Below, in pieces: positions 1-64,000 of a stretch of 64,000 nucleotides of DNA (the stretch's first letter is position 1; the number at the start of each line of letters is the position of its first letter). The stretch comes from Pseudomonas sp. FP2309. Its GTDB lineage: Bacteria; Pseudomonadota; Gammaproteobacteria; Pseudomonadales; Pseudomonadaceae. The position numbers and the translations under genes are program-made. Location: positions 1,798,001 to 1,862,000 of the forward strand of contig NZ_CP117439.1 in NCBI RefSeq assembly GCF_030687575.1, read 5' to 3'. The notes beneath the pieces are model-generated. The model had not been told where the DNA came from. It did no database searches and saw only the letters and a program-made list of their open reading frames with translations.

Positions 1-2
1 AT

Positions 3-875
3 TTGCTCAGCAAAATGGCACGTGAACATGTGAAGGTCGCTCTTAGCGGTGATGGCGGTGATGAGCTGTTTGGTGGCTATAACCGCTATTTGAGTGCGCG
101 AAAGGTATGGGGAACCATGCAGCGTTTGCCCCGGCCTGTGCGGGCAGCGGCTTCGTCGATGTTAAAAGCAGTGCCGCCCGTCACTTGGGACAAGCTGTTC
201 AAGTTAGGCAAACCACTGATACCCAAGCGGCTGCACATCACGACCCCCGGCGACAAAGCGCATAAGCTGGCTGATGTTCTGGGGTTGAGTACCGGGGAGG
301 AGTTTTTCTATCGCTTGGCCAGTCACTGGGACAATCCTGCAGGCATAGTGTTGGGGGCATCCGAGCCAGAGACCCTTTTTACGCGATCATCTGACTGGCC
401 TGTTACTGATAGTTTTGAGCATTGGATGATGGCTATGGATGCCCAGACGTATATGGCTGACGATATTTTGGTCAAGGTGGATCGCGCGGCAATGGCCGCC
501 AGTCTTGAAACGCGTTCCCCATTGCTCGACCATCGTGTGGTGGAGCTGGCTTGGAACATGCCATTGCACTACAAGATTCGTGCGGGCGAAGGTAAGTGGC
601 TGCTCAAGCAGGTTCTATATCGTCATGTGCCTAAAAACATGATCGATCGCCCAAAGCAGGGCTTTGGTATTCCCCTTGATAGCTGGCTACGAGGACCGCT
701 TAGAGAGTGGGCTGCTTCCTTGCTCGACTCGTCCAGACTTGAGTCGGAAGGGTATTTCAGATCTGAGCCGATTCGAAAAATGTGGGAGGAGCATTTACTG
801 GGCGTGCGTAATTGGCAGCATCAGCTATGGACTATCCTGATGTTTCAGGCTTGGCTGGAGGAGCAGCGAGCATGA
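3..875 (+). CDS. Asparagine synthase-like amidotransferase, C-terminal part (5' end outside window)
   Basis: The first 290 readable residues match the synthetase half of glutamine-hydrolysing asparagine synthases. The conserved SGDGGDELFGGY segment lies at about residues 15-26, followed by DDILVKVDRAAMA and ETRSPLLDHR. The N-terminal glutaminase domain and the SGGLDS ATP loop must lie upstream of the window. Such proteins in O-antigen clusters often amidate a sugar carboxylate, as proposed for WbpS-like proteins, rather than making free asparagine. That role is inferred from the glycosyltransferase neighbours. The stop codon overlaps the next start (ATGA), so the two genes are translationally coupled. 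Confidence 0.88.
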   Translation: MLSKMAREHVKVALSGDGGDELFGGYNRYLSARKVWGTMQRLPRPVRAAASSMLKAVPPVTWDKLFKLGKPLIPKRLHITTPGDKAHKLADVLGLSTGEEFFYRLASHWDNPAGIVLGASEPETLFTRSSDWPVTDSFEHWMMAMDAQTYMADDILVKVDRAAMAASLETRSPLLDHRVVELAWNMPLHYKIRAGEGKWLLKQVLYRHVPKNMIDRPKQGFGIPLDSWLRGPLREWAASLLDSSRLESEGYFRSEPIRKMWEEHLLGVRNWQHQLWTILMFQAWLEEQRA

Positions 876-1999
876 GTATTCTGGTCATCGCCAGCTACCC
901 TGACTCACTTGTCAATTTTCGTGGGCCATTATTGGACGCTTTGCTTGCCAAGGGGTTGGCTGTGCATGTTGCTGCACCCGACCTGACTTCAAGTCATCCC
1001 GTGCGTTCCTTACTGGAACGCAAAGGTATCACCGTTCATTCAATCTCATTGAATCGTACCGGGATGAACCCGGCCTCTGATTTTTTAACTTTAATTCAAT
1101 TGTGGAAGTTGCTCAGGGTCTTACGTCCGGATTACGTATTGGCCTATACCGTTAAACCCGTTGTCTACGGTTTGATTGCAGCCCGTTTCGCCAGTAAAAA
1201 AATAATACGAATAGCGCTTATTACCGGTCTGGGTTATGCGTTCCAGAAACAGCACAACGGCGGGCGCTTGAGCCTGATGGTCAAAACGCTTGTGCAGCGT
1301 CTCTATAGGTATTCTTTGTCTGGCGCACACGCTGTTTTTTTCCAGAACCCGGACGACCAGGCATTGTTCCTGAACATGGGTATTCTCAGTGCAGAATCGA
1401 GATCTACGGTAGTCAACGGTTCTGGCGTTTGTCTGGATGATTTTACGGTTGCTCCTTTTCCTGATCAGACACGGTTCCTGTTGATCGCCAGGTTGTTAGG
1501 TGACAAGGGGGTTCGGGAGTACGCGATGGCGGCGCGGAGAATACGCATGCTTCACCCAGACGTAGCTTTTGATCTGGTGGGTTGGATCGACGATAACCCT
1601 GATGCCATCAGTGAGCAGGAGCTTCAAGGCTGGATTGCTGAAGGAACGCTGGAGTATCACGGCAAGTTAAGCGATGTCAGGCCTGTTATTGCAGCTAGTA
1701 GTGTTTACGTTCTGCCTTCCTACCGAGAGGGAACGCCGCGTACCGTGCTTGAGGCCATGTCCATGGGGCGAGCTGTCATTACAACAGATGCTCCTGGTTG
1801 TCGTGAAACAGTAATCGAGGGCCTCAACGGTTTTATGGTCCCGGTCCAGTCGGTTGATGAACTGGTGAACGCAATGTCTAAATTTGTTCAATGCCCACAA
1901 CGGATTGCCAGTATGGGCGCAGCCTCGAGAAAACTTGCCGAAGACAAGTATGACGTTAATGAAGTAAATAACGTTATGCTCGAGGTGATTGGCCTGTGA
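872..1999 (+). CDS. GT4-family glycosyltransferase
   Basis: This 375-residue protein has the two-Rossmann-domain layout of GT-B enzymes. The C-terminal half carries the GT4 signature REGTPRTVLEAMSMG and then TDAPGCRETV, which includes the E-x7-E nucleotide-sugar site. The N-terminal half resembles PglA/CapM-type enzymes that add the second sugar to an undecaprenyl-diphosphate-linked residue. The start at 872 is chosen because it overlaps the upstream stop by 4 bases; an upstream in-frame start at 812 would lie deep in the previous gene. Its place directly before the initiating phosphoglycosyl transferase fits a role as next-acting transferase. Donor and acceptor are not known. Confidence 0.85.
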   Translation: MSILVIASYPDSLVNFRGPLLDALLAKGLAVHVAAPDLTSSHPVRSLLERKGITVHSISLNRTGMNPASDFLTLIQLWKLLRVLRPDYVLAYTVKPVVYGLIAARFASKKIIRIALITGLGYAFQKQHNGGRLSLMVKTLVQRLYRYSLSGAHAVFFQNPDDQALFLNMGILSAESRSTVVNGSGVCLDDFTVAPFPDQTRFLLIARLLGDKGVREYAMAARRIRMLHPDVAFDLVGWIDDNPDAISEQELQGWIAEGTLEYHGKLSDVRPVIAASSVYVLPSYREGTPRTVLEAMSMGRAVITTDAPGCRETVIEGLNGFMVPVQSVDELVNAMSKFVQCPQRIASMGAASRKLAEDKYDVNEVNNVMLEVIGL

Positions 2000-2062
2000 T
2001 TTTCATGGTTACGACCCATTGTTCATTCGGTTGATTAAAGTACAGGATGTTAGAGTGCGATC

Positions 2063-3274
2063 ATGTTAAAGCGAATATTTGATGTTATCAGTGCTGGACT
2101 GGCAATTGTCTTGCTGTCACCTATTATCCTGGTTGTGGCCTTGCTCATACGCAGGAAGCTCGGTTCGCCGATCATCTTCCGGCAAGTACGCCCAGGGTTG
2201 GCTGGTAAACCCTTCGAAATGATCAAATTCCGCACCATGAAAGACTCGGCCGATGAGTCCGGTGCCCCTTTGTCCGACGCTGAGCGGCTTGGCCCCTTTG
2301 GTCGACTTTTGCGTTCTTCAAGTCTGGATGAGTTGCCGGAGTTGTGGAACGTACTTAAAGGTGAGATGAGCCTGGTGGGGCCAAGACCTTTGTTGATGGA
2401 ATACCTCCCGCTGTATTCCGCTAATGAGTTTCGGCGACATGAAGTTCGCCCCGGTATCACTGGCTGGGCGCAAGTAAATGGCAGGAACTCCCTCGGATGG
2501 AAGGAAAAGTTTGAACTGGATGTTTGGTATGTTGAAAATAAAAATTTCTGGCTTGATCTGAAAATTTTGTTCCTGACTGTGAAGAAGGTTATAAAGCGAG
2601 ATGGTGTAAGTGCAGAGGGTGAAGTGACAATGTCCAAATTCAAGGGGGATCAGCAGATGCGCCTTGCCATCCTCGGTGCCGGTGGTCATGGCAAAGTGGT
2701 TGCGGACACTGCTGAGGCTTGCGGCTGGAAGGAAGTAGTGTTTTTCGACGACTCATTGCCGCAGTTGACCCGTTGCGGTGTCTGGCCTGTACTGGGTGAC
2801 TCCGCATGTCTGCGCAACACACTTTCTCAGTTCGAAGGTGTTGTGGTGGCTATTGGCGACAACAAAACCAGGTTGAGAATTACACTGGAGCTACAAGCGT
2901 CCGGTGCAAAAATTGCGACTATTGTACACCCGCGGGCGAACATTAGCCGCTACGCAGAAATTGCTGCTGGCAGCGTGATATTTGCCGGTGTTTCGGTCAA
3001 CGCCGGTGCGGTCGTTGGGCAAGCCGCGATACTCAATACGGGGTGCAACGTGGACCATGACTGTCGATTGGGACAGGGGTGCCATGTCAGTCCGGGTGCG
3101 AGCCTTGCAGGAGCAGTGGTACTGGGCGACCTCTGCTGGGTTGGAATCGGGGCTTCTATCCGGCAGTGTATAAATGTCGGTTCGGCGGTTGTGATTGGTG
3201 CTGGAGCAGCAGTAGTTGCTAACGTAGAGGATGATGTCACCGTTGTAGGCGTGCCAGCCCGACGGCTCAAGTAA
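2063..3274 (+). CDS. Fused phosphoglycosyl transferase / UDP-sugar N-acetyltransferase (Neisseria PglB-like)
   Basis: The protein has 403 residues in two domains. Residues 1-195 are a monotopic phosphoglycosyl transferase of the PglC type, with a re-entrant hydrophobic N-terminal helix (about 10-30), the catalytic Asp89-Glu90 in SSLDELPEL, and VGPRPL at 105-110. Residues 199-403 are a PglD/NeuD-type left-handed beta-helix acetyltransferase, with GAGGHGK at 205-211 and the [10 protein letters not shown] motif holding the catalytic His. The first domain should transfer a phospho-sugar to undecaprenyl phosphate at the inner membrane; the second should acetylate the 4-amino group of the same UDP-sugar. 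Separate genes are common; the same fusion is known in Neisseria PglB. Neighbouring aminotransferase and dehydratase genes support diacetylbacillosamine as substrate. Confidence 0.87.
2642..2659 (+). promoter_or_regulatory. Internal ribosome binding site and ATG between the two fused domains
   Basis: AAGGGGG at 2642-2648 is followed after 8 bases by an in-frame ATG at 2657. That ATG encodes Met199, the exact first residue of the acetyltransferase domain ([12 protein letters not shown]). This looks like the original translation start of a once-separate pglD gene, kept after the stop codon between the two genes was lost. It may still allow the acetyltransferase to be made alone. Function is inferred from sequence only. 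Confidence 0.5.
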
Positions 3275-3351
3275 CAAAATTTAAGCTCTAACGTTTGTAT
3301 CCTCAATGAGCTATATTTCATAATCGCTATGTTATCAACAGGGTCTTGACA

Positions 3352-4539
3352 GTGCTAAATTCTCCATTTTCTCCTTGGCCATCCTTTTCGGAGGAAGAAG
3401 CCAATGCCGTTAAAGAAGTGATTTTGTCAAACAAAGTCAATTATTGGACTGGTCAGGAATGTCGAGAGTTTGAAAAAGAGTTCGCTGCGTGGGCAGGCAC
3501 GTCATATGCGGTCGCACTTGCCAATGGTACTGTTGCACTGGACATCGCACTGCGCGCACTAGAGATCGGCCCTGGTGATGAAGTCGTGGTTACTTCCCGG
3601 ACTTTTCTTGCCTCTGTCTCCAGCATTATTAATGCCGGTGCCACGCCCATATTTGCTGATATAGATCCTGACTCGCAAAATATTACTGCGCAGACAATAC
3701 AGGCGGTTCTTACGGCGCGTACACGTGCAGTTATCTGTGTGCACCTTGCAGGTTGGCCCTGCGACATGGATCCCATTATGCAGTTGGCACAAGCGTATAA
3801 ACTCAAGATCGTTGAGGATTGTGCCCAAGCTCATGGTGCTACCTATAAAGGGCGCCCGGTTGGTTCGATCGGTCATGTCGGAGCTTGGTCCTTCTGCCAA
3901 GACAAGATCATGACTACGGGCGGTGAAGGTGGCATGGTAACGACAAACGACCAGCATTTATGGTCGTTGATGTGGTCTTTCAAGGATCATGGTAAAAGTT
4001 GGAGGGCTGTTTATGAAAATTCCCACGCTTCCGGCTTCCGCTGGGTTCACGAGAGCTTTGGTACCAATTGGCGCATGCTTGAAGCTCAGGGTGCTATCGG
4101 AAGGATCCAGCTCAAGCGTATGCCTGAATGGCAGCGCCAGCGTCTGGCTTCCGCAGAGAAAATTTGGTCTTGTGCTCGAGATGTAAAAGCTTTACGTGTG
4201 CCTGCGCTACCAACAGAAATTACTCACGCCGCTTATAAATGTTACGTGTTTGTTGAGCCTGCGGCCTTGGCGGATGGTTGGAGTCGCGATCGTATCATTC
4301 AAGAAATCAATGCGCTCGGCGTTCCATGTTTCTCAGGTTCGTGCTCCGAAGTCTACCTTGAGAAGGCCTTTGAAAGAACTTCATTTCGCCCGCAACAGCG
4401 TTTGTCAGTGGCTAAGGAGTTAGGTGAAACGAGTTTGATGTTTTTGGTCCATCCAACGCTCAAAGAATCCGAAGTGGCCAAGACCTGTCAAGTATTGACA
4501 GAGGTGATGGCTCTGGCAGGTCATAGGGAACTGGCGTAA
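3352..4539 (+). CDS. DegT/DnrJ/EryC1-family sugar aminotransferase (PglE-like)
   Basis: This PLP-dependent aminotransferase of about 395 residues has an ANGTVALDIAL cofactor-pocket motif near residue 60, VEDCAQAHGA near 155, and the Schiff-base lysine in WSFCQDKIMTTGGEGG (about residue 185). The family transfers an amino group from glutamate to a 4-keto or 3-keto nucleotide sugar. Between a PglC/PglD fusion and a PglF-type dehydratase, the natural role is amination of UDP-4-keto-6-deoxy-GlcNAc to UDP-bacillosamine. A GTG start at 3352 is preferred because AGGG at 3340-3343 sits 8 bases upstream; a TTG at 3346 is also in frame. Substrate is inferred from context. Confidence 0.85.
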   Translation: MLNSPFSPWPSFSEEEANAVKEVILSNKVNYWTGQECREFEKEFAAWAGTSYAVALANGTVALDIALRALEIGPGDEVVVTSRTFLASVSSIINAGATPIFADIDPDSQNITAQTIQAVLTARTRAVICVHLAGWPCDMDPIMQLAQAYKLKIVEDCAQAHGATYKGRPVGSIGHVGAWSFCQDKIMTTGGEGGMVTTNDQHLWSLMWSFKDHGKSWRAVYENSHASGFRWVHESFGTNWRMLEAQGAIGRIQLKRMPEWQRQRLASAEKIWSCARDVKALRVPALPTEITHAAYKCYVFVEPAALADGWSRDRIIQEINALGVPCFSGSCSEVYLEKAFERTSFRPQQRLSVAKELGETSLMFLVHPTLKESEVAKTCQVLTEVMALAGHRELA

Positions 4540-4589
4540 AGCTGGCTGGTATTCAATAATTATAGGTTTGGTTTCAGGAGCGGTGTTTA

Positions 4590-6593
4590 GTGTTTCAGGG
4601 CTTAATGGATAGACTGCGCCTTCAATTGCTGAGTCTCTCTCGCCGTCAAAAGCGGGCGATTCAGGTTTCTGCTGACATTTTGATTGTCTGGCTGGCGTTG
4701 TGGATGTCCTTCGTCGTTCGTTTAGGTATGGATTATTTTGCTTACCCTCTGGTATCTCACGGCTGGTTGTTCGTGATCGCTCCGGTTGTGTCCATTCCAT
4801 TTTTTGTAAAGTTCGGCATGTATCGCGCTGTCATGCGGTACTTTGGTAACGATGCCCTTATTGCTATTTTCAAGGCTGTCACCCTCTCTTCATTATCACT
4901 AACCGTTGTTATTTATTTATTTGGCAGTCAGCAAAAAGTTGTTCCCAGATCAATTGTTTTCAACTATTGGTGGTTGAGCCTGGTTGCCATCGGTGGGTTG
5001 CGCTTTGCCATGCGCCAGTATTTTATGGGCGATTGGTTCTCGTCATCCCAAGGTAATACGCTTTCCGGTGCTGACTCACGGATGACCAAGGTGGCCATCT
5101 ATGGCGCGGGTGCTGCAGGTAACCAACTAGTGGCGGCCTTGCGTATTGGCAAGGCTATGCGTCCAGTGGCGTTTATTGACGATGATCGTGGTATTTGCGA
5201 TCGCGTTATTTCAGGTTTGCAGGTGTATAAACCTGATCATATTCAGAGGATGCTCGACGCTACTGGTGCTGAAGAAATACTCTTGGCCATTCCCTCTTCT
5301 ACTCGCGCACGACGAAAGCAGATTTTGGGTTTTCTCGAGTCATTCCCACTTCATGTACGAAGTGTTCCTGGATTCATGGACCTCGCCAGTGGCCGCGTCA
5401 AGGTTGACGACATTCAAGATGTCGATATTGCTGATCTACTCGGTCGTGACGCGGTGCCGGAGAATCCAGATTTACTGGCTCGTTGTATCACCGGCAAGAC
5501 CGTATTGGTCAGCGGTGCTGGTGGCTCGATAGGTTCTGAACTGTGCAGGCAGATACTTTCTCTCGGCCCCGTTTCGATCATTTTGTTTGATCACAGTGAG
5601 TTCAACCTCTACAGTATTTTAACCGAGTTGGAAGGCCGCGTTTCCAGAGAAGCATTGGCTGTCAAGCTGGTGCCTATATTGGGGTCGGTTAGGAATCAGG
5701 CAAAGCTGCATGAGATCATGTTGGCTTGGAAGGTTAGCACGGTCTATCACGCTGCCGCTTACAAACACGTGCCGATGGTAGAGCATAATATCGCCGAAGG
5801 CATCTTGAATAACGTGGTTGGGACATTGCACACTGCCCAGGCCGCACTGCAAGCCCAGGTAGAGAATTTTGTTCTCATATCAACGGATAAAGCGGTACGA
5901 CCTACCAATGTGATGGGCAGCACCAAGCGATTGGCGGAGCTCATTTTACAGGCGCTTAGCCGTGAAGCTGAACCTCTCCTGTTTGGCGGGCAGGCGTCCT
6001 GTCTCAATAAAACTCGGTTCACTATGGTTCGTTTTGGAAATGTCTTGGGCTCTTCGGGCTCTGTCATTCCTCTTTTTCACAAACAGATCAAGATGGGTGG
6101 GCCATTAACGGTCACCCATCCAAATATCACGCGCTATTTTATGACGATTCCTGAAGCAGCGCAGTTGGTTATTCAGGCGGGGTCAATGGGGCAGGGCGGA
6201 GATGTCTTTGTTTTGGATATGGGGGAACCTGTCAGGATAATAGAGCTTGCAGAAAAAATGATTAATCTGTCGGGTTTCTCTGTTCGCTCCGAGAAGAACC
6301 CGAGCGGCGACATATATATTGAATGCACGGGGCTGCGCCCCGGTGAAAAGCTTTATGAAGAGTTATTGATCGGCGATAGTGTCATTTCCACTCAGCACCC
6401 AATGATCATGTGTGCCAGCGAGGATCATCTGTCTTGGGACGTTCTAAAAGGCAGACTTGACGAACTGTTGACTGCCGTTGAACGTGGAGATTACTCGCTC
6501 GTTCGTCAATTGCTGCGACATACCGTTACAGGCTACGTTCCGGAAAGTGATATTGTTGATTGGCTCTATCTGCAGGCATCGGGACCCAAGTAA
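4590..6593 (+). CDS. wbpM: UDP-GlcNAc 4,6-dehydratase, WbpM/PglF family
   Basis: This 667-residue membrane protein has four or so hydrophobic segments in residues 20-140, a first nucleotide-binding fold (AIYGAGAAGNQL near 170) and a C-terminal short-chain dehydrogenase domain. That domain begins with VSGAGGSIGSELCRQI near 305 and holds STDKAVRPTNVMGSTKR, with Met in place of the usual catalytic Tyr (the SMK triad of WbpM). It converts UDP-GlcNAc to the 4-keto-6-deoxy sugar needed for bacillosamine or QuiNAc/FucNAc. The start is GTG at 4590, with AGGAG at 4576-4580. As in P. aeruginosa it closes the O-antigen cluster and the next conserved gene is comEA, here displaced by an insertion. Confidence 0.92.
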   Translation: MFQGLMDRLRLQLLSLSRRQKRAIQVSADILIVWLALWMSFVVRLGMDYFAYPLVSHGWLFVIAPVVSIPFFVKFGMYRAVMRYFGNDALIAIFKAVTLSSLSLTVVIYLFGSQQKVVPRSIVFNYWWLSLVAIGGLRFAMRQYFMGDWFSSSQGNTLSGADSRMTKVAIYGAGAAGNQLVAALRIGKAMRPVAFIDDDRGICDRVISGLQVYKPDHIQRMLDATGAEEILLAIPSSTRARRKQILGFLESFPLHVRSVPGFMDLASGRVKVDDIQDVDIADLLGRDAVPENPDLLARCITGKTVLVSGAGGSIGSELCRQILSLGPVSIILFDHSEFNLYSILTELEGRVSREALAVKLVPILGSVRNQAKLHEIMLAWKVSTVYHAAAYKHVPMVEHNIAEGILNNVVGTLHTAQAALQAQVENFVLISTDKAVRPTNVMGSTKRLAELILQALSREAEPLLFGGQASCLNKTRFTMVRFGNVLGSSGSVIPLFHKQIKMGGPLTVTHPNITRYFMTIPEAAQLVIQAGSMGQGGDVFVLDMGEPVRIIELAEKMINLSGFSVRSEKNPSGDIYIECTGLRPGEKLYEELLIGDSVISTQHPMIMCASEDHLSWDVLKGRLDELLTAVERGDYSLVRQLLRHTVTGYVPESDIVDWLYLQASGPK

Positions 6594-7365
6594 GTGGACT
6601 GACCTATATTCAATTTATTGGGGATTTTCGCGTTCGCCAGATACAGTCGGTGGGAGTTGGAGTATTGAGCGGCGATTGATGCTCCAAGCATGGACCAGAA
6701 AATTCGCTGGTATGTTCCTACGGTTCAATGTATGTCTATTTATCTTTTTGGTCTTTGTTTGCGGAAGTCAATGATGACGTTTTGTGGTTGTTTTTTTTAT
6801 TTATCGAGCTTTAATATGGTGTGTCTGTAATCAGTTATTGTTTGACCAAGGTACACATGCTAAGGGTCGCGGAATTTGATCGAAAGTTAGCAGAGAGTGG
6901 GTCTGGTATGTCTTATAAGTTCCTAACTGCCAGGTCGATGTTTAAAGTTCTTCTCATCCTGAAATTGAGTGTCTGTGAGTCAAGGTCGATGTTTAAGCCT
7001 TTCTTTTTTTGGTAAAACCCTTGACGTCAGATTGTCAGTTCAAAAGTATATACATCGCCACCATCTCATCCCTCAAGCACGACATGGTGCGGCTGCGCGA
7101 TGTCAGTTAAGATGCTTGATCCTTTACCATTTTTTTGCGAAAAATAATGGTGTAATGGTGCTGGCGACGAGGCGACTTACCAATTTGTTATGATGATCAC
7201 TACGGGAGTATGGAGTGTCATATCTTGTGCCTATGTCTCTTGTGCACTCCGAAGCCGCTACCCGTCAAAAAATAGGCATTTTTCCAGACGATCGTAGTTA
7301 TCCATATCGGGTAGGTCAGTGCTCTCGGATCTGCTCTGGTACCTGACTCTCTCTTGTGCTCTCCC
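6594..7365. other. Gene-free AT-rich stretch downstream of wbpM
   Basis: No coding region with a credible ribosome binding site or a recognisable product is seen here on either strand. Short open frames (for example 6821-7015 and 6969-7193) have no recognisable protein content. Base composition is visibly richer in A and T than wbpM. A 14-base direct repeat lies inside. The stretch may be the decayed edge of an insertion that brought in the three minus-strand genes that follow. Confidence 0.5.
6932..6996 (+). repeat. 14-bp direct repeat AGGTCGATGTTTAA
   Basis: AGGTCGATGTTTAA occurs at 6932-6945 and again at 6983-6996, a 51-base period, in the gene-free region after wbpM. It does not flank an obvious element and could be a small tandem duplication remnant. 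Confidence 0.5.
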
Positions 7366-7369
7366 CAAA

Positions 7370-7393
7370 AAAGCCCCTTAGTCGTGGGGCTTT
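7370..7393 (-). terminator. Rho-independent terminator of the ATP-grasp/epimerase/HAD operon
   Basis: An 8-bp stem, AAAGCCCC (7370-7377) with GGGGCTTT (7386-7393), has an 8-base loop. Read on the minus strand it ends in six T residues, complement of 7367-7372. It lies about 85 bases after the stop of the last minus-strand gene, at the right place to end that operon. Confidence 0.75.
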
Positions 7394-7478
7394 GTCAAAC
7401 ATCAATATTAGAATATTTTAGGTTGAATTGGACGCTGGCTGGCCACTTGAACTTAGTATCAGCCTCTCGGTGGTGCAA

Positions 7479-8096
7479 CTAGGGATTAGGAATTGTAAAC
7501 TCCGACGCGAAATTCAGAATCGTTGTGGGTGAATATTGCTCTAGTGCTTGTCTGGACATAAAGCCACTCAGAACTGCGCAGGTATTGATGCCGATCGAGT
7601 GTCCTGTATTTACATCGTTTCCGGTGTCGCCAACCATCCAGTCGGATACTGCTATATTTGATACTTGTTTGCTGATCAGAGATTCTTTCGAGTCATACTG
7701 CCCCGTGACTATGGCTTTTCTAAAATACTGCAGCAGCTTCAGCTCCTCCAGTTGAATCAATGCTTCTCCCTCAAATTGACGTGCAGTACAGATATACAAG
7801 TCTGCTTGCGTTGAAAGTGTTTTTAGTGTGCGTTCTATGTTGGGGAATGGTTTGTCTAGTGCAAGATAATCTGGAGTCTCTATAAGGTTCATCCATTTTT
7901 CTGTAAAAATATCTATATTTTTATGTGTATACATCAGCTTTTTTGCAAGGATGTCTTGGTTGCTAAAACGTGCGTGCTTCAAACTCCAGTACTCATCAAA
8001 GGTTAGCTGGGATGAACTGGCTAGCGTTTGGAATAGATTGTAGAGCCGGCATTTTGAGTCTATTAGGGTCCCGTCAAGATCAAAAAAAATGTTCAT
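7479..8096 (-). CDS. HAD-superfamily phosphatase
   Basis: This 205-residue protein opens with the HAD motif I FFDLDGTLID (Asp6 nucleophile, Asp8 acid/base). It has a small helical cap at about residues 15-85, motif II around ICTAR (about 103-107), and motif IV as VGDTGNDVNTG near 155-165. It is probably a small-molecule or sugar-phosphate phosphatase. It is the last gene of a three-gene minus-strand operon; its ATG overlaps the upstream stop by 4 bases. Codon use is AT-rich compared with the core genes, suggesting transfer. The substrate is unknown; a phosphorylated sugar is a guess from the polysaccharide locus. Confidence 0.8.
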   Translation of the reverse strand: MNIFFDLDGTLIDSKCRLYNLFQTLASSSQLTFDEYWSLKHARFSNQDILAKKLMYTHKNIDIFTEKWMNLIETPDYLALDKPFPNIERTLKTLSTQADLYICTARQFEGEALIQLEELKLLQYFRKAIVTGQYDSKESLISKQVSNIAVSDWMVGDTGNDVNTGHSIGINTCAVLSGFMSRQALEQYSPTTILNFASEFTIPNP

Positions 8097-8989
8097 TTGA
8101 TCGCCTCGAAGTACTCGATTTCTGACTTTAATCCTAGCTCAAAATCTGTTTCTGTTTCCAGTAGGTATTTTTTTATGAGCGTCGTATCGAAAATAAAATC
8201 TCTTGGGGTGGCGCTGGATGATTTTTGCGTCACTTGCACGTCTCGGCCGCTGATCGATATAAGTTGATCTAGCAGGTCTTTTATTGAGACGGTATGCCCC
8301 CCCACAATGTTTATTATATCAATGCGCTCGGTGAGCTCGACGCTGGCTAGTATTGCTGATACAACATCATCTATGTAGATGAAGCTTCGTAGCTCTGATC
8401 CGTCGCCATAGAGTTCTACTTCTTCGCCAGCTAAGATTCTGCCAATAGTCTTGGGCAAGAATTTTTGATACTGGTCTTCTCCGGGGCCATACACATGACC
8501 GATTCTGAGTGTGTGACTGTTTATGGATTTTTGCTGGACATAGTTTGCTATGATCTGTTCGCAATAAAGTTTTGACCAACCATAAAGCGTGCTCGGGCCG
8601 GTTGCCGAGCTTTCTGATATTGGCGTCGTATTTTTGTATACATCCAGTGTGCTGGTAAAAATTATTTTGCTCAGTTTTTTGAAATCAATCGATAGCAGGT
8701 TGTTGGTAAACGCTACGTTGCTGTTGCATTCATTAATAGCATTTGCAGTCGCTGTGGACTTGGGCGTGTAGGCGCCTGCGTGAATGATGACGTCAACGTC
8801 TTGGATACGCTCAATTTCTGCGTTGGTTAGTCCAAGGTCCTGCCGGTGACGTTTAAATGTTATGCTTGTCTCATTGAGATTGTGTGTCGCAGTCAGCGCA
8901 ATAACGTTGCCGATGCCCCATTTTTTTATAGCTGCTTTCATTAGGTTCTTGCCGATGAACCCCGACGCTCCCGTAATCAGCAGTTTCAT
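8093..8989 (-). CDS. NAD-dependent epimerase/dehydratase (extended SDR)
   Basis: The 298-residue protein starts with the Rossmann motif TGASGFIGKNL (residues 6-16) and has the catalytic YGWSK (Y-x3-K) near residue 140. It also has RIGHVYGPG and a FIYIDDVV segment, typical of nucleotide-sugar epimerases and dehydratases. It would act on a UDP-, GDP- or dTDP-sugar in the cytoplasm. It overlaps both neighbours by 4 bases, so the three genes are translationally coupled. AT-rich composition matches its partners and differs from the surrounding genome. The exact sugar product cannot be read from the sequence. Confidence 0.83.
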   Translation of the reverse strand: MKLLITGASGFIGKNLMKAAIKKWGIGNVIALTATHNLNETSITFKRHRQDLGLTNAEIERIQDVDVIIHAGAYTPKSTATANAINECNSNVAFTNNLLSIDFKKLSKIIFTSTLDVYKNTTPISESSATGPSTLYGWSKLYCEQIIANYVQQKSINSHTLRIGHVYGPGEDQYQKFLPKTIGRILAGEEVELYGDGSELRSFIYIDDVVSAILASVELTERIDIINIVGGHTVSIKDLLDQLISISGRDVQVTQKSSSATPRDFIFDTTLIKKYLLETETDFELGLKSEIEYFEAIK

Positions 8990-10053
8990 GGGAATATAAT
9001 CCCATTGTCAATTTCACTGGCGGTTGTTAATTTTGGCGGCGTATCCATGCCTCTCAACCACATCAATTCATTTGGCAGGGGGTTGATGGTTTTATTGAGT
9101 GTCGGGAATTCGTTATATAGTGCAATGTCCTTGAATATTTTCGGCATGTTCAGTCCGGCTTCTGTGAAAAACTGCACTGTCGTAAAAAATCTGGAAATAT
9201 TTATTTCCGTAGGGTTTGGCGTGCCCGATTTGTCGTAGGCCATATCTACGCCAAATATTCCATGGGGCTTTTTCGAAACGGCTTTAACTGACTGTATAGC
9301 GATTTCTGTGGCTTCTTTATTTTCACACGTCACACCGACTTTTGTTACGCCAGTTACCCCGGAGATGCTTCTGTTTCCGTGCGTCCAGGCTCTGCGCTCA
9401 CGTGACTGAGCTACTACAAGCTCTCCTTCGTGCCAGATGGACAGCCAAGTGATTGTGCTGGGTGTTAGCATTTGTGCAGCAACGAAATCGCCCCAGCCGC
9501 TATAGTGGTCTATCCACGATTTGGCGAGCATGAAGTCATTTGTTGGAATTGCGCCTTTTCCGCCACCGCCTATGGATGAGGCGCGTAACCATATTTTTCC
9601 GTCGTCTCCAGCCAGTGTGCTGAATGCTTCCTCTAAGTCAGAGACGTTATTAATCATCTTGTTGCTTGGTACAGGAACTCCTGCGGCTTTGAACGCAAGA
9701 TAAGACTTGTATTTATGGACGCAGGTATCAATAACCTCGTGGTCCGGCATAAACAAGCGTGTGCCTGTGGCCAGAATTTCATCTCTCATCAGGGATGCAT
9801 GATAGATTTCCAAGTCATTCTGGAAATGTACCAAGTCGGGTTTTTCTTGGTTTAAAATGTTAAGCAGCGCATTTTTGTACTCAGGTGTATTGGCGTATGG
9901 GATATATAGTTTTCTACTGGCGTTGGATAACACGAGATCTGAGGGTTCTGATCCCATTCCGATAATTGTTTCTTTTTTATCGTCCAGTTGCAGTGATTTG
10001 ATCACACCTTCAGAGGGGGCCCCGCCAGCACCTGCTATCAATATTTTTGACAT
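8986..10053 (-). CDS. ATP-grasp protein (carbamoyl-phosphate-synthase-like ligase fold)
   Basis: This 355-residue protein has an N-terminal pre-ATP-grasp Rossmann segment (ILIAGAGGAPSEGVIKSL), then KYKSYLAFKAAGVPVPSN near 113-130. A glycine-rich ATP loop (RASSIGGGGKGAI, about 157-169) and the metal-binding PTEINISRF near 280 follow. ATP-grasp enzymes of this kind join a carboxylate to an amine or thiol through an acyl phosphate. The start is well supported by AAAGGAG 7 bases upstream of the ATG on the minus strand. With an epimerase and a phosphatase it forms a compact operon inserted between wbpM and comEA. A role in modifying a sugar with an amino acid is possible but is inference. Confidence 0.78.
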   Translation of the reverse strand: MSKILIAGAGGAPSEGVIKSLQLDDKKETIIGMGSEPSDLVLSNASRKLYIPYANTPEYKNALLNILNQEKPDLVHFQNDLEIYHASLMRDEILATGTRLFMPDHEVIDTCVHKYKSYLAFKAAGVPVPSNKMINNVSDLEEAFSTLAGDDGKIWLRASSIGGGGKGAIPTNDFMLAKSWIDHYSGWGDFVAAQMLTPSTITWLSIWHEGELVVAQSRERRAWTHGNRSISGVTGVTKVGVTCENKEATEIAIQSVKAVSKKPHGIFGVDMAYDKSGTPNPTEINISRFFTTVQFFTEAGLNMPKIFKDIALYNEFPTLNKTINPLPNELMWLRGMDTPPKLTTASEIDNGIIFP

Positions 10054-10266
10054 TGTAAACTCCTTTGTCCTCTAGGGCCTTTTGTCTTTATGCCCTGCTT
10101 TGAATTTAGTGCATATTTTTCAGATTGAAAATCTTAAGTCGACTGCGTTTTAATTGTTAAAAGGCTTGCGATCAGCTATAGCGTGCTTTTGAGTATTGAC
10201 GTTGAGCTGAGTATGGTTCTCTAGTCAGTGTTGGGAGCATTAAAATACCTTGTAACTTAACTGATT

Positions 10267-10294
10267 TTGACACATTGATCTGATCATCTACTGT
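10267..10294 (+). promoter_or_regulatory. Candidate sigma-70 promoter for comEA
   Basis: TTGACA at 10267-10272 is a perfect -35 hexamer. TACTGT at 10289-10294 is a weak -10 after a 16-base spacer. A hairpin (AAGCAGCT 10299-10306 with AGCTGCTT 10314-10321) follows in what would be the leader, just before comEA. Confidence 0.4.
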
Positions 10295-10348
10295 TAAAAA
10301 GCAGCTCAGGAGCAGCTGCTTCATTTCTGTACACCAAGGAGTTTTGCC

Positions 10349-10672
10349 ATGATTCAACGTTTCATTCTGCCATTTGCGATGTTTTGTGCGTTGGGCGCGA
10401 GCGGCCTTTCTGTAGCAGCCGCTGAGGTTCAACCCTCCAAGTCCGAGGGCGCAGTGACTAGCTCAGACACATCAACCAAGCTTAATCTAAACACGGCCGA
10501 CGCCCCAACCCTAACCACCCAACTCACCGGTATCGGCGAAGCCAAGGCCCAGGCCATTGTCGCTTACCGTGAGGCCAATGGCCCCTTTACCTCGGTTGAT
10601 GAGCTGCTGGAGGTGAAGGGTATCGGCAAGTCGTTGCTGCATAAAAACCGCGACAAGCTCACCGTCAATTAA
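10349..10672 (+). CDS. comEA: ComEA-family secreted helix-hairpin-helix DNA-binding protein
   Basis: This 107-residue protein has a signal peptide (about residues 1-25, ending AAA-E), a short polar linker and a ComEA-type double helix-hairpin-helix. [19 protein letters not shown] and [15 protein letters not shown] hold the two GIG hairpins. The family binds double-stranded DNA in the periplasm during uptake. AAGGAG lies 7-8 bases before the ATG. The gene follows wbpM in pseudomonads generally; here an inserted operon separates them. Confidence 0.9.
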
Positions 10673-10685
10673 CCAGCAGCAGGAG

Positions 10686-10716
10686 CATGCAAGGGCCGGG
10701 TTATGGCCCTTGCATG
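10686..10716. terminator. Perfect 12-bp hairpin between comEA and the TetR gene
   Basis: CATGCAAGGGCC (10686-10697) pairs perfectly with GGCCCTTGCATG (10705-10716) around a 7-base loop. It lies between two convergent genes, but no T-run follows, so it is either a weak bidirectional terminator or an mRNA end stabiliser. Confidence 0.5.
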
Positions 10717-10771
10717 AGGCCTAGACTTCGACCCGGTCCTTCAAATGCGCTCGCCTTACATCCGGTATTTT

Positions 10772-11287
10772 CTATGCCAGTGCCAGTGCCTCTTCTTCGG
10801 CGCTGCGCGACAGTACCAGTCCCCCCATCAGGGTGGCTAGCATGACGATGATCTGGTGTTGGGTGTCAAGGCGTTCGCCCAGGGCTTTTTCCACTTGTTT
10901 CAAGCGTGCTTCGATGACCGTGTTGGTGGCACTGGGTTCGCCGCGCTGGCCCAGTTCGGAGCACATGCTCGGTAACGGGCAGCCCTGGTGTGGGCTGATG
11001 ACGTGCAATTCCGACTGGTAGCTGTCGATGAACGCGTGCAGCGGGTGTTCCTGGCTGAACAGCGTCTCGCAGTGGGCATCCAGCTCCGTCGCAGAGGCTT
11101 GCAGCGCCTTTTCTACCAGTTCGCCCTTGGACTTGAAGTGTGCGTAAAACCCGCCATGCGTGAGGTCCAGTGCTTTCATCAATGGCTGCAGGCCGGTGGC
11201 GCCGATGCCGTCGCGGCGAAAGCGTATGGAGGCTTCCTTGATGATGCGTTGGTGGGTCTGGGCTTTGTGGTCTTGGGAATAACGCAT
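10772..11287 (-). CDS. TetR-family transcriptional repressor
   Basis: The protein has about 171 residues from the chosen ATG at 11287. The N-terminal helix-turn-helix reads RIIKEASIRFRRDGIGATGLQPLMKALDLTHGGFYAHFKSKGELVEKAL, cut here only for description. The C-terminal ligand domain is less conserved. It resembles the AcrR/NemR-like group that senses small electrophiles or quaternary ammonium compounds. It starts about 120 bases from the divergent GntR gene. The target and ligand are unknown. Confidence 0.85.
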   Translation of the reverse strand: MRYSQDHKAQTHQRIIKEASIRFRRDGIGATGLQPLMKALDLTHGGFYAHFKSKGELVEKALQASATELDAHCETLFSQEHPLHAFIDSYQSELHVISPHQGCPLPSMCSELGQRGEPSATNTVIEARLKQVEKALGERLDTQHQIIVMLATLMGGLVLSRSAEEEALALA

Positions 11288-11409
11288 AGGAAGGCCTCGG
11301 TTACAGGCTCGTATCTTAACCAACTTGGACTTTTTTACACGCGCATTGGCGTTGGCATGGAACGTGATTACGTCTACATAACAGATTGTTCAACAATCCA
11401 GAGGTGGTC

Positions 11410-12054
11410 ATGACGTCCGGTTTGTCTTTAGCCGACCAAATTGCACTGGAACTGCGCGCCGACATCATCGGCGGGCGGCTGTTGCCGGGGATGCCGTTGG
11501 TGGAGGCGGATCTGGTCAGGGCTTACAACGCGTCGCGCAATACCATTCGCGAGGCGCTGCATCGGCTCGGGCACGAAGGTCTGACGCGTTACGTGCGTAA
11601 CAAGGGTGTGATGGTCCGGCGACTGGAACGCGCGCAGGTGCGTGACTTGTTTGTGGTCCGTCGCACTCTGGAGTTGCAGGCCATCGCCCACAGCCCTGCG
11701 CTCACCGACGAGCAAGCCGAGCGCATGCAAAATGCCATCGACGCCACCACCCTGGCCCGTGAGCGTGAGGACTGGCGCGCCGTGGCCACCCACAGTCTGG
11801 TGTTCCATCAACACATTGTCGGGTTGATGCGCAGCCCGTTGTTCGATGAGTTTTTTGCTCAAGTCATCGCCCAGCTGCGGCTGGTGTTTTGCGCCGCGCC
11901 CGATGAGCAGCGCTTTCAGTCGCCCTGGCTCGAGCGTGATCGCGAGATTTACCACTTGCTGCTTCAACAGGATAAACCGGCGGCAGGGGAGGCGATGAGC
12001 CTGTACCTGGACGATTCGGAACGTCTGTCGCTGGCCCTGTTTCTCCACCCCTGA
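11410..12054 (+). CDS. GntR-family regulator with FCD domain
   Basis: This 214-residue regulator has an N-terminal winged helix (residues about 5-70; NTIREALHRLGHEGLTRYV is the recognition region) and an all-helical FCD effector domain with metal-binding His residues. The start at 11410 is chosen because GAGG at 11401-11404 lies 5 bases upstream. FCD regulators usually sense carboxylic or amino-acid-related metabolites. The DUF1989 gene begins 15 bases downstream on the same strand, so it probably controls or is co-transcribed with it. Confidence 0.88.
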   Translation: MTSGLSLADQIALELRADIIGGRLLPGMPLVEADLVRAYNASRNTIREALHRLGHEGLTRYVRNKGVMVRRLERAQVRDLFVVRRTLELQAIAHSPALTDEQAERMQNAIDATTLAREREDWRAVATHSLVFHQHIVGLMRSPLFDEFFAQVIAQLRLVFCAAPDEQRFQSPWLERDREIYHLLLQQDKPAAGEAMSLYLDDSERLSLALFLHP

Positions 12055-12069
12055 TCGAGGATCTGCACC

Positions 12070-12918
12070 ATGTACAAAGACTATCCGGCCGCTTATCAGG
12101 TCAGCAAAGGTTCGGCGTTGCAGGTCGACGCGGCGTTTTACGAGCGCATTCGTGACCGAACGGATCAACGCCGCCTGATCGAACAATTCGAGGTGCCCAT
12201 CCGCACGGGCAGGGCGTGGAAGGTGCCGGCCGGGCATGTGTTTCGTGTGACCACGCCAGTGGGGCCGCAGGTGGGTGACTTCAATGTGTGGAACGCCAAT
12301 GACCCGCGCGAACGTCTTTGGGCTGCGCGTACCCGGCAGTTGCAGGGCGCGCATGTGAGCACCCATGACCGCTTGTGGTCGAACCTGCCCTTTCTGCGGC
12401 CGTTGGTGACGATCACCGATGACAGCCTGGCCGGTTACGGCATCGATGAGCACGGCGGTCGCCTGCACGATCTGCTCGGCACCCGCTGCGACCCCTATGT
12501 GAACCGCATGCTCACCGGAGAGGATTTCCATCACCATTGCCACTCCAACCTGACCCGCGCGGTGCTACCCCACGGTCTGACGGAATTCGACGTGCATGAC
12601 GTGCTGAATATTTTCCAGTGCACGGGCCTCAATCACGACGACATGTATTTCATGAAAGCCTGCCCGGCGCAGAAGGGCGACTATCTGGAGTTCTTTGCCG
12701 AGATTGATTTGCTGTGTGCGTTGTCGACGTGCCCAGGCGGTGACTTGTCGCTGCCGATGTGGGGGCCGGACGCACAGGATCCGCTGACGGTGTGCCGTCC
12801 GCTGGGAGTTGAGATTTATAAGCTTGAGGATGAACTGCTGAACGGCTGGAGCCAGCCTGAACGTGCTGCCTACAACGGGCAGCACGGTTTGCATATTGCC
12901 AAGGCTGCTTGGGAGTAA
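12070..12918 (+). CDS. DUF1989 / urea-carboxylase-associated family protein
   Basis: This 282-residue cytoplasmic protein belongs to the DUF1989 family that accompanies urea carboxylase and guanidine or ethanolamine use genes. Features include RTGRAWKVPAGHVFRV, GDFNVWNANDP, LRPLVTITDD, CHSNL and DVLNIFQCTGLNHDD, with several conserved His, Cys and Asp residues that could bind metal. Urea carboxylase itself is not present in the window. The gene is likely in an operon with the GntR regulator, and an amino acid/ethanolamine permease lies just beyond on the other strand. Catalytic function is unknown. Confidence 0.8.
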   Translation: MYKDYPAAYQVSKGSALQVDAAFYERIRDRTDQRRLIEQFEVPIRTGRAWKVPAGHVFRVTTPVGPQVGDFNVWNANDPRERLWAARTRQLQGAHVSTHDRLWSNLPFLRPLVTITDDSLAGYGIDEHGGRLHDLLGTRCDPYVNRMLTGEDFHHHCHSNLTRAVLPHGLTEFDVHDVLNIFQCTGLNHDDMYFMKACPAQKGDYLEFFAEIDLLCALSTCPGGDLSLPMWGPDAQDPLTVCRPLGVEIYKLEDELLNGWSQPERAAYNGQHGLHIAKAAWE

Positions 12919-12926
12919 CCCAAGGT

Positions 12927-13094
12927 TCAGCGATCCTGCGCGTCCTTGGCATCCGCCTGGGCGTTGCGCTCGGCCACGCGTTTGCGTTGTTCGTCGGTGA
13001 GTTCCACCTTGTTGGCGCTGTCACGCAGCATCATCAGCCCACCGACGATCGACCCGATCGCAACCACCATAATCAACCACGCATACCACGGCAT
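12927..13094 (-). CDS. DUF2897-type small single-pass membrane protein (55 aa)
   Basis: A small gene codes for a 55-residue protein beginning MPWYAWLIMVVAIGSIVGG. It has one transmembrane helix (about residues 4-22) followed by a charged Lys/Arg/Asp-rich tail (TDEQRKRVAERNAQADAK). AAGGAG lies about 6 bases before the ATG on the minus strand. The layout matches the DUF2897 family of gammaproteobacterial inner-membrane proteins of unknown role. Confidence 0.72.
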   Translation of the reverse strand: MPWYAWLIMVVAIGSIVGGLMMLRDSANKVELTDEQRKRVAERNAQADAKDAQDR

Positions 13095-13117
13095 AAGGCT
13101 CTCCTTGAGGCAGCTTG

Positions 13118-13139
13118 CCGTGGGAGAATTTTCCCACGG
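13118..13139. repeat. 8-bp perfect inverted repeat upstream of the small membrane protein
   Basis: CCGTGGGA (13118-13125) pairs with TCCCACGG (13132-13139) around six bases. It lies between the permease stop and the start of the 55-residue gene. No T-run follows on either strand, so a terminator role is uncertain. Confidence 0.4.
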
Positions 13140-13204
13140 TAATAACTGCTTTGAGTTACGGGCTTTCTGAGTAGTTCAGTGTAGGCCCGTTCTGCCTCGA
13201 AACC

Positions 13205-14569
13205 TTAGAGCCCGGTCAACATTGCGTCCACCGGTGCATCGGCACGGTCCTGCGCGGTCAGTTGGAAATAGATAAAACCCACCGCCATAAAGCCCAGGAA
13301 GATCAGGCCGATCAGCGTGTTGAACCACGCCATGGCCACCAGGCACACCACCGCCAGTACCAGCGCAATGCCGGGCACGATTGGGTAACCCGGTGCGCGG
13401 AAGGTGCGTTCCAGCAGCGGTTCGGTCTTACGCAGTTTGAACAGGCTGAGCATGCTCATGATGTACATCACGATGGCGCCGAAGACGGCCATGGTGATCA
13501 TCGCCGCGGTCAGGGTCATGCCGCCCAGGTTGATCAGGCCGTCGCTGTAGATCGCTGCGATACCGACGACACCACCGGCGATGATGGCGCGGTGCGGTGT
13601 CTGAAAACGCGACAGCTTGGCGAGGAAAGACGGCAGGTAACCGGCGCGAGCCAGGGCAAAGAACTGGCGAGAGTAGCCGAGGATAATCCCGTGGAAGCTT
13701 GCCACCAGACCGAACAGGCCGATCCACACCAGCATGTGCAGCCAGCCGGAGCTGTCGCCGACCACGGTTTTCATCGCCTGTGGCAGCGGGTCGTTGATGT
13801 TCGACAGGGTGCGCCAGTCACCCACGCCGCCGGCGAAGAACATCACGCCCATGGCCAGGATCACCAGGGTCAGGATGCCGCTGATGTAGGCCTTTGGAAT
13901 GGTGCGCTTGGGATCTTTCGCTTCTTCAGCGGCCATGGCCGCGCCTTCGATGGCGAGGAAGAACCAGATGGCGAACGGAATGGCCGCAAACATGCCGGCA
14001 ATCGCCGGTGCGCCAAAGGTGTCGGAGCCGGCCCAGCCATTGAGGGCGAAGTTGCTGAAGCTGAAGGCCGGGGCGACGACGCCCATGAACACCAGCAACT
14101 CGGCGACGGCGAGCACGCACACCACCAGTTCGAATGTGGCGGCGAGTTTCACACCGAGGATATTCAGGCCCATAAACACGATATAGGCGCCGACGGCCGC
14201 ATGTTTGGGGTCCAGTGCCGGAAACTGCACATTCAGATACGCGCCGATGGCCAAGGCGATGGCCGGTGGCGCGAAGACAAATTCGATCAGTGTGGCGAGG
14301 CCGGCGATCAAGCCTCCTTTCTCACCGAAGGCGCGGCGGCTGTAGGCAAATGGCCCGCCGGCATGGGGAATCGCGGTAGTCAGCTCGGTGAAACTGAAGA
14401 TAAAGCAGGTGTACATTGCGGCGACCATCAACGAGGTCACCAGAAAGCCCAAGGTCCCTGCCACGCCCCAGCCATAGCTCCAGCCGAAGTATTCCCCGGA
14501 AATCACCAGCCCGACGGCGATCCCCCATAAATGCAGGGTGCCCAAGGTGGGTTTGAGTTGTGTGTTCAT
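13205..14569 (-). CDS. eat: Ethanolamine permease-like APC transporter
   Basis: The protein has about 454 residues from the ATG at 14569. It has twelve hydrophobic segments of the amino acid-polyamine-organocation family, including GLVISGEYFGWSYGWG near residue 20 and SRQFFALARAGYLPSFLAKL in the second half. Both closely recall ethanolamine permeases of pseudomonads. It would import ethanolamine (or a related amine) with protons across the inner membrane. The eutBC lyase genes are not in this window. The in-frame ATG 36 bases further upstream (14605) is less likely by family length. Confidence 0.82.
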   Translation of the reverse strand: MNTQLKPTLGTLHLWGIAVGLVISGEYFGWSYGWGVAGTLGFLVTSLMVAAMYTCFIFSFTELTTAIPHAGGPFAYSRRAFGEKGGLIAGLATLIEFVFAPPAIALAIGAYLNVQFPALDPKHAAVGAYIVFMGLNILGVKLAATFELVVCVLAVAELLVFMGVVAPAFSFSNFALNGWAGSDTFGAPAIAGMFAAIPFAIWFFLAIEGAAMAAEEAKDPKRTIPKAYISGILTLVILAMGVMFFAGGVGDWRTLSNINDPLPQAMKTVVGDSSGWLHMLVWIGLFGLVASFHGIILGYSRQFFALARAGYLPSFLAKLSRFQTPHRAIIAGGVVGIAAIYSDGLINLGGMTLTAAMITMAVFGAIVMYIMSMLSLFKLRKTEPLLERTFRAPGYPIVPGIALVLAVVCLVAMAWFNTLIGLIFLGFMAVGFIYFQLTAQDRADAPVDAMLTGL

Positions 14570-14795
14570 CGTGCTGCGCTCCCTGAACGGTTTGGAATGA
14601 TTCAAGGTGTTGCAGCGGGCATGCCAGCCTGAGAATCATTGTCGTAAAGCGGCGCAACTGTCGCCTGGGGAACGGTTTGGCGTTTGAATCTTTCCAGCCT
14701 CGCACCAGTTGGGTGCAGTGGTGTTGCAACTGCCGTCATCGCGGGCAAGCCCCATCCAGTAAAAATCCCCCTGTAAACCGCGCATAAAGCCACTC

Positions 14796-14847
14796 TTTAC
14801 GCCGTCTTTACGCCCCGCCCACGCCCTCGCTCTCGTTCCTTTACGCC
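14796..14847 (+). promoter_or_regulatory. Candidate KdpE operator: three TTTACGCC repeats upstream of kdpF
   Basis: TTTACGCC occurs at 14796, 14807 and 14840, spaced 11 and 33 bases apart, that is on one face of the helix. The segment TTTACGCCCCGCCC at 14807 resembles the known KdpE site before E. coli kdpFABC, which contains TTTACACCCCGCCC. It lies 60-110 bases before the kdpF start, where an activator would bind. This is an inference from sequence similarity and spacing. Confidence 0.55.
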
Positions 14848-14903
14848 ACTCCTGCGGACAATTGCCCCACACGCGGCACTCGCCGCTAAACGGAGAGACT
14901 TCC

Positions 14904-14993
14904 ATGAGCGTTCTGGACGGGGTGTCACTGCTATTGGCCGTGGCGCTGTTCATTTATCTGCTGGTTGCGCTGTTACGCGCGGATCGGAACTAG
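14904..14993 (+). CDS. kdpF: KdpF, small subunit of the K+-transporting ATPase
   Basis: This 29-residue hydrophobic peptide begins MSVLDGVSLLLAVALF and consists of one transmembrane helix ending with a basic tail (LLRADRN). It stabilises the KdpABC complex in the inner membrane. CGGAGAG lies upstream of the ATG, and kdpA starts 9 bases after its stop. Confidence 0.9.
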   Translation: MSVLDGVSLLLAVALFIYLLVALLRADRN

Positions 14994-15002
14994 GAGCAGG
15001 CT

Positions 15003-16697
15003 ATGCACAGTTATGACTATTGGCTGATCATCGCCTTCTTTGCCTTGGTACTGGTGCCGGCGCCGTTCCTGGGGCGGTTCTACTACAAGGTGATGGAAGG
15101 CCAGCGCACGTGGCTCAGCCCGGTGCTGGGGCCTGTCGAGAGGGCCTGCTATCGCCTGTCGGGCGTGGACGCGCAGCAGGAGCAGAGCTGGCAGAAATAC
15201 ATGCTGGCCTTGCTCGCGTTCAACCTGGCGGGTTTCTTATTGTTGTTCGCGATCCTGCTGTTCCAGGACTATCTGCCGCTGAACCCGCAGAAATTGCCGG
15301 GCATGGAATGGACACTGGCCTTCAACACCGCGGTCAGTTTCGTCACCAACACCAACTGGCAGTCCTACAGCGGTGAGGCATCTCTGAGCTACCTCAGCCA
15401 GATGGCCGGCCTGACCGTGCAGAACTTCGTCAGCGCGGCCACCGGTCTGGCAGTCCTGGTCGCGTTATGCCGTGGGATCGGTCGCAAATCGGCGCAGACC
15501 TTGGGTAACTTCTGGGTCGATATGACCCGCGCCACCCTCTACGGGCTGTTGCCGTTGTGCCTGGTGTTTGCGCTGTTCCTGGTGTGGCAGGGCGTCCCGC
15601 AGACCTTCGCCCACTACGTGGATGCCGTGACCCTGCAAGGCGTGGATCAGGTGATCCCCCTCGGCCCGGCCGCCAGTCAGATCGCGATCAAGCAATTGGG
15701 CACCAACGGCGGCGGCTTCTTTGGCGTCAACTCGGCGCATCCGTTTGAAGACCCGACTGCGTGGGCCAACCTGTTCGAAGTGGCCTCGATCATCCTGATC
15801 CCGGTGGCGCTGGTGTTTACCTTTGGCCATTACGTCAAAGACCTGCGTCAGAGCCGCGCGATTCTTGGCTGCATGCTGGCGCTGTTCCTGATCGGCGGCG
15901 CGACGTCGCTGTGGTCCGAGTACCAGCCCAACCCAACCCTGAACAACCCGGCCGTGGAGCAGACCGCGCCGCTGGAAGGTAAGGAAGCGCGCTTCGGCAC
16001 CACGGGTACGGTGCTCTGGTCGGTGACCACCACGGCGGCGTCCAACGGTTCGGTCAACGGCATGCAAGACAGCCTCAGCCCGCTCAGCGGAATGGTGGCG
16101 CTGGTCAACATGATGGTCGGCGAAGTGATCTTCGGCGGCGTCGGCGCCGGTATGTACGGCATGTTGCTCAACGTGTTGATCGCGGTGTTCCTCGCCGGCC
16201 TGATGATCGGTCGCACCCCGGAATACCTCGGCAAGAAGCTACAGGCCAAGGAAGTGCAACTGCTTGTCGTGACCTTGTTGGTGATGCCGGTTGGCGTGCT
16301 CGTGCTCGGTGCCATTGCTGCCAGCCTGCCAGGCCCAGCCGGTGCCATCAGCAACCCCGGCCCGCACGGTTTCAGTCAGTTGCTCTACGCCTACACCTCG
16401 GCGAGCGCCAACAACGGCTCGGCGTTTGGCGGTTTCAGCGCTAACACCGCGTTCCACAACCTGATGCTGGGCCTGGGCATGTTGATCGGCCGCTTCGGTT
16501 ACATCCTCCCGGTACTGGCCCTGGCCGGCAGCCTGGCGATGAAAAAGAGCGCACCGATTGGCCAGAACAGCTTCCCCACCCACGGCCCGCTGTTCGTGAC
16601 CCTGTTGACCGTGACCATTTTGCTGGTAGGGGGCCTGACTTTCCTGCCGACGCTGGCGCTGGGTCCTATCGCCGAACACTTGAGCATGGGCTTCTGA
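15003..16697 (+). CDS. kdpA: KdpA, K+-binding and translocating subunit
   Basis: This 564-residue protein has ten transmembrane segments and four pore-loop repeats, such as [37 protein letters not shown] and [13 protein letters not shown]. These form the potassium selectivity filter of the KdpFABC ATPase. Length and order match the family. It belongs to the kdpFABCDE operon, expressed under potassium limitation through KdpD/KdpE. Confidence 0.97.
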
Positions 16698-16705
16698 GAA
16701 GGGAT

Positions 16706-18769
16706 ATGAACATGAATATGCCTGCAAAAAACGCGGCCCCGGTCAAACCCCAGGAGCCTGCCAAAACCGCCATCTCTGCTCTGTGGCGCCCGGCGCTGGT
16801 CCAGGCGTTCGTCAAGCTTGACCCGCGCCAGCTGAAGCGCTCGCCGGTGATGCTGGTGGTCGAATTGACTGCGATCCTCACCACGGTGCTGTGCTTCGTG
16901 CCTGACACCACCGTGCCGACTTTCGTTGCCGTGCAGATCGCCGTGTGGCTGTGGTTCACCGTGCTGTTTGCCAACTTCGCCGAAGCCTTGGCCGAAGGGC
17001 GCGGCAAGGCGCGCGCCGACAGCCTCAAGGCCGGCAGCGAAGGCCTCAGCGCACGGCGCAAGGAAGCCGATGGCAGCTTCAAGGTCGTGCCCGCCACCAG
17101 CCTGCGCAAAGGCGATGTGGTGCGCGTTGCCGCCGGGGAGATGATCCCCGGCGATGGCGAGGTTGTCGAAGGCATCGCAGCGGTCAACGAAGCGGCGATC
17201 ACTGGCGAATCCGCTCCGGTGATCCGCGAGTCCGGCGGCGACCGCTCGGCAGTCACCGGTAACACGCGGCTGGTCTCGGACTGGCTGCTGATCCGCATCA
17301 CCGCCAACCCCGGCGAGTCGACCCTGGACCGCATGATCGCGTTGGTCGAAGGCGCCAAACGCCAGAAAACCCCCAACGAAGTGGCGCTGGATATCCTGCT
17401 GATCGGCCTGACGCTGATCTTCCTGTTGGTGGTGGTGACCCTGCAGCCGTTCGCCCACTTCGCCAATGGCAGTTTGCCGCTGGTGTTTCTGGTCGCACTG
17501 CTGGTGACGCTGATTCCTACCACCATCGGCGGCTTGTTGTCGGCCATCGGCATCGCCGGTATGGACCGCCTGGTGCGCCTCAATGTGATCGCCAAATCCG
17601 GCCGCGCCGTGGAAGCTGCCGGCGACGTGCATGTGTTGCTGTTGGACAAGACCGGCACTATCACCTTTGGTAACCGTCGCTGTGCGGCGGTGGTGGCGGC
17701 GCCTGGCGTCAGCGCTCGCGAAGTGGCCGAAGGCGCGCTCTTTGCGTCCCTGGCGGACGACACGGCGGAAGGTAAATCCATCGTCGAGTACCTGCGCGCC
17801 TTGCATCCCCAGGCTGAGCCATCCGCCGATGAACTGACGGCCGTGCCGTTCAGCGCTGAAACCCGGTTGTCCGGTGTCGATTACCAGGGCCGTGTGTTCC
17901 GTAAGGGCGCGGTGGATTCGCTGCTGGCATTCATAGGCCAGCAGCGCAGTGAGCTGCAACCGGCGCTGTCGCGGGAAATCGACAAGATCGCCCAAAGCGG
18001 CGGCACGCCGTTGCTGGTCTGCGCCGATGGCAAACTGCTCGGTGCGATCCACCTGAAGGACGTGGTCAAGCCCGGCATCCGCGAGCGGTTTGCTGAGCTG
18101 CGCAAGCTGGGCATCCGCACCGTGATGGTGACCGGCGACAACCCCTTGACCGCCGCCGCGATTGCCGCAGAAGCAGGCGTGGATGACGTACTGGCCGAAG
18201 CCACCCCAGAGAAAAAACTCGCACGTATCCGCCATGAGCAGAACGACGGTCGCCTGGTCGCCATGTGCGGTGACGGCGCCAACGACGCGCCGGCGCTGGC
18301 CCAGGCCGACGTGGGCATGGCGATGAACGATGGCACCCAGGCCGCCCGCGAAGCCGCCAACATGGTTGACCTCGACAGCGATCCCACCAAGCTCTTGGAT
18401 GTGGTGCAGATCGGCAAAGAGTTGCTGGTGACCCGTGGCGCGCTGACCACGTTTTCCATCGCTAACGACGTGGCCAAATACTTCGCGATCCTGCCGGCGC
18501 TGTTTGCCGCGATCTACCCGCAGTTGGGCGTGCTCAACGTGATGCATCTGCAGAGTCCGCAAAGCGCGATCCTCTCGGCCATCGTGTTCAACGCGCTGAT
18601 CATCGTGGTACTGATTCCCCTGGCGCTGCGTGGCGTGCGGGTGCAGGCGGCGAGTGCGGCAGCGTTGCTGCGGCGCAACCTGTTGATCTACGGCCTGGGC
18701 GGACTGCTGGTGCCGTTCGTGGGTATCAAGGCCATCGACATGCTGTTGACCGCGTTGCACCTGGTGTAA
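16706..18769 (+). CDS. kdpB: KdpB, ATP-hydrolysing subunit (P1A-type ATPase)
   Basis: The 687-residue P-type ATPase has the phosphorylation site LLDKTGTIT (Asp314), the actuator motif [22 protein letters not shown], and the hinge [16 protein letters not shown]. It powers K+ uptake through KdpA. The gene is complete. It starts 8 bases after kdpA, with kdpC downstream after a REP-like element, an unusual spacer inside an otherwise tight operon. Confidence 0.97.
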
Positions 18770-18784
18770 CCCGAACGATGCTTT

Positions 18785-18814
18785 TGTGGCGAGGGAGCAC
18801 ACTCGCTCGCCACA
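18785..18814. repeat. REP-like palindrome between kdpB and kdpC
   Basis: TGTGGCGAG (18785-18793) pairs with CTCGCCACA (18806-18814) around 12 bases. The TGTGGCGAGGGAG core is typical of the dispersed palindromic repeats of the P. fluorescens group. It may form a stable hairpin in the operon mRNA and change the kdpB:kdpC ratio. Confidence 0.65.
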
Positions 18815-18844
18815 GGGTTTCTCGACTCAATTGAGGATTTGAAT

Positions 18845-19390
18845 ATGTCCAACATCATCCGCCCGGCCCTGAGCCTGCTGGTGCTCATGACCCTGATCAC
18901 CGGCGTGGCGTACCCGTTGGTGGTGACCGGCGTCGCTCAAGTCGCCTTCCCGGACCAGGCCAACGGCAGCCTGGTGCGCGATGCCAGTGGCAAGGTGCGC
19001 GGCTCCAGCCTGATCGCCCAGGATTTCACCGGTGACAGCTGGTTCCACCCGCGTCCTTCGGCCGGCGCTTTTGCGACGGTTTCCAGCAGCGCCAGTAACC
19101 TCGGCCCGAGCAACCCGGCGCTGGCCACTCGGGTGTTCGACGACGCCGGCAAGCAACTGGTGCCCAGCCAGGGACCGGTGCCGTTGGCGTCACTGACTAC
19201 CTCCGGCAGCGGTCTTGATCCACACTTGCCACCCGAGGCGATTGCCTATCAACTGGCGCGGGTGGCGGCGGCGCGAAATGTACCGGTGTCGACCTTGCAA
19301 CAGTTGCTGGATGCACACATCGAAAGCCCGCTGGTAGGGCCACCGGTGGTGAATGTCCTGGCGCTGAACATGGCGCTGGAAAAGCTGTAA
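18845..19390 (+). CDS. kdpC: KdpC, assembly/accessory subunit
   Basis: This 181-residue protein has a single N-terminal membrane anchor (about residues 8-30, [19 protein letters not shown]) and a periplasmic domain with [11 protein letters not shown] and DPHLPPEAI. It is needed for KdpFABC assembly and affinity. The ATG at 18845 is chosen because GAGG at 18833-18836 sits 8 bases upstream. Gene order places it between kdpB and the sensor gene. Confidence 0.95.
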
Positions 19391-19452
19391 CGCTTGATAC
19401 TGATATCGCGGCCAGATCGAAACACCCTAACCACCTGAAGGAACCCCAACGC

Positions 19453-22104
19453 ATGAGCGATTCCGGCCGCGCCGATGCCTTGTTAGCCGACTTACCCCGC
19501 AACGGCCGTGGCCGGCTCAAGGTTTTCCTGGGCGCAGCGCCAGGGGTGGGCAAAACCTACGCCATGCTCCAGGCGGCTCACACCCAACTGCGCCAGGGTG
19601 TGAAGTTGATCGCCGGGGTGGTCGAAACCCACGGCCGCGCCGAGACCGAAGCCCTGCTCAGCGGCCTGCCGCAACAACCGTTATTGCGCAGCGAATACCG
19701 TGGCGTGATGCTCGAAGAAATGGACCTCGATGGCTTGCTCGCCGCCAAGCCCAAGCTGGTGCTGGTGGACGAACTGGCCCACAGCAACGCCCCCGGCAGC
19801 CGCCATGAAAAACGCTGGCAAGACATTCAGGAACTGCTTGCCGCCGGCATCAACGTCTTCACCACGGTCAACGTCCAGCACTTGGAAAGCCTCAATGATC
19901 AAGTGCGCGGTATCACCGGGGTGCAGGTGCGCGAAACCCTGCCCGACTGGGTGCTGCAAGAGGCCGACGAACTGCTGCTGATCGACCTGCCATCCCGCGA
20001 ACTGTTGGAGCGTTTGCGCGACGGCAAGGTGTATGTACCGGAGCAGGCCCGCGCGGCCATCGACGCGTTCTTCACCCAGACCAACCTGATGGCCCTGCGC
20101 GAGCTGGCCATGCAGACGGCTGCCGCCCACGTCGACGATGACCTGGCCCAGGGCTATCGCCAGCTCGGCCAGGCGGCCCCGGCGGTGCGAGGTCGGTTGC
20201 TGGTGGGGGTGGATGGCGACGCGCAGGCCGAACGGCTGGTGCGCCATGCCAGCCGCGTGGCGCAGCGTCGCCATCTGCCTTGGAGTCTGGTGCACATCGA
20301 CAATGGCCGCGCGCGGGATGAGCAGTCGCGCCTGCGCTTGCAAAATGCTCAGCAGCTGGCCGAACGACTGGGCGGCGAAGTGGTGCTACTGCGGGCGGGG
20401 GAGGTCGCCAAGACCCTGATCCAGCACGCCGCCGAACGTCGCGCCAGCCTGGTGCTGGTGGGGCAGTCGCGCATGCGTTGGCGTCGTCGCCTGTTTGGTG
20501 GCGGCCTGGCCGCGCGGCTGTTGCGCCAGGCACGCGGCCTGGAAATCAACGTGCTCGACAGCGACGACATCCCGGCAACGCCACGCATGCCGCAGGTACG
20601 TGGGCTGGTGTGGTTCGATTACCTGCTCGCGGTACTGGCGACGGTGGTTGCGGCCGCCGTGGCCTGGGGGGTTTCCAGTGCGCTGCCGCTGCCGAATATC
20701 TCGCTGGTGTTTCTGGCCGCCGTGTTGCTGGTGGCGGTACGCAGCAGTTTGGGACCGGCCCTGGCGTGTGCGGCGTTGTCATTTCTGACGTACGACTTCC
20801 TGTTTATTCCGCCGAATTTTTCTTTCTCCATCCAGCGCGAAGAAGATGTGCTGACCCTGCTGTTCTTTCTGTTGATGGCAGCGCTCACCGGCAACCTTGC
20901 CGCCCGCCAGCGCCGACAATTGCAAGCCCTGCGCGATACCCAGGAAGAAACCAGCGAACTGCTCGACCTGTCACGCAAACTCACCGCCGCCACCGACCGC
21001 CAAGCTGTTGTCAGTGCGGCCGCCCATCATCTGGAAGGCTGGAACGACCTGGACCTGTGCCTGATCAATCGCGATGGTCAGGGCGGTTGGACGATCGAAA
21101 CCGGCGGGCCGCTGACCCTCAACGAGGCCGAACGCGCCGCCGCCGACTGGGCGTGGCAGCATGACCAACCCGCCGGCATGGGCACCGGCACCTTGCCGTT
21201 TGGACGCTGGTGGTGGTGGCCGCTGTCGGGTGAAGAAGGCCCGTTGGGCTTGCTCGGTGTCAGCGCCAAACCGGGCCTGGAGTTGAGCGGCCAACGCCGG
21301 CGGTTACTCACCGCGTTGAGCCAACCGCTGGCCCAGGCCCTGGCCCGTGCGCAGCTGGCGCAGGAGCTGGAATCCGCGCGTCTGCACGGCGAAACCGAGC
21401 AACTGCGCAGCGCCTTGCTCGCCTCGGTGTCCCACGATTTGCGCACGCCGTTGACCTCCATGCGCGGCAGCATCGACAGCCTGCTGGCGCTGGGTGAGGC
21501 CATTCCCCTGGAGGACCGTCGCGAGTTGCTTGAAGGCACACGCGATGAAGCCGAACGCCTCGACCGCTATATCCAGAACCTGTTGGACATGACACGCCTG
21601 GGCCACGGCGCCCTGAAGCTGGCGCGTGATTGGGTGTCCCCCGGCGATATCGTCGGCAGCGCCCTTGGCCGCCTGCGCGCGGTGCTGGCGCCGCTGCAGG
21701 TGAGCACCGATGTGCCGCCTGAACTGCCGTTGCTGTATGTGCATGCGGCGTTGATCGAGCAGGCGTTGGTGAATGTGCTGGAAAACGCCGCGCGCTTTTC
21801 GCCGCCCCAGGGTCGCTTGCAACTGAGCGCCGGGGTGTCGGATAACCAACTGTTTTTTGCCGTGGCCGATGAGGGGCCAGGGATTCCCGAAGACGAGCGC
21901 GCGAAGATTTTCGATATGTTCTACACCGCTGCGCGCGGTGATCGAGGCGGGCAGGGCACGGGGCTGGGGCTGGCGATTTGCCAGGGCATGGTCGGGGCGC
22001 ACGGCGGGCATATCGCCGTGGCTGAAGGCATTGACGGGCGTGGCACCTGTATCACCTTGTTCCTGCCGTTGCCGACACAACCTGGCCTGGAGCGCGAGTC
22101 GTGA
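19453..22104 (+). CDS. kdpD: KdpD, osmosensitive K+ channel sensor histidine kinase
   Basis: The 883-residue sensor has the KdpD N-terminal domain with a Walker A motif (GAAPGVGKTYAML, about residues 27-39), a universal-stress-like domain near 250-370 and four transmembrane helices near 395-490. A GAF-like segment and a kinase core follow, with the phosphorylated His in SVSHDLRTPLTSM (about residue 660) and the ATP site ENAARFSPP / DEGPGIPE / GTGLGLAI. It phosphorylates KdpE when K+ is scarce. Sequence is intact and of normal length. Confidence 0.96.
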   Translation: MSDSGRADALLADLPRNGRGRLKVFLGAAPGVGKTYAMLQAAHTQLRQGVKLIAGVVETHGRAETEALLSGLPQQPLLRSEYRGVMLEEMDLDGLLAAKPKLVLVDELAHSNAPGSRHEKRWQDIQELLAAGINVFTTVNVQHLESLNDQVRGITGVQVRETLPDWVLQEADELLLIDLPSRELLERLRDGKVYVPEQARAAIDAFFTQTNLMALRELAMQTAAAHVDDDLAQGYRQLGQAAPAVRGRLLVGVDGDAQAERLVRHASRVAQRRHLPWSLVHIDNGRARDEQSRLRLQNAQQLAERLGGEVVLLRAGEVAKTLIQHAAERRASLVLVGQSRMRWRRRLFGGGLAARLLRQARGLEINVLDSDDIPATPRMPQVRGLVWFDYLLAVLATVVAAAVAWGVSSALPLPNISLVFLAAVLLVAVRSSLGPALACAALSFLTYDFLFIPPNFSFSIQREEDVLTLLFFLLMAALTGNLAARQRRQLQALRDTQEETSELLDLSRKLTAATDRQAVVSAAAHHLEGWNDLDLCLINRDGQGGWTIETGGPLTLNEAERAAADWAWQHDQPAGMGTGTLPFGRWWWWPLSGEEGPLGLLGVSAKPGLELSGQRRRLLTALSQPLAQALARAQLAQELESARLHGETEQLRSALLASVSHDLRTPLTSMRGSIDSLLALGEAIPLEDRRELLEGTRDEAERLDRYIQNLLDMTRLGHGALKLARDWVSPGDIVGSALGRLRAVLAPLQVSTDVPPELPLLYVHAALIEQALVNVLENAARFSPPQGRLQLSAGVSDNQLFFAVADEGPGIPEDERAKIFDMFYTAARGDRGGQGTGLGLAICQGMVGAHGGHIAVAEGIDGRGTCITLFLPLPTQPGLERES

Positions 22105-22141
22105 GCTACCCTCTGTTCTCCACGGATTTTGATTGGACACC

Positions 22142-22831
22142 ATGAGCCAGACCGCAACGATTTTGGTCATTGACGACGAACCGCAGATCCGCAAATTCTT
22201 GCGCATCAGCCTGGCCTCCCAGGGCTACAAAGTGATCGAGGCCGGCACCGGTAACGAAGGCCTGGCCCAGGCCGCGTTGAGCAAACCGGACTTGCTGGTG
22301 CTCGACCTCGGCCTGCCGGACATGGACGGCCAACAGGTGCTGCGTGAGTTTCGTGAATGGTCGACGGTGCCGGTGCTGGTGCTGTCGGTGCGTGCCAGCG
22401 AAGGGCAGAAGGTCGAAGCCCTCGACGCTGGCGCCAATGACTACGTGACCAAGCCTTTTGGCATTCAGGAGTTCCTGGCTCGGGTGCGCGCGCTGCTGCG
22501 TCAGGCGCCCGCCGGTGAGGCCCAGGAAGCGGCGTTGAGTTTCGGCCCGTTAACGGTGGACCTGGCCTATCGCCGCGTGTTGCTCGATGGCGCTGAAGTC
22601 GCGTTGACCCGCAAGGAATACGCGGTGCTGGCGCAATTGGCGCGGCATTCGGGGCGGGTGATCACCCAGCAGCAATTGCTCAAGGATATCTGGGGGCCGA
22701 CCCATACCGAAGACAGCCATTACTTGCGCATTGTGGTGGGCCATCTGCGCCAGAAACTGGCGGATGATCCGACTCAGCCACGGTTTATCGTGACGGAGGC
22801 GGGGGTGGGGTATCGGTTGTTGGAGGCATAG
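22142..22831 (+). CDS. kdpE: KdpE, OmpR-family response regulator
   Basis: The protein has 229 residues. The receiver domain holds acidic residues DDE at 11-13, phospho-acceptor Asp55 in VLDLGLPD, and the Lys in TKPFG. The C-terminal winged helix reads LTRKEYAVLAQLARHSG and HYLRIVVGHLRQKL. The ATG at 22142 is preferred over a TTG nine bases upstream. It activates kdpFABC, and the TTTACGCC repeats at 14796-14847 are candidate sites. Confidence 0.95.
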   Translation: MSQTATILVIDDEPQIRKFLRISLASQGYKVIEAGTGNEGLAQAALSKPDLLVLDLGLPDMDGQQVLREFREWSTVPVLVLSVRASEGQKVEALDAGANDYVTKPFGIQEFLARVRALLRQAPAGEAQEAALSFGPLTVDLAYRRVLLDGAEVALTRKEYAVLAQLARHSGRVITQQQLLKDIWGPTHTEDSHYLRIVVGHLRQKLADDPTQPRFIVTEAGVGYRLLEA

Positions 22832-22877
22832 CTGCCGGGCGTTTGAGGCGATGCGACCCAGGACGAAAAATCGCACC

Positions 22878-23060
22878 TGTGGCGAGGGGGCTTGCTTGCG
22901 CTGGGCTGCGAAGCTGCCCTAAAAGCCGGGCACTGAGGCGTGTCTGGTGCAGCGCATTCGTCTGTTATTGGGGGCGCTTCGCACCCCAGCGCGGGCAAGC
23001 CCGCTCACCACAACAAGCCGGATCACCACGATCCCTATGGTGAACGGGCTTGCCCCGCGC
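22878..23060. repeat. Cluster of REP-like sequences between kdpE and the patatin gene
   Basis: Fragments of the dispersed Pseudomonas palindrome are visible: TGTGGCGAGGGGGCTTGC at 22878-22895, GCGGGCAAGCCCGCTCACCA at about 22991-23010, and GTGAACGGGCTTGCCCCGC at about 23040-23058. They are in opposite orientations and separate two convergent genes, where such elements typically act as transcript ends or IS targets. Confidence 0.6.
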
Positions 23061-23086
23061 CGACGTCGGTTCAGGCGCGCAAACGC

Positions 23087-24124
23087 TCAGGGCTGCTCAC
23101 TCTCATATCGATCCAACGTATCACTGGCAATTTCCCGCCCCAGGGCGATCAGCTCGGGCGCTTTGTAGAACTCGAAAAAACGGCACACCCGCTTCGGTAC
23201 GTTGATCAACACATCCGGCGGGTAGCCCGCGATCTTGTACTGGGCCAGCGACGTTTGCATCACCTCGAAGCTCTGGTTGATCAGGTCCAGCAGCGACGCC
23301 GGCCCTACGTTATCGATGATGAACGACCCGGTGGCCGATTTCGGCGCGCCGGGCTTTTCCGGTGCGGCGGCAGGTTGTTGGGACTCGGGTTCAGCTGACT
23401 CCAGCCAGGGGTTGATCTCGGCCGCCTGGGCCTGCAAGGCTTCCTGCTCAAGCTTCATCAACTGTTCGGCCTGCTTGCGCCGAAACGGCAGGTGCGAACC
23501 CAATGACTTCGCCAGGCTGTTGAAGCGGCTCTTGAACGCAGGCGGGCGTTGGATCACCGGCAAGTGGTAGTGCTTCTGGTTGGTTGCGTTGAGATTGACC
23601 GCGATGATCAGGTCGCAATGGCTCGACACCACCGGCACAATCGGCAACGGGTTGAGCAGGCCGCCGTCCACCAGCATGCGGTTGCCTTGCATCACCGGGG
23701 TGAACAGGCTGGGGATCGCCGCCGAGGCACGCATGGCCTGGTGCAGGCAGCCTTCCTGGAACCAGATTTCCTGCTGGTTAGTGAGGTCGGTGGCCACGGC
23801 GGTGTAAGGGATGCGCAGCTCTTCGATATTGATATCGCCGACGATCTTGCGGATCTGTCCGAAGACTTTCTCTCCACGGATCGCGCCCAGGCGAAAACTC
23901 ACGTCCACCAGGCGCAGCACGTCAAGGTAATCCAGGCTTTCAATCCAGTTGCGATACTCATCGAGCTTGCCGGCGGCGTAGATGCCACCCACCACGGCGC
24001 CCATGGAACAGCCAGCGATGCAGGCGATATCGTAGCCGCGCCGTTCGATCTCTTCGATCACTCCGATATGGGCGTAGCCCCGGGCACCACCGGAGCCCAG
24101 CACCAAGGCAACACGTTTCTTCAT
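23087..24124 (-). CDS. Patatin-like phospholipase, RssA/NTE family
   Basis: This 345-residue protein has the oxyanion loop GSGGARG (residues 10-16), the nucleophile elbow GCSMG (Ser40) and the catalytic Asp153 in LVDGGLLNPLP. Together these make up the Ser-Asp dyad of patatin phospholipases. It is similar in layout to RssA-type proteins. After residue 230 it has a Gln/Glu-rich and proline-rich linker of low complexity, then a short conserved C-terminal part. Probably cytoplasmic or membrane-associated. Substrate is unknown. Confidence 0.85.
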   Translation of the reverse strand: MKKRVALVLGSGGARGYAHIGVIEEIERRGYDIACIAGCSMGAVVGGIYAAGKLDEYRNWIESLDYLDVLRLVDVSFRLGAIRGEKVFGQIRKIVGDINIEELRIPYTAVATDLTNQQEIWFQEGCLHQAMRASAAIPSLFTPVMQGNRMLVDGGLLNPLPIVPVVSSHCDLIIAVNLNATNQKHYHLPVIQRPPAFKSRFNSLAKSLGSHLPFRRKQAEQLMKLEQEALQAQAAEINPWLESAEPESQQPAAAPEKPGAPKSATGSFIIDNVGPASLLDLINQSFEVMQTSLAQYKIAGYPPDVLINVPKRVCRFFEFYKAPELIALGREIASDTLDRYESEQP

Positions 24125-24339
24125 GGTTCATGTCCTTTATCGGCAGGTGCCCACAATGCACCTATTGAGGGGACGGCTTCAATCTTCGCGCACTGTGCAA
24201 TATTTTTGCAGAATAGGGACCGGGCTCGGGTATGCTCTGGCAATAGGTACGATCGATTTCAGGCTAAGGACAAGGCACTTTTTGTGGTAGGCAACGTCTA
24301 CACCGTACGACTGTTTTTCTTTATTTTGAGGTGTCATCG

Positions 24340-24618
24340 ATGAAAGCCTGGATGTGTGTGCCTGTGATTCTGTTGGCCCTGGCCGGTTGTGCCGGAAAAA
24401 CCGCCTACCGCGACAGCTGCGGCGCGCAACTGGACGCCGCCTGGAAAGAACTGGACCTGGCCAAGGCCGAAGGCTTTGCCGGTACCGTAAGCTACTCCAA
24501 GGCGCTGTCGTTGTTGACCGGTGCCAAGACTCAGCAGCAGTTTGAGGCGTTTGAAGGTTGCTCCAACAAGGCCGAGAAGGCACGTTTCTATATTCGTGAG
24601 TCCCGCGCCGGGCGTTGA
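24340..24618 (+). CDS. Small lipoprotein of unknown function
   Basis: The 92-residue product begins MKAWMCVPVILLALAGC. The lipobox LAGC gives a lipidated Cys at residue 17. The mature part is helical and contains YRDSCG and a paired second Cys in EGCSNK. The ATG at 24340 is preferred to the GTG at 24331 because GAGG at 24328-24331 is 8 bases upstream. It is probably an outer-membrane lipoprotein and precedes a CHAD gene on the same strand. Confidence 0.75.
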   Translation: MKAWMCVPVILLALAGCAGKTAYRDSCGAQLDAAWKELDLAKAEGFAGTVSYSKALSLLTGAKTQQQFEAFEGCSNKAEKARFYIRESRAGR

Positions 24619-24662
24619 GGCGTCTTAGCCAGTCGGCATTTTCATCGAAAAGTGAGGGCAGG

Positions 24663-25424
24663 ATGTCAGCGTTGGTCGATCAGTTAGTCGCTCAGGTTAT
24701 TGGCCTGGAAGTGGGGTTGCTGAGTTGCCAGGCGCGCCTTGCTGCCGTCACTGATGATGAAGCGTTACATGATTTGCGCACTACTGTGCGACGCCTGCGC
24801 AGTCTATTGCGCCCCTTGCGTGGGCTGCCAGGCGTCGAGCAGTTGGAAGTGGCCGCCAGCGCCGTCGGCCAATTGACCACGCCGCTGCGCGATCGTGAAG
24901 TGCTGGCGGCCTATCTGCATCAGCATGGTCACCACGCTGCAGCGGATCGCCGCTTGCGTCTGCAACCCGATGCCTATCGTCACGTTGCGCACAGCGCTGA
25001 AGTCTCACAGTTGCTGCTGATCCTGGATGCCTTCCCGCGATTTATCCGTGCTTCCCAGCATCAAAAACTCCTCAAGGGCCTGCGCTCGCGCATTGAAAAA
25101 CGCCTGGCCAAGCAATGGCGCGCACTTGAGGCGGCCTTGAAGGACCCCGAGCATGATCGCCACCGTCTGCGTTTGTTGATCAAGCGTGTGCGCTACGCCG
25201 CTGAAGCCTATCCCGAACTCGACAAATTACCGGCCAAGGCGGTGCCGCGGTTGAAGCAAGCCCAGGCAGCTCTGGGAGATTGGCACGACTGCTGGCAGTG
25301 GTTGGCCCAAGCCGAACATCAAGTGGACCTGCAGCCCTGTGTGGCGGTGTGGCATCAAACCATGGCCAAGGCTGAAGGGCAGGCCGACCGCGTGCTGGAC
25401 AAACTCAGCGCTGATTGTTTCTGA
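24663..25424 (+). CDS. CHAD-domain protein
   Basis: The product has about 253 residues from the ATG at 24663, chosen because GAGGGCAGG precedes it. The protein is helical with repeated conserved His, Arg and Lys residues: LHDLRTTVRRLRSLLRPL near residue 38, DREVLAAYL, HRLRLLIKRVRYAAE and LGDWHDCWQW near the end. CHAD domains bind inorganic polyphosphate. Here it is a stand-alone domain without a CYTH partner. A link to polyphosphate is family knowledge, not shown here. Confidence 0.85.
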   Translation: MSALVDQLVAQVIGLEVGLLSCQARLAAVTDDEALHDLRTTVRRLRSLLRPLRGLPGVEQLEVAASAVGQLTTPLRDREVLAAYLHQHGHHAAADRRLRLQPDAYRHVAHSAEVSQLLLILDAFPRFIRASQHQKLLKGLRSRIEKRLAKQWRALEAALKDPEHDRHRLRLLIKRVRYAAEAYPELDKLPAKAVPRLKQAQAALGDWHDCWQWLAQAEHQVDLQPCVAVWHQTMAKAEGQADRVLDKLSADCF

Positions 25425-25513
25425 GCCGGTCCGGCTTTTGGCCGGAATGGGCGCTGCACCCTGCCAGCGCGATGGATAAGATCCTCCTCTGTTCTCTTTG
25501 ACGTGAGGTCACC

Positions 25514-26311
25514 ATGCGCTTCAGTGATTTGCTTGACGCTGCCCGTAGCCACCCGCTGGATGTCACCATTCCCGCCGAATGGGCCCAGGGCCGCGCGACC
25601 TTTGGTGGTCTGGTCGCCGCTTTGCAATATGAAGCATTGCGCGTCCAGGTGCCTGCCGATCGTCCATTGCGCTCGCTGGCGGTGACCTTCGTCGGCCCGG
25701 TGGCGCCTGACGTGCCCGCCAGTTACCACGTCGAGGTGTTGCGCGAGGGCAAAGCGGTCAGCCAACTGCTCGGGCGCGTGGTGCAGAACGGTGAAACGGC
25801 GACGCTGGTGCAGGCCAGCTTCGGTGCGTCCCGTGAGTCAGAAATTGATGTGGCCAGTGAAGCGCCGCCAGTGTTCAAACATTGGGACGAGTGCCAGGAA
25901 CTGCCCTATATCAAGGGCGTAACCCCTGAATTCATGCGGCATATGGCAATGCGTTGGAGTGTCGGCGGGCTGCCATTTACCGGCAATAAATCCCGCGACA
26001 TGGGCGGCTGGGTACGCTTGCGTGGTGACGTAAAAGAAGAACCCCTGACCGAAGCGCATATCCTCGCCCTGGTCGATGCCTGGCCCCCGGCCTTGCTCCC
26101 GCACCTGAAAAAACCGGCGCCGGGCAGCACCCTGACCTGGACCATCGAGTTCATCCAGCCCTTACAAAACTTGACGACCCTCGATTGGTGCCAATACCAC
26201 GTCACGATCGAACACGCCCGCGACGGTTACGGCCACGCCGCCGCCGCGCTATGGAGCCCCACCGGCGAGTTGATCGCCATCAGCCGTCAGACCGTGGTGG
26301 TCTTCGCCTGA
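25514..26311 (+). CDS. Acyl-CoA thioesterase family protein (double hot-dog)
   Basis: This 265-residue protein has two hot-dog halves in the TesB/4HBT_3 style. The N-terminal FGGLVAALQYEAL near residues 31-43 is the CoA-binding helix region, RSLAVTFVGPV is a central strand, and the second half has LTWTIEFIQPL and HAAAALWSPTGELIAISRQTVVVF. It probably hydrolyses medium or long acyl-CoA. It ends 3 bases from the convergent Mpo1-like gene. Confidence 0.8.
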   Translation: MRFSDLLDAARSHPLDVTIPAEWAQGRATFGGLVAALQYEALRVQVPADRPLRSLAVTFVGPVAPDVPASYHVEVLREGKAVSQLLGRVVQNGETATLVQASFGASRESEIDVASEAPPVFKHWDECQELPYIKGVTPEFMRHMAMRWSVGGLPFTGNKSRDMGGWVRLRGDVKEEPLTEAHILALVDAWPPALLPHLKKPAPGSTLTWTIEFIQPLQNLTTLDWCQYHVTIEHARDGYGHAAAALWSPTGELIAISRQTVVVFA

Positions 26312-26314
26312 GCC

Positions 26315-26677
26315 TCAGTGGCGATGGCGCTGCCGCCAGGCGCGCCACCAACCACCGCTCAACACAAACCGCGGGAACGTCACAAACTGCTCGACCACCA
26401 GGCGCTGCACCGCATCTTTACGATCACTGAACGGCTCACTCGCCTCGGCTTCCAGGCTATGGCCGTGACGCTGCAGCGCCAGGCCCGCGAGGAGACCGAC
26501 GATGCCTACCGCGAAACTGGCCAGGCTCAGGCTGAACACACCCGACACGATCAACAGAAAACCAATGATGAACAGCGGCACGGCAATCATATGCAGCGCC
26601 AGATTGGTCGGGTGCTGATGGTTCTGCGGGTAGTTACGCCATTGCCAGGCGGGGAGATTGGGATGACGTTTGCCCAT
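26315..26677 (-). CDS. Mpo1-like (DUF962) membrane protein
   Basis: This 120-residue protein has a conserved N-terminal YPQNHQHPTNLALHMIAVPLF segment, shown here only in part, and two to three hydrophobic helices (residues about 28-70). It resembles the Mpo1/YGL010w family of 2-hydroxy fatty acid dioxygenase-like proteins, where the His residues bind iron. The bacterial versions are shorter and often uncharacterised. Low specificity of function is assigned. Confidence 0.65.
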   Translation of the reverse strand: MGKRHPNLPAWQWRNYPQNHQHPTNLALHMIAVPLFIIGFLLIVSGVFSLSLASFAVGIVGLLAGLALQRHGHSLEAEASEPFSDRKDAVQRLVVEQFVTFPRFVLSGGWWRAWRQRHRH

Positions 26678-26943
26678 GATGGTGAATCCTCTGTCCGTTG
26701 AAACAACATGCAGAGAGCTTAGGTGAGCGCCGGCGGGGTGGCGAATTGGGGTTGGCTATGGGGGCTATAGACAGCAGTTTTTGGCAAATCGGTTTTATTT
26801 CTAAACGCACCGACTTTTGATCTCGTTTGATTAAGATTTTGAAGTTTATCTATAGCGTTTTGAATGGGTTTTCTGTTTTAAGACGATTCGTTAATTTGGT
26901 GTCTTTCCGGTATATAGTTGTGAGTCGCGGATATATCTAATAT

Positions 26944-27354
26944 TTATTGTTTGAAGTAGTAGTCGTCCGGGCCGTTTATGTACACGCTCGGCCCGCTGAG
27001 TGAAATCAAATTGGCCTTGAAGATTATAGAGGCACTGTTGCTTATGGCTTCGAATGTAAAATGGTTGTTGTCTTTTTTTATTTTTACACTGAATATTTCG
27101 TGCATAGGAATGTTTCGAATTTGTAGATCTTTAATTTCATTGCATGTTATGCCTATTCTGCATGTGTTGAATCCTTTGTTTTTCCATTTTTCTGGTAGGT
27201 TGTCTGGAAATTCGGGTATATCGAACCCCATACCAATACAAGGTTGATCATTTTCTATCCTTAAAGAAAAAAGAGCTATTTTTCCAATTTCGATAGGCGT
27301 GCTGAATATCTTGTTGAAAAATACACTGCCGTCCAATTCATTCCAGTGTTTCAT
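26944..27354 (-). CDS. Imm50-like immunity protein, orphan of an Rhs locus
   Basis: The protein has 136 residues from an ATG at 27354 preceded by CAGGAAATAAAA. Its pattern is W-N-E-L-D-G-S near the start, then GMGFDIPEFPDNLPEKW, FNTCRIGITCNEIKDLQI and a hydrophobic end. It matches what I know of the Imm50 family of polymorphic-toxin immunity proteins. The gene is clearly AT-rich compared with its neighbours. A short Rhs fragment reads into it in the same frame, and no toxin is adjacent. It probably protects against a toxin tip no longer encoded here. Confidence 0.65.
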   Translation of the reverse strand: MKHWNELDGSVFFNKIFSTPIEIGKIALFSLRIENDQPCIGMGFDIPEFPDNLPEKWKNKGFNTCRIGITCNEIKDLQIRNIPMHEIFSVKIKKDNNHFTFEAISNSASIIFKANLISLSGPSVYINGPDDYYFKQ

Positions 27355-27543
27355 TTTTATTTCCTGAAAGGATAATGTTTCTTTGCGCCGGGAAGGTAAC
27401 CTTTTCGAGAAATATCGGGTTGTCGATTTTTCGATGTCGAGGGGTCTGATTTTGCGGTTGGCGCGGTAGCGGGCGTAACAAACGATTTTGCCGTCGGTGG
27501 CGGTCAGCTCCTGTTGCATGCCGAGGCGGTCCAGTTGGTAACG
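27355..27543 (-). pseudogene. Rhs core fragment (remnant)
   Basis: On the minus strand from 27540 the frame reads YQLDRLGMQQELTATDGKIV and continues CYARYRA. This corresponds to the conserved Rhs repeat-core segment YQLDHLGTPQELTD-x-x-GKIVW-x-A-x-YRA. The frame is closed by TGA immediately upstream (27546-27544), and there is no further Rhs sequence, so this is a fragment of a few dozen codons. It overlaps the 3' end of the preceding immunity-type gene in another frame. Confidence 0.72.
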
Positions 27544-27860
27544 TCAGGTTTGGCTTTTTCTTGGCGCTGTATTAATTGAGATTGCGCCTGCAGGAGTAGT
27601 TCAACTAGAGTATCAATTGATTGCGCGGTAAGGATTGAGGAAGGGGAGTCCCAATTAGGGTCTTTGATAGTTTTTATTTGAAAGTGTCCCTCGACCTCGA
27701 ATGAAGGAAACCAACCTGCATCAAGTAGGAACCGGTCTGGATACTCCGCCTGAAGCATATCCTCCTTCAAATGCTGTATTTGATCTTCCATTGCAGAGTG
27801 TTTCTGCAAAGAAAGCTCATCATGAGTGATGTTGCCTTGTATGAAGCCTAACGAGATCAT
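27504..27860 (-). CDS. Probable immunity-type protein, 3' end altered by Rhs sequence
   Basis: The 118-residue acidic protein contains FLLDAGWFPSFEVEGHFQIK and then IKDPNWDSP, a layout seen in several small toxin-immunity proteins, though I cannot name the family. Its ATG directly follows the stop of a truncated Rhs C-terminus (no gap), which is the standard place for an immunity gene. Its last dozen codons run, in another frame, through the Rhs core fragment, so the natural C-terminus has probably been replaced. Function is inferred from position. Confidence 0.5.
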   Translation of the reverse strand: MISLGFIQGNITHDELSLQKHSAMEDQIQHLKEDMLQAEYPDRFLLDAGWFPSFEVEGHFQIKTIKDPNWDSPSSILTAQSIDTLVELLLQAQSQLIQRQEKAKPDVTNWTASACNRS

Positions 27861-27962
27861 TTAGTTAATTTCCTGAATTCTTTTTCTGAATAGGCATTTG
27901 CTAAGGCCTGACGGATCTACCCATCCCGTTGGACTGGGCACGTCCCCGTGCGTGTTGATCGA
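27861..27962 (-). pseudogene. Rhs pre-toxin junction with toxin stub (remnant)
   Basis: The open frame ends SPTGWVDPSGLSKC followed by LFRKRIQEIN and a stop at 27861-27863. The PTGWVDP-x-GLSKC motif is the conserved end of the Pseudomonas Rhs core, normally followed by a variable C-terminal toxin of 100 residues or more. Only about ten residues remain, so the toxin is deleted internally while its last residues stay joined to the immunity gene. Upstream, the frame is closed by TAA at 27963-27965. Confidence 0.7.
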
Positions 27963-28128
27963 TTAGGTACATGGCGGTCCCTCGCACTGAATGATCAGGC
28001 GAGAGACTTTGGAGAGGTTTATCAGGTAAAGAAGTCGGCGCTGTTCGCCAGGACGGCTAGGAGGTTTCGCCAAAACTTCGGGTAAATGCGGGGGCCGTCG
28101 TAGGAGCTGGATTACAGGTTAAGCAGTC

Positions 28129-29610
28129 CTACAGCTTCAACTGGCCGATCGCCTTGCTCAACTCGCCGGCCAGGGTTGCCAGCTCATTACTGGTCGTCGC
28201 CGAATCGACAGTTTGTTGCACCGTATTTTCGGTCACATCACGGATGCTCACCACGGCGCGGTTCATCTCTTCGGCTACGTGGCTTTGCTGTTCGGCGGCG
28301 ACGGCGATTTGGGTGTTGCTCTCACGCATCTGTGCCACGGCACCGGTAATTTCGGCGAGGGCGGCACCGGCCTCCTGGGCTTGTTGCACGCAGTCGTCGG
28401 CCTTGAACGAGCTTTCCTGCATAAAGTCCACGGCATCGCGCGTGCCGGCTTGAAGTGCCGAGACCATACGGGTGATTTCGTCGGTGGAGCTTTGCACGCG
28501 CTTGGCCAGGTTGCGGACTTCGTCGGCGACCACTGCGAAGCCACGCCCCATTTCCCCGGCGCGGGCGGCTTCGATGGCGGCGTTGAGGGCGAGCAGGTTG
28601 GTCTGTTCGGCGATGCTGTGGATCACGCTGACGACGCCGTTGATTTTCTGGCTGTCTTCGGCGAGTTTCTGGATCATTTCGGCGGTCTGTTGCACGCCGC
28701 TGGACAGCCCGGCAATCGAGTGTCGTACCCGGGTCACCACCTCCTGGCCACTGCCGGCCAGGGTATCGGCGGTCTGGGACAAATCCCGGGTGGCACCGGC
28801 GTGCTGGGCGATATGGTGGACGGTGGCGGTCATCTCGTTGATGGCGGTCGCCGCCTGGTCTGTTTCGCTTTGCTGGCCAAGCATGCCGTGTTGCACCTCG
28901 TTCATGCTGCTGGCCAGGCGCGCGGCGCCCTCGTCCAATTGCCGCGCAGTGCGTGCCACGGTGCTGACCACGCGCTGGTAGCCGGCCTGCATGGCGTTGA
29001 ACGCGCTGGCCATCTGGCCGACTTCGTCCTTGCACGCCAAGGGCACACGTGCCGACAGGTCGCCGGTTTTCTCGACGTGCAGCATCACATCCTTGAGGGT
29101 GTTGAGCTGGCTGAGCAGGAAGCGGATCAGTAACTGCGAAGCACCGAGCATCGCGAGCATCAGGATCAGGACTGCCACGGCGTAGTTGGCGAAACGGTCG
29201 CTGAACACCTGGCTCAAGCTGGGCGCGTAGGCGAGCACTGCTACGTATTGCCCATCAGGGCGGGCGATCACTTCAGCGCCCATCAATGGGTTTTCGCCCA
29301 GCAGCGGCATGTGGTTGAGTTCGACCCAGCCGGTTGTGGTGCTCAAGACTGACAGATCCAGATCGCCCAGGCGTGGGACCTGGCCGCGTGCAAAGGTCAG
29401 CCACCGCTCGCCCTTGGGCAACGGTTTGTCGGCCGGCCAGGCGCCCAGCAATTGCCCTTGGGCCTGCGCCGAGGCTTGGGACGCTGTGCTGCGCGCCTGC
29501 TGTTCGAGCTGTACGGCGTACAGCACCAACAGGAGGGTGGTGATGAAGGCGACCGCGTTGACGGCCCAGAATTTGTACTTCAGCGAGATATTGCTAAGCC
29601 AGGCACCCAT
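28129..29610 (-). CDS. Methyl-accepting chemotaxis protein
   Basis: The product has about 493 residues from the ATG at 29610 ([17 protein letters not shown]). It has transmembrane helices near residues 14-32 and 165-190, a short periplasmic sensor between them, a HAMP domain (about 190-245) and a cytoplasmic signalling hairpin. The hairpin tip reads [20 protein letters not shown] and then [17 protein letters not shown]. No C-terminal pentapeptide tether is seen. The small sensor domain of about 130 residues is not assignable to a ligand. An ATG 36 bases upstream (29646) is also possible. Confidence 0.9.
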
Positions 29611-29705
29611 GGAAGGTTTTCTCTGATAGCGAAACAGCATTGGCAAGGTGCCATTATTGTGCCGCTACTCGAAAAAAGCCTTTTGACATGGGTCAATGCG
29701 CCGCA

Positions 29706-30512
29706 TCAATCCACGCTTGGCAGCCCAAAAAACGCACGGGAACAGGCGGTGCTGTGCTGAGCCAGGTCTTCCAGACTTTCGTTGCGGTGCAGGGCGACTT
29801 CGCGCAGCACCTCGGTCAGGTAGGCCGGTTCGTTGCGGCCGTTCTTTGGCTTGGGCCGCAGGGTGCGCGGCAGCAGGTAGGGCGCATCGCTTTCCAGCAT
29901 CAGACGGCCGCGGGGAATTTCCCTGACCAGCGGATGCAGATGTGTCCCACGGCGTTCGTCGCAGATCCAGCCGGTGATGCCGATGTGCAGGTCGAGGTCG
30001 AGGTAGCTGAACAGCGCCTGCTGTCCGCCGGTGAAGCAATGCACCACGGCGGCGCTCAGGTAGTCGCGGTAGTCTCTGAGGATTTCCAGCAGGCGTTGAT
30101 TGGCGTCACGCTCATGGAGAAACACGGGTAATTTCAGCTCGACGGCAAGGGCCAGGTGTTCTTCGAGAACTTTTTCCTGCTGTGGGCGCGGTGAAAAATC
30201 GCGGTTGAAATCCAGACCGCATTCGCCCACTGCGCGTACGCGCGGCTCAACCAGCAGGCTGCGCAGACGTTGGGCGCTGTCGCCGTTCCAGTCGCTGGCA
30301 GAGTGGGGGTGAATGCCGGCGGTGCTGAACAGGCGCTGGCCGCTTTCATCGAGTTTGACGCACAGCTCCAGAGCCTGTTCGCTACCCTCGACGCTGGTGC
30401 CGGTGAGCACCAATTGTTGCACGCCGGCGGCGTAGGCACGGTCGAGAACGGCCTGATGCTTGTCGTCGAAACTGGGGTTGGTCAGGTTGACGCCGATATC
30501 AATGAGTTGCAT
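29706..30512 (-). CDS. tatD: TatD-family metal-dependent hydrolase
   Basis: This 268-residue TIM-barrel hydrolase has [11 protein letters not shown] at the start, the metal-binding Glu in [28 protein letters not shown] and the final [10 protein letters not shown]. All are TatD-family positions. TatD enzymes are Mg-dependent DNA exonucleases or D-aminoacyl-tRNA-related hydrolases. It lies 95 bases upstream of the chemoreceptor gene on the same strand. Confidence 0.9.
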
Positions 30513-30748
30513 GGTGCTATCTCCGCCTGCGGCCGGAAAGCATATCAGAGCTGTAGATTTATAAGAAAATCTAAGAACTACAAAGAGTTATAGCTGTCTT
30601 TGAACGTCGCAAGTGACATCGTGTTTGGGTGTAAGCCTTGCACTGTGGCACCGTCGTGCGCAAAGCCTGCGCTTAAAGCGCTCTGTTTCTGACCCCCAAC
30701 GCCGCGTTTTTCGCGAGGGCGTTGGCCAGTATTCTTTCCGGAGAGCGG

Positions 30749-32170
30749 ATGATCCGACCCTCGGCGTTGCTTATGTTGTGCCTGACGTTACTGCTGCCCA
30801 TGGCGGCGGTTGCGCGTTTGGACGGGCCGCTGGAGGTGACCAAATCCGCCAAGGTGCGCGACCTCGCGCAAATTCGTGCCAGCCGTACCTTGCGTGTGCT
30901 GGTCAACCAGAGCCGTAACAGCTCCGGTGAAGTGCAGGGCCAGGCCATCGGCGTCGAATACCATCGCCTGCGTGCCTTCGAGCAATACCTCAATGGTCAC
31001 GCCCGTGACGGCCAGGAAATCAACCTCAAGATCATTCCCAAGGCCAAGGACCAGTTGCTCGGCGCGCTGGCCCGTGGCGAGGGCGATCTGGTGGCCCCCG
31101 GTGAGTTACTGGATGCCACGGCCGCCCACAAGATCAGTACCAGCGACCCGATCGCCAGTGACATCCCGTTGTGGCTGGTGGGCGTCAAAGGCGAGCGGCG
31201 ATTTACCAAACTGGAGCAGTTGTCCGGGCGCACGCTGGCCTTGACGACCGGCAGTGCGGCGGCGGACGCCATTAACCAGATCAACCAGAAGTTGGCGCTG
31301 CACAAGCAGCCGCCAATCAAAGTGGAGTGGGTCGACCCGACCCTGGCGGTGGAGGATGTGCTGGAGATGGTCCAGGCTGGGATCTTCCACCTGACCATTG
31401 TCGAGAAGCCGATTGCCGAACGCTGGGCGAAAATCCTGCCCAAGCTGCGCTTTGATAAACAGGTGGTCATCAGTGAGCCGGGCGACGAGTACTGGTTCGT
31501 GCGTCAGGACGCCTCGATGCTGCGGGCCAGTATCGATCGATTTCTCAAGACCTATCGAACGCCGGCCGATCAGGATGTGGCCTTTCAGCGCATTTACCGT
31601 CGTCTCTATCAAGTCCGTAATCCCCTGGCGCGTGTCGACCGGCAGCGTCTGGAAAAACTGCGCCCGGTCTTGCAGAAGCACGCCCGCGAGCAGGGCATGG
31701 ACTGGCTGAATCTCGCGGCGCTGGCCTTCAAAGAGTCCGCCCTTGACCCCGGCGCACGTAACAGTGGCGGCCCCACGGGGCTGATGCAGATCACCCCTTC
31801 GGCGGCGCAACGGGTGGGCGTCAATAATATCGAAAGCCTGGACAGTAATGTGCAGGCCGGCGCGCGGTACCTGGCGTTGATCCGTCGTAAGTTCTTTGCC
31901 AGCCCCAAGCTCAACGAGCGTGAGCGCATGGCGTTTGTGCTGGCGGCCTACAACATGGGGCCGGAGCGTGTGCAGGGCATGCGCACCGAGGCCAAGCGCC
32001 GGGGGCTCAATCCTAACCAGTGGTTCTTCCAGGTTGAGCGCATTGCCATGGAGCAGGTGGGGATGGGAGGCGTCAGCTATGTGAATAGCGTGAACAAGTA
32101 CTATCTGGCGTTCGATCGGGAGCGAGAGTCCCTGGAGCCATCAGCGACAAAAGTCGCCTCGCGTAAGTGA
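30749..32170 (+). CDS. MltF-like membrane-bound lytic transglycosylase
   Basis: The product has about 473 residues from the ATG at 30749, with GGAG 5 bases upstream, and a signal peptide ending around AVA. Residues about 40-290 form a periplasmic solute-binding domain (family 3 type). Residues about 320-460 form an SLT domain with the catalytic Glu in FKESALDPGARN and then GLMQITPSAA and AAYNMGPERV. It cleaves peptidoglycan to anhydro-muropeptides, and the binding domain may regulate activity. P. aeruginosa has two MltF paralogues. The nearby tesA, oprI and ohr block suggests this is the second (MltF2) type. Confidence 0.85.
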   Translation: MIRPSALLMLCLTLLLPMAAVARLDGPLEVTKSAKVRDLAQIRASRTLRVLVNQSRNSSGEVQGQAIGVEYHRLRAFEQYLNGHARDGQEINLKIIPKAKDQLLGALARGEGDLVAPGELLDATAAHKISTSDPIASDIPLWLVGVKGERRFTKLEQLSGRTLALTTGSAAADAINQINQKLALHKQPPIKVEWVDPTLAVEDVLEMVQAGIFHLTIVEKPIAERWAKILPKLRFDKQVVISEPGDEYWFVRQDASMLRASIDRFLKTYRTPADQDVAFQRIYRRLYQVRNPLARVDRQRLEKLRPVLQKHAREQGMDWLNLAALAFKESALDPGARNSGGPTGLMQITPSAAQRVGVNNIESLDSNVQAGARYLALIRRKFFASPKLNERERMAFVLAAYNMGPERVQGMRTEAKRRGLNPNQWFFQVERIAMEQVGMGGVSYVNSVNKYYLAFDRERESLEPSATKVASRK

Positions 32171-32274
32171 TCGGTTTTATAGATATTTATAGGGCATTTT
32201 TTCGGCTTTTATCATTGTTTAAACTGATTAATATAGCGGCCAACCAACCCCTACTCTAAACAAGGATTATCACC

Positions 32275-32709
32275 ATGAGCCCATTGATTAAAAGCGTCCT
32301 GTCCACTCGCGCCGGCTACGGCCTGACCCTTTTGCGCATTGTTGTCGGCATCATCTTCGCCGCCCACGGTTCGCAGAAACTCTTTGGCTGGTTTGGCGGT
32401 TACGGCCTGGCGGGCACCGCTCAGTGGATGGAAAGCATTGGCCTTGCACCCGGTACCCTGATGGCGCTGCTGTCGGGCGGTACCGAGTTCTTTGCGGGCC
32501 TGGCGTTGATCATTGGCTTGTTGGCACGCCCGGCGGCATTGGGCCTGACCATCCTTTCGGTGGTGGCGATCTTCTCGGTGCATATCCATAACGGTCTGTT
32601 CATGGCCAACAACGGTTATGAGTTCGCGCTGGCCCTGCTCGGCGGCTCCCTCGCGGTACTGCTGGAAGGTGCCGGTAAACTGTCTGCCGACCGCGCCATC
32701 GCTGGCTGA
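32275..32709 (+). CDS. DoxX-family membrane protein
   Basis: The 144-residue protein has four transmembrane helices and the DoxX motif LRIVVGIIFAAHGSQKLFGWFG, of which the key residues are the HG and K near position 32-36. A second conserved segment reads ALIIGLLARPAALGL. Its exact role is unknown; some relatives take part in redox or sulfur handling. AAGGA precedes the ATG by about 8 bases. Confidence 0.85.
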   Translation: MSPLIKSVLSTRAGYGLTLLRIVVGIIFAAHGSQKLFGWFGGYGLAGTAQWMESIGLAPGTLMALLSGGTEFFAGLALIIGLLARPAALGLTILSVVAIFSVHIHNGLFMANNGYEFALALLGGSLAVLLEGAGKLSADRAIAG

Positions 32710-32729
32710 TCGCGCTGCAACACCCTGGA

Positions 32730-32752
32730 GAGGCCCGCCATGTGCGGGCCTC
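32730..32752 (+). terminator. Hairpin terminator after the DoxX gene
   Basis: GAGGCCCGC (32730-32738) pairs with GCGGGCCTC (32744-32752) around 5 bases, followed by TTCGTT. It lies about 20 bases after the stop codon. Confidence 0.6.
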
Positions 32753-32769
32753 TTCGTTGCTCGGGATTC

Positions 32770-32799
32770 TTGACACCGCCCCATCCGCTTCTCTAGGAT
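32770..32799 (+). promoter_or_regulatory. Strong sigma-70 promoter
   Basis: TTGACA at 32770-32775 is a perfect -35 box, and TAGGAT at 32794-32799 is a good -10 after an 18-base spacer. Predicted transcription start is around 32806. It faces the leader and short gene that follow. Confidence 0.7.
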
Positions 32800-32805
32800 G
32801 CCGTT

Positions 32806-32968
32806 CATGCGCCGATTTAAACAGCTAATTGCGGGGCGCCACTGGGTTCGATGCAGCCCGACAGAAGTCCGTCTTCCTTTGCAGAGACGGCTTCGAAATA
32901 CCGCTAAAGCGCTGGTTCGGTGTTGCCTCTCACCTGCCCGCAGACTTTTGAGGCAGAGACACGACACG
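32806..32968 (+). ncRNA. Structured 5' leader RNA, candidate cis-regulatory element
   Basis: From the predicted start to the ATG is about 163 bases. There is a 10-bp stem with one bulge (GAAG-T-CCGTCT at 32864-32874 with AGACGGCTTC at 32885-32894), a CGCT/AGCG hairpin at 32902-32911 nested within ACCG/CGGT (32900-32921), and TGCCTC (32924-32929) with GAGGCA (32950-32955) close to the start codon. An open frame running through it (from 32798) codes for an Arg-rich chain with no family resemblance and is best seen as non-coding. Class of RNA is unknown. Confidence 0.5.
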
Positions 32969-33277
32969 ATGAATGCATTACGCCCCCTGATACGCTTGGC
33001 CCCGATCACCGCGGACCTCACTCAGCGCAATCCAAAAATCCTCCTGGGCGGCAAGCACCAGCCCACGCTGTTGCGTTACCTGGACGGCTGGCCACGTCGC
33101 ACCGGCCGGCCGTCGGCGTTTCTGATTCAGTTCGTTGAAGACGGCGATTCCCTCGCGCGCTTTGCCACTGACAGCTTTGACCTGGCGGTTATCCAAGCGC
33201 CGAGCGCAGCCGATGCGGATGAAGTGATCCGGCAGTTGACCAGAATCGCCCGGCAAGGGTTGATTGCTCGTCGCTGA
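32969..33277 (+). CDS. Conserved Pseudomonas hypothetical protein (102 aa)
   Basis: The protein begins MNALRPLIRLAPITADLTQR and contains KILLGGKHQPTLLRYLDGW, a segment with FLIQFVEDGD, and a helical end ADEVIRQLTRIARQGL. I recognise it as a conserved hypothetical of pseudomonads but cannot name a function. It has no signal peptide or membrane span. The short first helix and alpha/beta look recall a small regulatory domain, but that is a weak guess. It is preceded by a strong promoter and structured leader, and ends 7 bases from a convergent gene. Confidence 0.7.
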   Translation: MNALRPLIRLAPITADLTQRNPKILLGGKHQPTLLRYLDGWPRRTGRPSAFLIQFVEDGDSLARFATDSFDLAVIQAPSAADADEVIRQLTRIARQGLIARR

Positions 33278-33284
33278 TAGCGGC

Positions 33285-35027
33285 TCAGTAAAACACTGGC
33301 CCGTGTCGCAAACGGCGTCGCTGGCGCAGTAGCATCAGCCAGGCAACCACGCACAACGTCAATGGCATTGCCAGCGTCAGCACCAGCTTGATCGCCTGTT
33401 CTACGCGATGCACGTGAGCGTACGTCTTTACTTTCAATGCCTGTAATTCCATGGGCAAGCGCAAGCGCTCCTTGTTGAGCGCTTGTAACGTTGAGCCGGT
33501 ATCCACCGCCTCGGTCCCGAGGGCAAGTTCTTGTGGATTCATCCGTTGCCATTCCCGTTCCGTTCGCTGTAGACGTTTGTGCAATTGCGTCGCCTGCTCA
33601 TCATAAGCTCGGGCGGCAGCGGCACGCATTTGTCCCAGCATACTTATTGAGCTGTCTCGCGCTGCACGGGGGCGGATGCTGGCGAGCGTATCGGCGGCCG
33701 ACAAATTATCCAGCGTGTTGAGCACAAACAGCGTGTTGTTGTTTGAGGCCAAGCGGCCGACTTGATCCGTGAGCAAGTCAGTGTCGGCAACCACTACCAC
33801 GTGGATCTGCGTCGCTTTTTGCAGGCCGGCCGGCTGTCCTGCCAGTCCATCGGCAAAGGCTGAATAAGCCGGACCTTCGATACGGGCAGCAATCACATGG
33901 GATTGTCCTGGACCGAAGGCCTCGTCAAGCAACGGGCGTAACGTGGTCGCTGAGGTAAACCGGTCGGTTTCCAGTAGCGCGGATTGACTGGAACTTTGCA
34001 GGAGGGGCGTGAAACTAGTGCGTACTTTTTGGCGGCGTGAAAGGGCACCGCTGCTCGACACCACTGCGGTATCCAGTTTCCAGGTGCTGATATCGTGTGC
34101 GTTCATGGCTTTTCGGGGCAGCTTCAATCTGGCCGGATGTTGTACGCCGGCGTTTGCGGCATCGGGTGTCTGCGGTATCGCGTAGAGATTGTCGATGATT
34201 AACTTGTCCGCTGGCATCTCTATGCCCCAAGCGGCGAGCAGCGCATCCAGCCTGGAATTGGTTGCTGAGACAGGCAGTTCCTGCTCGCTTAACGGGTCGA
34301 TAAACATCATCAGTCTGCCGCCCCTAAGTACAAATTGTTCAATGGCATATAACGCGCGCTCGGGCAGCGCTTTCGGGTGCACAACCATCAGCGTTTGGAT
34401 ATGTTCGGGTACGTTACCAGTGGTCGTTTCCAGGTTGGCCACATCGAAGTGCTGTTGCATTTCCTTCAGCAATTGGCTTGAAGTGTCTTGCAGCGCCAGC
34501 CCGGACAGTAGCCCGATCACCGGCGGTTCAGGGTGCTGCAACTTGAAAATCAAATGGCTGATTTCATATTCAAGCAGTGGCTCCCGATCCAGACGAAATG
34601 ACTCAATGCGTTGTGCGCCGTGGCCCGCCTGCGTGCCAATCAGGCCCAGGAAGCCCATCTCGTCATCAAGGCCGAACAAGCCGGCTTTGTAGGCGTCTTC
34701 TGAAAATGGCTTGGGGTCAATAAGATGCAGGTTGATCATGCCATCTGCAGCTTTTTCGTATTCGCGAAGCAGGTCTTCGATGCGCTTGGCATAGCGCTGC
34801 AGCGCATAACTCCGTTTTGGGGTGTTGTGCGCGTTGAAGTAATACAGGTCTAACGGGCTGCTCACGGATGCCAGGAGCTGTCGTGCGGGAGAGGATAGGC
34901 TATGGATTTTCTGTTGTGAAAAGTCCCACCGTATATTCGGAAATTTGACTATCCAAGCCAGATTAAAAGCCAGGAACAGTAACGCTATGACGGTGAGTGT
35001 CATGCCAGTACGCAAGGTGGATCGCAT
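33285..35027 (-). CDS. GldG-like periplasmic ABC-system protein
   Basis: This 580-residue protein has an N-terminal membrane helix (about residues 8-28), a large extracytoplasmic domain and a C-terminal membrane helix (about 545-567). Conserved segments are FSQQKIHSLSSPARQLLASV, IEDLLREYEKAADG, LLSGLALQD, and a GGRLMMFIDPLSE region typical of the GldG / ABC-type uncharacterised system family. In flavobacteria GldG works with GldA (ATPase) and GldF (permease) in gliding; elsewhere the role is unknown. Here it closes a matching three-gene operon. Confidence 0.82.
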   Translation of the reverse strand: MRSTLRTGMTLTVIALLFLAFNLAWIVKFPNIRWDFSQQKIHSLSSPARQLLASVSSPLDLYYFNAHNTPKRSYALQRYAKRIEDLLREYEKAADGMINLHLIDPKPFSEDAYKAGLFGLDDEMGFLGLIGTQAGHGAQRIESFRLDREPLLEYEISHLIFKLQHPEPPVIGLLSGLALQDTSSQLLKEMQQHFDVANLETTTGNVPEHIQTLMVVHPKALPERALYAIEQFVLRGGRLMMFIDPLSEQELPVSATNSRLDALLAAWGIEMPADKLIIDNLYAIPQTPDAANAGVQHPARLKLPRKAMNAHDISTWKLDTAVVSSSGALSRRQKVRTSFTPLLQSSSQSALLETDRFTSATTLRPLLDEAFGPGQSHVIAARIEGPAYSAFADGLAGQPAGLQKATQIHVVVVADTDLLTDQVGRLASNNNTLFVLNTLDNLSAADTLASIRPRAARDSSISMLGQMRAAAARAYDEQATQLHKRLQRTEREWQRMNPQELALGTEAVDTGSTLQALNKERLRLPMELQALKVKTYAHVHRVEQAIKLVLTLAMPLTLCVVAWLMLLRQRRRLRHGPVFY

Positions 35028-35042
35028 GGTGAGCTGTCCTGC

Positions 35043-35768
35043 TCAGCGGTTTTTATGGTTGAGCGTGACAATCGTCGCCGCTAGAAAAGCGAGGGTCATG
35101 CTGATGTAGTAAGCGGTGTCATGAAGTGTCAGCTTGCCGTTGTCGATTGAGCTGAATCGTGAAATCGGATTCAGAGCGATCAAACTATCGATTATCCAAA
35201 TAGGTGCCTGGTGTTCAAGGGCATCTATGACCGAAGACAATCCGCTGGCGGCCAGCAGCAAACATAGCGTCAGTGTGAAAACAATCACGCGCTGCCGCGC
35301 AAGCGTACAAATAAAACCGCCGGCCGATAAGTAGCTGGCCGCTAATAACCAGCTGGCGATGAATTGCGAGGCGATAACTCCGTTATCTGCCGTGCCCATA
35401 TAGTTTGTCGCAATGACGAGAGGGAACGTCAATACCAAGGCCACCGCTGCAACTGCCCAGGCGGCCAGGAATTTACCGATAGCGAGTTCGGTTGCCGTAA
35501 CGGGCAGTGTGTTGATCACGTCGAGAAAACCCGTATTGGATTCCTCTGACCATAGTTGCGTTGCCAGGGCAGGCATCAGCAATAAATAAAGCCAGGGGTG
35601 CAGTTGAAAAAAAACCTGTAAGTCGAGCGTGTCCTGCTCTAACCAGCGGTTTGTATACAGCCCCAGCGTCACGGACATGAGTAGAAATAGCGCAACGCTC
35701 AGGTAAGTTGCAGGCGTTGAGGCGTAACTGATGAGTTGGTATTTGAATATAACGGGCAACAGTCTCAA
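35043..35768 (-). CDS. ABC-2-type permease (GldF-like)
   Basis: The 241-residue protein has six hydrophobic segments, beginning with LISYASTPATYLSVALFLLM. It contains PALATQLWSEESNTGFLDVI, the ABC-2 coupling region seen in GldF and NosY-type permeases. It sits 15 bases before the GldG-like gene and overlaps the ATPase gene by 4 bases. It is probably the inner-membrane part of the same transporter. Confidence 0.82.
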   Translation of the reverse strand: MRLLPVIFKYQLISYASTPATYLSVALFLLMSVTLGLYTNRWLEQDTLDLQVFFQLHPWLYLLLMPALATQLWSEESNTGFLDVINTLPVTATELAIGKFLAAWAVAAVALVLTFPLVIATNYMGTADNGVIASQFIASWLLAASYLSAGGFICTLARQRVIVFTLTLCLLLAASGLSSVIDALEHQAPIWIIDSLIALNPISRFSSIDNGKLTLHDTAYYISMTLAFLAATIVTLNHKNR

Positions 35769-36691
35769 AGAGGCCTCTCCTGGCTCATATACTGAACCAC
35801 ATCGTTCAAGCGACCTGGCTCCAGGTTCAATGTATTTATTTTCCAGCCGCGGCTGGCAATGAGCGTGTGAATGTGGGGGTAGATGGAGTGTCCAGGCATG
35901 GCTAGAACAGTGACGGTGCCGGGCGCATGCCGATGTTCTTCAATGCCTGCGACGCCAGGCAATACGGCCAGCGCCAGCAAATCCAGGGGCGCGTCTGCAG
36001 TGAGAGTAACTGCCTGGAAATGACGGGACTCGCGTTGCAGGTTTTGCAAGGGGGCATCCGCTACCAGGCAACCATCGGCGATAACCAGCGCGCGCGTGCA
36101 GTACTCGCTCAGCTCATCACTGTTGCGCGAAGCGACAACGATCGTCATCTCCTGTGCCAAGGATTGAATGAGCTCCTTGACGGCATGTCGCTGATCGACA
36201 GCGAGCCCCTCGGTGGGCTCATCCATTAGCAGTACAGCCGGCGCGTGCACAATCGCTTGGGCAATACCGACTTTGCGCTTCAAGCCGAAAGACAGGGCAT
36301 CAAGGGGGGCATTAAGTACCGATAGTAAATCCAGGCGCGTAGCGGCCAGCTCTACACGGTTGCGTTTCTCAGTGCCTCGCAGACCACGTGCTGCAGCGAT
36401 ATAGTGAAGAAATTCTTTTACCGACATCGTCGGGTGGCTGAGGTGTTTTAACAGTTGATAGCCAATAATGTTTTTAACGTCGCGTGTGTGGGTCTGGGTA
36501 TCAAAACTTTTAATGTTAATGCGACCGCTGTCGGGAGTTAATGATCCAGATATCAAGTTTAGAAGTGTGGTCTTCGCCCCATGGTCGTGTCCAAAAAGTC
36601 CTAAACATTGCCGTTGATTAACCTTGAGTGAAAAGTCGTGAAGTAGGCGCTTGCCGTTCAGATGTTTGGTCAGGTTGCTTATTTCGATCAT
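35765..36691 (-). CDS. ABC transporter ATP-binding protein with degenerate Walker A
   Basis: This 308-residue protein has an ABC fold at residues 1-215 and a C-terminal extension. Walker B (VLLMDEPTEGL, Asp157-Glu158) and a signature-like LSFGLKRKVGIAQ are present. Walker A, however, reads GHDHGAKTT (34-42) instead of GxxGxGKT: the glycine before Lys40 is Ala39. The H-loop position holds Arg189 (ASRNSDE) instead of His. Lys40 and Thr41 are kept. It is otherwise closest to GldA/NosF-like ATPases and is co-operonic with the permease and GldG-like genes. Activity may be reduced. Confidence 0.83.
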   Translation of the reverse strand: MIEISNLTKHLNGKRLLHDFSLKVNQRQCLGLFGHDHGAKTTLLNLISGSLTPDSGRINIKSFDTQTHTRDVKNIIGYQLLKHLSHPTMSVKEFLHYIAAARGLRGTEKRNRVELAATRLDLLSVLNAPLDALSFGLKRKVGIAQAIVHAPAVLLMDEPTEGLAVDQRHAVKELIQSLAQEMTIVVASRNSDELSEYCTRALVIADGCLVADAPLQNLQRESRHFQAVTLTADAPLDLLALAVLPGVAGIEEHRHAPGTVTVLAMPGHSIYPHIHTLIASRGWKINTLNLEPGRLNDVVQYMSQERPL

Positions 36692-36867
36692 GTGTTTACC
36701 AAATAAGTTTGGTAGGGCATAGGGGCGGAGTGCTAAAAAAGACTACGGTGAATAGTCACGTTTGGGAATGTCGGTTAGTACTTATAAGGAAATTCCTACG
36801 TGCGCATCAGGCACGAGACTGAAACAATTGATGTGTGTTTTTGAATGCCTGATGAGGCCTGATTACC

Positions 36868-37857
36868 ATGATGCTTCTACGTACTCTTGTTCTTGAGCGC
36901 AACGGCCAGGATTCACCCGTCAACGGCGCATTGCTTTGCGGGTTTGCCATCGGTCAGATAGCCTCTAATTTTCTTGTTTACAGCTTGGATGAAGAAGTCG
37001 AGCCGGGTAGTTCGAGGGTGTATATCGCAACCTTGAAAAAAAAGGCCGAACGGTTCTTTTTGGGCGGCATCGAGTCCCAAGAGGATTTGCAGGCCGCTAT
37101 GCAGGTGTTCAAGCAGATTCTGGTACTGGCAGCCGGTTCGGGAACAAAGGCAGGCGGTTCCACTGAGACCCAGTTGGCTTACCATTTTTTAGATCTGAAG
37201 GGCTGTAAATTGCCGCCTGCCAGGCCGGAGGATCATCATTCATTGATCATCAAGAAGGCATTGGTGATGAAAGTGATCACCTTGGGTATCTCCGCGCCCA
37301 CGTTGCCGGCTATTGAAAGCGCTACGTTGATCGTGCCGTCTATTCGCTTTTCATCGCAAATGATCTCCGCGCCCAGGGCTTCGAGCCGAGCGGAGCCTGA
37401 TCGTCTAGCTTTGCAGGAGGCCACGGCGGAGGCACCTCCAAACGTGCTCGTCGAGACACCCGCAGTCGTTGTGCACGACGTACCGGTTGCGTCGAGCGAA
37501 CCCGACATAGCGACGCAGCCAACGCTTGCGCCGCCAGCCGATGACAGTGCGTTGTTCCAGATGGACAGCACACTCACCAACCTTGCCCGCGTCGCGCAGG
37601 AGTTAACCCAGCAGAAACGTGCTGTGCTCGAGCAGGAGAGTGCGTTGGAGCAGTGGAAGGTACGGCTGCGGCAGGAACAGGCTCAAGTGGACGACGCCGC
37701 GCAGGCACTGGAGCAGCGTACCCTTGAGCTGCACGAGCAGACGCGGGTGCTCAGCCAGAAAACCGATGCCCTCAGTGTGATAAAGACGCAGCTATTGGAT
37801 TTGCGCCAGAATCTGCAGGGGATGCTGCACGAACTGGATCAAGCGTTGGAGCGTTAG
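36868..37857 (+). CDS. Hypothetical protein with N-terminal globular domain and coiled coil
   Basis: This 329-residue protein is not recognised. Residues 1-120 look globular (VNGALLCGFAIGQIASNFLVYSLDE), residues about 165-230 are a Pro/Ala-rich linker, and residues about 235-325 form a coiled coil with regular Gln/Glu/Leu heptads. No signal peptide or membrane segment. It lies divergent to the degenerate ABC ATPase (176 bases apart) and upstream of greB. No function is proposed. Confidence 0.65.
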   Translation: MMLLRTLVLERNGQDSPVNGALLCGFAIGQIASNFLVYSLDEEVEPGSSRVYIATLKKKAERFFLGGIESQEDLQAAMQVFKQILVLAAGSGTKAGGSTETQLAYHFLDLKGCKLPPARPEDHHSLIIKKALVMKVITLGISAPTLPAIESATLIVPSIRFSSQMISAPRASSRAEPDRLALQEATAEAPPNVLVETPAVVVHDVPVASSEPDIATQPTLAPPADDSALFQMDSTLTNLARVAQELTQQKRAVLEQESALEQWKVRLRQEQAQVDDAAQALEQRTLELHEQTRVLSQKTDALSVIKTQLLDLRQNLQGMLHELDQALER

Positions 37858-37970
37858 AACTGGCCTGGCTACTTTCCCCGGTTCATTTATCATCGACGTC
37901 AGCCAGTCGCCGCCAGAGCTTGAGCCCTGGCGTATCGACATCAACGGATATTGCCTGGGGATGCAAGGGT

Positions 37971-38444
37971 TTGAGTACCAAGCTGATTACCAAAGAAGGT
38001 CATGAAGCACTGAAGAGAGAGCTGGATTATCTGTGGCGGGAGAAGCGCCCGGACACCACGCGCAAGGTGACGTGGGCCGCTTCTCTGGGGGATCGCAGCG
38101 AGAATGCCGACTACCAGTACAACAAGAAGCTGCTGCGCGAGATCGACCGCCGCGTGCGCTATTTGCGCAAACGCCTGGAAGACATGCGCGTGGTCGAGTA
38201 CATGCCCGAGCAGGAAGGGAAGGTGTTTTTCGGCGCGTGGGTCGATATCGAAAACGAACACGGCGAAACCAAGCGCTTTCGTATTGTCGGTTATGACGAG
38301 ATTTATGAGCGCATGGACTACATTTCCATCGACTCGCCGATGGCGCGCGCGCTGTTGCGCAAGCAAGTCGACGATGAAGCCATTGTGCAGACTCCAAGTG
38401 GCGATGTGTGTTGGTGGATTACCGGGATTGAATACGTGAAGTAA
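37971..38444 (+). CDS. greB: Transcription elongation factor GreB
   Basis: The product has about 157 residues from a TTG start at 37971, LSTKLITKEGHEALKREL, which matches the family N-terminus. The acidic coiled-coil tip SLGDRSENADYQYNKKLLREI holds the Asp/Glu pair that activates RNA polymerase cleavage. The C-terminal FKBP-like domain contains SIDSPMARALL. It rescues backtracked RNA polymerase. An upstream in-frame ATG-like start at 37920 would add residues absent from the family. Confidence 0.9.
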   Translation: MSTKLITKEGHEALKRELDYLWREKRPDTTRKVTWAASLGDRSENADYQYNKKLLREIDRRVRYLRKRLEDMRVVEYMPEQEGKVFFGAWVDIENEHGETKRFRIVGYDEIYERMDYISIDSPMARALLRKQVDDEAIVQTPSGDVCWWITGIEYVK

Positions 38445-38450
38445 GCGATG

Positions 38451-38486
38451 CTGGCCCGCACCCTTTTAGTCAAGGGTGCGGGCCAG
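38451..38486. terminator. Perfect 15-bp hairpin between greB and the FtsX-like gene
   Basis: CTGGCCCGCACCCTT (38451-38465) pairs without mismatch with AAGGGTGCGGGCCAG (38472-38486) around 6 bases, in the 49-base gap between two convergent stops. No T-run follows, but the length of the stem fits a bidirectional transcript end. Confidence 0.65.
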
Positions 38487-38493
38487 CGACGTT

Positions 38494-41007
38494 TCAGCCT
38501 TCGCGCAATACGGTCAGAGGGCTGGCGTTCAGCGCACGGCGGGTGCCGAATACCCCGGCGCCGCCGATCAGCACGGCGCCGATCACTGGCAACAGCAGCA
38601 GCCATGGGTGGGGTTGCCACGGCAAGTCGAAGGCGTAGCGATAAAGCACCCACGTCACCAGCTCGGTGCCCAGTGCCGCCAACAAGCCACTTACCGCGCC
38701 CAACAAGCCGAACTCGATGCGCCGGGCCTTGACCAGTAATGCGCGTTCCGCACCCAGCGCCCGTAGCAGCGCGCCTTGGCGGATGCGCTCATCCAGGGTG
38801 GCCTGCAAGCCGGAGAACAACACCGCCATCCCTGCTGCCAGTACAAACAACAGCACGTACTCCACCGCCAGGGTGACCTGAGCGAGGATGCTGCGCAGTT
38901 GCTCCAGCAGAGCTTCGACTTGCAGGATGGTCACTGCCGGGAAGGCCCGCGACAGGTCGACGATCTGCTGGTCATGGCCCGGTGCCAGATAGAAGCTGGT
39001 CAGGTAGGTGGTCGGCAGATCCTTCAAGGTTCCCGGCTGGAAGATCATGAAGAAGTTGGGTTGGAAGTTATCCCAGTTGATGGTTCGCAGGCTGGTGACC
39101 CGCGCTTCGCGATTTTCTCCGGCCACCGTAAACACCAGGTGGTCGTTGAGTTTGAGCTTGAGGCTTTGCGCGACCTTGGCCTCCACCGAAACGCCGGGGA
39201 TATCATCGGCTGGTTGTGCTGACCACCACACGCCCTCAGTCAGCGCATTGCCCGGCGGCAGGTCGGCGGCCCAGGTCAGGCTCAGGTCGCGTTGTACGGC
39301 GCGGTCACCGCTGGAGTCCTTGCTCACAATCTCTTGCACCGGCTCGCCGTTGATACTGATCAGCCGCCCCGGCACCACCGGGTACAACGGTGCCGATTGC
39401 GCCTGCAGCTCCAGCAGGCGGGCGCCAAAGGTGTCCTTGTCGGCCGGCAGGATATTCAGCGCGAAATAGTTGGGCGCGTCCTTGGGCAACTGGTTTTGCC
39501 AGGTGTCGAGCAACTCGCCGCGCAGCAGGGCGATCAAGCCCATGGACAACAGGATCAAGCCAAACGCCAGCGATTGCCCGGCTGCTGCCAATGGGTGACG
39601 CAGCAACTGGCCCAGGCCCAGACGCCATGGCAGGGAGGCACGAGCCAACAGGCGCCGCAGACTTTGCAAGAGCAGGAGCAGCAAGCCTCCCAGTACCAGT
39701 GCCGCCACCACGCCACCGCCGAGCAGGGCGAAGGTCAGCACCAGATCAAGGCTCAGGCGCCACATGATCAAACCCAGGGCGAACAACGCGGCACCGTAAA
39801 CCATCCAGGTGCTGGACGGGATGGGCAGCAGATCGCGCCGCAACACCCGCAGCGGCGGCACGCGACCCAGTGCGGCCAGTGGCGGCAGGGCAAAACCGGC
39901 GAGCGCGACCAGCCCCGTGCCGATCCCGGCCAGGGCCGGTAAAAGCCCGCCTGGAGGCACATCGGCAGGCAGCAAGTCGTGCAGGAAGTAGAACAGGCCA
40001 AACTGCGCCAGCCAGCCGAGCAGGGCGCCGGCCAGGCTCGCCAACAGGCCCAGTACCGTCAATTGCAGGCTGAACAGCAACAGGGCTTCACGTCGGGACA
40101 AGCCCAGGCAGCGCAGCAGTGCGCTGGCATCGAAACGTCGGGTTGCGAAGCGGTTGGCGGAAAGGGCGACCGCCACACCGGCCAGCAGCACGGCCACCAG
40201 GCTGGCCATGTTCAGGTAGCGTTCGGCTTTGCCGAGGGCGCCGCCGATCTGCTGGTTACCGTCCCGTGAGTCCTGTAGGCGCTGGTTGGCGGCCAGGCCG
40301 GGCTTGACCAGGTCACGATAGGTTTGCAGCGCTGTGCTGCCCTGCGGCCCGCGCCACAGCTCGCGGTAACTGACGCGGCTGCCGGGCTGGACCACGCCTG
40401 TGGCGTCCAGGTCTGACAGGTTGATCATCACGCGGGGGGTGAGGCTGTAGAAATTGCCGGCGCGATCGGGTTCATAGGTCAGCACGCGGGCCAGGCGCAA
40501 GGTCTTCATGCCCACGTCGATACTGTCACCCACCTTGAGCGCCAGCGCCGTCAGTAAGCGTGCCTCCACCCAGGCTTCGCCGGGTTTCGGGCCGCCGCCC
40601 GCGGTTTCTTCACCAAAGGGCGCCGCCGCGCTTTTAAGTTCGCCACGCAGCGGATAGCGTTCATCAACTGCCTTGATGCTGGAGAGCTGGATGCCGTTGT
40701 CGGCGGCAATGACACTGGAAAACTCCACCACACGAGCGTGATCCAGGCCCAGTTCGGTTCCGGACTTGATCTGCTCGGGCCGCGCCGGCGAGCTGCCTTC
40801 GAGCACCAGGTCGGCGCCGAGGAACTCGGTGGCACGCAGCAGCATGGCGCCATTGAGGCGCGCACCGAAATAACCGATCGCGGTGCTGGCGGCGACGGCC
40901 ACCAGCAGGGCAAAAAACAACACGCGCAATTCACCGGCGCGGGCATCGCGCAGTAATTGGCGCATGGCAAGACTGAACAGGCGCAACAGCGGCAAACGTG
41001 CCATCAA
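38494..41007 (-). CDS. ybbP: FtsX-family ABC permease, YbbP-like
   Basis: The 837-residue protein has two FtsX domains. An N-terminal helix (about residues 28-48) is followed by a large periplasmic domain, helices near 265-440 (a cluster of about five), a second soluble part, and three C-terminal helices ending at 825. This is the YbbP layout. Its ATPase partner YbbA overlaps by 4 bases upstream. Together they resemble LolCDE and MacB-type machines that act on the periplasmic side without import. No cargo is known. Confidence 0.87.
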   Translation of the reverse strand: MMARLPLLRLFSLAMRQLLRDARAGELRVLFFALLVAVAASTAIGYFGARLNGAMLLRATEFLGADLVLEGSSPARPEQIKSGTELGLDHARVVEFSSVIAADNGIQLSSIKAVDERYPLRGELKSAAAPFGEETAGGGPKPGEAWVEARLLTALALKVGDSIDVGMKTLRLARVLTYEPDRAGNFYSLTPRVMINLSDLDATGVVQPGSRVSYRELWRGPQGSTALQTYRDLVKPGLAANQRLQDSRDGNQQIGGALGKAERYLNMASLVAVLLAGVAVALSANRFATRRFDASALLRCLGLSRREALLLFSLQLTVLGLLASLAGALLGWLAQFGLFYFLHDLLPADVPPGGLLPALAGIGTGLVALAGFALPPLAALGRVPPLRVLRRDLLPIPSSTWMVYGAALFALGLIMWRLSLDLVLTFALLGGGVVAALVLGGLLLLLLQSLRRLLARASLPWRLGLGQLLRHPLAAAGQSLAFGLILLSMGLIALLRGELLDTWQNQLPKDAPNYFALNILPADKDTFGARLLELQAQSAPLYPVVPGRLISINGEPVQEIVSKDSSGDRAVQRDLSLTWAADLPPGNALTEGVWWSAQPADDIPGVSVEAKVAQSLKLKLNDHLVFTVAGENREARVTSLRTINWDNFQPNFFMIFQPGTLKDLPTTYLTSFYLAPGHDQQIVDLSRAFPAVTILQVEALLEQLRSILAQVTLAVEYVLLFVLAAGMAVLFSGLQATLDERIRQGALLRALGAERALLVKARRIEFGLLGAVSGLLAALGTELVTWVLYRYAFDLPWQPHPWLLLLPVIGAVLIGGAGVFGTRRALNASPLTVLREG

Positions 41008-41687
41008 GGCTCCAGGGGCGCGACCATCAGGCCGGCTTCAAGGCGGATCAGGCGTCGGCAGCGTTGGGCCAGGCGCTCGTCATGGGTGACCAGCACCAGG
41101 GTCGTGCCGTTCTCTTTATTGAGTTCGAATAACAAGTCGCTGATGCGCTCGCCGGTGTGGCTGTCGAGGTTGCCGGTGGGTTCATCGGCAAACAGCACGT
41201 CCGGTTCGGCGGCAAAGGCGCGGGCAATTGCCACCCGTTGCTGCTCACCGCCGGAGAGTTGGCGCGGTGAATGGGTCAGGCGTTTGCCCAGGCCCACGCG
41301 CTCCAGCAAATGCCTGGCGCGCTCGCGGGCGTCTTTGCGGCCGTCCAGTTCCAGGGGCAGCATGACGTTTTCCAGTGCATTGAGGCTGTCGAGCAGTTGG
41401 AATGACTGGAAGACGAAGCCCACGTGCTCGGCACGGATGCGCGCGCGCTGGTCTTCATCGAGGCGGCTCAGGGCCTGGCCTGCGAGGGTGACTTCGCCGC
41501 TGCTGGGCAGGTCGAGGCCAGCCAGCAGGCCGAGAAGGGTGGATTTGCCGGAACCGGAACTGCCGACGATGGCCAGGCTGTCGCCTTTGTTCAGTTCCAG
41601 GCTCAGTTCGTGCAGGATAGTCAGTTCACCTTCCGCGCTGGGAACCACTTTGCTAAGGTTCCGCGCGGTGAGAATGCTTGCGCCCAT
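41004..41687 (-). CDS. ybbA: ABC ATPase, YbbA (LolD-type)
   Basis: The protein has 227 residues from the ATG at 41687. Walker A is GSSGSGKST, the signature LSGGEQQRVAIARA, and Walker B VLFADEPTGNLD, with the H-loop His in VTHDERLA. All are intact. It pairs with the FtsX-like permease downstream. Divergent tesA starts 10 bases away. This ybbP-ybbA/tesA arrangement also occurs in E. coli. Confidence 0.9.
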   Translation of the reverse strand: MGASILTARNLSKVVPSAEGELTILHELSLELNKGDSLAIVGSSGSGKSTLLGLLAGLDLPSSGEVTLAGQALSRLDEDQRARIRAEHVGFVFQSFQLLDSLNALENVMLPLELDGRKDARERARHLLERVGLGKRLTHSPRQLSGGEQQRVAIARAFAAEPDVLFADEPTGNLDSHTGERISDLLFELNKENGTTLVLVTHDERLAQRCRRLIRLEAGLMVAPLEP

Positions 41688-41697
41688 GGAGAATCCG

Positions 41698-42303
41698 ATG
41701 CGAATGTGGTTTTTGAGTGCTGGCCTGGCCTTGATGTGCATGGCCCAGAACGCAGCGGCGGGTACAGTCCTGATCGTTGGCGATAGTATCAGTGCCGGTT
41801 TCGGCCTGGATACCCGCAAAGGGTGGGTCGCCTTGCTGGAGCAACGGCTCAAGCAGGAAGGTTTCGACGATAAAGTGGTCAACGCCTCCATCAGTGGCGA
41901 CACCAGTGCCGGCGGCCTCGCGCGGCTGCCTGCGGCGCTTGCGGAGCATAAGCCGCAGGTGGTGATTATCGAGTTGGGCGGCAATGATGGCCTGCGCGGA
42001 CAACCGCCTGCGCAATTGCAACAAAATCTTGCCTCGATGATCCAGAAGTCCCAGGACAGCGGTGCGAAGGTGCTGTTGCTGGGCATGCAGATTCCGCCCA
42101 ATTACGGCAAGCGATATGTCGACGCCTTCGCCAAGGTATTCGGTGACGTAGCGGAGCAGAAAAAGGTGCCGTTGGTGCCGTTTTTCCTTGAGGGTATCGG
42201 TGGTCATCCCGAGATGATGCAAGCTGATGGCTTGCATCCTGCGGTCGGCGCCCAGGGCAAGTTACTGGAAAATGTCTGGCCGACGCTAAAACCGCTGCTA
42301 TGA
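41698..42303 (+). CDS. tesA: TesA, periplasmic SGNH-type thioesterase/arylesterase
   Basis: The 201-residue product carries a signal peptide (residues 1-21, ending AQNAAA) and the SGNH blocks VGDSISAGFG (Ser nucleophile), GGND and DGLHP (catalytic Asp and His). It hydrolyses acyl thioesters and esters, and some family members have lysophospholipase and protease I activity. The gap to the divergent ybbA start is 10 bases, so promoters must lie inside the opposite gene. Confidence 0.9.
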   Translation: MRMWFLSAGLALMCMAQNAAAGTVLIVGDSISAGFGLDTRKGWVALLEQRLKQEGFDDKVVNASISGDTSAGGLARLPAALAEHKPQVVIIELGGNDGLRGQPPAQLQQNLASMIQKSQDSGAKVLLLGMQIPPNYGKRYVDAFAKVFGDVAEQKKVPLVPFFLEGIGGHPEMMQADGLHPAVGAQGKLLENVWPTLKPLL

Positions 42304-42361
42304 CGCTTTTCTACCGGCAGGCTTTCGGCTAAGGTGGCGCCCCCCCGATCTGGAGCCCCTG

Positions 42362-42655
42362 ATGTCGCGTCCTGCCTGGTCCCTGTTCAACTATCAACTG
42401 ATCGAGCCTGACGAGCAGCTGGATCTGTTCGCCTGCCAGGAAGTACGGGTGCATCTGGTGACGCGACAATTGGAGTTGGGGGGCTCCATCGATCGCACGC
42501 TGTGCGGCACGCTATTGCCGGCGCAGCCGCGCTGGTCGAGGGTCGATCGGTCGATATTCCAGGACCAGCGCCTGTGCCCCCTGTGCCGTGCGATCCTTGA
42601 GTCCCAGAAGCGTGGCACGCCGCCGATCTGGCCGGAGCTGCGTTTCGAGCTGTAG
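42362..42655 (+). CDS. Hypothetical cytoplasmic protein with CPLC motif (97 aa)
   Basis: The product begins MSRPAWSLFNYQLIEPDEQL and ends with a Pro-rich tail. It contains LCPLCRAILES (a C-x2-C knuckle near residue 70) and a further Cys at about 48, which might form a zinc site. I recognise it as a conserved hypothetical that sits between tesA and the L,D-transpeptidase in pseudomonads. No function is known to me. Confidence 0.65.
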   Translation: MSRPAWSLFNYQLIEPDEQLDLFACQEVRVHLVTRQLELGGSIDRTLCGTLLPAQPRWSRVDRSIFQDQRLCPLCRAILESQKRGTPPIWPELRFEL

Positions 42656-42740
42656 GGCCTCGACAAGCTTGCAGTTGGAAGCTCGCTTCACGTATACAAT
42701 CGATTTTTACCTCCCCGTCGTTCTGCGAAGGATTTTCCGG

Positions 42741-43709
42741 ATGTTGTCGCGCCTTTCCGTCGTCACTTGCTGCCTGTCTCTCGCTGCCCTCTGTGCGGCC
42801 GGTTCTGCATCCGCTTTGCAGTTGCCTTTGCCTCCACCGGGTGAAGACATTGTCGGGCAGGTCCAGGTGATCAAGGCGAAGTACGAAGACACGTTCGCTG
42901 ACCTGGGCACCACCTACGACCTGGGCTATTCGGAGATGGTCGCGGCCAACCCCGGTGTTGATGCCTGGTTGCCGGGGGCGGGGACCGACATCGTATTGCC
43001 GACGCGCTTCATTCTGCCGCCGGGGCCGCGCGAAGGTATCGTGATCAATCTGGCGGAGTACCGGCTCTATTACTTCCCCAAGGGGCAGAACGTGGTCTAC
43101 ACCTTTCCGCTCGGGATTGGTCGCGAAGGCTGGGGTTCACCGATCGCCCACACCAGCATCATCGCCAAGACGCCTAACCCGACCTGGACCCCACCCGCGT
43201 CGATCAAGGCCGAACACGCCGCCAACGGTGATCCGCTGCCCAACGTCGTACCGGCCGGCCCGGACAACCCCCTGGGCCCGTTCAAGTTCACCCTGGGCAC
43301 GCCGGGTTACCTGATCCACGGTTCGAACATGAAGTTCGGCATCGGTACGCGTACCAGCCATGGCTGCTTCCGCATGTTCAACAACAACGTGCTGGAAATG
43401 GCCGGCATGGTGCCGGTTGGCACCTCGGTGCGGATCATCAACGACGCCTACAAGTTCGGCAGCAGCGGCGGCAAGGTCTACCTGGAAGCCCATACGCCGT
43501 TAAACGATGACGGCACGCCGTCGGTGGTCGACAAGCACACGGCGGTGATCAACGCGTTGCTCAAGCGTGAAGACCTGGCCAATAACCTGCGCGTCAACTG
43601 GGACCAGGTGCGCGATGTGGTCGCGGCGGAAGATGGTTTACCGACTGAAATCGGCATACCAGGCGCGGCTCCGATAGCCTCCAGCACGCCAATCGATCTG
43701 CAGCAGTAA
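42741..43709 (+). CDS. L,D-transpeptidase (YkuD-type) with LysM-like segment
   Basis: The product has about 322 residues from the ATG at 42741. It has a signal peptide (about residues 1-25), a LysM-like segment YDLGYSEMVAANPGVDAWLPG, and a YkuD domain with YLIHGSNMKFGIGTRTSHGC, the catalytic HGC (SHGCFRM). It is a periplasmic cross-linking enzyme. The next gene on the other strand is oprI, whose C-terminal Lys is the covalent anchor to peptidoglycan, so attachment of OprI is a reasonable role. The link is inference from position and family. Confidence 0.87.
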   Translation: MLSRLSVVTCCLSLAALCAAGSASALQLPLPPPGEDIVGQVQVIKAKYEDTFADLGTTYDLGYSEMVAANPGVDAWLPGAGTDIVLPTRFILPPGPREGIVINLAEYRLYYFPKGQNVVYTFPLGIGREGWGSPIAHTSIIAKTPNPTWTPPASIKAEHAANGDPLPNVVPAGPDNPLGPFKFTLGTPGYLIHGSNMKFGIGTRTSHGCFRMFNNNVLEMAGMVPVGTSVRIINDAYKFGSSGGKVYLEAHTPLNDDGTPSVVDKHTAVINALLKREDLANNLRVNWDQVRDVVAAEDGLPTEIGIPGAAPIASSTPIDLQQ

Positions 43710-43724
43710 GCCTGTTGGATCAGG

Positions 43725-43758
43725 AACCCGCCAAAGCCTTGCGCTGCGGCGGGTTTTT
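43725..43758 (+). terminator. Rho-independent terminator of the L,D-transpeptidase gene
   Basis: AACCCGCC (43725-43732) pairs with GGCGGGTT (43748-43755) around 15 bases, and five T residues start at 43754. It lies just after the stop at 43709. Confidence 0.85.
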
Positions 43759-43792
43759 ATTGTCTGGCGTTCAGGCACGAACGACGGACAAT

Positions 43793-43822
43793 AAAAAAGC
43801 CGATCCATAAATGGATCGGCTT
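43793..43822 (-). terminator. Rho-independent terminator of oprI
   Basis: A perfect 11-bp stem, AAGCCGATCCA (43797-43807) with TGGATCGGCTT (43812-43822), has a 4-base loop. Read on the minus strand it continues with T residues (complement of 43793-43798). It lies 22 bases after the oprI stop. Confidence 0.9.
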
Positions 43823-43843
43823 GGTAACAACCCCGAGGGACTA

Positions 43844-44095
43844 TTACTTGCGGCTAGCTTTTTCAAGCATACGCAGAGCGCGCTCGTTAGCTTCGTCAGC
43901 AGTCTGTTGTGCTTTTTGAGCAGCAGCCAGAGCTTCATCAGCTTTACGGTAGGCTTCGTCTGCACGGGCCTGGGAGCGAGCTGCTGCGTCTTCAGTTGCA
44001 GTCAGACGAGCTTCGGTTTCTTTGGAGACGCTGCTGCAACCGGTAGCCAGAACTGCGGCCAGAGCCAGAGCAGAGAATTTCAGAACGTTGTTCAT
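43844..44095 (-). CDS. oprI: OprI, Lpp-type major outer-membrane lipoprotein
   Basis: The 83-residue product has a signal peptide with lipobox ATGC (Cys20). Its mature helical coiled coil is Ala-rich ([20 protein letters not shown]) and ends in KASRK with the C-terminal Lys that joins peptidoglycan. It is one of the most abundant proteins of the cell envelope. GGGGAACACG precedes the ATG at 44095. An ATG 15 bases upstream is less likely. Confidence 0.95.
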
Positions 44096-44707
44096 CGTGT
44101 TCCCCTTCAAGGACTTTCTATTAAATGGCTACTTTCTCAGAGTGAGCTAATAGCCGGCGTACATACTACCCATTACTTGTAGTAAGTAAACTGACGTAGC
44201 GCAAGAAGCAAAAAAAATTCTCGCGCGGAATCTATTTTGACCAACCTTGTGGAGGTTTGTATAAAAAGCGGCCAATTTTTTTCCGCCGGACGCACACCGC
44301 ACTCAGGCTGAAACGTCCGCCCCGCATGCATCACACCCGGTGTGTAGATGAAAATTTATATATTCAGGGCGACACTTGCGTCACGTTCACGATCGCTTCA
44401 CCATGCATCTTTTACGCATGTAAAGGTGACTTTAAGAGCGCCTGTTCGTCTCAAGGTTCAACTGCCGGCAATGTTCAGGCTTTCGGTCACCCGTTGATCG
44501 AAGCCCTTTCTATATCCACCAGCGGCAGGGGATGACGAGTGTGCCTTGAGCAATTGCAGGATTGGCGCCTACTATTCCCTACGTGCTGGTTGTGAGCGCT
44601 CAAGGATTTCTCGTTGTCGAATCCGGCACGGGGTGGCGTAGATGTTCCTTCGCCGGAAAAACATCGGTAAGGTAGGGGTCACACACCAAGACCCGCGAGG
44701 AGTAGTG
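44096..44707. other. Long intergenic stretch between oprI and the acetyltransferase gene
   Basis: About 600 bases carry no credible gene. The part near 44096-44240 is AT-rich and would hold the oprI promoter (for example TTTACT and TAGTAT with a 16-base spacer on the minus strand, preceded by a T/A tract). The rest includes short palindromes only. A small RNA is possible but not visible as a clear hairpin-plus-T-run. Confidence 0.5.
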
Positions 44708-44989
44708 ATGAGCGAGGCGTTGTCCATCCACCATGACCAGGCTGGTCATCAGTTCGAGACCAATGTGGACGGTCATCGTGCCTATCTGACCTATATGGAC
44801 CTCGGGAAGCAGACCCTGGATATCTATCGGACCTTCGTGCCCAACGCACTGCGAGGCCGAGGTATTGCGGCGGCATTGACCGAGGAAGCCCTGAAGTTTG
44901 CCGATGAGGCCGGCTATGCGGTGATTCCGTCCTGCTCCTATGTCGAACGCTACATGGAACGCCACCAGCGCCATGCCGCGAAGCTGTAA
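44708..44989 (+). CDS. YidJ/GNAT-type small N-acetyltransferase (Acetyltransf_CG)
   Basis: This 93-residue protein has the acetyl-CoA-binding motif FVPNALRGRGIAAALTEEAL near the middle and the Cys/Tyr-containing end IPSCSYVERYMERH. It belongs to the minimal GNAT family of about 90 residues. GAGGAG lies about 5 bases before the ATG at 44708. Substrate is unknown. Confidence 0.85.
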   Translation: MSEALSIHHDQAGHQFETNVDGHRAYLTYMDLGKQTLDIYRTFVPNALRGRGIAAALTEEALKFADEAGYAVIPSCSYVERYMERHQRHAAKL

Positions 44990-45002
44990 AGCTTAAACAA
45001 CA

Positions 45003-45041
45003 CACACAAAAACGCCGGGTTCAGCCCGGCGTTTTTGTGTG
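45003..45041. terminator. Bidirectional terminator, long perfect stem
   Basis: CACACAAAAACGCCGGG (45003-45019) pairs with CCCGGCGTTTTTGTGTG (45025-45041) around 5 bases: 17 perfect base pairs, with A5/T5 tracts inside it. It serves the convergent acetyltransferase and DAHP synthase genes. Confidence 0.9.
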
Positions 45042-45065
45042 CGCGATTCAGATACAGGTACGGGC

Positions 45066-46142
45066 TCAGGTGCGCTTGCGGGTCGGCAAGACGTCCTTGA
45101 GCTTGGCGTGCATGCTGCGCAGGGTGTTCTCGGTGGCGGCCCAATCGATGCAGGCATCGGTAATCGACACGCCGTACTGCAAGTCGGCCAGGTCTTTTGG
45201 AATGGCCTGGCAACCCCAGTTCAGGTGGCTCTCGACCATCAGGCCGATGATCGACTGGTTGCCTTCGAGGATCTGGTTGGCGACGTTCTCCATCACCAGC
45301 GGCTGCAGGGCCGGGTCCTTGTTGGAGTTGGCGTGGCTGCAGTCGACCATGATGTTTGGCTTGATCTTGGCCTTGTTCAGCGCTTGTTCACACAGGGCGA
45401 CGCTGACCGAATCGTAGTTGGGCTTGCCGTTGCCGCCGCGCAGCACTACGTGACCGTAGGCGTTGCCTTTGGTGGTGACGATCGAGACGCCGCCTTCCTG
45501 GTTGATGCCCAGGAAACGGTGAGGGCTGGAAACCGATTGCAGCGCGTTGATCGCCACGGTCAAGCCGCCGTCGGTGCCGTTCTTGAAGCCGACGGCCGAG
45601 GACAGGCCGGACGCCATTTCGCGGTGGGTCTGGGATTCGGTGGTACGCGCGCCGATGGCCGACCAACTGATCAGGTCCTGCAGGTACTGCGGGGAGATCG
45701 GGTCCAGTGCTTCGGTGGCGGTGGGCAGGCCCATTTCGGCCAGGTCCAGCAACAACTGACGACCGATGTGCAAACCGTCCTGGATCTTGAACGAGTCGTC
45801 CAGGTACGGGTCGTTGATCAAGCCTTTCCAGCCGACCGTGGTGCGTGGCTTCTCGAAATAGACGCGCATCACCAGGTACAAGGTGTCGGACACTTCCGCT
45901 GCCAGCACCTTGAGGCGCTCGGCGTATTCGTGGGCAGCCTTGAGGTCGTGGATCGAGCACGGGCCGATCACAACGAACAGGCGGTGGTCGGTGCCGTCGA
46001 GAATGTCACGGATGACTTCGCGACCCTTGGTGACGGTCTGCAGGGCAGCGTCGCTCAGGGGGATTTCGCGCTTGAGCTGGTCAGGTGTGATCAGCGTCTC
46101 GTTGGATTCGACGTTTAGGTCATTGATCGGTAAATCAGCCAT
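45066..46142 (-). CDS. Class I 3-deoxy-7-phosphoheptulonate (DAHP) synthase
   Basis: This 358-residue enzyme of the AroF/AroG/AroH type has VIGPCSIHD, MRVYFEKPRTTVGWKG, GARTTESQTHRE, RGGNGKPNYD and DCSHANSNKDP, all conserved. It joins phosphoenolpyruvate and erythrose-4-phosphate, the first step of aromatic amino acid synthesis. The ATG at 46142 gives the family N-terminus (MADLPINDLNVE). Feedback type (Phe, Tyr or Trp) cannot be fixed from the sequence. A class II enzyme gene lies at the right edge of the window. Confidence 0.93.
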   Translation of the reverse strand: MADLPINDLNVESNETLITPDQLKREIPLSDAALQTVTKGREVIRDILDGTDHRLFVVIGPCSIHDLKAAHEYAERLKVLAAEVSDTLYLVMRVYFEKPRTTVGWKGLINDPYLDDSFKIQDGLHIGRQLLLDLAEMGLPTATEALDPISPQYLQDLISWSAIGARTTESQTHREMASGLSSAVGFKNGTDGGLTVAINALQSVSSPHRFLGINQEGGVSIVTTKGNAYGHVVLRGGNGKPNYDSVSVALCEQALNKAKIKPNIMVDCSHANSNKDPALQPLVMENVANQILEGNQSIIGLMVESHLNWGCQAIPKDLADLQYGVSITDACIDWAATENTLRSMHAKLKDVLPTRKRT

Positions 46143-46273
46143 CGTGTTACTCGTCAGGGTCACGGGTGCCGGCCGCCAGCCATCCCCGTGCGGCGGAGCA
46201 CAGCATGATTTGGATGCAGGGGGGAGGAACCTTAGCGCGTAACACGGGCCCGCGACAATGGGCAAAGCCCGCT

Positions 46274-46708
46274 TTAATCGAGTGTTGGTCGCACAAACGC
46301 CTCATGGGAGAACTCGCTGGCGTGGCGTGACACCCACTCGCGGGCCAGTGCTTCGACTTGGGCAGGTGTAGGTTCGGCATCTTCATGCTGGCGGCAGTAG
46401 CGCTCCATCCGGCATGCTTGCTCACCCATTCGGGCTCCGAACAACGCATGTTCATCGGTAAACGAGACCGCGACGCGGTAGCCGTTTTCCACCTTGCGAC
46501 ACCATGCCACGTAGCCCGGATAGCGCGCGTTGGCGCCCAGGGATGGGATATGCAGGTCTACGGCGGTGCCCTGGCGCCAGGCGCGGGGGCAATTGCAGGC
46601 GATGCCGCCCAGGCCGATAGTGTGCAGGCGTTGGCGGGGAATGGCGGGGGAAGGACGTTGGATCAACAGCGCGGCGACATCATCAGGGTGAGGTAAAAAA
46701 CGACCCAT
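46274..46708 (-). CDS. PilZ-domain protein
   Basis: The protein has about 144 residues from the ATG at 46708. It contains LHTIGLGGIACNCPRAWRQG, then VDLHIP, ARYPGYVAWCRKVENGYRVAVSF, the PilZ fold pattern of a beta-barrel that often binds c-di-GMP. The classical RxxxR is not well preserved (RQRLHTIGLGG near the start). Its start overlaps by two bases the first possible start of the divergent thioredoxin-like gene. Confidence 0.75.
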   Translation of the reverse strand: MGRFLPHPDDVAALLIQRPSPAIPRQRLHTIGLGGIACNCPRAWRQGTAVDLHIPSLGANARYPGYVAWCRKVENGYRVAVSFTDEHALFGARMGEQACRMERYCRQHEDAEPTPAQVEALAREWVSRHASEFSHEAFVRPTLD

Positions 46709-46772
46709 GTACACGGACTCCGAGCACCGTCCAATTGACGGAGGCAGCAGCAGTATAGTGAAGGAACAGGAA

Positions 46773-47093
46773 TTGACCGACTTGGATATTGACCAGCAAT
46801 TGCTGGGATTGCCAGGCATTTCGCTGCTGGTGTTCACCAGTGTCGGCTGTTCCAGTTGCCGCTGGGCGCGCCAGCAATTGCCCGGCTGGCAACTGCCGGT
46901 GGACCGGCTGTGCTGGGTGGACGCCGGGGACAACGGCGGCGCGGTCGAGCGTTACCAGATCTTTCATTTGCCTGCGTTGTTCGTGGTGTGCGAGGGTCAA
47001 TTCCTCGGACAGTTACAGACCCGCCTTACGTCTGCCGACCTTACCGACGCGATCAATCAAGCGCTTACCCGCACTCCAGAGGACTTGCCATGA
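46773..47093 (+). CDS. Thioredoxin-fold protein with CSSC motif
   Basis: The protein has about 106 residues from a probable TTG start at 46773, which has AAGGAA 6 bases upstream. Earlier in-frame starts exist at 46758 (GTG) and 46707 (ATG). It has a short beta-strand then TSVGCSSCRWARQQL (CxxC), VDAGDNGGAVERYQIFHLPALFVV with a cis-Pro position, consistent with a small thioredoxin fold. It is followed by and overlaps the ketopantoate reductase gene (ATGA). Confidence 0.72.
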   Translation: MTDLDIDQQLLGLPGISLLVFTSVGCSSCRWARQQLPGWQLPVDRLCWVDAGDNGGAVERYQIFHLPALFVVCEGQFLGQLQTRLTSADLTDAINQALTRTPEDLP

Positions 47094-48043
47094 CCACTCA
47101 ATCCCCGCGCATCGGCATTATCGGTACCGGTGCCATCGGTGGTTTCTACGGTGTGATGCTGGCGCGCGCCGGGTTTGATGTGCACTTCCTGCTGCGCAGC
47201 GAATACGCGGTGGTCCGCGAGCACGGCTTGCACCTCAACAGCACGTTGCACGGCAAGCTCCACCTGCACCCTGTGCAGGCGTATGCCCGTGCTGCCGATA
47301 TGCCGCCGTGCGACTGGTTGCTGGTGGGCACCAAGTCCACCGGCAACATCGACCTGGCACCGACTCTCGCCCAAGTCGCGGCCCCTGACGCCAAAGTGGT
47401 GTTGCTGCAAAACGGTCTGGATGTGGAAGACAGTCTGCGTGAACACCTGCCGCCGTCGCTGCATTTGCTTGGCGGCTTGTGTTACATCGGCGTGCATCGC
47501 TCCGGGCCCGGGGTGGTGGAGCACCAGGCGCTGGGGCGGGTCAACCTGGGTTATCACAGTGGCAGCGCGGCCAACGATGAGAGCCGCCAACAGGCGATTG
47601 TCGAAGCCGGTGCGGCGTTGTTTCATCAGGCCGGCATCGAGTCCCAGGCCATGGCCAATGTGCATCAGGCGCGCTGGCACAAGCTGGTGTGGAACGTGCC
47701 GTATAACGGCCTCTCGGTAGTGCTGAATGCGGGCACCACCGCGATGATGGCGGACCAATCCAGCCGTGAGTTGATCCAGGCGCTGATGGCCGAAGTGGTG
47801 CAGGGCGCCCATGCCTGCGGTCATGAAATCCCCAAGAGCTACGCCGAGCAAATGTTCGCCATGACCGAGACCATGGACGACTACCTGCCGAGCATGTACC
47901 ACGACCACGTGCACAAACGCCCGCTGGAATTGGCGGCTATTTATGCTCGCCCGTTAGCCGCCGCCAAGGCTGCTGGCTGTGAATTGCCGCGAATGCAGGC
48001 GCTGTACCAGGCCTTGAGTTTTATTGATCGGCGTAATCGCTGA
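47090..48043 (+). CDS. panE: Ketopantoate (2-dehydropantoate) reductase
   Basis: The 317-residue product begins MTTQSPRIGIIGTGAIGGFY with the NADPH-binding GTGAIGGFYG, and has GTKSTGN, LLQNGLDVED and the WHKLVWNVPYNGLSVVL active-site helix (Lys/Asn). It reduces ketopantoate to pantoate in coenzyme A synthesis. Overlap of 4 bases with the thioredoxin-like gene suggests an operon that also includes the next gene. Several PanE paralogues occur in pseudomonads, so the exact substrate is not certain. Confidence 0.83.
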   Translation: MTTQSPRIGIIGTGAIGGFYGVMLARAGFDVHFLLRSEYAVVREHGLHLNSTLHGKLHLHPVQAYARAADMPPCDWLLVGTKSTGNIDLAPTLAQVAAPDAKVVLLQNGLDVEDSLREHLPPSLHLLGGLCYIGVHRSGPGVVEHQALGRVNLGYHSGSAANDESRQQAIVEAGAALFHQAGIESQAMANVHQARWHKLVWNVPYNGLSVVLNAGTTAMMADQSSRELIQALMAEVVQGAHACGHEIPKSYAEQMFAMTETMDDYLPSMYHDHVHKRPLELAAIYARPLAAAKAAGCELPRMQALYQALSFIDRRNR

Positions 48044-48058
48044 AGCGGGGGAGACAGC

Positions 48059-48976
48059 ATGGCAAAGGGACTGGGCGACAAACTGGTACTGGCGATTTCG
48101 TCGCGGGCCTTGTTCGACCTGAGTGACAGCCACAAGGTCTACCTGGCCCAAGGGGTGGAGGCCTACCGCAAATATCAGATCGAACACGAGGAGGAAATCC
48201 TTGAGCCCGGCGACGCGTTCCCGCTGGTGAAGAAACTCCTGAGCCTGAATGCCAGCCTCGGTCGGGCTCGGGTCGAAGTGGTGCTGGTGTCGCGCAACAG
48301 TGCCGACACCGGCTTGCGCGTGTTCAATTCGATCCAGCATTACGGGTTGGACATTTCCCGCGCGGCCTTCGTGGGCGGGCGTAGTCCCTATCCTTATTTG
48401 GCCGCGTTTGGTTGCCACCTGTTTCTCTCGACCCATGCTGAGGACGTGCGCAGCGCCCTGGATGCAGGCTTTGCGGCTGCAACGATTCTATCGGGCGGTG
48501 CGCGCAGGGCATCCAGCGAAGAGCTGCGGATCGCCTTCGACGGCGACGCGGTGCTGTTTTCCGATGAGTCCGAGCGTGTGTATCAGGCCGGTGGGTTGGC
48601 GGCGTTCCAGGCCAGCGAGCGCGAGTCGGCGCGTCAGCCGTTGCATGGTGGCCCGTTCAAAGGTTTCCTGGCGGCGCTTAACCTGTTGCAGCGCGAGTTC
48701 CCGGACGAGGCCTGCCCGATCCGTACCGCGCTGGTTACGGCGCGTTCGGCACCTTCCCATGAGCGGGTGATTCGTACGTTGCGCGAGTGGGATATTCGCT
48801 TGGATGAGTCCTTGTTTCTCGGTGGCCTGGAGAAATCCGCGTTCCTGGAAGCGTTCGCCGCCGATGTGTTTTTCGATGACCAGGCCGGTCATTGTGAGAA
48901 GGCCAGGGAAGTGGTCGCCACCGGGCATGTGCCCCATGGCATCAGTAACGAAGTGAGGATTCAGGCCGAGCCTTAA
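48059..48976 (+). CDS. 5'-nucleotidase (NT5C1-type, PF06189)
   Basis: This 305-residue protein matches the eukaryotic-like cytosolic 5'-nucleotidase family. It has LVLAISSRALFDLSD at the nucleophile position, VVLVSRNSADTGLRVFNSI, and LFSDESERVYQAGG and VFFDDQAGHCEKA near the C-terminus. It would dephosphorylate nucleoside monophosphates. The first HAD Asp position holds SSRALFDL, typical for the family. Confidence 0.82.
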   Translation: MAKGLGDKLVLAISSRALFDLSDSHKVYLAQGVEAYRKYQIEHEEEILEPGDAFPLVKKLLSLNASLGRARVEVVLVSRNSADTGLRVFNSIQHYGLDISRAAFVGGRSPYPYLAAFGCHLFLSTHAEDVRSALDAGFAAATILSGGARRASSEELRIAFDGDAVLFSDESERVYQAGGLAAFQASERESARQPLHGGPFKGFLAALNLLQREFPDEACPIRTALVTARSAPSHERVIRTLREWDIRLDESLFLGGLEKSAFLEAFAADVFFDDQAGHCEKAREVVATGHVPHGISNEVRIQAEP

Positions 48977-49029
48977 GGGCGCTGCTAAGCTCATTCAATC
49001 TCCTCCAGCCTGGCAGTCCAGGAGGTTTT

Positions 49030-49530
49030 ATGATTCGTTCGATGCTCTATGCCACGGACCTCGGTCTCTACGCGCCGTATGTGATGCAGCATGCGCTGGC
49101 GTTGGCGCGGACGTTCAAGGCGGACCTGTATGTGATTCATGTGGTCGAGCCAATGGGGCTGTTCGCTGAGTCGGTGTTGCAGAGCTACCTTGATGAAAAA
49201 GCCTTGAGCGAATGGCAAAGCCGGGGGATGAACACCGTGATGGCCACCATTGAGCAACGGGTACTCGACAGTTTTCGCGAGGAGTTGGAAGAAGGAGAGC
49301 AGGACCTGCAGTTGATCCGTTCGGTACGCGTGATCCAGGGCGACCCCTGCGAAGTGATTCTCGACCAACTGCGCAAACTTTCGGCCGACTTGTTGATCGT
49401 AGGAAGTCACAGCGACGCAACGGCGGCGGCCACCCCCCTTGGTCGCACCGCTGCTCGGGTGTTGCAGCTGTCTACTGTGCCGGTTTACCTGGTGCCGTCT
49501 TTACAACGTCGACGCAGTGACGACATGTGA
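49030..49530 (+). CDS. Universal stress protein A family
   Basis: The 166-residue protein has an alpha/beta UspA fold: MIRSMLYATDLGLYAP, LYVIHVVEP, and the ATP-type motif region VGSHSDATAAATPLGRTAARVLQLSTVPVYLVP. The G-2x-G-9x-G(S/T) motif is partly altered, so nucleotide binding is uncertain. AGGAGG precedes the ATG. Confidence 0.85.
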   Translation: MIRSMLYATDLGLYAPYVMQHALALARTFKADLYVIHVVEPMGLFAESVLQSYLDEKALSEWQSRGMNTVMATIEQRVLDSFREELEEGEQDLQLIRSVRVIQGDPCEVILDQLRKLSADLLIVGSHSDATAAATPLGRTAARVLQLSTVPVYLVPSLQRRRSDDM

Positions 49531-49625
49531 AGGCTGATCGCGATAAAAAAGTTCTAGATTTATCCGTCCGACCTTTAATATAGTTATATGCCGTCGCTGA
49601 TACCCGTGGCGTCTATCTGCTTTGA

Positions 49626-50609
<984 letters not shown>

Positions 50610-50614
50610 GACGC

Positions 50615-51097
50615 TCAGCGGGCCTCGGTCACGGTGAAGTATTGCCGGGCGCCCGCCACCAGAATCTCCACCTCGTCATCGACGCACTTGCCCAGCAGGC
50701 CTTTGCCCAAGGGCGAGCGCGGGGTGATGACGGTCACCGGTTGCCCGACCACGTCCACTTTCAACCCCGCCGCATCCGGCGCGAGAAACAGCCACTGCTG
50801 GCGCGCGTTCTCGTCTTCCAGGCCCACGAGTGTGCCCACCTCTATACCGCGTCTGTCCTCGTAGGGCCGCAGTTGCAGGTTCTGGCACAGCACCAGCGAT
50901 TGCTTGATCTCTTCGACCCGCTTGGCTTGCCCGGCCGCCAGATAGGAAGCCTCCAGCCCCAGCGTGTCGTATTTGTTCTCGGCGATGTTTTCTTCGTGGG
51001 TCGCGGTTTCGTAGGCCGTTTGCGCGGCGCGTTGGGCGATGTCGAGGTCGACGGTGAGTTTTTCCAGGATCAACTGGAGGACGGCATGTTTATTCAT
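50615..51097 (-). CDS. GreA/GreB-like transcription factor
   Basis: This 160-residue protein has an N-terminal coiled coil (ATHEENIAENKYDTLGLEASYLA, acidic in the loop) and a C-terminal FKBP-like domain with VTVITPRSPLGKGLLGKCVDDEV. It is a Gre-type paralogue that could enter the RNA polymerase secondary channel. The tip lacks the GDxSENADY consensus of true GreA/GreB, so cleavage stimulation is uncertain. It ends 6 bases from cysB. Confidence 0.75.
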   Translation of the reverse strand: MNKHAVLQLILEKLTVDLDIAQRAAQTAYETATHEENIAENKYDTLGLEASYLAAGQAKRVEEIKQSLVLCQNLQLRPYEDRRGIEVGTLVGLEDENARQQWLFLAPDAAGLKVDVVGQPVTVITPRSPLGKGLLGKCVDDEVEILVAGARQYFTVTEAR

Positions 51098-51112
51098 GGC
51101 TGTGCTTGATCA

Positions 51113-51481
51113 TCAATCGCAGAATTGCAGGACATTGGCCCGACTCTTTTCATTCGGCGCGTTCCTGTCCTGTTGCAGCCAGAACTGGCATTTGGGGTTC
51201 GACAGGTTGCGTGCGTTGTCGCGCGCCTGATCGAGGGTTTGTTGCTGTTCCTGTTTTTGCAGGTTCTGCTGGTACTGCTCGAACATACGGTTGGGCGGCT
51301 CGGGCGCCGCGACGGCCGGCTTGCCCAACTGCTGGACCGCCTGAGCCACGGGCGCGAGGCTCTGCGGGAACAGGTAACGCGATGCCAGCCAGGCGGTCAG
51401 CACAATGGCGATAAACCCCAGCCACAGGCCAAAAGCCACGGCTGCACTGAGCTTGAACAACGACAACGGACGTCCGGACAT
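51113..51481 (-). CDS. Hypothetical single-pass membrane protein (122 aa)
   Basis: The product has about 122 residues from ATG at 51481, with AGGAGG 6 bases upstream. A transmembrane helix (about residues 9-34, AVAFGLWLGFIAIVLTAWLA) is followed by a Pro/Gln-rich linker and a helical, basic-acidic end with Cys-paired KCQFWLQQ and LQFCD. It is not recognised to a family. It shares orientation with the Gre-like gene 15 bases downstream. Confidence 0.68.
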   Translation of the reverse strand: MSGRPLSLFKLSAAVAFGLWLGFIAIVLTAWLASRYLFPQSLAPVAQAVQQLGKPAVAAPEPPNRMFEQYQQNLQKQEQQQTLDQARDNARNLSNPKCQFWLQQDRNAPNEKSRANVLQFCD

Positions 51482-51613
51482 GATGGCCTCCTGGCAGGCA
51501 TTGATGGCGTGGCGGCGATTGTCGCACAGCCACTGTGCAGAATAATCGCGATAGAGCCTTCTGCATCCGTGCATTTATGCGGACAATCGAGCCTTTGAGC
51601 GTTGGAGCCCGGA

Positions 51614-52747
51614 ATGAAAGCCCGCTGGGATATTTTTTGCAGCGTCGTCGATAACTACGGCGACATCGGCGTGACCTGGCGCCTGGCCCGGCAATTGGTG
51701 GTCGAGCACCGCTGTGAGGTGCGCTTGTGGGTCGATGACCTGCGCGCGTTCGAGCGCATGTGCCCCGAGGTTGACGTGCAGGCGACCCAACAATGGCAGG
51801 ACGGTGTCGAGGTGCGCCACTGGCCGGCCGAGTGGTCGGCTACGCCGGCCGCCGATGTGGTGATCGCCGCCTTCGCCTGCCAGCTGCCCCCTGACTATAT
51901 GGAAGCCATGGCCGCGCGTGAGCGCACGCCGTTGTGGATGAACCTCGACTACCTGAGTGCCGAAGACTGGGTGGTGGGCTGCCATCGCCTGCCGTCGGTG
52001 AAGTTCAAGGGGGTGCAGAAGTACTTCTTTTTCCCTGGTTTCCGCGCCGGTACCGGTGGTCTGTTACGTGAGGCCGGGTTGATTGAGCAGCGTCAGGCGT
52101 TTCAGGCGGACGCCGCAGCGCAGCGACAATTCCTGCAGGGGTTGGGTGTATTTCCGGCAGCCGGTGCGCGGTTGTTTTCACTGTTTGCCTACGAAAATGC
52201 CGGCCTTGCCGGTTGGCTGGACGCCTTGTCGACGGACGGGCGTGCCACTCATCTATTGGTGCCCGAGGGGCGCATCCTCGGGGATGTGCAGCGCTGGCTC
52301 GGTGTGACGGCGTTGGCCGCGGGCGACGTGCATCAACGCGATGCCCTGACCGTGCAAGTGCTGCCGTTCGTGCGTCAGGCGCACTATGACCACTTGCTGT
52401 GGTGCTGCGATTTCAACGCCGTGCGCGGCGAAGACTCATTTGTCCGCGCCCAGTGGGCCGGGCGGCCGTTGCTGTGGCACATCTACCGACAGGATGAAGA
52501 CATCCACCTGGACAAGCTCGATGCTTTCCTGGCGCTGTACACCAAAGACTTGTCGCCCGCCGCCAGCGCTGCATTGGTGACGCTGTGGCAAGCCTGGAAC
52601 ACCGAGGGCGAGGTGGCGCAGCCGTGGAAATTGCTGCTGGAGCACTGGCCGGAGGTGAGTCAGCACGCCCAAAGGTGGTGTCTGGAACAGGCCTTGCAGG
52701 CCGATCTTGCGACGGCGCTGGTACAGTTTTATGAAAGTTGGATATGA
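51614..52747 (+). CDS. earP: EarP, EF-P arginine rhamnosyltransferase
   Basis: The protein has about 377 residues from the ATG at 51614: MKARWDIFCSVVDNYGDIG, with Asp13 and Asp17, the residues known to be essential in EarP, followed by VTWRLARQL. It has a GT-B fold with LLVPEGRILGD and a C-terminal QWAGRPLLWHIYRQDEDIH region for dTDP-rhamnose. It adds L-rhamnose to Arg32 of EF-P, encoded 49 bases downstream. The rhamnose-making genes are not in the window. Confidence 0.94.
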   Translation: MKARWDIFCSVVDNYGDIGVTWRLARQLVVEHRCEVRLWVDDLRAFERMCPEVDVQATQQWQDGVEVRHWPAEWSATPAADVVIAAFACQLPPDYMEAMAARERTPLWMNLDYLSAEDWVVGCHRLPSVKFKGVQKYFFFPGFRAGTGGLLREAGLIEQRQAFQADAAAQRQFLQGLGVFPAAGARLFSLFAYENAGLAGWLDALSTDGRATHLLVPEGRILGDVQRWLGVTALAAGDVHQRDALTVQVLPFVRQAHYDHLLWCCDFNAVRGEDSFVRAQWAGRPLLWHIYRQDEDIHLDKLDAFLALYTKDLSPAASAALVTLWQAWNTEGEVAQPWKLLLEHWPEVSQHAQRWCLEQALQADLATALVQFYESWI

Positions 52748-52796
52748 TACGCCACCTTGATTTTTGTAAATCCCATCCAAATTTCGGATATATGCA

Positions 52797-53369
52797 ATGA
52801 AAACTGGTAAAGAACTGAAACCCGGTACAGTGATCCGTCTCGAAAACGACCCTTGGCTGGTTCAGAAAGCTGAGTTCACCAAGTCTGGTCGTAACAGCGC
52901 AATCATGAAGACCAAGCTGAAGAACCTGCTGACCGGTTACAAGACCGAGATCGTCTACAGCGCCGATGACAAACTGGACGACGTGATCCTCGACCGCAAA
53001 GAAGCGACCCTGTCGTTCATCAGCGGCGACACCTACACGTTCATGGACACCACCGACTACACCATGTACGAGCTGAACGCTGAAGACATCGAAGCCGTTC
53101 TGCCATTCGTGGAAGAAGGCATGGACGACGTCTGCGAAGCCATCTTCTTCGAAGAGCGTCTGGTTTCCGTAGAGCTGCCGACCACTATCGTGCGTAAGGT
53201 TGCCTACACCGAAGGTTCCGCTCGCGGTGACACGTCGGGCAAAGTGATGAAGCCTGCCAAGCTGGCTAACGGTACCGAACTGCAAGTGGCCGATTTCATC
53301 GAAATCGACGACCTGATCGAAATCGACACCCGCGAAGGTGGTTCGTACAAAGGTCGCGCCAAGAAGTAA
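52797..53369 (+). CDS. efp: Translation elongation factor EF-P
   Basis: The 190-residue protein reads [19 protein letters not shown], with the modification loop [11 protein letters not shown] and Arg32 in the place taken by Lys in E. coli. This marks it as the rhamnosylated type. It resolves ribosome stalling at polyproline. It is paired with the EarP gene directly upstream; the terminator after it is clear. Confidence 0.97.
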
Positions 53370-53421
53370 TTCTGGCCGCTGCCCTGAAGGCGTGGTTCCC
53401 GCGCCTCGGGCTGCACAAGAG

Positions 53422-53452
53422 TCCGGCGTCTGAAAAGACGCCGGATTTTTTT
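53422..53452 (+). terminator. Rho-independent terminator of efp
   Basis: TCCGGCGTCT (53422-53431) pairs with AGACGCCGGA (53436-53445) around GAAA, followed by seven T residues (53446-53452). Confidence 0.93.
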
Positions 53453-53600
53453 CGCCGTTTTTTTGGCCCTCTCGTCGGCCTCAGTGCATCTTTTCAATAC
53501 TCGACTATGGTTAGTGGCGAACTGCCTTCACTCGCAGCAGTGAAGGGCAGGCCCCCGCTCGCTCCGGTCCGTGCCGGTGAGTTAGCCATAAGGAAGAATA

Positions 53601-54146
53601 ATGATGAGCATTGAAGCTGATCCGACGCCGCACGCCTTCGATAAAGCCGATCAAGCCCCCGAACGGCTCACCGAAATGTTTGTAGGAGGCCAGGAGAAAC
53701 GTATCCAACTCGGCCAGTGCCCGGCCGAGCGCGCGGTGTTTCGCAAGCTGCATGGCGTGGCCAGTGCCCGTCTGGTGATGGAAAAGAACATCCCGGCCAA
53801 GCTGAAAGTGGGGGTATTCGCCCACGACAGCCTTGACGCCTGGGTCCGTTTTTCCAGCGATACCACACCCACCTCACCGGACCTGGGCAGCACTGTCGGG
53901 ATCGGCATCAAGTTGTTTGGCGTCCCTGGCCCCAAGGCCCTGGGTGACGAGGGCGATACCGCCGATTTCATCATGCAGAATTTTCCGATCTTCTTTGTCG
54001 ACAACGCCAAGGAAATGGTCGAGTTCACCTACGCCGGTACCGTGCTCAAGGACTACCCCGGCTACCTGAAAAAACACCCCAAGACCCACGACATCCTTAA
54101 CCGCATGGGCGACAAGGTCGAAGGCAGCGTACTGACCACTCAGTAA
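53601..54146 (+). CDS. Catalase-like domain, N-terminal part, cut by in-frame TAA
   Basis: This 181-residue open frame has the heme catalase-like fold of the y4iL-like type: FRKLHGVASARLVM with the distal His, then VFAHDSLDAWVRFSSDTTP, GIGIKLFGVPG, TADFIMQNFPIFFV. It stops at TAA (54144-54146), yet the same frame continues for 2,400 bases with the rest of this domain (WAILPFHSGSKRYVKF follows directly). In catalases the position before WAILPF is usually Tyr, so TAC or TAT to TAA is the simplest change. The heme-ligand Tyr lies downstream of the stop, so this fragment alone cannot be a working catalase. AGGAAG precedes the start. Confidence 0.8.
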   Translation: MMSIEADPTPHAFDKADQAPERLTEMFVGGQEKRIQLGQCPAERAVFRKLHGVASARLVMEKNIPAKLKVGVFAHDSLDAWVRFSSDTTPTSPDLGSTVGIGIKLFGVPGPKALGDEGDTADFIMQNFPIFFVDNAKEMVEFTYAGTVLKDYPGYLKKHPKTHDILNRMGDKVEGSVLTTQ

Positions 54147-54302
54147 TGGGCCATTCTGCCGTTTCATTCGGGAAGCAAACGCTACGTCAAATTTCGCCTC
54201 GACCCCGAAACCCCGCCGGAAAACGTCCCCAACAACGAAACCGATTACCTGGGCGTCGATCTATGCCGTCGCCTTGCGCAGCGCGAATATAAATTCCGTT
54301 TC

Positions 54303-56567
54303 ATGGTGCAGTTGCGCACCGATGCGCAGAGCATGCCGCTTGATGAGGCAACCGTTGAGTGGCCGGAAAGCGAAAGCCCGTTTGTGCATGTCGCCACACT
54401 GACCCTGTCGCAACAGGATGTGGCCCAGCGTGGCCAGGCGGAATACGGGCAAGGGCTGGCCTTTAACATTTGGCGCCTGCCCCCGGAGCAGGCACCGGTG
54501 GGCTCGATCGCCGAAGCCCGCAAAGTCGTCTACGCCGCAGGCGCGCGCGCGCGGCATGAAGCCAATGGCCAGGGTTTGCAGGATCCACCTCAAGCCCGTC
54601 CGGCGGCGTGCCCTTACTCCGCCACCCAATCCTCGATCAGCGGCTTGGGCGAGGTGGGCGCCAAGGATCAATGCATCGTCAAAGCGGTGATCTACCCCTC
54701 AATCGGCGTGGCGCGCGTCGGTTCAAGCGAGTCGGAGTGGTTTGTGGGCCCTGAAGTGTGTGATCCGCCGCATCACGCCGCCGGTTTTTATCGCGATTCA
54801 AAGAAACAACTCAAGCGCCAGGCCGCGCGCTTTCGGGTGTATGGCGTAAACGTGCTGGGCGACATTGTGCGTGAACTCACCCCGGATAACGCAAAGATCC
54901 GCTGGCAGGTGCAATTGGCCAACACCAAGTCAGCCTGGTATGGCTTCCAGCTTGCGTTGGATATTCCGGAGGCTGCATCGGCGCCACCAACGACACTGCG
55001 CAATGCCGGCATTGCCGACCGCACACAGTTAGCCATTACTCCCAAGGCGAAGGTGGTCAGTGGCAAGAATGCCAAGCCCAAGAAGTTCGACGATGGCCGT
55101 TTCATGGGCAAGCCGGTGTACCTGGGCGAAACATTTACCGATGAACAGGGCCGCCTGATCGTGCTGGGGGGCCATGGTGCCGCAGGCGCTTGCGACGATA
55201 GCCGCGCGATCACGTTCGCGAACAACGAGGGTTGGTACGACGATACGTCGGACGGGCCGGTCAATGCCGAGGTGATCTACGACGGGCAGCCCCTGTTGGT
55301 TGACCCCGCGTGGGTTATCGTCGGCCCGCCTAACTATGGGCCACAACGCAAGTCGGTGCGCACCATGTGGGACTTGATGCGCGATGTCGCCATCAAGGCT
55401 GGTACGTTGCCGATGCCGATGCGTCCCAGCTTCACGTTCGACATATTGCCGATTTTCGAACGGCTGGCCGGCCTGCAATGGGTGAATGCCGGCTTCGCAT
55501 CCGGGTTTGGCTGGAAGGGCGTAAATGATCTGACCAGCGCGCAAGCGTTGGCGCGCTTGTCGAGTGCCAGCCCGGTGTATGTCGAACTGCGGCGCACCAT
55601 TGCCAACCAGTTCCGTAATGATGCCGTGGACAGTTGGTCGCCCAAGCCCTGGCCATGGCTGTACGGTGACGCCATGGATGTGCCGGCAGCCAAGACACCT
55701 CGACAAAACGCCTCGCTCAGTGACACGCAGTTGGCCATGTTGGCGGAGTGGGCACGGGGCAATTTCGTGGAGGACTATGCTGCCGATCGCGTCGCGCCGC
55801 GCAGCCTCGATGAGGTGCCGCTGGCCCTGCAAGGCGATACGCTGACCAAGGCGGCGCTGGACTTTTGCCTGGCCGACGCTTTCCACCCCGGTTGTGAAAT
55901 GACCTGGCCCGTGCGCACCGCCACGATGTACATGGCGCCGTTTCGCTTTGCCCATGCCCTGGACGGCTGGATTGCCCCGGCCTTGGGCGAGGTCATCACG
56001 TACGCCGCGATCAGCCTGACCAACGGCCCGCTCTGTGGTCAGCAGGCCGGTGGTCTGACCCGCTGGATGGCGGTGCCATGGCAAACCGACTCGGCCAGCT
56101 GCCGTTCGGGCTATGACAAAAACTATGACCCCTACGTGCCCTCGTTCTGGCCGGCGCGGGTGCCTAATCAGGTATTGACCCGGCAGAACTACGACGTTGT
56201 CATGGACGAAAAAAAGCCCCTCGGCGAGCGCCTGGCTGCCTTCGCCAACCGGGCCTCCTGGATCGAGCCTTTGGGGGCCACCAGCTACACCGACCAGATC
56301 AACAATATGATTCACCACTTCGATCACCTGGGGGTCGTAGAGGTGCACGCCGGGCCCAGCGACCGCGAGCATTTCCCGGCCCACATTGAGGTGGAGGACC
56401 AACACGTGCCGATCAAGGATATGCCCAACCCGACCGCCAGCCCGCATTCGGCCAGTCATGAGGCGCTGCGTTTGCAGGTCGGTGCCCTGGCGGGGCCGCG
56501 TGCAGAATCGGTGGACATCATGACCATCGAGAAGGCCCAGCGTTTTCCACGGGGCCTGCCCGGCTGA
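54303..56567 (+). CDS. LodA-type quinoprotein amino-acid oxidase with C-terminal part of the catalase-like domain
   Basis: This part is in the same frame as the preceding fragment; a plausible own start is lacking (ATG at 54303 has no ribosome site). Residues 1-95 complete the catalase-like domain, with EARKVVYAAG holding the heme-binding Tyr (R-x3-Y). From about residue 124 a full LodA/GoxA domain follows: VIYPSIGVARVGSSE, LGGHGAAGACDD, GWYDDTSDGPVNAEV and the cofactor region FHPGCEMTWP plus TRWMAVPWQTDSASCRSGYD. In this family the Cys and one of the Trp residues form cysteine tryptophylquinone. The enzyme makes H2O2 from an amino acid; a catalase fused to it would remove it. Confidence 0.82.
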   Translation: MVQLRTDAQSMPLDEATVEWPESESPFVHVATLTLSQQDVAQRGQAEYGQGLAFNIWRLPPEQAPVGSIAEARKVVYAAGARARHEANGQGLQDPPQARPAACPYSATQSSISGLGEVGAKDQCIVKAVIYPSIGVARVGSSESEWFVGPEVCDPPHHAAGFYRDSKKQLKRQAARFRVYGVNVLGDIVRELTPDNAKIRWQVQLANTKSAWYGFQLALDIPEAASAPPTTLRNAGIADRTQLAITPKAKVVSGKNAKPKKFDDGRFMGKPVYLGETFTDEQGRLIVLGGHGAAGACDDSRAITFANNEGWYDDTSDGPVNAEVIYDGQPLLVDPAWVIVGPPNYGPQRKSVRTMWDLMRDVAIKAGTLPMPMRPSFTFDILPIFERLAGLQWVNAGFASGFGWKGVNDLTSAQALARLSSASPVYVELRRTIANQFRNDAVDSWSPKPWPWLYGDAMDVPAAKTPRQNASLSDTQLAMLAEWARGNFVEDYAADRVAPRSLDEVPLALQGDTLTKAALDFCLADAFHPGCEMTWPVRTATMYMAPFRFAHALDGWIAPALGEVITYAAISLTNGPLCGQQAGGLTRWMAVPWQTDSASCRSGYDKNYDPYVPSFWPARVPNQVLTRQNYDVVMDEKKPLGERLAAFANRASWIEPLGATSYTDQINNMIHHFDHLGVVEVHAGPSDREHFPAHIEVEDQHVPIKDMPNPTASPHSASHEALRLQVGALAGPRAESVDIMTIEKAQRFPRGLPG

Positions 56568-57679
56568 TGGCATTGGCGGCCGGCGTGCATGCCGATGTGG
56601 TAGTGCTGGGCAGTGGTCCCGCAGCGTGTTCGCTGGCGCTGAACCTGGCGCCGTTTTGTCATGTCTTGATGGTGGACAAGGGCGACGGGGAGGGCGCGAG
56701 TGTGGGTGAGTCGCTGCCCGCTGCGGCGGGGCGGTTGTTTCGGGACATGGGCTTGCTGGAAGCGTTTTTGCAGCAGAACCATGCCCCGTGTCACGCCAGC
56801 CGTGGCGCGTGGGGCGGCGCCCGGATGTGGGAGCAGCACGCCATGGGCAATTTGGACGGCCATGGTTGGCACCTCGACCGCAGGCTGTTTGACGCGTGGT
56901 TGCGCCAGGTCGCCCAGTCGCGCGGGGCAGGGGCGTTGACGCACACACGGCTGGTGTCTGTGCGCAGTCTTGCCGGTGAGATGCCGTGGCACCTCGAACT
57001 GCAACGCGGCGATCAGCGGCTGACGCTGAGTGCACGTTTTGTGGTTGATGCCAGTGGGCGCAGCAGCGCGTTTGCCAGGCAACTGGGATACAAGCGCAAG
57101 GCCAGGGACAAGCTGGTGTGTGGCTGGTTATTCGGGAGGGACGGTTGCGCGGGCGGTATCAGTGAATTGCACGCCGAAGCGCAGGGCTGGTGGTACACGT
57201 CGCCCTTGCCGAATGGCCGTCGCTTGCTGTCCTTTTACACCGACGCCGATTTGGACGCTGCCGCTTCTGCGCATCACCCCGAGAGGCTGCTCACGCGTGT
57301 ACAGCATGTGCCGGAACTGAGTCGCACATTGGCGGCATACGGGTTCAGCGCCACTGGGTCCGTTGGGTTTTGTGCGGCGCATGGGGCAGCGTTGGAACAG
57401 GCCACAGGCACAGGGTGGCTGGCGGTAGGCGACGCGGCGTTGTCGTTTGATCCTTTGTCTGCGCAGGGTTTGTTCAATGCGCTCTACACCGGGCTGGCCG
57501 GTGCCGAGGCGATTCATGCTCAGTTAGCGGGCGATGGTGCCGCCGCTGGGCGTTACCAGGCTGAGCTGGACCGCATTGAGGCGGCTTATTCGGCCCATTT
57601 GCGCGGCTGGTATGAAGAGGAGCGCCGCTGGCCGGATCAAGCGTTTTGGCAACGACGGCAGGGCATATCGCAGGTATGA
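56567..57679 (+). CDS. LodB-like FAD-dependent flavoprotein
   Basis: The 370-residue protein has the FAD-binding GxGxxA motif VVVLGSGPAACSLAL (about residues 11-25), then SVGESLPAAAGRLF, VDASGRSSAFARQLG and GDAALSFDPLSAQGLFNAL of the tryptophan-halogenase-like flavoproteins. LodB/GoxB proteins build the tryptophylquinone in LodA/GoxA. Its ATG overlaps the LodA stop by one base (TGATG), so translation is coupled. The substrate is not readable. Intact, with no break. Confidence 0.87.
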   Translation: MALAAGVHADVVVLGSGPAACSLALNLAPFCHVLMVDKGDGEGASVGESLPAAAGRLFRDMGLLEAFLQQNHAPCHASRGAWGGARMWEQHAMGNLDGHGWHLDRRLFDAWLRQVAQSRGAGALTHTRLVSVRSLAGEMPWHLELQRGDQRLTLSARFVVDASGRSSAFARQLGYKRKARDKLVCGWLFGRDGCAGGISELHAEAQGWWYTSPLPNGRRLLSFYTDADLDAAASAHHPERLLTRVQHVPELSRTLAAYGFSATGSVGFCAAHGAALEQATGTGWLAVGDAALSFDPLSAQGLFNALYTGLAGAEAIHAQLAGDGAAAGRYQAELDRIEAAYSAHLRGWYEEERRWPDQAFWQRRQGISQV

Positions 57680-57680
57680 A

Positions 57681-57715
57681 AAATCCGGAATCCTCATCAG
57701 ATTCCGGATTTTTTT
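57681..57715. terminator. Bidirectional rho-independent terminator between LodB and ohr
   Basis: AAATCCGGAATC (57681-57692) pairs perfectly with GATTCCGGATTT (57700-57711) around 7 bases, with T residues after it on the plus strand (to 57715) and complementary A residues before it at 57679-57683 for the minus strand. Confidence 0.93.
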
Positions 57716-57725
57716 GGCCTGTAAA

Positions 57726-58145
57726 TCAGACCGTCACATGCAGGCGTACATCGACATTGCCGCGGGTGGCATTGGAGTACGGGCAGACTTGGTGAGCCGC
57801 GTCGACCAGGCTTTGTGCGTCATCCTGGGCCAGGCCGGGCAGGCTGATGTGCAGGTCGATATCCAGACCGAAACCGCCGGGGATCTGGCCGATGCCGACG
57901 TGAGCGGTGATCGAGGCGTCATCCGGGATTTTGCGTTTGGTCTGGCTGGCGACGAATTTCAGCGCGCCGATAAAACAGGCCGAGTAACCGGCGGCGAACA
58001 GTTGTTCCGGGTTGGTGGCCTGGCCACCGGCGCCGCCCAATTCTTTTGGCGTGGACAGTTTGACGTCGAGGATGTTGTCGCTGGAAACAGCGCGACCATC
58101 ACGGCCGCCGGTGGCGGTGGCTACTGCGGTATAGAGCGTTTGCAT
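57726..58145 (-). CDS. ohr: Ohr, organic hydroperoxide reductase
   Basis: The 139-residue product contains Cys57 (GYSACF) and Cys121 (QVCPYS), the two catalytic thiols of Ohr, and the Arg/Glu pair expected for the peroxide pocket (TATGGRDGRAV, PEQLFAAG). It reduces organic and lipid hydroperoxides with lipoyl-dependent recycling. It is preceded on the same strand by ohrR with palindromic sites between them. Confidence 0.95.
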   Translation of the reverse strand: MQTLYTAVATATGGRDGRAVSSDNILDVKLSTPKELGGAGGQATNPEQLFAAGYSACFIGALKFVASQTKRKIPDDASITAHVGIGQIPGGFGLDIDLHISLPGLAQDDAQSLVDAAHQVCPYSNATRGNVDVRLHVTV

Positions 58146-58164
58146 GGCATTTTCCTCTTTGTAT

Positions 58165-58229
58165 TTAGCGCTAACTGTTTGCGCGCTAAGTAGTTGGTGA
58201 GGCGAATGTATAGCGCTAATGTTTAGCGC
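58165..58229. promoter_or_regulatory. Candidate OhrR operators (TTAGCGC/GCGCTAA palindromes)
   Basis: TTAGCGC (58165-58171) faces GCGCTAA (58183-58189). A second pair has GCGCTAA (58213-58219) and TTAGCGC (58223-58229). Four half-sites lie in the 141-base gap between ohrR and ohr, just before the ohr start, as expected for repression by OhrR. Confidence 0.75.
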
Positions 58230-58286
58230 GCAAGATAAATTTAAAAAATATTCGCTTGTGAGGTTCTTCCTGCTCTTGTGCGAGGG

Positions 58287-58739
58287 CTAAACGGCGCCTT
58301 GCAGATTGCTGCGCAGGGCAATCAAATCGGCTTGCAGCTTACGCAACTGCTCCAGCTCCATGCCGCTGGCACCCAGGATGCACTGGGGAATACCCATGGC
58401 CTTTTCCTGCACGGCGCGACCTGCGCCAGTCAGTTCCACCACTACCACGCGCTCGTCTTCGCGGCTGCGGGTACGACTGAGCAGGCCCTCAGCTTCCAGG
58501 CGTTTGAGCAACGGCGTGAGCGAACCGGGATCGGTCAGCAGGCGGCTGCTGATTTCACCGACAGTCAAGCCGTCCTCTTCCCACAGCACCATCATGGCCA
58601 AGTACTGCGGATAGGTCAGGCCGAGGGCTTGCAGCAGCGGTTTGTAGACCTTGGTCATCAGCAGCGAGGTGGAGTGCAGAGCGAAACACAGCTGATTGTT
58701 CAGCATCAGCGATTCGCACGGGTCAGGATTTTTGCTCAT
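58287..58739 (-). CDS. ohrR: OhrR, MarR-family peroxide-sensing repressor
   Basis: The 150-residue MarR protein has the reactive Cys18 in NNQLCFAL and a second Cys120 (MGIPQC), like the two-Cys OhrR type of Xanthomonas. The winged helix is GEISSRLLTDPGSLTPLLKRLEAEGL, cut here only for description. Oxidation of Cys18 releases DNA and turns on ohr, the next gene on the minus strand. Confidence 0.92.
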   Translation of the reverse strand: MSKNPDPCESLMLNNQLCFALHSTSLLMTKVYKPLLQALGLTYPQYLAMMVLWEEDGLTVGEISSRLLTDPGSLTPLLKRLEAEGLLSRTRSREDERVVVVELTGAGRAVQEKAMGIPQCILGASGMELEQLRKLQADLIALRSNLQGAV

Positions 58740-58819
58740 GGCAGTGCCTCAAAAAAGCGTCTATGGGCTGGAATCTAGCGGGCAAATGTTTAATGCGCCA
58801 GATAATCTTGGGCGGACGC

Positions 58820-59770
58820 TCAAATCAACCCGCTCTGCAGCGCCAGATCCCACGGCGGAACCGGGCTGAAACGGGATTTGAGGTATTCAAGCAACAAGCG
58901 ACTGCGTGCATTGGGCTGCTGCTCCAGGCGCAGTGCATAGATCCCGGTGGTTTCCGGGCTGGGCAGACCGCCTTCGCAAAACAGCGGCAGCAGTTCGCCG
59001 CGCACCAGGTATTCACTGGCCAGCCAGGTGGGCAGGTGGGCGATGCCCAACCCGGCCAACGCACCGGAGAGCAGGGCTTCGGCATTATTGGCGCTCATGC
59101 GGATGCGCTGCGGGCGGTACGTGGCGCGGCGCCCGTCCAGTTCGAAGCGCCAGGCGAACATCGGTGCCAGGCCATCCCAGTCCAGGCCGTCGTGTTCGCT
59201 CAAGTCACGCGGATGCGTCGGCGTGCCGCGGCTTTTCAGGTAGGCCGGGCTGGCGCAGGCGATGCGCACGATACTGGCCAGGGGCGTGGCGATCAGCCGG
59301 GTGTCGACGATATGCCCGGCGCGCAGCACCAGGTCGACTTTGCCCAGGTGCGCGCCCTGCATGTCCACGAAGCTGTCGATCAGGTGCAGGTGCACATCCA
59401 GGCCGGGGTACACATTCAGAAAGTCCGCGATCACCGGCGCCAAGTGCCGTCGGCCAAACGCCGCCGGTGCGTCCACGCGAATCAAACCCTCCGGCGCATG
59501 GCTCAGGGACACTGCTTCGGCCCGTGCCAGTTGCAACTCGCTGACAATCCGCCGCGCGCGTTCGGCGAACGCCAGGCCGGCGGGTGTGGCAACCACCGCG
59601 TGGGTACTGCGCTGGAATAAGCGACTGCCCACCGAGCTTTCCAGGCTGTCGATGCGCCGCGCCACGGCGGAAGGCGTCAGCGGATGCCTGCGTGCGGCGG
59701 CGGAAAAGCTGCCGGTTTCCAGCACATCGAGAAACAGGCTCAACTGATCGGTGAGAGTATTGGGGTTCAT
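58820..59770 (-). CDS. LysR-type transcriptional regulator
   Basis: The product has about 316 residues from the ATG at 59770 (MNPNTLTDQLSLFLDVLETG). A LysR helix-turn-helix (FSAAARRHPLTPSAVARRIDSLE) is followed by an effector domain with VDAPAAFGRRHLAPVIADF. It is divergent from the TauE/SafE gene, 110 bases away, so it may regulate it. Ligand unknown. Confidence 0.88.
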   Translation of the reverse strand: MNPNTLTDQLSLFLDVLETGSFSAAARRHPLTPSAVARRIDSLESSVGSRLFQRSTHAVVATPAGLAFAERARRIVSELQLARAEAVSLSHAPEGLIRVDAPAAFGRRHLAPVIADFLNVYPGLDVHLHLIDSFVDMQGAHLGKVDLVLRAGHIVDTRLIATPLASIVRIACASPAYLKSRGTPTHPRDLSEHDGLDWDGLAPMFAWRFELDGRRATYRPQRIRMSANNAEALLSGALAGLGIAHLPTWLASEYLVRGELLPLFCEGGLPSPETTGIYALRLEQQPNARSRLLLEYLKSRFSPVPPWDLALQSGLI

Positions 59771-59880
59771 CGGGGCTGCGCTTATGCGAGATTGGCACAG
59801 CCATTGTGCGTTGCTGTGCGTTTCCGCGCTAGAGCCGACTGCGTAGCATGAGGCCCATTGGTAATACGGAGTAACGAGCG

Positions 59881-60630
59881 GTGTGGGACTTAGTGATGTA
59901 TCTGGTGTTGGGGGCTGCCTTGGGCACGGTGGGCGGGCTGTTTGGCATTGGTGGCGGGTTGATCGCCATCCCGGTGCTCGGCGTACTGTTCGGCCTTGAC
60001 CAGCAAATCGCCCAGGGCACCGCGCTGGTGATGGTGGTGCCGAATGTGATGCTCGCGCTGTGGCGTTATCACCAGCGCAACCGCATTGAACTGCGCCACG
60101 CACTGCCGTTGGGGGTGATGGGCTTCAGTTTTGCCTGGCTGGGTTCAATCTGGGCCGTGGGCCTGGATGCCGGTGTTATGCGCATTGGCTTTATCGCGTT
60201 TCTGGTGGCGCTGTCGGCCTACAACCTTTTGCGCATGTTCACCCGCAATGCGCCGCCGACTGCGCAGATGCGCTACGCCTGGCCGTGGTTGGGCGTGTTG
60301 GGCGCGGTGTCGGGCTCCATGGGCGGGCTGTTCGGCGTCGGCGGTGCGGTGGTTGCCACACCGGTACTCACCAGCGTGTTCGGCACCACCCAAGTGGTCG
60401 CCCAAGGGCTGTCCTTGGCGTTGGCGCTGCCCAGCACCGGGGTGACCCTGATCACTTACGCCTGGCACCAAGAGGTCGACTGGATGATCGGCATACCCTT
60501 GGCCGTCGGCGGCCTGCTGAGTATCAGTTGGGGTGTAAAAGTGGCCCACGCCTTGCCTGAACGCCTGTTGCGCGGGCTGTTCTGCGGCTTTCTGGTGGTG
60601 TGTGCGGTGATGCTGACATTCAAAGTCTGA
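59881..60630 (+). CDS. TauE/SafE-family anion exporter
   Basis: The protein has 249 residues from a GTG start at 59881. It has about eight transmembrane helices and two repeats of the family motif, GLFGIGGGLIAIPVL near residue 20 and GLFGVGGAVVATPVL near 147. The family exports sulfite, sulfonates or related acids. The last 11 bases overlap the convergent LysR gene. Confidence 0.87.
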   Translation: MWDLVMYLVLGAALGTVGGLFGIGGGLIAIPVLGVLFGLDQQIAQGTALVMVVPNVMLALWRYHQRNRIELRHALPLGVMGFSFAWLGSIWAVGLDAGVMRIGFIAFLVALSAYNLLRMFTRNAPPTAQMRYAWPWLGVLGAVSGSMGGLFGVGGAVVATPVLTSVFGTTQVVAQGLSLALALPSTGVTLITYAWHQEVDWMIGIPLAVGGLLSISWGVKVAHALPERLLRGLFCGFLVVCAVMLTFKV

Positions 60631-61501
60631 AGCCTTCAAGGATGTACTCGGCCAGGCAGTCGGTGATGGGCGAGGTCATCGCCGGGTTGCGCAGCAAGTG
60701 CAGGTTCATCGAGGGCAGCGGCGGGAAACCCTCGTTGCTGCCCAGCACGCGCAAGTCTTGCGTCACCAGGCTTTCCATACTGATCATCACCGCCAGGCCC
60801 GCACTGACCACCGCCTGAATCGCCGCCACGTTGGTGCTGTGATAGGCCATGCGATAGTCCCGCCCCGCGGTCTTCAGCGCGGTGCAGGCCCACTGGGTGT
60901 AGACGCAGTCGGCACCGGACATCGCCAAGGGCAGGGCATCGTGCTCGTCCATGCAGAAGCACGGCGCCGCTGCCCAAACGATGCGCTCGGTGCGCAACAG
61001 TTCGCCGATTTCCTTGCCGGGCTCGCGACTGATCACGGTCAGCGCCAGGTCGCGTCGTTGCATCAATACGCCGGACGATTCGCAATGCAGCTCGATCTGG
61101 ATCAGCGGATAGGCCTTGGAGAACTGCTTGAGTATCCCCGGCAGAAAGCGCATCACGTAGTCATCCGGCGTACCAATGCGCACCAGGCCGACCATGTGCG
61201 GCTCGCGCAAGGTGTTGAACACTTCACTGTGCAGTTTCAGGATGCGCCGCGCATAGCCCAGCAACACCTGGCCCTCGGGCGTCAGCCGCACCTGACGACC
61301 ATCGCGCTCGAACAACTTGCGCTGCAGCACGTCTTCTTCCAGGCGTTTCATTTGCATGCTCACCGCCGATTGCGTGCGGTTGACCTGCTCGCCCGCGCGG
61401 GTAAAACCGCCTTGGTCGGCAATGGCGACGAAGGTGCGCAGCACGTCGGTGTCGATACTCGGGTAGCCTGGCAATTGATCAATCTCCGAGATGTATTTCA
61501 T
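60620..61501 (-). CDS. LysR-type transcriptional regulator (LrhA-like)
   Basis: The protein has about 293 residues from the ATG at 61501; a second ATG at 61510 is possible. The helix-turn-helix reads FTRAGEQVNRTQSAVSMQMKRLE and the effector domain starts VRIGTPDDYVMRFLPGIL. It resembles the LrhA/HexA group in the N-terminal half. It shares an 11-base overlap with the 3' end of the TauE/SafE gene and has a DUF1127 gene just upstream on the other strand. Confidence 0.87.
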   Translation of the reverse strand: MKYISEIDQLPGYPSIDTDVLRTFVAIADQGGFTRAGEQVNRTQSAVSMQMKRLEEDVLQRKLFERDGRQVRLTPEGQVLLGYARRILKLHSEVFNTLREPHMVGLVRIGTPDDYVMRFLPGILKQFSKAYPLIQIELHCESSGVLMQRRDLALTVISREPGKEIGELLRTERIVWAAAPCFCMDEHDALPLAMSGADCVYTQWACTALKTAGRDYRMAYHSTNVAAIQAVVSAGLAVMISMESLVTQDLRVLGSNEGFPPLPSMNLHLLRNPAMTSPITDCLAEYILEGFRL

Positions 61502-61571
61502 AAGAAACATTCGTTGGATTGATCATAGTGCGGGGCACACACTTTCGTCATCCCCACGGGAGGGCGAGAAG

Positions 61572-61778
61572 ATGAAAGGTCAAAAAGGTTTTGTGTTGAT
61601 GGCTAAGCGGCCGCTGCTCGGGCTGTTTCAAACGATTGCCCGGTGGCAGATCGTGCACCGCGAACGCCAACTGCTGGCGAGCATGAGCGACGATGCGCTC
61701 AAGGACATCGGTCTCAACCGTGCCGATGTGGCGCACGAGACTCATCGGCATTTCTGGGAAGATCCGCTGCGCAAATGA
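61572..61778 (+). CDS. DUF1127 small arginine-rich protein
   Basis: The 68-residue product contains LFQTIARWQIVHRERQLLAS and LSDDALKDIGLNR-type residues (MSDDALKDIGLNRADVA), the DUF1127 signature. These proteins are small basic cytoplasmic factors; some affect phosphate or RNA metabolism. GGAGGGCGAGAAG precedes the ATG at 61572. Confidence 0.85.
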   Translation: MKGQKGFVLMAKRPLLGLFQTIARWQIVHRERQLLASMSDDALKDIGLNRADVAHETHRHFWEDPLRK

Positions 61779-61817
61779 CCGAGGATGCAGTAGGGTAGGC
61801 CGCGAGCAATCAAGGAG

Positions 61818-63071
61818 ATGCCCATGCCCGTCGACCTGTGTTTTTCCCTTAAGCAAGCGCGACGCATGGCGCTGGCGGCCCAGGGTTTTTCCGGGCGCCA
61901 GGCGCCTGCGCTGATCAAGGCCGCGCAGCTGAACCGCATGATCGAGCGCCTGGGCGTGCTGCAGATCGATTCGGTCAATGCCGTGGTGCGTTCCCATTAC
62001 CTGCCGGTGTTTTCCCGGTTGGGCAATTACTCCCCGTTGCTCCTTGAGCAGGCGGCCTGGAGCCAGGGCCGGCGAAGGTCGTTGTTCGAATATTGGGGGC
62101 ATGAGGCGTCGTTGCTGCCCATGGCGTTGTACCCGCTGATGCGTTGGCGTATGGCGCGGGCCCGGCAGGGGCAGGGGATCTATGCGCAGATGGCGCGGTT
62201 CGGTCGCGAGCAGCAGGGGATTATCCAGCGGGTACTGAAGACCGTTGAACAGCAGGGCGCACTGGGCGCGGGCAGTTTGTCGACCCGCGAAGAACGCGCG
62301 GGCCCGTGGTGGGATTGGAGTGATGAGAAACACGCGCTGGAATGGCTGTTTGCCGCCGGCCTGGTTACCGTCGCGGGGCGGCGCGGGTTTGAACGTCTCT
62401 ACGATTTGCCCGAGCGGGTTATTCCTGGCGACATCCTTCAACACGCCCCTCTGACGGAGGCTGAGGCCCAGCGCGGCCTGCTGCTGCACAGCGCCACCGC
62501 CCTGGGCGTGGGCAGCGAAAAAGACCTGCGTGATTACTTCCGCCTTGACCCCGCCGACAGTCGCAGTCGCTTGGCCGAGTTGGTCGAAGACGGCCAATTA
62601 ATGACATGCCGGGTGCAGGGTTGGAAGCAGCCGGCGTATTGCCTGCCCGCGCCTAAAGTGCCGCGCAAGGTAGCGACCAGTGCGTTGCTGTCGCCGTTCG
62701 ATTCACTGATTTGGGAGCGCAGTCGCACCGAGCGTCTGTTCGATTTCCGCTATCGGCTGGAGATCTACACCCCGCAACAGAAGCGGGTGTACGGCTACTA
62801 CGTGCTGCCGTTTTTGCATAACGAGCGCATCGCCGCACGGGTCGACGTGCGTGCCGAGCGTGCCAAAGGGCGCCTGGCGGTGCACGCGGTGCACGAAGAG
62901 GAGCCGGGGTTGGATGACGAGGGCATGTTGGCGCTGGCGCTGAACCTGCGGCAAATGGCCGATTGGCTGGGCCTCGAGCAGGTCCAGCTCAATTGCCAGC
63001 GGCCAAGTGCCGCGCGGTTGCGCATCGCCACAACACGCACTCATCAAGCCTCAGGGGTTCTCAGCGTTTGA
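61818..63071 (+). CDS. YcaQ/AlkZ-family DNA glycosylase
   Basis: The 417-residue winged-helix protein has the catalytic QxD motif ([10 protein letters not shown]; Gln49-Asp51), then [14 protein letters not shown] and [20 protein letters not shown] near the C-terminal half. YcaQ opens interstrand cross-links and other alkylated adducts. Its stop overlaps by 11 bases the convergent class II DAHP synthase gene. Confidence 0.85.
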
Positions 63072-64000
63072 CCTGCTTCAACGTCTCGGCAATCAGGAAC
63101 GCCAGTTCCAGCGACTGATCCGCGTTCATCCGGGGGTCGCAGTGGGTGTGGTAGCGGTCCGACAAGCCATCTTCGGTGATCGGCCGAGCGCCGCCGATGC
63201 ATTCGGTGACGTTCTGCCCGGTCATCTCGATATGAATCCCGCCAGCATAGGTGCCTTCGGCCTGGTGCACCTGGAAGAACTCTTTCACTTCTCCAAGGAT
63301 CTGCGCAAAGTCGCGGGTCTTGTAGCCGCTGCTGGCCTTGATGGTGTTGCCATGCATCGGGTCCGAGCTCCACAGCACTTGCTTGCCTTCGCGCTGCACC
63401 GCGCGAAGCAGGTTCGGCAGGTGGTCGCCGACCTTGCCGGCGCCCATGCGCGCGATCAGGTTGAGGCGGCCGGGGTCGTTGTCCGGGTTGAGGATGTCGA
63501 TCAGGCGGATCAGGTCGTCGGGGTTCATGCTCGGGCCGACCTTGACCCCGATCGGGTTGTTCACCCCGCGCAGGAACTCGACATGGGCCCCGTCCAACTG
63601 ACGGGTGCGGTCGCCGATCCACAACATGTGGGCCGAGCAATCGTAGTAGTCGTTGGTCAGGCTGTCGCGGCGCACGAACGCTTGCTCGTAGTTGAGCAGC
63701 AGCGCTTCGTGGGCGGTGAAAAAGCTGGTTTCGCGCAGTTGCGGCGAACTGTCCATGCCACAGGCGCGCATGAATGCCAGGGTTTCATCGATGCGGTCGG
63801 CCAGTTGGCTGTATTTTTCGGCCAGGGCGGAGTTGGCGATAAAGTCCAGGTTCCACTTGTGCACCTGGTGCAGGTCGGCGAAACCGCCCTGGGCGAAGGC
63901 GCGCAGCAGGTTGAGGGTGGCGGTGGACTGGTGGTAGGACTGCAGCAGACGTTCCGGGTCCGGCACACGGCTTTTTTCGTCGAAGCCGATACCGTTGACG
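63061..64000 (-). CDS. Class II DAHP synthase, C-terminal part (5' end outside window)
   Basis: The frame continues upstream past the right edge (codons read [16 protein letters not shown] before the first Met). Conserved class II segments are [59 protein letters not shown] and [14 protein letters not shown]. This is the plant-type DAHP synthase, starting the shikimate route. Class II enzymes in pseudomonads are often tied to secondary or phenazine-type pathways, but this copy cannot be assigned. A class I enzyme is also present at 45066. Confidence 0.93.

What the first reader, a model, noticed from the sequence alone, without database searches (positions are those of the whole stretch)
53601..57679. 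Catalase-like domain fused to a LodA-type quinoprotein oxidase, with one in-frame TAA, plus a coupled LodB gene
Two open frames at 53601-54146 and 54303-56567 lie in the same reading frame. Only one stop, TAA at 54144-54146 (codon 182), separates them, and the sequence continues through it without a gap: ...TTQ, stop, WAILPFHSG. In catalase-like proteins this position is normally Tyr (codon TAC or TAT), so a single base change explains the stop. The full protein would be about 988 residues: catalase-like (1 to about 330) then LodA-like (about 358 to 988). This is sensible biologically: LodA enzymes release H2O2 and the fused heme domain could remove it. A LodB-type maturation protein overlaps by one base. 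I know of LodA and of stand-alone catalases, but not of this fusion as a described system.
Basis: partly seen in the sequence, partly recalled or inferred. Interest (0 to 1): 0.78.

Follow-up and report, generated by a model that had tools for sequence, protein, structure and literature searches.

The report
Interrupted catalase–LodA oxidase fusion gene
This is a Pseudomonas copy of an already described bacterial fusion enzyme, a catalase-like domain joined to a quinone-cofactor amino-acid oxidase, and in this genome the gene is cut by one stop codon although a near-identical intact copy exists elsewhere.

Summary
One TAA (54144-54146, codon 182) interrupts a 988-codon frame, and a LodB-like gene overlaps its end by one base. 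Catalase-like domain and LodA/GoxA-like oxidase were confirmed by profiles, solved structures and a model of an intact relative. The 'broken fusion' reading is supported: an intact 988-aa database protein differs from the window at only four other residues of 987, and 74 of the 80 loci kept from a scan of species genomes hold both parts in one frame. The fusion itself is not new. Campillo-Brocal et al. 2015 (PMC4417212) tabulated 21 LodA-like proteins with an N-terminal catalase domain, all in their uncharacterised group III; three of those strains reappear among my loci. The most likely story is a recent nonsense mutation in an accessory two-gene operon between efp and ohr; a base error in this assembly is the main rival, because no reads were available. 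In intact copies the CTQ domain should make H2O2 from an amino substrate and the heme domain should destroy or use it. That coupling is inferred, untested, and I found no paper on it.

The parts
53575..53600 (+). likely ribosome-binding region (AAGGAAG) just upstream of the first ATG
   Evidence: sequence; similarity to the P. cichorii copy begins at 53574
53601..54143 (+). N-terminal half of a catalase-like heme domain (codons 1-181), with the expected distal His (codon 51) and distal Asn (codon 127)
54144..54146 (+). in-frame TAA stop, codon 182, interrupting the fusion frame
   Evidence: none of the 80 loci is seen cut at this column
54147..54605 (+). C-terminal part of the catalase-like domain (codons 183-335), with RxxxY (Arg 307, Tyr 311), the expected heme-iron ligand motif; open frame but cut off from its start
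54672..56564 (+). LodA/GoxA-like CTQ oxidase domain (about codons 358-988), with Asp 830, Cys 834 and Trp 850 matching the CTQ-site residues of GoxA
   Evidence: (PF17990, PF18417)
56567..57679 (+). LodB/GoxB-like flavoprotein, expected CTQ maturase, intact, overlapping the fusion stop by one base
   Evidence: NF038174 231.1 bits, NF038171 213.1 bits, both below cut-off 400; QhpG 7ctq

Best explanation
A two-gene accessory operon (catalase–LodA fusion oxidase + LodB maturase) in a Pseudomonas chromosome, of a kind found here in six phyla, whose first gene carries a recent nonsense mutation at codon 182 and so probably yields no working oxidase in this strain. Shown: frame, stop, domains, conserved site residues, a near-identical intact protein, a wide intact family. 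Inferred: in intact copies LodB (FAD monooxygenase) helps convert Trp and Cys of the LodA domain to CTQ; CTQ oxidises an amino group of an amino acid, releasing NH3 and H2O2; the fused heme domain disproportionates that H2O2 or spends it on a second substrate before it escapes.
Against: No reads, so a base error at 54144-54146 is not excluded. dS is 1.2-3.2, near saturation, and that divergence predates the stop, so dN/dS says nothing about selection since the stop; against P. morbosilactucae the oxidase part gave 0.13. A fold match does not show activity; the MAP catalase-like protein 3e4w, the closest solved relative of the heme domain, is recalled as a peroxidase rather than a catalase.
Confidence: 0.72

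Rival explanations
1. The stop is a sequencing or assembly error and the strain's gene is intact.
For: Single lesion, LodB open at full length; a near-identical intact protein exists; no reads to check.
Against: Four further amino-acid differences from P0001 show that the two records are different alleles, so variation at the locus is real; the genome is one 5.66 Mb contig at 100% completeness. Neither point is decisive.
Confidence: 0.22
2. Two separate proteins: the first a short heme fragment, the second (54303-56567) a re-initiated oxidase that still works.
For: A related Pseudomonas genome (G149, L112) has the pair as two genes: a catalase-like ORF ends in the linker and the LodA ORF has its own Met with an AAGGA eight bases upstream. 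Stand-alone LodA-like ORFs nest in the fusion clade (L004, L085, L089, L092).
Against: Here the stop lies inside the catalase fold, not in the linker; 54303 is also inside it and has no ribosome-site-like sequence before it. The first piece lacks the heme-ligand Tyr, the second lacks the distal His and Asn. An almost identical intact fusion exists.
Confidence: 0.04
3. Programmed read-through or recoding of the TAA.
For: Frame beyond the stop is fully open and was under constraint in the past.
Against: None of the 80 loci found with the post-stop part is seen cut at this column, so nothing conserved requires recoding there. No recoding element was looked for.
Confidence: 0.02

Closest known systems
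LodA-like group III proteins with N-terminal pfam00199/cd08152 catalase domain (Campillo-Brocal et al. 2015, PMC4417212; Table 3, 21 proteins)
   Same: Same architecture and similar size (963-1072 aa in the table). Massilia timonae CCUG 45783, Oceanospirillum beijerinckii DSM 7166 and Tenacibaculum ovolyticum DSM 18103 are in that table and in my fusion set (L041, L073, L098).
   Different: This copy is interrupted by a stop. No Pseudomonas is in that table.
GoxA glycine oxidase (PDB 6byw) and LodA lysine 6-oxidase (PDB 3weu, 2ymw)
   Different: No catalase domain; 27-31% identity over the aligned part; scores far below the NCBIfam equivalog cut-offs (415.6 of 750 and 159.7 of 600), so the substrate cannot be transferred.
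33 kDa catalase-related protein of Mycobacterium avium subsp. paratuberculosis (PDB 3e4w/3e4y)
   Different: Free-standing; 20-21% identity.
Coral allene oxide synthase–lipoxygenase (PDB 3dy5, 1u5u)
   Same: A catalase-like heme domain fused in front of an oxygen-using enzyme that makes its peroxide substrate (fold and profile matches; abstract start of PMC5617202 seen in the listing): the precedent for 'make a peroxide, use it in cis'.
   Different: Partner is a lipoxygenase and the substrate is a fatty-acid hydroperoxide; animal enzyme; the partner domains are not known to be related.

Membership tests
LodA-like CTQ quinoproteins | LodA_N and LodA_C Pfam domains above curated cut-off | tested here: met
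   PF17990 269.9 bits (cut-off 26.3), PF18417 130.8 bits (25)
LodA-like CTQ quinoproteins | Cys and Trp that form CTQ, with the nearby Asp | tested here: met
   Cys 834, Trp 850, Asp 830 align with GoxA 6byw residues that are recalled to be Cys 682, Trp 697, Asp 678; conserved
LodA-like CTQ quinoproteins | adjacent lodB-like maturase gene | tested here: met
   ORF 56567-57679; its NCBIfam scores (231.1, 213.1) are below the equivalog cut-off of 400
LodA-like CTQ quinoproteins | CTQ cofactor and oxidase activity | not testable with these tools
   needs protein; in this strain the gene is interrupted
LodA-like group III catalase fusions (2015 survey) | N-terminal catalase domain in one frame with LodA | tested here: not met
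   met in P0001 and in relatives, but in the window itself the frame is cut at codon 182: an interrupted member
LodA-like group III catalase fusions (2015 survey) | placement in group III of the published tree | tested here: inconclusive
   three tabulated strains fall in the same clade as the window (quick tree), but the published tree was not rebuilt
GoxA glycine oxidase (NF038173) | score above equivalog cut-off | tested here: not met
   415.6 of 750 bits
LodA lysine 6-oxidase (NF038172) | score above equivalog cut-off | tested here: not met
   159.7 of 600 bits
Heme catalase superfamily (cd08152-like) | catalase fold with distal His, Asn and proximal Arg-x-x-x-Tyr | tested here: met
   fold of an intact relative; residues. 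Pfam PF00199 matched 27 of 37 relatives at E up to 0.1 (best 3.9e-9), and the P. cichorii copy scored 24.2 against a cut-off of 25; the two pieces of the window gave no catalase match at E 0.001. CDD itself is not available here
Heme catalase superfamily (cd08152-like) | heme binding and catalase or peroxidase activity | not testable with these tools
   needs protein

The most novel reading that the evidence does not exclude
The fused catalase-like domain is not a detoxifier but a peroxidase/peroxygenase that uses the H2O2 made by the CTQ domain in cis to oxidise a second substrate, as the coral allene oxide synthase–lipoxygenase does with its own peroxide; the fusion clade would then be a self-fuelled, amino-acid-driven oxidising enzyme spread over at least six phyla.
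Probability: 0.2. Interest if true: 0.6.

Novelty: new member of a known kind. Interest (0 to 1): 0.27.

Why it matters
The fusion links an H2O2-producing oxidase (a family with antimicrobial members; PMC4417212 and PMC6316408, passages) to a heme domain that could destroy or exploit H2O2, in one chain, across many phyla; I found no assigned function in the papers I could search. The window adds an interrupted allele whose near-identical intact sister would be a natural comparison. As a discovery it is modest, because the architecture was in print in 2015.

Tried and rejected
I first took Cys 765 (HPGC) as the CTQ cysteine and saw it missing in some Pseudomonas LodA-like ORFs; the alignment to PlGoxA showed that this column is Val there, and that the CTQ Cys is the one in the D-x-x-x-C motif (window Cys 834), which is conserved in every row with letters. 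The idea of CTQ-less paralogues was dropped.

Detached catalase genes beside stand-alone LodA genes: a search of 21 loci (L004-L019, L043, L069, L085, L089, L092) with the catalase part of the L035 protein at E 1e-4 found only L013 and L043, which are pieces of fusions. L004-L019 carry only short flanks (the ones I checked, L004, L008, L014 and L019, are 3.8-4.9 kb in all), so a detached gene further off would be missed. The G149 pair was found by reading a longer stretch, L112.

Recurrent neighbours: among ORFs of 130 aa or more, beyond the fusion and LodB, no group recurs in more than 12 of 77 loci, and the two commonest groups are confined to Tenacibaculum and kin. Foreign base composition: the G+C over 53000-58000 (0.58-0.65 by kilobase) matches its surroundings (0.57-0.66). 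Promoter scan: none found. Papers: a search for catalase fusions by phrase gave 0; 'minimal catalase' gave nothing relevant. The later LodA review PMC4699246 holds no mention of catalase, group III or fusion (term search of the main text only).

Limits of the counts. The 77 fusion ORFs were chosen as frames matching both parts, so they cannot show how often the gene is interrupted; L003 and L035 are the same protein; L013 and L105 are frameshifted elsewhere; L044 and L062 run off a contig. The 20 non-fusion rows include the second piece of L013 and the contig-edge L069; L001 and L043 were left out of both groups. The count of 4 of 298 Pseudomonas genomes with the catalase+LodA pair (own, G071, G149, G108) is a lower bound, since at most 3 candidates a genome were scored and the list of matches was cut. 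The tree left out P0001-P0120 and both L013 pieces and used rows picked by similarity to the window, so the clustering of the fusion is biased towards that outcome; it is a quick tree with long branches.

Full report
What is there. Window 53601-56567 is one reading frame of 988 codons before its final stop, cut by a single TAA at 54144-54146, codon 182. Pfam finds LodA_N and LodA_C after the stop, far above their cut-offs, and FAD-dependent oxidoreductase families in the next gene, 56567-57679, which overlaps the fusion's final stop by one base. NCBIfam places the oxidase nearer GoxA (415.6 bits) than LodA (159.7) but far below either equivalog cut-off (750, 600), and the second gene near GoxB/LodB (231.1 and 213.1 bits, cut-off 400). 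The second gene also resembles QhpG, the peptidyl tryptophan dihydroxylase of another CTQ enzyme (PDB 7ctq). The gene upstream is efp; downstream lie an Ohr-type peroxiredoxin and an ORF that I take, by reading alone, for a MarR-type regulator.

The fusion is real and widespread. A scan of a collection with one genome for each of 84,980 species, with the post-stop part as query, gave 305 relatives, of which the best 80 were kept. In 75 of those 80 an ORF matches both the catalase-like and the LodA-like part; one of these (L105) is frameshifted near residue 80 of the catalase part, which leaves 74 open through both, two of them (L044, L062) running off a contig. Of the other five, L043 and L069 begin at a contig edge and L085, L089 and L092 are stand-alone LodA genes. 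With two more from the genus search (L003, the same protein as L035, and L013, frameshifted within its LodA part) that makes 77 fusion ORFs among the first 111 loci. They come from Pseudomonadota, Bacteroidota, Myxococcota, Acidobacteriota, Cyanobacteriota and Actinomycetota. A protein database search returned 3,205 relatives at E up to 1e-30 among 7,996 candidates scored; 120 were listed, 117 of them 920-1,090 aa long.

Intact near-copy. The best database protein, P0001 (988 aa, standing for a cluster of 12 member sequences), differs from the window at the stop and at codons 56, 305, 342 and 659 only. It is therefore a different allele of the same or a very close species, uninterrupted. The table shows '-' as its source, a mark the tool uses for proteins of the window itself, so I cannot name its strain; its letters do not contain either piece of the window exactly. 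I did not examine the 12 members separately.

Site residues. The CTQ-site Asp 830, Cys 834 and Trp 850 are present in 76 of 77 fusion ORFs (the gap is the frameshifted L013), 120 of 120 listed proteins and 20 of 20 non-fusion rows, and align with GoxA 6byw; that those GoxA residues form and serve CTQ is recalled, and agrees with the statement about LodA C516 and W581 in PMC4417212. In the heme domain, His 51 is present in 76/77 and 116/120 (the rest gaps), Asn 127 in 75/77 and 114/120, Arg 307 and Tyr 311 in 77/77 and 120/120. Exceptions at Asn: Ala in L047, L048 and P0119, Asp in P0027 and P0052, Ser in P0098, gaps in P0058 and P0109. That these positions are the distal pair and the proximal ligand follows from the catalase fold match and from known catalase chemistry (recalled).

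Known already. Campillo-Brocal and colleagues (BMC Genomics 2015, PMC4417212; I read section 7 in full and passages of others) state that the larger LodA-like proteins seem to be gene fusions, list 21 with pfam00199, note the cd08152 (y4iL-related) match, place all of them in group III, and say that as far as they know no protein of that group had been characterised. Massilia timonae CCUG 45783, Oceanospirillum beijerinckii DSM 7166 and Tenacibaculum ovolyticum DSM 18103 are in that table and among my fusion loci L041, L073 and L098. My searches for later work listed no paper on the function of the fusion; I judged most of those listings by title and abstract start, and the library holds only openly licensed full texts.

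Operon and place. A LodB-like ORF lies on the same strand in 72 of 77 fusion loci; the five without reach a contig edge at, or within ten bases of, the fusion's end. No other neighbour is general. In P. cichorii, P. morbosilactucae and P. chlororaphis the operon matches the window at 73-75% DNA identity, while the flanks gave no match at E 1e-10. In seven Pseudomonas genomes examined around efp, none has the operon there (chosen for high efp identity out of 12 other genomes with a match). In six of them ohr follows efp, at about 150 bases in one (L132) and about 1.1-1.2 kb in the other five, against about 4.4 kb here; L136 has no ohr in the stretch fetched. The operon therefore looks like an accessory insertion in a variable interval. 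In the genus sample the catalase+LodA pair was seen in 4 of 298 genomes, a lower bound, and in one of the four (G071) it is one open frame: the window has a stop, G108 a frameshift, and G149 two separate genes. G071 has a contig of the same length as P. chlororaphis 14D6 and the same protein, which is how I infer that the window's genus is Pseudomonas; the species is not known to me.

How the break acts (inferred). The first piece (181 aa) lacks the heme-ligand Tyr and the second lacks the distal His and Asn; the next ATG (54303) lies inside the catalase fold, with no ribosome-site-like sequence before it, and the one GTG with such a sequence (54498) is inside the fold too. The expected result is no oxidase and, through loss of coupling, little LodB. 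dN/dS against P. cichorii is 0.05-0.07 in the pre-stop half, the post-stop catalase half, the oxidase and LodB, and 0.13 for the oxidase against P. morbosilactucae, so the gene was under constraint for most of its history; dS is near saturation, and this cannot date the stop. The lack of a second interruption and the near-identical intact allele both point to a young change or a base error.

Mechanism in intact relatives (inferred). LodB should dihydroxylate the Trp, CTQ forms, the LodA domain oxidises an amino substrate, O2 reoxidises it and H2O2 is released in a chain that also carries a catalase-fold heme domain. Removal in cis is the plainest reading; use of the peroxide on another substrate is not excluded and has a structural precedent in the coral enzyme.

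Noticed in passing
L112:3800-6750 (G149): A Pseudomonas genome has the same pair as two genes in one frame: a catalase-like ORF ends in the linker region and the LodA-like ORF has its own Met with an AAGGA upstream. Either a fission or the pre-fusion state; in the quick tree the LodA part groups with stand-alone Pseudomonas LodA genes on a long branch.
   Followed up: partly
L113:3054-5880 (G108): Another Pseudomonas catalase–LodA copy is frameshifted inside the LodA domain, so three of the four copies seen in the genus sample are not one open frame.
   Followed up: no
L105:5516-8253: The Flavobacterium tiangeerense copy is frameshifted near residue 80 of the catalase part; mutation or sequencing error not distinguished.
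   Followed up: no
window 53370-57725: The efp–ohr interval varies between Pseudomonas genomes: about 150 bases, 1.1-1.2 kb, or 4.4 kb with this operon, so it may be a site where cargo comes and goes.
   Followed up: partly
window 55893 (Cys 765) and relatives: A Cys in the motif HPGC, three residues after the His that aligns with GoxA His 583, is present in 76 of 77 fusion ORFs (one gap), 120 of 120 listed proteins and 14 of 20 non-fusion rows, but is Val in GoxA; it may mark a different active site.
   Followed up: no
L047, L048, P0119: In these fusions the distal Asn of the heme domain is replaced (QAASRFF where the window has QNFPIFF), which may mark a subgroup with altered heme chemistry.
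   Followed up: no
L085, L089, L092, L004: Stand-alone LodA-like genes nested within the fusion clade suggest loss of the catalase-like domain in some lineages (quick tree).
   Followed up: partly
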